DNA from: an uncultured Gaiellaceae bacterium | Lineage (GTDB): Bacteria > Actinomycetota > Thermoleophilia > Gaiellales > Gaiellaceae | Reading direction: 5' to 3' | Assembly (NCBI GenBank): GCA_955652075.1 | Contig: CATPAS010000034.1 | Location: 1 to 16,943, forward strand | Length of the DNA: 16,943 nucleotides | Shown here: positions 1 through 16,943 of the stretch, piece after piece | Position numbering within the stretch: the stretch's first letter is position 1 | Layout of the letters: each line of letters begins with the position of its first letter | Notes under the pieces: model-generated | What the model saw: the letters and a program-made list of their open reading frames with translations, nothing else | Told to the model about the DNA's origin: nothing | Database searches by the model: none | Position numbers and translations under genes: made by a program

Positions 1-762
1 CGCCACGACAGGCGCGACTTGATTATCCGCAAGATGCTTGTCGATTCCGGCATCGAGCCGATGGAGCCGAAAGCCGATGAGGAAGACCGTCGCGGCAAGG
101 AGCACGGCCGGCTTCCAGATCGGGCGCGCCGCGCGCACGGGGCGGCCACGCGCGCCGATCCAAAGGCAGCGTGCGAGCAGGTAGACGAGCGGAGGATAAG
201 CGAGCGGCACGCTCGTGAAGATGTTCCCGTGGTTGAAGTACCAGAGCGAGACCGAGAACGACAACAGAGCGAGCAGGTCAAGGTTTCGAAGTGACAGCGG
301 CCTGCGGAAGTCCGCGAGCCCGAGCAAGAAAGCGGCGCAGAATGCGAGCCAGACCGAGAGGCTGTTGATCTTCTTGCCTCCGAATGCGCCCTCGTAGCCG
401 CGAGCCATCTTCCACGCGACCTGTGGCCCTGTCCAGGCTTCCGTCACCCTGGTCGAGCGGTCATCGACCTTGCCCTGCGCGATCTCTCCGGCGTCGACGT
501 GCTTGTTCTTGCTCCACCAGACGTGCACCGTCCAGCACCCTCCCTGCGCCCCGGCGGAGCATTTCGACGGGTCGGCGTCGTAGGTCGCGTCGGTGACGCG
601 TCCCTTGCGCGGATAGCGGTCGAGCCAGTCCGCGACCTTGTCGTCGCCCAGGAAGAGGGCAGTGGCGCGCTCCTTCGTGAGTCGAGGCTTGGAAGCCGAG
701 CGTGTGGGAGCCGCCGGGGCGGTCGGAACGAAAGCCGCTGCCGCGAGCACGGCGACGGCCAC
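1..762 (-). CDS. Predicted exported/membrane protein, C-terminus cut by the window edge
   Basis: A minus-strand frame is open from about 780 to base 1 without a stop, so only the N-terminal 254 residues are visible. From the GTG at 762 it opens with an Ala/Val-rich hydrophobic stretch ending TAPAAP, like a Sec signal peptide. A soluble stretch follows with WTVHVWW and a Cys pair (about residues 60 and 67). Four hydrophobic segments come next, near residues 134-151, 161-176, 180-198 and 216-226. Function is not recognised; the layout resembles polytopic envelope proteins found beside GtrA genes, which is inference. Start is uncertain: an in-frame CTG at 780 would overlap the gtrA TGA and give a better charged signal peptide (LRLLLSVAVAV). 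GTG 762 is the first conventional start. It follows gtrA directly and is probably co-transcribed. Confidence 0.6.
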   Translation of the reverse strand, partial: MAVAVLAAAAFVPTAPAAPTRSASKPRLTKERATALFLGDDKVADWLDRYPRKGRVTDATYDADPSKCSAGAQGGCWTVHVWWSKNKHVDAGEIAQGKVDDRSTRVTEAWTGPQVAWKMARGYEGAFGGKKINSLSVWLAFCAAFLLGLADFRRPLSLRNLDLLALLSFSVSLWYFNHGNIFTSVPLAYPPLVYLLARCLWIGARGRPVRAARPIWKPAVLLAATVFLIGFRLHRLDAGIDKHLADNQVAPVVA

Positions 763-776
763 GGACAGGAGAAGCC

Positions 777-1226
777 TCAGTGCCGTCTCCGGAACGACCA
801 GAGCTTGTTGCCGACGAAGTTCGCCGGGGTGACCGTGATGATCGCGATCGCCTGCGCCACGATCTTCCCGAGTCCCAGCTTGACGAGCAGAGTGAGTATG
901 GCGAGGTTGCCCACGTAGACGATCACCGACACCACGAAGAAGCGCAGGCCCTGGTGGCCGAAGTGGCCGCGATCTCGGCGGAAGGTCCAAAGCCGGTTCC
1001 AGAGGTAGTTGTTGGTCACGGCGACGAGGAACGAGCCGGTCGCCGCGAGGCGGTAGTGCAGATCGGCGCCGTCGAGCAGCGCCACGTAGACGACCAGGTT
1101 GACGATGTAGCCCGACGCCCCAACGGCGCAGAACTTCGCCAGCTCCTCCCAGTTGCTCCGCTGGCGCAGGGCGCGATTGGCGCGGGCGCGCAGACCCACG
1201 GCGACGGCTGCGTCCCGCTCCTCCAT
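777..1226 (-). CDS. GtrA-family membrane protein
   Basis: This 149-residue protein has the length and pattern of the GtrA family: four hydrophobic segments (about residues 32-50, 60-78, 93-112 and 118-137). The family's repeated Asn-Arg/Lys-Leu-Trp-Thr/Ser-Phe-Arg motif appears twice, as NRLWTFRR near residue 78 and NKLWSFRR at the C-terminus. GtrA proteins are linked to moving polyprenyl-phosphate-linked sugars across the membrane for cell-surface glycan synthesis. No substrate can be read from sequence. The ATG at 1226 is the first plausible start. It lies 18 bases after the PRC-barrel gene and runs into the partial membrane protein downstream, which suggests a cell-envelope unit. Confidence 0.85.
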   Translation of the reverse strand: MEERDAAVAVGLRARANRALRQRSNWEELAKFCAVGASGYIVNLVVYVALLDGADLHYRLAATGSFLVAVTNNYLWNRLWTFRRDRGHFGHQGLRFFVVSVIVYVGNLAILTLLVKLGLGKIVAQAIAIITVTPANFVGNKLWSFRRRH

Positions 1227-1244
1227 GCGGCTGGAAAGTAGCGG

Positions 1245-1673
1245 TTAGGCCGCGGAGCGGCGTGCTGGAGCGAATCGCAGCTCGGCATCGAACGGGATGC
1301 GCTTGCTCTCCACGATCGCCGCGACCAGCTGCCCATCCTCCGTGACGACGACGTCCTGAAGAGGTCCGAGCTGCCGTCCGTTCCGCTCGACCTGCCGGCC
1401 TCGCAACCGGCCGAGCGCGAGCGTGCGAGAGCGATAGAAGTCGAGCTCGTGCTGCTCGAGGAGGACTAGCGGCGACAGGATTCGGATCTCGTCGTCGCCG
1501 ATTGCCGCCGTCGGCAGAGGCAGGAAGCGGTGCTCCTCATCGCCGCAGAGGAGATCGAGCCCAACCGCACGTTGAGCGTTCGGATCGAGGAGCAGGTCGA
1601 CAGGCCGCGCGAGCTGGATCCCGTGCAGGCGCACAGGCAGGCCCAGCAGCTCGTCTCCCGTTCTCTCCCTCAC
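1245..1673 (-). CDS. PRC-barrel domain protein
   Basis: A 142-residue soluble protein with two weakly repeated beta-rich units. The first (about residues 10-75) begins LLGLPVRLHG and includes a hydrophobic VDLLLD strand. The second (about 85-135) contains LGRLRGRQV and LQDVVVTEDGQLVAAIVES. The pattern 'L-G-x-x-V ... G-x-L-x-D-V-V-V ... G-x-V-x-x-h-V' is that of PRC-barrel domains, small beta-barrels found alone or fused in RNA-processing and regulatory proteins. The exact role is unknown. The GTG at 1673 has no strong ribosome site. The gene sits 39 bases downstream of pcm on the same strand. A second PRC-type protein occurs at 14306-15577. Confidence 0.6.
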   Translation of the reverse strand: MRERTGDELLGLPVRLHGIQLARPVDLLLDPNAQRAVGLDLLCGDEEHRFLPLPTAAIGDDEIRILSPLVLLEQHELDFYRSRTLALGRLRGRQVERNGRQLGPLQDVVVTEDGQLVAAIVESKRIPFDAELRFAPARRSAA

Positions 1674-1712
1674 CCGCCGCCATCGTGCCCGGACCGACCG
1701 GACGCAAACGTG

Positions 1713-2357
1713 TCAGAACCCCTCTTCACCCAGGAGAGGCACGAAACGGCAGGGAACCGAGCGCAGAACGGCCGGGCCTTCCGGACTGCGGACGATCACC
1801 TCGAGGCGCTGCATCCCCCGCCGCCCGACCGGCACGACGAGGCGGCCGCGCGGCTCGAGCTGGTCGTACAGCGTCCGTGGCAGCTCCGGCGCCGCTGCTG
1901 CAACCGCAATCGCGTCGAAGGGCGCACGCTCCGGGAGGCCACGCGACCCGTCGCCGACATGAACGCGGACACCGCCGTAGCCGGCTGCCGCGAGGTTCGC
2001 TCGCGCACGATCGGCGAGCTCCGGGATGCGCTCGATCGTGTCGACCTCCTCCGCGAGCTCGGCGAGCACTGCGGCCTGGTAGCCGGAGCCCGTTCCGACG
2101 TCCAGAACGCGTTCGGCGCCGGCCAGCGAGAGCGCCTCGCAGATCCGGGCGACCATGTACGGCTGGGAGATCGTCTGGCCGTCCCCGATCGGCAGCGCCG
2201 CATCGTCGTAGGCGCGGTTGCGCACCTTCTGCGGCACGAAGAACTCGCGTGGGACTCGTTCCATCGCGGCGAGCACCCGCTCGTCGACGACGTCTCTACC
2301 GCGCAGCTGCGCGTCGACCATTCGGCTCCTGGCCTCGGCGGCGGGATCAGGCGGCAC
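1713..2357 (-). CDS. pcm: Protein-L-isoaspartate O-methyltransferase
   Basis: A 214-residue protein matching PCMT length. It has the N-terminal helix with VLAAMERVPREFFVP (29-42), the substrate-loop motif DGQTISQPYMVA (59-70), and the SAM-binding motif I VLDVGTGSGYQ (84-94), followed by the acidic IER loop and a GRLVVPVG strand. The enzyme transfers a methyl group from SAM to L-isoaspartyl residues in damaged proteins, starting their repair in the cytoplasm. The start at 2357 overlaps the end of the upstream phosphodiesterase gene by 11 bases, which suggests translational coupling. Nothing is missing from the catalytic core. Confidence 0.93.
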   Translation of the reverse strand: MPPDPAAEARSRMVDAQLRGRDVVDERVLAAMERVPREFFVPQKVRNRAYDDAALPIGDGQTISQPYMVARICEALSLAGAERVLDVGTGSGYQAAVLAELAEEVDTIERIPELADRARANLAAAGYGGVRVHVGDGSRGLPERAPFDAIAVAAAAPELPRTLYDQLEPRGRLVVPVGRRGMQRLEVIVRSPEGPAVLRSVPCRFVPLLGEEGF

Positions 2358-3702
2358 GCGTGAGCGTACGCGCGTACGCGGGAGGCGGCACGCCGAAATG
2401 CCGGAGGACCGCGGGTGTGACTTCGACGATCGACTGCGGCTGCGCCTCGATCCCGATCGTCAGCATCGGGACCTCCGAGTCCCCACGCCGCAAGGAGCCG
2501 TGGCTGCCTCCGCCGGAGTGATGACGGCCCGCCAGGTCGGCGAACTCGAATCCCGGCGCAGCCGAGACGATCACTTCGCCGGCGTTCGGGTTGTTCAGCG
2601 CGGCCCACGCCCGCTCCGGGCCGCCCGGATACGCGAGCAGTCCCTCGTCCCCGGTCGTGTTCCACCCGCCCCGGTCCGGCGCGAAGCGCAGCTCCTCGCG
2701 TTCGCGACGCGCGATCGCGTCGCCTCCTTCGAGGAACAGCACCGTCTCTGCGGACTCTGCCTCGTCGAGCCGCTCGGCGAGCGATCGTGCGGCCGGCGCA
2801 CCGCCCCCGACCCGGTAGACCATTCCGGCCCGGTTCGACGCGGTGACGAGCACGTCGTCGAGGTCGCCGAATGACGCCTCGAGCCGAACGTGCCGGTCGA
2901 CGTGCGTCTGGCCGTGGTCCGAGCAGAGCACCACGGCGTAACGCTCGAGGAACTCATCGGGCCCGCCAGCCGCGTCGAGGAGCGCACCGATCGCCGCGTC
3001 GCTCCGCGTCAGGGCTTCGAAGGCCTCGTCGGGACCCCGTGCGTGAGAGGCAAAGTCGTAGTCCGGGAGGTAATACACGAGGAAGTCGAAGCCGTCGCGG
3101 GTGACGAGCCAACGCCCGACCGCGGCCGCATAGGCGTCGATGGAGCCGTGTGACCGTCCGAACACGGCAAGCGGAGCGCCGGTCGGATCCGACTCGAACA
3201 GGTTGTAGAAGAAGAAGCGCTTCGGTCCGTAGGCCGGGATCGTCAGGCCCGGAAGCGTCGGCAGATGAGGCGTTCTTCCTCGGTAACAGGTGATGTTGAT
3301 CGCGGCCGTGGTGAGCCCTGCATCCTCGAGCGCCTCATAGACGGTGACCGCCTCTGCGCCGAGATGGAGACGGTTCATGTTGATGATCGTGTCGAGGAGG
3401 GAGCGTGCCATCCCCGCCGCCCGCACCGCTCCGAACGAGGAGCCGTACTCGACGGGCCGCGCACGCTCTCGGTCGTACCAGACCAGGTGTGGGATGCGAT
3501 GGATATCCGGGTGCGCACCGGTGGCGATCGACGAGAGGCACACCGGCGTCAACGACGGGAACGTCGAGATCGCCTGCGAGTAGGACCCCTGTTCGGCGAG
3601 GAACGAAAGCGCAGGTGCGCGACCGTCGCCTACCGCCGACTCGAACATCGACGGCGTCAATCCGTCGATGACGATCAGGATGAGCTTCTTAGTCCTTGGC
3701 AA
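2347..3702 (-). CDS. Alkaline phosphatase superfamily / type I phosphodiesterase-nucleotide pyrophosphatase
   Basis: From a TTG at 3702 the protein is 451 residues and begins PRTKKLILIVIDGLTPSMFE, the first metal-ligand strand of this superfamily (Asp13). The nucleophile region FPSLTPVCLSSIATGAHPD follows, then the metal-binding motifs YLPDYDFASHARGPD and CSDHGQTHVDRH, then a late RHHSGGGSHG histidine motif. This is the ligand order of type I phosphodiesterases, which cleave phosphomono- or phosphodiester bonds. Substrate is unknown. The frame stays open to 3816, but the extra N-terminal residues are Arg/Ala-rich and overlap the upstream gene out of frame, so TTG 3702 is preferred. It overlaps the upstream stop by 14 bases. 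No signal peptide is visible. Confidence 0.85.
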   Translation of the reverse strand: MPRTKKLILIVIDGLTPSMFESAVGDGRAPALSFLAEQGSYSQAISTFPSLTPVCLSSIATGAHPDIHRIPHLVWYDRERARPVEYGSSFGAVRAAGMARSLLDTIINMNRLHLGAEAVTVYEALEDAGLTTAAINITCYRGRTPHLPTLPGLTIPAYGPKRFFFYNLFESDPTGAPLAVFGRSHGSIDAYAAAVGRWLVTRDGFDFLVYYLPDYDFASHARGPDEAFEALTRSDAAIGALLDAAGGPDEFLERYAVVLCSDHGQTHVDRHVRLEASFGDLDDVLVTASNRAGMVYRVGGGAPAARSLAERLDEAESAETVLFLEGGDAIARREREELRFAPDRGGWNTTGDEGLLAYPGGPERAWAALNNPNAGEVIVSAAPGFEFADLAGRHHSGGGSHGSLRRGDSEVPMLTIGIEAQPQSIVEVTPAVLRHFGVPPPAYARTLTRAA

Positions 3703-4108
3703 GCGAACGCAACCCGGCGTAGCGCTCGCCCGCGCGGCCGCGCAGCCGGCCCGCGAGGGCGGGAACGAACGTCGCCTCCAGGTAACCCGCGATCGGAATC
3801 CAGGCGACGGCGGCAAGCACTACTGCGGCGACGGCGATGAAGATCGCGGTGCCGAACCGGGAGCCCCCGCGGCGCAGAGTGCCCGAGACCAGTTGCGCCG
3901 CGCCGATGGAACCGAGCGCGCCGCCCACGCCGCCGCCGACCGCCTCGCCCCACTGCCCAAGGGCGAAGCCGATCCCGACACCGGCGCCTGCGGCGAGGAC
4001 GACCGCGGCCGTCACCGCGGCCCGTGTCCCCGTCAGGAATCCCGCCAGCAGCACGCCCGCGGCAACGCCGAGCCCTGCGCAGACACCGATCCAGTACCAG
4101 CTCCCCAT
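3689..4108 (-). CDS. Small Gly/Ala-rich membrane protein, unknown function
   Basis: From the ATG at 4108 this is a 139-residue protein. It has hydrophobic, glycine-rich segments near residues 3-24 (WYWIGVCAGLGVAAGVLLAG), 30-52 and 98-120, and ends in a basic, cytoplasm-like tail. The Gly-rich middle (GEAVGGGVGGALGSIGAA) suggests tightly packed helices. I do not recognise a family. The frame extends upstream to an ATG at 4282, but that extension is polar, unlike the rest. The 4108 ATG lies 9 bases after a TACACT -10-like box, so a leaderless start here is favoured. It is the first gene of a minus-strand block with the phosphodiesterase and pcm. Confidence 0.6.
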   Translation of the reverse strand: MGSWYWIGVCAGLGVAAGVLLAGFLTGTRAAVTAAVVLAAGAGVGIGFALGQWGEAVGGGVGGALGSIGAAQLVSGTLRRGGSRFGTAIFIAVAAVVLAAVAWIPIAGYLEATFVPALAGRLRGRAGERYAGLRSLAKD

Positions 4109-4470
4109 CCGAGACCGAGTGTAGTTTGCGCGGCCCGTTTGCAGGAGCGTGTGGACATCGAGGAGCAGCCGTAGCTCGCCGAGCGTTTCAGAGTGGCGGC
4201 CGCACCGGCGCTCGTCCTCGTGAAAGGCACGCATCGTCGACCGAATCGACGGGCGTTGCAGCGCTCCGAAGATCGACGACATGCTCGCGTCCCATCTCGC
4301 TGCTGCGGCCGCCTAGCGGCAAACCGGTTCCCGCCCGTCTCCGTAGGTCCGATGACGCCCGGGCGCCACTGCCCCGGTGCCCGGGCGCCCCTACCGACCG
4401 GCGCCAGAGTTAAGAGGGCGACCCGCACAACCGAGGTAGACGGGGCGCCCGGCTCACGCCCGGTGCCCCG
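4109..4470. other. Intercistronic region (about 360 bases) with GC-rich repeats
   Basis: I find no convincing gene here. It lies between the end of the E2 gene and the start of the small membrane protein gene, both on the minus strand. It holds a terminator-like hairpin at its right end and an 11-base direct repeat GCCCGGGCGCC (4357-4367 and 4379-4389). A 7-bp stem overlaps these repeats (GGGCGCC at 4361-4367 with GGTGCCC at 4376-4382, one G-U pair). A -10-like box lies at its left end. It probably separates two transcription units. Confidence 0.5.
4118..4123 (-). promoter_or_regulatory. Putative -10 box (TACACT) of a leaderless transcript
   Basis: TACACT on the minus strand lies 9 bases before the ATG at 4108. 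No Shine-Dalgarno lies between. This geometry fits actinobacterial leaderless promoters. No clear -35 is seen. Confidence 0.35.
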
Positions 4471-4472
4471 TC
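4439..4472 (-). terminator. Hairpin at the 3' end of the E2 gene
   Basis: GACGGGGC pairs with GCCCCGTC across 34 bases. The stem extends inward by about five more pairs with one mismatch and a G-U pair. It begins within the E2 stop codon. No T-run follows on the minus strand; U-less GC hairpins are common terminators in high-GC actinobacteria. Confidence 0.45.
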
Positions 4473-5526
4473 ATCGCTGCTCGAGCCTACGGATGACGGC
4501 GAGACCGAACTCGGCCGCGCGTGCACCGTCGACGACGCGATGGTCGAAAGTCAGCGACACGTAACCGGTCTGCGCTGCAATGACCTCCCCGTCTCGGACG
4601 ACCGGCCTCGGCCCGATGCGACCGATGCTGAGGATGGCGACCTCCGGGTGGTTCACGATCGGCGTCTGCATGAGGCCCCCGAGCTTGCCTGCGCTCGTCA
4701 CGGTGAACGTCGAGCCGCGTAGCTCTTCCGGCTTGAGCGTTCCCGCACGCGCGCTTTCGGCGAGGCGCGCGACGTCCGCCCCCAGATCTTCCGTGGAACG
4801 CGTGTCGCAATTGCGGACGACCGGGACGACGAGCCCGTCGTCGGTCTGCACGGCGACGCCGAGGTCGTAGCGATCCAGATAGACGATCTGGTCTCGCTCG
4901 AGGCGCGCGTTCAGCTCCGGGAATTCCCTCAACGTCTCGGCGCAGGCCTTCAGCACGGTCGCGACCAGCTGCTTCAGATCCAGGCCTGAGAAGTCGCACT
5001 CCTCCACCCACGTGACCGCGGGCACCTCGCGGTGCGCGCGTGTCATGTGCTCGGCGATCGCGCGCCGCACTCCGCGCAACGGCTCGCGTCTGCCCTCGCT
5101 CGGGCTCGCCGCCGCGCGCACGTCCTCTTCGGTGATGCGTCCCTGCGGCCCGGTACCGGTGACGGTCCCGAGATCGACGCCGAGCTCCTGCGCGATCTTG
5201 CGGACGAGCGGCGTGACCCGTGCTTTAGTGGCGAGCTCGGGTGCCGCGGCCTTCGTCGCGGCCCGCGGCCGCTCGCCGTCGGGGTCACCGCCGATGACGA
5301 CGAGCACGGTCCCGACCGGGACGATCTTCCCTTCGTCGACGAGGATGCTGGTCACGGTCCCCGCGGCCGGCGACGGGATCTCGACGGTGGTCTTGTCGGT
5401 CTGGATCTCGACGAGCGGGTCGTCCTCGGCGATTTCCTGCCCCTCGGAGACGAGCCAGCGCGAAATCTCGCCTTCCGTCAATCCTTCGCCGAGGTCCGGG
5501 AGCTTGAACTCGTAGGCCACGGTCAA
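4471..5526 (-). CDS. bkdC: 2-oxoacid dehydrogenase complex E2, dihydrolipoamide acyltransferase (branched-chain type likely)
   Basis: A 351-residue E2. The N-terminal lipoyl domain (about 3-80) carries the lipoylation lysine in QTDKTTVEI (Lys45). A short linker leads to the peripheral subunit-binding domain (about 103-138, with GTGPQGRITEEDV). The C-terminal acyltransferase domain ends in DHRVVDG (328-334), with His329 and Asp333 catalytic. It passes the acyl group from E1 through lipoyl-lysine to CoA. One lipoyl domain and short length fit BKD-type or other bacterial 2-oxoacid E2s. Start: a TTG at 5526 overlaps the acetamidase stop as TTGA; a GTG at 5520 is an in-frame alternative. The E1 genes are upstream, separated by two unrelated genes. 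No E3 gene is in the window. Confidence 0.9.
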   Translation of the reverse strand: MTVAYEFKLPDLGEGLTEGEISRWLVSEGQEIAEDDPLVEIQTDKTTVEIPSPAAGTVTSILVDEGKIVPVGTVLVVIGGDPDGERPRAATKAAAPELATKARVTPLVRKIAQELGVDLGTVTGTGPQGRITEEDVRAAASPSEGRREPLRGVRRAIAEHMTRAHREVPAVTWVEECDFSGLDLKQLVATVLKACAETLREFPELNARLERDQIVYLDRYDLGVAVQTDDGLVVPVVRNCDTRSTEDLGADVARLAESARAGTLKPEELRGSTFTVTSAGKLGGLMQTPIVNHPEVAILSIGRIGPRPVVRDGEVIAAQTGYVSLTFDHRVVDGARAAEFGLAVIRRLEQR

Positions 5527-6437
5527 ATTCTTATCGCGTCGTGGCGCAGGACGGCGTGCACACCTTTGACGCCGTTGACGAGTTGGGTGACGCGCAGGTC
5601 GACGACGACGCTCGCCAGCGCGAGTGCGTCGACACGTTCGACCTCGAGCTCACGTTCCATCAGCTCGAGCATCGCATCGGTGGCAACGGCGGCCGCCTCG
5701 TCGAGATCCTCGTCGAAGCCGAAGGTCAGCCAGGCGTCGGGCGTCCAGGCGATCGGGGTCTTGACCTCGAGGCGGTCTTCGAGCGAGAGCGTGAGCTCGA
5801 GCCGGTCGAGCGGACACTCGATCGCGGTCTGCGAGACCTCACCGTCTCCCTGGCGTGCGTGGCCGTCTCCGGCCGAGAAGAGTGCGCCGTCGACCGGAAT
5901 CGGGAGGAACACGGTCGTGCCCGCCACGAGCTCCGTGCAGTCGATGTTGCCGCCCCAGCGGCGCGGCGGAGCAGTCGGATGCACGCCCGACTCGGGCGGA
6001 GGCATTCCGAGCACGCCCGGAAAGGGTCGCAGGTCGACCTCACGTCCCTGTGGATCCCGGCCGACGCCGGCCTCCGCGTCGAGGCTCCAGCGCAGGAGGT
6101 GCGTCTCCCCGTCGCTCAGGCGGAGCCGGTCGTTGAGCGGTGTCGGCCAGCCGCCGGCGATGGTCGCGCCCCAGCCGCCGACACGGACCTCGTCGATGCG
6201 GACTGCGAGGGTCTGGCCTGCGCGAGCGCCGCGCACCTCGATCGGGCCGATCAGCGCATGTCCGTCGTCGAGCTCTTCGTCGCGAGGCTCGAACTTCTCG
6301 CCGGGCGCCACGTTCCAACCCGAGTCGAGACACGAGAAGGCAACGGCGTCGCCGCTCTCGATCGTCAGGATCGGCGCCAGGTCACGCGAGAAGTGACCGT
6401 GCAGGGTGCGTCGCTCGAGTGGAATCTCGTGCGTCAT
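5523..6437 (-). CDS. Acetamidase/formamidase family protein
   Basis: From the ATG at 6437 this is 304 residues, the usual size for the FmdA/AmdA family. Recognisable features are the N-terminal beta-rich part with IESGDAVAFSCLDSGWNV, the MPPPESGVHPT segment, the RRWGGNIDCTEL strand, and the GDGHARQGDGEVSQTAIE region corresponding to the family's conserved 'DxHxxQGDGE' block. Members hydrolyse formamide or short amides to ammonia and the acid; the substrate here is not known. The start overlaps the HIRAN gene stop by 4 bases (ATGA), indicating translational coupling, so this ATG is preferred to one 7 codons upstream. It lies between E1 and E2, an unusual place for it. Confidence 0.88.
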   Translation of the reverse strand: MTHEIPLERRTLHGHFSRDLAPILTIESGDAVAFSCLDSGWNVAPGEKFEPRDEELDDGHALIGPIEVRGARAGQTLAVRIDEVRVGGWGATIAGGWPTPLNDRLRLSDGETHLLRWSLDAEAGVGRDPQGREVDLRPFPGVLGMPPPESGVHPTAPPRRWGGNIDCTELVAGTTVFLPIPVDGALFSAGDGHARQGDGEVSQTAIECPLDRLELTLSLEDRLEVKTPIAWTPDAWLTFGFDEDLDEAAAVATDAMLELMERELEVERVDALALASVVVDLRVTQLVNGVKGVHAVLRHDAIRI

Positions 6438-6856
6438 GCGCGAGGCAGCCCGATCCACGCGTCACGCGGGGCCAAGAGGACGCGCAGACCGCCGCGCCTG
6501 CCGTCCTCGAAGGATTCCCACAACGAGACGGCCTGCCAGTCGTCCGCATCGAGCTCGCGCGCGATCTCCGCAGGGACGTAACCGGCCTGCACGCGGCGTC
6601 GTTCGTCCCATACGCCGATCGCGTTCGGATCGTGCTCGTTGCTCGGCTCGGCCACGAGCGCAAGCCGCCGGCCCGCAGCAAAGGCGTCGTCCTGCAGCGC
6701 GTCCAACCGATACGAGACGCCGGCGACCTTGATCACGCGGATGCGAGCGTCTTCGCCGCGCACGAGCTCGCCGGTCGCAGCATCGCGCAACCGAAACCCG
6801 GCGCCACTCCGCTCGAGCCAGAGCCGCACCCGCTCATTCGTCTGCCTTTCCGACAT
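6434..6856 (-). CDS. HIRAN domain protein
   Basis: This 140-residue protein carries a HIRAN domain at about residues 40-100. The hallmark order is VIKVAGVSYR, then LALVAEPSNEHDPNAIGVW, then AGYVPAEIAR. HIRAN domains occur in helicase-like DNA-repair proteins, where they bind DNA ends, and as stand-alone bacterial proteins of unclear role. The flanking residues show no second known domain. The ATG at 6856 lies 9 bases after a TAAGGT box and has no clear ribosome site. It is the first gene of a coupled pair with the acetamidase. Confidence 0.85.
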   Translation of the reverse strand: MSERQTNERVRLWLERSGAGFRLRDAATGELVRGEDARIRVIKVAGVSYRLDALQDDAFAAGRRLALVAEPSNEHDPNAIGVWDERRRVQAGYVPAEIARELDADDWQAVSLWESFEDGRRGGLRVLLAPRDAWIGLPRA

Positions 6857-6865
6857 GCCCGGCAG

Positions 6866-6871
6866 ACCTTA
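6866..6871 (-). promoter_or_regulatory. Putative -10 box (TAAGGT) before the HIRAN gene
   Basis: TAAGGT on the minus strand lies 9 bases before the ATG at 6856. It comes just after the hairpin at 6884-6918, a place where a new transcript could start. No -35 is clear. Confidence 0.3.
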
Positions 6872-6883
6872 GTCCCGGCTGGC

Positions 6884-6918
6884 CTCGGCGGGGACTGTCC
6901 CGGACAGGTCCCGCCGAG
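6884..6918 (-). terminator. Strong 17-bp hairpin between E1 beta and the HIRAN gene
   Basis: CTCGGCGGGGACTGTCC and GGACAGGTCCCGCCGAG face each other across a single C, with 15 of 17 positions paired. It lies about 160 bases after the E1 beta stop and 27 bases before the HIRAN start. No T-run follows on either strand. A terminator of the E1 transcript is likely; a regulatory leader hairpin is possible. Confidence 0.5.
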
Positions 6919-7077
6919 ACGTTGGCCAAACCGACTCGAAGGGACATGGAGTTCGTGCCGAAAGTGTGACTTTTCTTCCACAGACAGGTTCGCTCGGGAC
7001 GCTTTTCGGCGACTGTTCACATCGGAAGGCGGGCGAAGGTTGGAGAACTCGTGCCTAGCTCGTTCGTTCGCCCCTGC

Positions 7078-8048
7078 CTAGAAGTCCAGCAGGCGGCGCG
7101 CGGCCGCAACGACACGTTCCGCTGAGGGCATGTACGCATCCTCGATCTGCCAGTACGGATACGGGACGTCGTAGCCGGTGACGCGCAGCACCGGGCCGCG
7201 CAGGTCGAGGATCGCCTTTTCGGCGAGGATCGCGGCCAGCTCCGCCGCGAATCCCACGTGCGCGGCGCCTCCTGCACGATCACCACCCGGCCCGTCTTTG
7301 CCGTCGAAGCCAGCAGCGCATCCTCGTCTAGCGGCTTCAAGGAGCGGATGTCGAGCACTTCGACCGAGACGTCGTTGAGCGCATCGGCCGCCGCCTCGCA
7401 CACGGCGACCATCGATCCGTACGCCACGAGCGTCAAGTCATCTCCCTCGCGCGCCAGGCGTGCCTTCCCAAGGGGGACGACGTGCTCACCGTCCGGCACG
7501 TCCCCCTTGCTCGTCCGGTAGTGCAGCTTCGGCTCGAGCACAACTACGGGATCGGGATCGCGGATCGCCGCGGCGAGAATGCCCTTCGCGTCCGCGGGCG
7601 TCGACGGGATCGCGACTTTCACTCCCGGCGTGTGCACGTAGTACGTCTCCGGCGAGTCGTCGTGGAGCTCAGGTGCGCGCACGCCCCCGCCGTACGGCAT
7701 GCGCACGACGATCGGGAACTCCATCTTGCCGCCGGTCCGCCAGCGGTAGCGCCCCACATGGTTGATCAGCTGATCGAGGCAGGGATAGGAGAACGCGTCG
7801 TACTGCATCTCGCAGACAGGACGCCAGCCGGCCATGCAGAGCCCGACCGCGGTGCCGAGAATCCCTGCCTCCGCCAGAGGAGTATCGAAGCAGCGGTCGG
7901 GCCCGAAGCGGTCGCGTAATCCCGCAGTCGCACGAAAGACGCCGCCCGCACGGCCGACATCCTCGCCCATCACCATCACAGACGGGTCCCGCTCGAGCTC
8001 GACGTGCAAGCAGTCGTTGATCGCCTCGACGATCGATCGCTCAGCCAA
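7078..8048 (-). CDS. bkdB: 2-oxoacid dehydrogenase E1 component, beta subunit, with a one-base frameshift
   Basis: A TTG at 8048, overlapping the E1 alpha stop, begins [13 protein letters not shown]. The protein follows the E1 beta pattern: [97 protein letters not shown]. After VVIVQEAPR the frame changes. The expected continuation [18 protein letters not shown] and the C-terminus through RRLLDF lie in another minus frame, ending at the TAG at 7078. Adding one base (G on the plus strand between 7260 and 7261) restores a 323-residue protein of normal length. Without it, the original frame reads through to about 7017 with a meaningless tail. It pairs with E1 alpha to decarboxylate 2-oxoacids using thiamine diphosphate. 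Whether the deletion is real or a sequencing error cannot be told here. Confidence 0.88.
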
Positions 8049-9105
8049 GCGTGCCTCGCAGCTCGTCGAGATCGGAGCCGAAGGACGCGGGCGGATCGAC
8101 GTACGCATTCGCAAACAGCAGCTCGACATCCGCCGGCGGCTCGGCCTCCGCTGCCTTGATGCCCTCGCGCATCGCATCCGCCGCCTCCGCCTGGATCGAC
8201 GCGGCGAGATCGTCGTGCATGATTCCCGCCCGCCGCAGGTAGCCCTCGAAGCGGCCGACGCACTCGCGCTTCCGTTCCTCCTCGACCCGCTCGAGGTCGA
8301 TGTACGCACTGGGATCGTCGGCGGTCGCGTGCGGCGCGACGCGATACGAGACCGCCTCGATCATCGTCGGGCCCTCCCCGTTGCGCGCACGCACAACTGC
8401 CTCCCGCGTCGCCTCGAAGCAGGCGAGCACGTCGGTGCCGTCGACACGCAGCCCCGGCATCCCGTAGCCGACCGCCTTGTCCGCAAGCGTCTGCGCCCGG
8501 GTCTGCGCCTCGACGGGTGTCGAGATCGCCCAGCCGTTGTTGCTGCAGAACAGAATGAGCGGTGCACCCGTGACCGCGGCGAAGTTGGCGCCTTCGTGAA
8601 ATGCCCCCTCGGACGTCGCGCCGTCGCCGAAGAACACGATCGCAGCAGCACGCTCGCCCTTGAGCTTCTTCCCCCACGCAAGACCGGCGGCATGCGGGAC
8701 GTGCGTGGCGATCGGGACGCAGATGGACGCGACGCGGTAGTCCTCGGGATTCCACCAGCCGGCGGGATGACCGCGCCACCACGACAGCGGGATCGCGGGC
8801 GGCATTCCGCGCAGCAATCCGATCGCCGACTCCCGGTATGAGGGAAAGATCCAGTCCTGGTCCTCGAGCGCGTGGAACGCACCCGCCTGCATCGCCTCAT
8901 GGTTCCAGAAGATGGCGTAGGTCCCGATCCGGCCCTGACTGTGGTAGACGACCGACCGTTCGTCGTACGTCCGCAGCTGAACCATGGAGCGGTAGACCTC
9001 GAGCAGTTCCTGCTCGCCGAGACCTTCGACTTGACGGTCACCGGCGCCATCCGCGTCGCCGATCACGCGCCGCAGGTCGCGCTCGGCCGGAAGAACCTGA
9101 GCCAT
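8041..9105 (-). CDS. bkdA: 2-oxoacid dehydrogenase E1 component, alpha subunit (branched-chain type likely)
   Basis: A 354-residue E1 alpha. The thiamine-diphosphate motif runs from [13 protein letters not shown] (160-172) to NNGWAIS (189-195). The phosphorylation-loop region reads [15 protein letters not shown] (254-268), and an early FPSYRES motif lies at 87-93. With E1 beta it decarboxylates a 2-oxoacid and reductively acylates the E2 lipoyl group. Short length and FPSYRE are typical of actinobacterial BkdA; a pyruvate-type E1 cannot be excluded. It starts 15 bases after the lipid-kinase stop at an ATG with no Shine-Dalgarno but a TACACT box 8 bases before it. It overlaps E1 beta by 8 bases. 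Confidence 0.9.
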
Positions 9106-9113
9106 CGGGCCGA

Positions 9114-9119
9114 AGTGTA
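9114..9119 (-). promoter_or_regulatory. Putative -10 box (TACACT) before E1 alpha
   Basis: TACACT lies 8 bases before the ATG at 9105, in the gap after the lipid-kinase stop. It is the same hexamer as before the gene starting at 4108. No ribosome site is present, fitting a leaderless start. Confidence 0.35.
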
Positions 9120-9120
9120 T

Positions 9121-10008
9121 TTAGACGAGCACCGTGACCGAGCCGCGCTCGGCCTCGAAGACCGCCTCCGTCACGTCTCCGAGATCCTCGCCGTCCGCGT
9201 GCAGCGGCAGAGGGCGATCGCTGCGCACCGCGATCCGGTCGAGGTCGTGCCCGCGCAAAGCGTTGCGCGCGGGCCGCCCGGTCGCAAGGGCGAGCAGAAG
9301 GGGCGGCACCGTCCTCGGCGTCAGCGAGACCGGAGCGAGGAAGTCCAGCCCGCTCTCAAACGCCGCCTCAGGGCTGGCCTTGATCGCGACTGTCTTGAGG
9401 AAGCTGTAGGGGTTGACGTTGGCGACGAGCACGAAGGCTGCTCGTCCATAGCCCTCGACGTCGAGCACCGGTTCGAGCCGGCCACGGCGCTCGAGCAGCA
9501 TCCGCGCGAACGCCCCGAGGAACGCGAGGTCGCCGGGTCGTTCGCCGTCCGGCGAACGCCCGCGCTCGTCGATCCGCCGCACAGCCTCGGCATCGATCCC
9601 GATCCCCGCCCCGAACCCGAAGCGCCGACCGTTGACGCGCCCGGTCGAGATCGTCCGCGTTCTGTTTTCGCGGAGCGCGTCGGCCAGCCGCTCCGCCGCT
9701 CCAGCCGCATCGCGCGGCAGCCCCAGCGCTCGCGGCAGCACGCTCGTCCCGCCGCCCGGCACGAAGCCGAGCGGCTGATCGCTCCGCTCCACACCGTTCA
9801 GCACCTCGTTGAAGCCGCCGTCTCCCGAGAAGACGATCAGCGCATCGGCGTCGCCTGCCTCCCGTGCAAGCTCGACCGCATGCCGCGGGTGCTCCGTTCG
9901 CACCGTGCGCAGGTACGCCGAGCCCATCAGTGCCCGCTCGACGGTCGAAATGCCCTCCTCTGTGACTCGGGTGGCGAATGGGTTGACGATCAGGACCGCA
10001 CGCTTCAT
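9121..10008 (-). CDS. Diacylglycerol kinase family lipid kinase
   Basis: A 295-residue protein with the full DAGK/YegS pattern: N-terminal strand VLIVNPFA (5-12), nucleotide-binding FSGDGGFNEVLNG (60-72), GFVPGGGTSVLPRALGLP (81-98), the GAGIGIDAEAV core, and the late LHADGEDLG motif that places the metal-binding and catalytic acidic residues. This family phosphorylates diacylglycerol, ceramide or related lipids with ATP; substrate cannot be assigned from sequence. The ATG at 10008 is the natural start because the VNP strand begins at residue 8. It lies 59 bases after the TetR stop on the same strand, so the two may be co-transcribed. Confidence 0.9.
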   Translation of the reverse strand: MKRAVLIVNPFATRVTEEGISTVERALMGSAYLRTVRTEHPRHAVELAREAGDADALIVFSGDGGFNEVLNGVERSDQPLGFVPGGGTSVLPRALGLPRDAAGAAERLADALRENRTRTISTGRVNGRRFGFGAGIGIDAEAVRRIDERGRSPDGERPGDLAFLGAFARMLLERRGRLEPVLDVEGYGRAAFVLVANVNPYSFLKTVAIKASPEAAFESGLDFLAPVSLTPRTVPPLLLALATGRPARNALRGHDLDRIAVRSDRPLPLHADGEDLGDVTEAVFEAERGSVTVLV

Positions 10009-10067
10009 CGTGCCGCGAGCATGTCACGCCTGATCCCGCTGGGAATGAACGCTCTCGTGCTGATGGC

Positions 10068-10643
10068 TCACGCCGGAGTGGCGTAGCCACGCATGCCGTC
10101 GAGCATGAACGCGAAGAAGCGATCCGCGAGCTCGTCGGTGTCGGCGCCCGGCCGCAGCCACGTGTACGCCCAGTTCGCAGCGGAGAGCGCGAGCAGCGTC
10201 GCCGTGCCGTCGTCGAGATCGGTGCGCAGCCCCCCGAGCTCGCGCCCCTCGCGGAAGAGTGCGCGGAAGCGGTCCTCGTAGCGCCGGCGTTCGGCGAGGA
10301 ACTCGTCGCGGCGTTCGCCCTCGAGGTAGCGCCACTCGCGGATGAACACCGTCGCGATCTCGAGCTGCTCGGAGATCACGCGCAGATGCGCGCGGAGCGC
10401 AAGCCGGATCTTCTCGGTCGCCGGCACCTCCTCCGGCACCGTGTCGAGCCCTGCATGGAACGCCGCCGCGCCGTCGCGGGCCACCTCCCAGAGGAGGTCG
10501 GCCTTGGAATCGATGTGGGCGTAGAGCGAGCCCTTCTGGACGCCCATCGCCTCCGCGAGGTCGCCGATGGAGGTGCCGTGGTAGCCCTTCTCGGCGAAGA
10601 GCCGGGCCGCCTGGCGGGTTAGCTCCGACTTCCGGGTGGACAT
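10068..10643 (-). CDS. TetR-family repressor, probable PaaR-type regulator of paaABCD
   Basis: A 191-residue TetR regulator. The N-terminal helix-turn-helix covers about residues 8-50, with LFAEKGYHGTSIGDLAEAMG, VQKGSLYAHIDSKADLL and typical spacing. The rest is a helical ligand-binding domain whose start (ATEKIRLALRAHLRVI) resembles acyl-CoA-responsive TetR members. It is divergent from paaA across 38 bases that contain a perfect palindrome overlapping its own probable -10 box. That supports control of both itself and paaABCD, with a CoA thioester such as phenylacetyl-CoA as the likely inducer (known for PaaR; inferred here). A link to the lipid kinase downstream is possible. Confidence 0.9.
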   Translation of the reverse strand: MSTRKSELTRQAARLFAEKGYHGTSIGDLAEAMGVQKGSLYAHIDSKADLLWEVARDGAAAFHAGLDTVPEEVPATEKIRLALRAHLRVISEQLEIATVFIREWRYLEGERRDEFLAERRRYEDRFRALFREGRELGGLRTDLDDGTATLLALSAANWAYTWLRPGADTDELADRFFAFMLDGMRGYATPA

Positions 10644-10653
10644 GCTTCAATAG

Positions 10654-10659
10654 ACCCTA
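10654..10659 (-). promoter_or_regulatory. Putative -10 box (TAGGGT) of the TetR gene
   Basis: TAGGGT lies 10 bases before the ATG at 10643 and overlaps the left arm of the operator palindrome, so repressor binding would block it. No Shine-Dalgarno precedes the ATG. Confidence 0.35.
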
Positions 10660-10671
10660 ACGATCGTTAGG
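10656..10671. promoter_or_regulatory. Operator palindrome matching the PaaR consensus
   Basis: CCTAACGATCGTTAGG is a perfect 16-bp inverted repeat centred between the divergent TetR and paaA genes. Its inner 14 bases fit CNAACGNNCGTTNG, the consensus reported for PaaR of Thermus thermophilus (recalled from literature). It lies 11 bases before the paaA start codon, so a bound repressor would also block paaA transcription. Confidence 0.8.
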
Positions 10672-10681
10672 TAGGGAGGCC

Positions 10682-11575
10682 ATGAACGACCAAGAGTTCC
10701 TCGAGTACGTCCAGTCCGGCGGCCAGGTTGAAGCGACCGATGAGCTGCCTGACGACTACCGGGCGAAGCTCATCAAGTTCATCGAGATGCACGGCAACTC
10801 GGAGCTGATGGGCGTCCTCCCGGAGCGCGAGTGGATCCTCCGAGCGCCGACGCTCCAACGAAAGCTCGCGCTGACCGCCAAGGTGCAGGACGAGGTCGGC
10901 CACTCGCAGCTGATCTACCGAGTCGTCGAGGACCTCGGCAAGCCGCGGGAGCAGTGCCTGGACGACCTCATCTCTGGCAAGTCGAAGTTCCACAACGTCT
11001 TCCACTACCCGACGAAGACGTGGGGCGACGTCGGCGTGATCGCCTGGCTTGTGGACGCGGCCGCGATCATCTCGCAGAAGGCGCTGCTCAAATGCTCGTA
11101 CGCGCCGTACGCGCGGATCATGAAGAAGATCTGCTGGGAGGAGTCGTTCCACATTCTCCACGGCCGAGACGTGATCCTGACGCTGATGAACGGCACCGGC
11201 GATCAGCGCGAGCTCGTCCAGGAAGCGGTGACCCGCTGGTGGGGGCCGCTGATGCAGTTTCACGGCAACCCGATCGCCAAGGAAGAGGACCCGATGTACG
11301 TCTGGCGGATCAAGTCGCAGGGAAACGAAGAGGCACGCCAACAGTTTCTCGACGGGTATGTCCCGCAGATCTGGGAGCTCGGGCTCACGGTTCCCGATCC
11401 GAAGCTGCGCAAGTCGGGCGACGGAGTCTGGGAGTACAGCGAGCCCGACTGGGACGAGCTGCGCCACGTCGTCACCGGCCACGGCCCTAAGACCGAGGAG
11501 CGACTCGACTTCAGGCGGATGGCGCGCGAGAACTCGGCGTGGGTGCGTCAGGCCCTGCTCGCCGACGCAGCTTGA
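10682..11575 (+). CDS. paaA: 1,2-phenylacetyl-CoA epoxidase, catalytic subunit A
   Basis: A 297-residue PaaA with the carboxylate-bridged diiron signature: KVQDEVGHSQLIYR (67-80) and ICWEESFHILHGRD (150-163) supply the Glu/His ligands. The long middle (FHNVFHYPTKTWGDVGVIAWLVDAAA) and WWGPLMQFHGNP are typical of the family. The enzyme adds one oxygen atom to the aromatic ring of phenylacetyl-CoA, giving the ring-1,2-epoxide, the committed step of aerobic phenylacetate breakdown. A purine-rich site (AGGTAGGGAGG) directly precedes the ATG. It is the first gene of paaABCD; its stop overlaps the paaB start as TTGA. Confidence 0.95.
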   Translation: MNDQEFLEYVQSGGQVEATDELPDDYRAKLIKFIEMHGNSELMGVLPEREWILRAPTLQRKLALTAKVQDEVGHSQLIYRVVEDLGKPREQCLDDLISGKSKFHNVFHYPTKTWGDVGVIAWLVDAAAIISQKALLKCSYAPYARIMKKICWEESFHILHGRDVILTLMNGTGDQRELVQEAVTRWWGPLMQFHGNPIAKEEDPMYVWRIKSQGNEEARQQFLDGYVPQIWELGLTVPDPKLRKSGDGVWEYSEPDWDELRHVVTGHGPKTEERLDFRRMARENSAWVRQALLADAA

Positions 11576-11862
11576 TCTACGAAGTGTTTCGCCAGGAGCG
11601 CAAGGGGCAGCCGCTCCAGCACGCCGGCTCGGTTGAAGCCGCGAACGACCACTTCGCAGATGTCTACGCACGCGAGCAGTACGGCCGGCGCGGCGAGTCC
11701 ACGGCGCTCTGGGTCGTGCCGCGCAGCGCGGTGATCGAGATCGACGACTTCGTCGACGAGCTCAACCGCAATTACCACCGTGTCGACGGGTATCCGCTCA
11801 AGGAGAAGCTCAAGGAGGCGCGTGAACGAGCTGGAACAGAAGCTGATCCTGGAGATCGCTGA
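11572..11862 (+). CDS. paaB: 1,2-phenylacetyl-CoA epoxidase, subunit B
   Basis: From the TTG at 11572 the protein is 96 residues, the normal PaaB size, starting IYEVFRQERKG. The family pattern GSVEAANDHFADVYAREQYGRRGE and LWVVPRSAVIEID is clear. PaaB is the small subunit needed for assembly and activity of the PaaA-PaaC core. The TTG overlaps the paaA TGA. A GTG at 11539 in the same frame would add residues translated from inside paaA and is rejected. It overlaps paaC by 41 bases. Confidence 0.92.
   Translation: MIYEVFRQERKGQPLQHAGSVEAANDHFADVYAREQYGRRGESTALWVVPRSAVIEIDDFVDELNRNYHRVDGYPLKEKLKEARERAGTEADPGDR
11812..11818 (+). promoter_or_regulatory. Ribosome binding site of paaC inside paaB
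   Basis: AAGGAGG lies 3 bases before the GTG at 11822, within the 3' part of paaB. It decides the paaC start over an upstream ATG at 11780 in the same frame. Confidence 0.6.
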
Positions 11863-12415
11863 CGACGAGCTGGTCCTCGGCTGGCGCGACTCCGAGTGGA
11901 CCGGGATCGCGCCAATGCTGGAGGAGGACGTCGCCTTCTCGTCGATCGCGCAGAACGAGATCGGTCACGCGCGCGCTCTCTATGAGCTCGTCGCGCGCGA
12001 GCTCGGCACGACCGCGGACGAGCTGGCATTCGATCGCTCGCCGGACGAGTATCGCTGCGCGCCGATCGTCGAGCTGCGGCTGCTGGACTGGGCGCAGACG
12101 ATCGCCCGTCACTACCTGTACGAGGAAGCGGACGCGATCAGGCTCGAGCGGCTGAAACGATCCGACGATCCCGAGATCGCCGGCCTCGCCGCGAAGATCG
12201 ACCGCGAAGAGGCGTACCACCGCATCCATGCGCAGATGTGGTTCGACCGGCTTCAGGGCGAGCCCCGCTTCGCCGCCGCACTCGCCGAACTGCGTCCTCA
12301 GGCAGCCGTCCTGCTCGACTCGGAGCTCCGCGGCGCGCACACGCCCGAGCTGCCCGAGCTGTGGAACGAGATGACGATGGTGCGACGCTCGCAACCAGCG
12401 GGGACAAAGTGGTAA
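11822..12415 (+). CDS. paaC: 1,2-phenylacetyl-CoA epoxidase, subunit C (short form)
   Basis: From the GTG at 11822 the protein is 197 residues, starting NELEQKLILEIADDELVLGWRDSEW. It shows the ferritin-like pattern of PaaC: EEDVAFSSIAQNEIGHARALYE (34-55) and DREEAYHRIHAQMWFDRL later, with the family C-terminus GAHTPELPELWNEM and a terminal TKW. PaaC is the structural partner of PaaA. Well-known PaaC proteins are about 250 residues, so this one is shorter, mainly in the middle and late helices, with both ends intact. The start follows an AAGGAGG site. The stop overlaps the paaD start by 7 bases. Confidence 0.92.
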   Translation: MNELEQKLILEIADDELVLGWRDSEWTGIAPMLEEDVAFSSIAQNEIGHARALYELVARELGTTADELAFDRSPDEYRCAPIVELRLLDWAQTIARHYLYEEADAIRLERLKRSDDPEIAGLAAKIDREEAYHRIHAQMWFDRLQGEPRFAAALAELRPQAAVLLDSELRGAHTPELPELWNEMTMVRRSQPAGTKW

Positions 12416-12894
12416 CCGCCGAGCAGGTCTGGGACGTCCTCTCCGAGATCCCTGATCCGGAGATCCCGGTCATCTCGCTCGTCGAGCTCGGCGTCGTGCG
12501 GGACGTGCGCGTCGAGGACGGGCAGGTTCGCGTCGACTTCACGCCGACGTTCCTCGGCTGTCCGGCGCTCGAGGTCATGCGCGACGCGATGGCGGAACAG
12601 ATTCGCGCGCTGGGCGCCGAGCCCGAGATCAACGTCTGTCTCGACGACTCGTGGTCGACCGACCGCATCACGCCAGAGGGACGCGAGAAGCTGCGCGCCT
12701 CCGGCTTCGCCCCGCCGGCCCCGCGCGAAGCAACTGCGCCGACCCTCGTCAAGCTGCAGAGCAACGCGCATCGCTGCCCGTACTGCGGGTCGACGGACAC
12801 GCGGCTCGAGAACATCTTCGGGCCGACCCCCTGCAGGTCGCTGCGTCATTGCGCGACGTGCAGGCAGCCGTTCGAACAGTTCAAGACGATCTAG
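12409..12894 (+). CDS. paaD: Phenylacetate-CoA oxygenase subunit D (MIP18-like, zinc-binding C-terminus)
   Basis: From the GTG at 12409 the protein is 161 residues. The N-terminal DUF59/MIP18 domain has WDVLSEIPDPEIPVISLVELGVV (8-30) and FTPTFLGCPALEVMRDAM (44-61) with its conserved Cys51. The C-terminal part carries cysteine pairs CPYC (123-126) and CATC (148-151) plus Cys142, then the QPFEQFKTI end typical of PaaD. PaaD is thought to help iron-sulfur or metal maturation of the epoxidase system rather than catalyse. The start overlaps the end of paaC. The next gene is convergent, so paaE is not here. Confidence 0.92.
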   Translation: MVTAEQVWDVLSEIPDPEIPVISLVELGVVRDVRVEDGQVRVDFTPTFLGCPALEVMRDAMAEQIRALGAEPEINVCLDDSWSTDRITPEGREKLRASGFAPPAPREATAPTLVKLQSNAHRCPYCGSTDTRLENIFGPTPCRSLRHCATCRQPFEQFKTI

Positions 12895-12895
12895 G
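12879..12895 (+). repeat. 17-bp exact repeat, copy 1 (paaD 3' end)
   Basis: GTTCAAGACGATCTAGG covers the last codons and stop of paaD. The same 17 bases occur at 15675-15691. Confidence 0.7.
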
Positions 12896-12915
12896 CATCG
12901 AGCGGAGGACGATCA

Positions 12916-14226
12916 CTAAAAGCCGAGGACCGTGACGGCAAGGAGAAGCAGCGAAAGGGTTGACGTCGCGATGACGGTCGCACCCGCCAGAACATTGAAC
13001 GTGCGGCCGTTCGCGTACTCGCCCATCAGCTCGCGGTTCGACGCAAGTCGCCAAACGAAGAAGAGCGTGATCGGTAGCAGCACGCCGTTGACGACCTGGA
13101 CGCCGACGAGAAGCTTGATCACCGGCACGCCCGGGATGATCGCCACGAGCGTGCCGATCGCGATCAGCGTTGTGATCACGCCGACGAAGACGGGCGCCTC
13201 GCGTGGACGTTGGGAGATTCCCTTCTCGAAGCCGAACGTCTCGGCGATGACGTAGGCGGCGGTCACCGGCAGTATCGCCGCAGCGAGGAGGCTGGCGCCC
13301 AGTAGGCCCTCCGCAAAGAGCGCCTCGGCGAATCTGCCGGCAAAGGGCTTCAGGGCGCGCGCGGCGTCGGCGGCGTTGTTGACGGTGTGATCGCCGTGGA
13401 CGAACAACGTCGCCCCGGTCGCGATGATGATGAACATCGCAACCAGGTTGGCGAAGATCGAACCCGAGACAACCTCCGCCCGCGCGGCCCTCAAATCTTC
13501 CGGGCCTAGCCCCTTCTCGACGACGGCCGACTGCACGTACAGCTGCATGAAGGGCGTGATCGTGGTCCCTGCCGTCGCGATGAAGAGGAACAGATAGGTC
13601 GAGTTCAGCTGGATGTGCGGGACGACGATCGCCTTGCCGACCACGCCCCAGTGCGGGCGGGCGAGGATCGCCGCGATCGGATAGGCGAAGAAGGGGATCG
13701 TCATCAGCACGAAGACGCGCTCGGCGACCTTGTACGAGCCGCGGACAAGCAACAGCCAGACCACCAGCGCCGCGATCGGCACCGAGACCTGGAACGGAAT
13801 CCCGGCCAGGTTGAGCGCGGCGCCGATGCCGACGAACTCGCTGATGCAGATCCCGAGGTTCGCGAGCAGCACCGAGACGGTCGCGAACAGCGACCAGCGG
13901 ATGCCGTACTGCTCGCGGATCAGCTCGGCGAGGCCCTTCCCCGTCACGGCCCCCATCCGCGCGGCCATCTCCTGGACCACGATCAGGCTGACCGTGATCA
14001 CGACCATCATCCAGAGCAGGTCGTAGCCGTACTTCGCGCCGACCGAGGCGTAGGTCGCGATCCCGCCGGCGTCGTTGCCGGCGTTGGCGGCGATCAGGCC
14101 GGGGCCGAGAACCGCGAAGAGACCAAGGAGGCGAGCTGCGAGCCGGCTACGCGGGCGCAGCCGCGGACGCCGGGCGAGCATCCGCTCGCGGACCAGCGCG
14201 ATGACAGCGGGTACTCGCACCGCCAT
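12916..14226 (-). CDS. NRAMP-like divalent metal transporter with altered metal-site motif
   Basis: A 436-residue, roughly 11-segment membrane protein aligning to NRAMP transporters. Helix 1 reads LGPGLIAANAGNDAGGIAT (40-58), where DPGN is changed to DAGG (52-55). Helix 6 reads ATAGTTITPFMQLYVQS (217-233), where the usual metal-binding Met before the Pro-His is a Thr (224). A basic, cytoplasmic N-terminus precedes helix 1. Canonical members import Mn2+/Fe2+ with protons. Loss of Pro and Asn in helix 1 and Met in helix 6 points to a different selectivity, possibly Mg2+ (inference). It lies 79 bases after an MgtE_N/CBS protein gene on the same strand. It converges on paaD with 21 bases between stops. 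Confidence 0.85.
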   Translation of the reverse strand: MAVRVPAVIALVRERMLARRPRLRPRSRLAARLLGLFAVLGPGLIAANAGNDAGGIATYASVGAKYGYDLLWMMVVITVSLIVVQEMAARMGAVTGKGLAELIREQYGIRWSLFATVSVLLANLGICISEFVGIGAALNLAGIPFQVSVPIAALVVWLLLVRGSYKVAERVFVLMTIPFFAYPIAAILARPHWGVVGKAIVVPHIQLNSTYLFLFIATAGTTITPFMQLYVQSAVVEKGLGPEDLRAARAEVVSGSIFANLVAMFIIIATGATLFVHGDHTVNNAADAARALKPFAGRFAEALFAEGLLGASLLAAAILPVTAAYVIAETFGFEKGISQRPREAPVFVGVITTLIAIGTLVAIIPGVPVIKLLVGVQVVNGVLLPITLFFVWRLASNRELMGEYANGRTFNVLAGATVIATSTLSLLLLAVTVLGF

Positions 14227-14305
14227 CGAGATCCGGATGGAGCGCCATCGTCATCGCCGCTGAGTCTAGGAGCGAGCGCCCGCTGCTGCGCCGAGAGCCG
14301 TCGCA

Positions 14306-15577
14306 CTAGTCCTCGCCCAAGACCCCGAACCGGCGCTGCCAACCCTTCGGTAGCACGAGCTCGAGCACGTCGTCGACCGTGATCACACCGAGCACCCGAT
14401 CCTCGGTGTCGACGACGGGAACGACGATCAGGTCGAAGTCGGTCATCAGCCGCGCGATCTCCTCGAGACCGGCCTCCGGCCGCACCCGCTGAGGAACGCC
14501 GGCGACCTCACCGACCCGCAGCTGGGGGTCGGCGCGCAGGAGGTCGACGAGCGCGATCGCGCCGATGAGGCGTTTGCGCGCGTTCATCACATATATCCAC
14601 GAGAGTGCCTCCGCAGAGCTGCGGGAAATGCGTACCCGCTCTAGAACGTCTGCCTGGGTCGCCTGCGAATAGACGCAGACGAAGTCGGGGCTCATCAGCC
14701 CACCCGCTGTTGCCGGGTCGTAGCCGAGCAGCGCCCTCACGCGACGGCGCTGGGCGTCCGGAAGCAACTCGACTACCTGCTCGCGTCGCTCCTCCGGCAG
14801 CTCCGCGACCAGGTCGGCGGCATCGTCGGATTCCATCCGCCCGAGCACTTGGGCGACCTCCTCATCGGAGCGTTCCTCCATGAACTCGAGCTGGTGGTGC
14901 GACTCGAGCTCCTCGAAGACGTCGGCCTCGAGCTCGGGATCTTCGCCCACCGCCTTGATGATCTCCTCGCCCTCGCGGTGAGAGGCCGCCTCGACCAGAT
15001 CCGCCAGCTGCGCCGGATGCAAGCGCGCGAGCTTCGGATGCGGCACCCGCAATCGCAGGCTCGGAACGTGACCCGTGAACGGCTCGACCGACGCCCAATC
15101 GAGAAATTCGCTCGTGCCGACGCTCTGGGCGAGAGTCCGCGGCACAAGCCGGCGCAGCAGGCCCCGCAGGCCGATATCGACACCGACTACCCGGTACCAG
15201 CCGCCGAGCCGGGCGATCTCGATGTCGTTCGAGCGAACAAGACGCGCCCCGTCGACGTTGATCAGCTGCCGATCGAGCACGTCCTTCTTCAAGAGCACCT
15301 CCTGCGGCCGTCGCCTGAACGGCTGCAGATCGAGCCGAACGGAGCGCAGCGCGACGCTTCCGTGCGCGATCTCCTCCACCTCGTCCGCCGGCACGAACAC
15401 CTGCCGACCCGCCACGGTGGCGAGCACACCCGTGACGGGCGGGTACTCGTCCTCGCCGAGCCGCACGATCAGATCGTCGACCCGCCCGACCTTGCCGCCC
15501 GAGCGGTCGCGTAACTCACCCCCGGCAACGAGCGACAGATGCAGGACACGGGCCGGTGAGGCAAGCGACGTTTCCAC
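14306..15577 (-). CDS. Soluble PRC-barrel / MgtE_N / CBS-pair protein (MgtE-like sensor without a channel)
   Basis: A 423-residue soluble protein. Residues 10-85 and about 92-160 look like PRC-barrel units (GGKVGRVDDLIVRLG; VLDRQLINVDGARLVRSNDIE). About 180-285 is an MgtE_N superhelical domain (HPAQLADLVEAASH, LGRMESDDAADLVAELPEE). The hallmark TAGGLMSPDFV (290-300) joins it to two CBS domains (about 295-350 and 355-412). This is the Mg2+-sensing cytosolic part of MgtE without its membrane channel. It probably senses Mg2+ or nucleotides and regulates the NRAMP-like transporter encoded next (inference from adjacency). The GTG at 15577 has no ribosome site but a TATCGT box 6 bases before it. 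Confidence 0.88.
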   Translation of the reverse strand: METSLASPARVLHLSLVAGGELRDRSGGKVGRVDDLIVRLGEDEYPPVTGVLATVAGRQVFVPADEVEEIAHGSVALRSVRLDLQPFRRRPQEVLLKKDVLDRQLINVDGARLVRSNDIEIARLGGWYRVVGVDIGLRGLLRRLVPRTLAQSVGTSEFLDWASVEPFTGHVPSLRLRVPHPKLARLHPAQLADLVEAASHREGEEIIKAVGEDPELEADVFEELESHHQLEFMEERSDEEVAQVLGRMESDDAADLVAELPEERREQVVELLPDAQRRRVRALLGYDPATAGGLMSPDFVCVYSQATQADVLERVRISRSSAEALSWIYVMNARKRLIGAIALVDLLRADPQLRVGEVAGVPQRVRPEAGLEEIARLMTDFDLIVVPVVDTEDRVLGVITVDDVLELVLPKGWQRRFGVLGED

Positions 15578-15583
15578 ACCAGA

Positions 15584-15589
15584 ACGATA
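15584..15589 (-). promoter_or_regulatory. Putative -10 box (TATCGT) before the MgtE-like gene
   Basis: TATCGT lies 6 bases before the GTG at 15577, without a Shine-Dalgarno between, fitting a leaderless start of the sensor-transporter transcript. Confidence 0.35.
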
Positions 15590-15674
15590 GGCCGCGCGCG
15601 CTCACTGCGGCGGGGGAAGCAGACGGAAGCGACCCCGAGAGGCCGCCTCCGTCGGTAACCGCCTGCTACCGGTC

Positions 15675-15691
15675 GTTCAAGACGATCTAGG
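15675..15691 (+). repeat. 17-bp exact repeat, copy 2 (hydrolase 3' end)
   Basis: Identical to 12879-12895. Here it spans the stop of the minus-strand hydrolase; its CTAG gives a stop on both strands. Read on the plus strand, the frame before its TAG gives CYRSFKTI, resembling the PaaD end QPFEQFKTI. Confidence 0.7.
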
Positions 15692-16556
15692 TCGGCGAGG
15701 GTGCCGCCCGTTCGGGCGCCTCGGCAGACTGTGCAGCGCCTGCTCGCGCATGCTCCGTCGCCCAGTTGAGCGCGTAGTCCGCGACTTCCTCCCACCCGTC
15801 CTGGCCCGGCCAGTGCGACCGGCCGAGGTACTCCTTGTGAGCGGTGGCCGAGGGAGCCTTCCGCTGTTGCTTGAAGTTCGACTCGTTCACCGACGGCGGA
15901 CAGATCCGATCCACGGTCCCGGTGACCAGAAGCAGCGGCGCGCGCTCGGGGTTCTTGTAATTGACCTTGGTTGCGGCATTCGGATTGAAGTTCGCAAACC
16001 CGGCCTGGAAGAAGGGTCGCGCGCTTCCCGGGATGTAATAGCGCTGGTAGACGGAGTCCGATTCCTCCCTGGTGAGCGCGTTCGTGAAGCACCAGTGGAA
16101 CTGCTTCGGAGTCAGTGGCGTCTCCTTCTTCAGATTCGCGGGATTGCCCAGCGCCGGCCAGGCCGACCTCAGCGTCGACAACGGCAGCTTCAGCACGCCC
16201 TTCGGGGCGGCGGTGTTGAGCGCAACGCCTGCCGCGCCCAGCCCGCGGTCGAGCAGGAGCTGTGTGAAGAGACCGCCGAAGGAGTGGCCGATAATGATCG
16301 GCGGCCGGTCGAGCCCACGGATGGCCTTGTCGTAGTTATCGACGACCTCGGTGATGTCGATCCCTCGGAGCGGCGACGGATCGCGGCGCAGCTCCTCCGG
16401 CTCCTTGTCGAGCGCAGGCAGCCACGCGGGCGCGAGCACGCGGTGGCCGCGGTCGGTGTAGTGACTGACCCAGTGCTCCCAGCTGAGCGGATTCATCCAC
16501 ATGCCGTGGATCAGAACGATCGCGGCCTTGGGCTGATCTGAAGCAGTCGAGCTCAT
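15687..16556 (-). CDS. Alpha/beta hydrolase
   Basis: A 289-residue alpha/beta-hydrolase. The oxyanion-hole segment is VLIHGMWMN (14-22), the nucleophile elbow GHSFGG (90-95, Ser92), the acid TGTVDRICPP (212-221, Asp216) and the base GRSHWPGQDGW (245-255, His248). The full triad is present in the usual order. A lid-like region spans about 118-200. The C-terminal tail (Ala/Pro/Glu-rich, 268-289) is low complexity and probably disordered. Substrate unknown; esterase, lipase or haloalkane-type activity are all possible. No signal peptide. A GGGGAGGG ribosome site lies just before the ATG at 16556. The gene is divergent from the selenoprotein gene. Confidence 0.88.
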   Translation of the reverse strand: MSSTASDQPKAAIVLIHGMWMNPLSWEHWVSHYTDRGHRVLAPAWLPALDKEPEELRRDPSPLRGIDITEVVDNYDKAIRGLDRPPIIIGHSFGGLFTQLLLDRGLGAAGVALNTAAPKGVLKLPLSTLRSAWPALGNPANLKKETPLTPKQFHWCFTNALTREESDSVYQRYYIPGSARPFFQAGFANFNPNAATKVNYKNPERAPLLLVTGTVDRICPPSVNESNFKQQRKAPSATAHKEYLGRSHWPGQDGWEEVADYALNWATEHARAGAAQSAEAPERAAPSPT

Positions 16557-16667
16557 GCGGCCCTCCCCGGTTTTCGCTGACCCCGACCTTTGAACTGCCC
16601 CTCCCTGGAGTTATTGCACAGTCGACGACCCCTTGGGCGACTCTTTCGCAGCATGCGCGCGCTTCGG

Positions 16668-16673
16668 TAGGGT
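16668..16673 (+). promoter_or_regulatory. Putative -10 box (TAGGGT) before the SelW-like gene
   Basis: TAGGGT lies 7 bases before the GTG at 16681. There is no good Shine-Dalgarno, so a leaderless transcript is likely. The same hexamer precedes the TetR gene. Confidence 0.35.
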
Positions 16674-16680
16674 CGTACGC

Positions 16681-16899
16681 GTGAAGGTCGAGATCTACTA
16701 CTGCCCAGTCTGAAACGGCTACGACTCCCGGGCCGCGAGTCTCGCGGCCGAGTTGAACGAGAGGACCGCTCACCAGGCCGAGGCCGTCTCTGGCGAGAAG
16801 AGTCAGTTCGACGTCGTCGCCGATGGCAACCTGATCTTCTCGAAGCAGAAGAAAGGACGCTTCCCGGAGCACGACGAGATCATTCGCGCGCTGTCGTGA
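16681..16899 (+). CDS. SelW-like (Rdx family) selenoprotein with in-frame UGA for selenocysteine
   Basis: Reading from the GTG at 16681 through a TGA at 16711-16713 to the TGA at 16897-16899 gives 72 residues. The start is MKVEIYYCPVU, so the TGA falls at position 11 of a Cys8-Pro-Val-U11 motif, exactly where SelW/Rdx proteins have CxxU or CxxC. The rest fits the family: RAASLAAELNER helix (17-28), then FDVVADGNLIFSKQKKGRFP (43-62), matching the conserved F-x-V-x-x-x-G-x-L-h-x-S-K...G-R-F-P block. These small thioredoxin-like-fold proteins are thought to act in thiol redox. A SECIS-like hairpin follows the TGA. Decoding needs selA, selB, selC and selD elsewhere. The alternative, a Cys codon mutated to stop, is less likely given the hairpin and the intact downstream frame. 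Confidence 0.88.
16725..16752 (+). promoter_or_regulatory. Putative bacterial SECIS element
   Basis: GGCCGCG (16731-16737) pairs perfectly with CGCGGCC (16743-16749) around the loop AGUCU. CTC (16725-16727) can also pair with GAG (16750-16752) below a 3-base bulge. The loop G is 25 bases after the UGA, within the 16-37 range described for bacterial SECIS, and G is among the first two loop bases as that model requires. The loop resembles GGUCU of E. coli fdhF. Confidence 0.7.
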
Positions 16900-16943
16900 C
16901 CTCCGGCGGCGCGAGCCGTGGGTAGGCGAAGGTGAGCAGCGTC

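What the first reader, a model, noticed from the sequence alone, without database searches (positions are those of the whole stretch)
16681..16899. Unannotated SelW-like selenoprotein gene with an in-frame UGA
A complete 72-residue Rdx-family protein appears only if the TGA at 16711-16713 is read as selenocysteine. The TGA is exactly at the redox position of the CxxU/CxxC motif, and all family landmarks follow in frame. Standard gene calling would miss it or start it after the TGA. Selenoproteins of this family are uncommon in Actinobacteria, so this may be a new lineage for bacterial SelW.
Basis: partly seen in the sequence, partly recalled or inferred. Interest (0 to 1): 0.9.

Follow-up and report, generated by a model that had tools for sequence, protein, structure and literature searches.

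The report
Actinobacterial selenoprotein W gene
A small gene that looks broken by a stop codon is in all likelihood a complete selenocysteine-containing redox protein (bacterial SelW), kept in this form in many uncultured actinobacteria and usually cut short by gene annotation; the protein kind itself is already known.

Summary
GTG 16681 to stop 16897-16899 encodes 72 residues if TGA 16711-16713 is read as selenocysteine; the product is an Rdx/SelW protein (Pfam E 6e-14; its model matches SelW structures). The Sec reading is strongly supported. The window's genome holds selA, selB and selD. Of 67 matches in 129 genomes of the order, all 66 that span the site have one TGA there; the 67th is a contig-end fragment. 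A hairpin 24 nt after the TGA keeps its pairing through changes at third codon positions across records of several phyla: 113/113, 109/113 and 98/113 rows, against about 64, 71 and 63 after shuffling. This fits a bacterial SECIS element. tRNA-Sec was not found in the window's 72%-complete genome, but four of nine sister species have it. SelW-like selenoproteins are a known bacterial family, so this is an under-annotated lineage (Gaiellaceae, by inference), not a new kind. In the window's genus no formate dehydrogenase alpha was found, and SelD of the window's genome is the cysteine form; other selenoprotein families were not searched. Selenium incorporation and function remain inferred.

The parts
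16681..16899 (+). selW-like gene, 72 codons plus stop, GTG start, TGA stop
   Evidence: AlphaFold model mean pLDDT 89 matches SelW/Rdx-type structures
16702..16713 (+). CxxU redox motif (Cys8-Pro-Val-Sec11)
   Evidence: C8 and residue 11 invariant in the 22-row alignment (written with C for U)
16711..16713 (+). UGA codon read as selenocysteine
   Evidence: TGA in 66 of 66 site-spanning matches in the order, 75 of 76 in the class, 80 of 80 kept loci from genome contigs
16731..16749 (+). SECIS-like hairpin GGCCGCG-AGUCU-CGCGGCC inside the coding region; loop 16738-16742 begins 24 nt after the UGA
   Evidence: third-codon-position covariation and frozen AGT Ser codon; single-sequence fold alone not significant, z -1.41

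Best explanation
The feature is a functional SelW-like (Rdx family) selenoprotein gene of an uncultured actinobacterium, probably of the Gaiellaceae. Selenocysteyl-tRNA, made by SelA with selenophosphate from SelD, is carried by SelB; SelB binds the hairpin 24 nt downstream of the UGA and delivers Sec at codon 11 instead of termination. The product is a 72-residue thioredoxin-fold protein with a CxxU site that probably works as a small thiol/selenol oxidoreductase. Shown here: the gene, its conservation, the hairpin, and selA, selB and selD in the genome. Inferred: that Sec is actually inserted in this organism, that the hairpin is bound by SelB, that the missing tRNA-Sec gene lies in an assembly gap, and the redox function (substrate unknown).
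For: Rdx match across the TGA. 63 of 129 genomes of the order have a relative at E<=1e-5; all 66 site-spanning matches have TGA at the site and none has Cys. In the class 75 of 76 site-spanning matches have it. 80 of 80 kept loci of genome contigs (109 found), including records named Acidobacteria/Vicinamibacterales, Myxococcales/Polyangium, Deltaproteobacteria, Binataceae, Planctomycetota and Anaerolineae, have it too, although the search patterns held Cys, not a stop, at the site. Hairpin: the three pairs joining third codon positions pair in 113/113, 109/113 and 98/113 rows against shuffled means 64.1, 70.7 and 63.2. In 47 rows from records not named Actinomycetota they pair in 47, 46 and 35; of six mis-registered third-position pairs, four lie below and two slightly above their shuffled means. 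Ser in the loop is AGT in 55 of 56 cases in the order, against 4 of 173 Ser codons in twelve window ORFs and 6 of 255 elsewhere in these genes. The loop lies 24 nt from the UGA, inside the published 16-37 nt (PMC10778597, passage). selB, selD and selA over curated cut-offs in the same genome. The 30 best tRNA-Sec loci of the order are all tRNA-SeC with TCA anticodon, four of them in the window's genus. The model fits bacterial SelW-related structures (TM 0.72-0.86) and mouse SelW 2npb (TM 0.73).
Against: tRNA-Sec was not found in the window's own genome: the one Rfam hit over cut-off is a tRNA-Ser, and three DNA searches did not find it. selA is in two pieces on contigs C72 and C274. Of 63 SelW-positive genomes, 14 lack a selA match at E<=1e-30 and 12 lack both selA and a tRNA-Sec match of at least 57 bits; most are incomplete, but G031 and G071 are 91% complete. 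The hairpin of this one sequence is not clearly more stable than shuffles (z -1.41, 20 of 200 at least as good). No Rfam match at gathering score in the window. Inside the order two mis-registered pairs also exceed shuffles. Seven full-length database relatives read L, C, G, W, W, R and G at the site. No protein-level data.
Confidence: 0.95

Rival explanations
1. Sequencing or assembly error: the real codon is TGC/TGT/TGG and the protein is an ordinary Cys-type Rdx protein.
For: Seven full-length database relatives carry a sense residue at the site, one of them Cys.
Against: The same TGA recurs in 66 of 66 site-spanning matches in the order and 80 of 80 kept loci of genome contigs. A covarying hairpin has no known role in a Cys gene. 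The seven sense residues (L, C, G, W, W, R, G) can all be reached from TGA by one base; I read them as errors or mutations that let a gene caller see the gene (inference, their DNA was not inspected).
Confidence: 0.01
2. Pseudogene or premature stop: translation ends at residue 10, or starts after the TGA and gives a product of about 48 residues.
For: Gene callers annotate the 48-residue form.
Against: The residues before the TGA, including C8, are conserved in frame; the short form would lack the first strand of the fold and the redox motif. A decaying gene would not keep the frame and the synonymous sites of the hairpin.
Confidence: 0.02
3. UGA is read as another amino acid (general UGA reassignment or near-cognate readthrough, e.g. 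Trp).
For: Two database relatives read W at the site.
Against: This gene and 8 of 12 other window ORFs end at TGA, so UGA is a normal stop. selA, selB and selD are present, and the hairpin is at SECIS distance. Trp could not do CxxU chemistry.
Confidence: 0.01
4. The gene was once a selenoprotein but this species has lost tRNA-Sec, so the gene is dead here.
For: No tRNA-Sec found in the window's genome.
Against: The genome is 71.6% complete in 392 contigs; selA, selB and selD are retained and the SelW frame is intact. Sister species carry separate tRNA-Sec fragments, and in G029 a phage integrase lies between a fragment and the intact gene, which would favour assembly breaks there.
Confidence: 0.04

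Closest known systems
Bacterial SelW-like selenoproteins (Rdx, PF10262; TIGR02174 CXXU_selWTH)
   Same: Rdx fold, CxxU motif, 72 residues, SECIS-like hairpin right after the UGA; over both curated cut-offs
   Different: 54 of 66 members in the order have one extra residue after Sec (U-x-G-Y type instead of U-x-Y or U-G-x), which moves the hairpin 3 nt further from the UGA; only 1 of 76 site-spanning matches in the class is a Cys form
NF041051 SelTWH_Campy (SelT/SelW/SelH family (seleno)protein)
   Same: Lowest NCBIfam E-value for the window protein, 3e-19; matched by all 22 aligned members
   Different: 69 bits, below its equivalog cut-off of 88: not a member by that test
Mouse SelW (2npb) and bacterial SelW-related structures 2fa8, 2p0g, 2obk, 3dex
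   Same: Thioredoxin-like fold, TM 0.72-0.86 to the model
   Different: 19-29% identity; I did not read the redox-site residues of these structures, apart from the two alignments (2ljk and 2p0g), which show Cys at the Sec position
E. coli fdhF SECIS (loop AGGUCU, recalled)
   Same: Short stem-loop after the UGA; loop AGUCU in 83 and GGUCU in 12 of 113 rows
   Different: The E. coli side is from memory; no SelB binding was tested and the bulged U of the E. coli element was not sought

Membership tests
Rdx / SelW-like family | Profile match over curated cut-off | tested here: met
   PF10262 52.4 bits vs 22.6; TIGR02174 45.9 vs 34.2
Rdx / SelW-like family | Thioredoxin-like fold with redox motif after strand 1 | tested here: met
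   model E2-7, H14-28, E32-37, E43-47, E50-54, then helices; the 23 best Foldseek rows are all SelW/Rdx-type proteins
SelW-like selenoprotein | In-frame UGA at the second position of CxxU, conserved in orthologs | tested here: met
SelW-like selenoprotein | bSECIS hairpin, loop 16-37 nt after UGA, with G in the loop | tested here: met
   24 nt, loop AGUCU; covariation. Rule from PMC10778597, conserved G from PMC1088965 and PMC4607533 (passages). bSECISearch itself could not be run
Bacterial Sec-decoding trait in the host | selA, selB, selD | tested here: met
   (selA in two pieces)
Bacterial Sec-decoding trait in the host | selC (tRNA-Sec) | tested here: inconclusive
   not found in the 71.6% complete genome; present in G023, G026, G027, G029 of the same genus
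SelW-like selenoprotein | Selenium in the protein | not testable with these tools
   needs mass spectrometry or 75Se labelling
NF041051 SelTWH_Campy equivalog | Score over equivalog cut-off | tested here: not met
   69 vs 88 bits

The most novel reading that the evidence does not exclude
In this genus the whole selenocysteine machinery may be kept for SelW alone: no formate dehydrogenase alpha match at E<=1e-100 in its 10 genomes, SelD is the Cys form in the window's genome, and no Cys form of SelW was seen in the order. SelW would then be a Sec-dependent redox protein that cannot easily do without selenium, with one extra residue next to Sec, in a minimal one-selenoprotein system. The evidence does not exclude this, but other selenoprotein families were not searched, and two of the ten genomes (G023, G028) have selA without a detected SelW.
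Probability: 0.2. Interest if true: 0.55.

Novelty: new member of a known kind. Interest (0 to 1): 0.4.

Why it matters
It corrects an annotation blind spot in a lineage met here almost only as metagenome-assembled genomes: the gene is missed or annotated as a 48-residue stub without its active site. The set also gives a clear case of a SECIS-like element visible from covariation at synonymous sites in records of several phyla. It makes the question of what bacterial SelW does testable in a lineage where Sec appears hard to replace.

Tried and rejected
Single-sequence folding of the hairpin is not significant, so I rely on covariation. Rfam at gathering score found nothing in the window or the three sel contigs. 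The tRNA-Sec Rfam hit over cut-off in the own genome (51.6 bits) was rejected as tRNA-Ser(TGA) by ARAGORN. Synteny: the gene beside tRNA-Sec in G029 is found in own contig C388, but an unrelated stretch follows and the contig ends 904 bases on without a tRNA; this neither proves nor excludes a gap. The search with the downstream flank of G027 gave only chance-level matches. Own contigs C72 and C274, which hold the two selA pieces, share no exact end overlap, so I do not claim they are adjacent.

Controls that weaken the covariation inside the order: over all 113 rows two mis-registered third-position pairs also exceed shuffles (86/113 and 83/113), which I attribute to relatedness; in the 47 rows from records not named Actinomycetota they give 28 and 20 of 47 against 22.7 and 18.5. 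Those 47 rows were chosen by record name (loci L179-L230 without L186 and L194, duplicates removed), not by a tree. One of 114 unique sequences (L231) could not be anchored and was dropped. The co-occurrence of SelW and selA (49 both, 14 SelW only, 29 selA only, 37 neither, of 129; Fisher p 1.3e-4) ignores relatedness and depends on the query: the profile search adds UGA-type Rdx genes in seven further genomes of the order.

Papers: PMC1794560, PMC2398784, PMC1088965, PMC4607533, PMC10778597, PMC5029168 and PMC9312934 were seen as passages; PMC13188914 and PMC12013277 were searched for my terms, with none found. Other papers were seen as listings with the start of the abstract only.

Full report
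What is there. The window is contig C34 (16,943 bases) of a genome of 2.0 Mb in 392 contigs, 71.6% complete. At its right end, 16681-16899 on the + strand, a GTG-started frame of 72 codons is interrupted by one TGA at codon 11. Read with Cys at that codon it matches Pfam Rdx over residues 2-70 (E 6.4e-14) and TIGR02174 over its cut-off. The divergent neighbour is an alpha/beta hydrolase (15687-16556, - strand). Downstream, on contig C300 whose first 141 bases equal the window's last 141, lies a convergent DUF4389 gene. A DUF4389-like gene also lies beside the selW gene in 10 of 65 fetched loci of other genomes, and the hydrolase in 2 of 65.

Conservation of the TGA. In 129 genomes of the same order, 63 have a relative at E<=1e-5. 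Of 67 matches, 66 span the site, and each has one in-frame TGA, at this place when read out; the 67th is the contig-end fragment on C300. A class-wide profile search matches 73 of 399 genomes; of 77 matches one is that fragment, 75 of the other 76 have one TGA, and one (G293) has Cys. Ten of these 76 were not; I read them: nine have CxxU with TGA, and G293 has CTQC. In the named genome collection 109 relatives were found and the best 80 kept; all 80 have CxxU with TGA. The two search patterns there held Cys or lay elsewhere, so they did not favour TGA. Record names include Actinomycetota, Thermoleophilia, Gaiella sp., Vicinamibacterales, Polyangium, Minicystis rosea, Binataceae, Deltaproteobacteria, Planctomycetota and Anaerolineae. 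That the window's family is Gaiellaceae is an inference: G061 of the same family has a contig of the same length (3,282,754) and nearly the same match place as 'Gaiella sp. isolate FR_16', and three database relatives are named 'Rdx family protein [Gaiellaceae bacterium]' (lineage).

The hairpin. RNAalifold on 54 genes of the main group gives an eight-pair stem after the TGA; here it is GGCCGCG-AGUCU-CGCGGCC at 16731-16749. Three of its eight pairs join third codon positions to third codon positions, so they can often change without changing the protein. Over 113 anchored sequences (146 in all, 114 unique, one dropped) these three are standard pairs in 113, 109 and 98 rows, against shuffled means of 64.1, 70.7 and 63.2; the innermost is G-C in 77 and C-G in 36. 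In 47 rows from records not named Actinomycetota the true pairs hold in 47, 46 and 35, while six mis-registered third-position pairs give 6 to 28 of 47: four below their shuffled means and two slightly above (28 against 22.7, 20 against 18.5). The Ser codon in the loop is AGT in 55 of 56 cases in the order (95 of 96 in all 113 rows); AGT is 4 of 173 Ser codons in twelve window ORFs that I took as genes and 6 of 255 elsewhere in these genes. The loop starts 24 nt after the UGA; the published range is 16-37 nt (PMC10778597, passage), and a conserved G in a small apical loop is a described feature (PMC1088965 and PMC4607533, passages). Folding of the single sequence is not significant (z -1.41). 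Shuffles do not keep relatedness, and inside the order two mis-registered pairs also exceed them.

Machinery. The same genome holds selB (C274, 299.8 bits, cut-off 242), selD (C318, 343.6 bits, cut-off 125) and selA (C72, 421.9 bits, cut-off 268, plus a C-terminal piece on C274). tRNA-Sec was not found there: the over-cut-off Rfam hit is a tRNA-Ser. In the order 72 of 129 genomes have a match at E<=1e-9, the weak ones of which may be tRNA-Ser; the 30 best loci were checked and all are tRNA-SeC with TCA anticodon. Four of nine sister species have an intact gene (G023, G026, G027, G029); G022, G024, G025 and G028 have partial matches and G021 none above chance level. selA was found in 78 of 129 at E<=1e-30; SelW and selA occur together in 49 genomes and SelW without selA in 14.

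Other selenoproteins. Formate dehydrogenase alpha with an in-frame TGA is frequent elsewhere in the order but has no match at E<=1e-100 in the ten genomes of the window's genus. SelD of the window's genome has Cys in SCGGC (that this is the Sec/Cys position is recalled). So SelW is the only selenoprotein found in this genus, but other families were not searched.

Structure and likely function. AlphaFold on the 22-row alignment gives mean pLDDT 89. The 23 best Foldseek rows are SelW/Rdx-type proteins, including MIEN1 and mouse SelW (TM 0.72-0.86). A sequence search of the PDB gives seven of these proteins, not mouse SelW, plus one chance-like match to UvrA (E 0.016). The CxxU follows the first strand, as in thioredoxin-like redox sites (recalled). 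I therefore infer a selenol/thiol oxidoreductase; substrate and partner are unknown.

Annotation. Of 269 database relatives, 120 are listed. Seven are full length, with L, C, G, W, W, R and G at the site. The other 113 are 48-49 residues long; the three I read begin after the TGA. Where a source names them it is mostly as 'predicted Rdx family selenoprotein', 'hypothetical protein' or 'Rdx family protein'.

Novelty. SelW-like was the most abundant Sec family in the GOS marine data (427 selenoproteins, 56 Cys homologs; PMC2398784, passage) and was listed for Symbiobacterium, then under Actinobacteria, in 2006 (PMC1794560, passage). That study also noted that SelW-like proteins have very few Cys homologs in Sec-using organisms, which agrees with what I see. 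Searches for Gaiellales with selenocysteine, Thermoleophil* with selenoprotein, and Actinobacteria with SelW showed no paper on this lineage (open-licence PMC only, judged from listings and passages). I file it as a new member of a known kind, with a small lineage feature: one extra residue after Sec in 54 of 66 members of the order, shifting the hairpin by one codon.

Noticed in passing
L259/L260/L261 (G029:C80), L258/L262 (G026:C35), L252/L263 (G028:C88): Partial copies of tRNA-Sec occur in sister species; in G029 two 3' fragments lie on the same contig as the intact gene, with a phage integrase and a Mu-like portal gene between the nearer fragment and the intact tRNA. This looks like prophage integration at selC. 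In G028 only the first half matches and the rest differs.
   Followed up: partly
L022:4013-4975 (-): An O-methyltransferase gene (Methyltransf_2) overlaps the ends of selA and selB in the sel operon; a relative lies beside selA in 8 of 30 fetched selA loci of the order, and selB beside selA in 27 of 30.
   Followed up: partly
L145-L151, L275-L282: A second Rdx group in the order (CVPU-GALPNA type) also has UGA; in L145-L151 the hairpin loop is GGUCU or AGUCU.
   Followed up: partly
L164 and L178: Records named Burkholderiales and Acidobacteriota carry the Gaiellaceae-type gene on contigs of the same length as those of G093 and G115, which are placed in this order: the bin names are probably wrong.
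   Followed up: no
G036, G037, G054: Formate dehydrogenase alpha without a TGA in genomes where no selA was found. The rule is not strict: G005, G007 and G035 have selA and a TGA-free copy, G069 and G080 have a TGA copy but no selA match, and G036 and G037 have tRNA-Sec matches.
   Followed up: no
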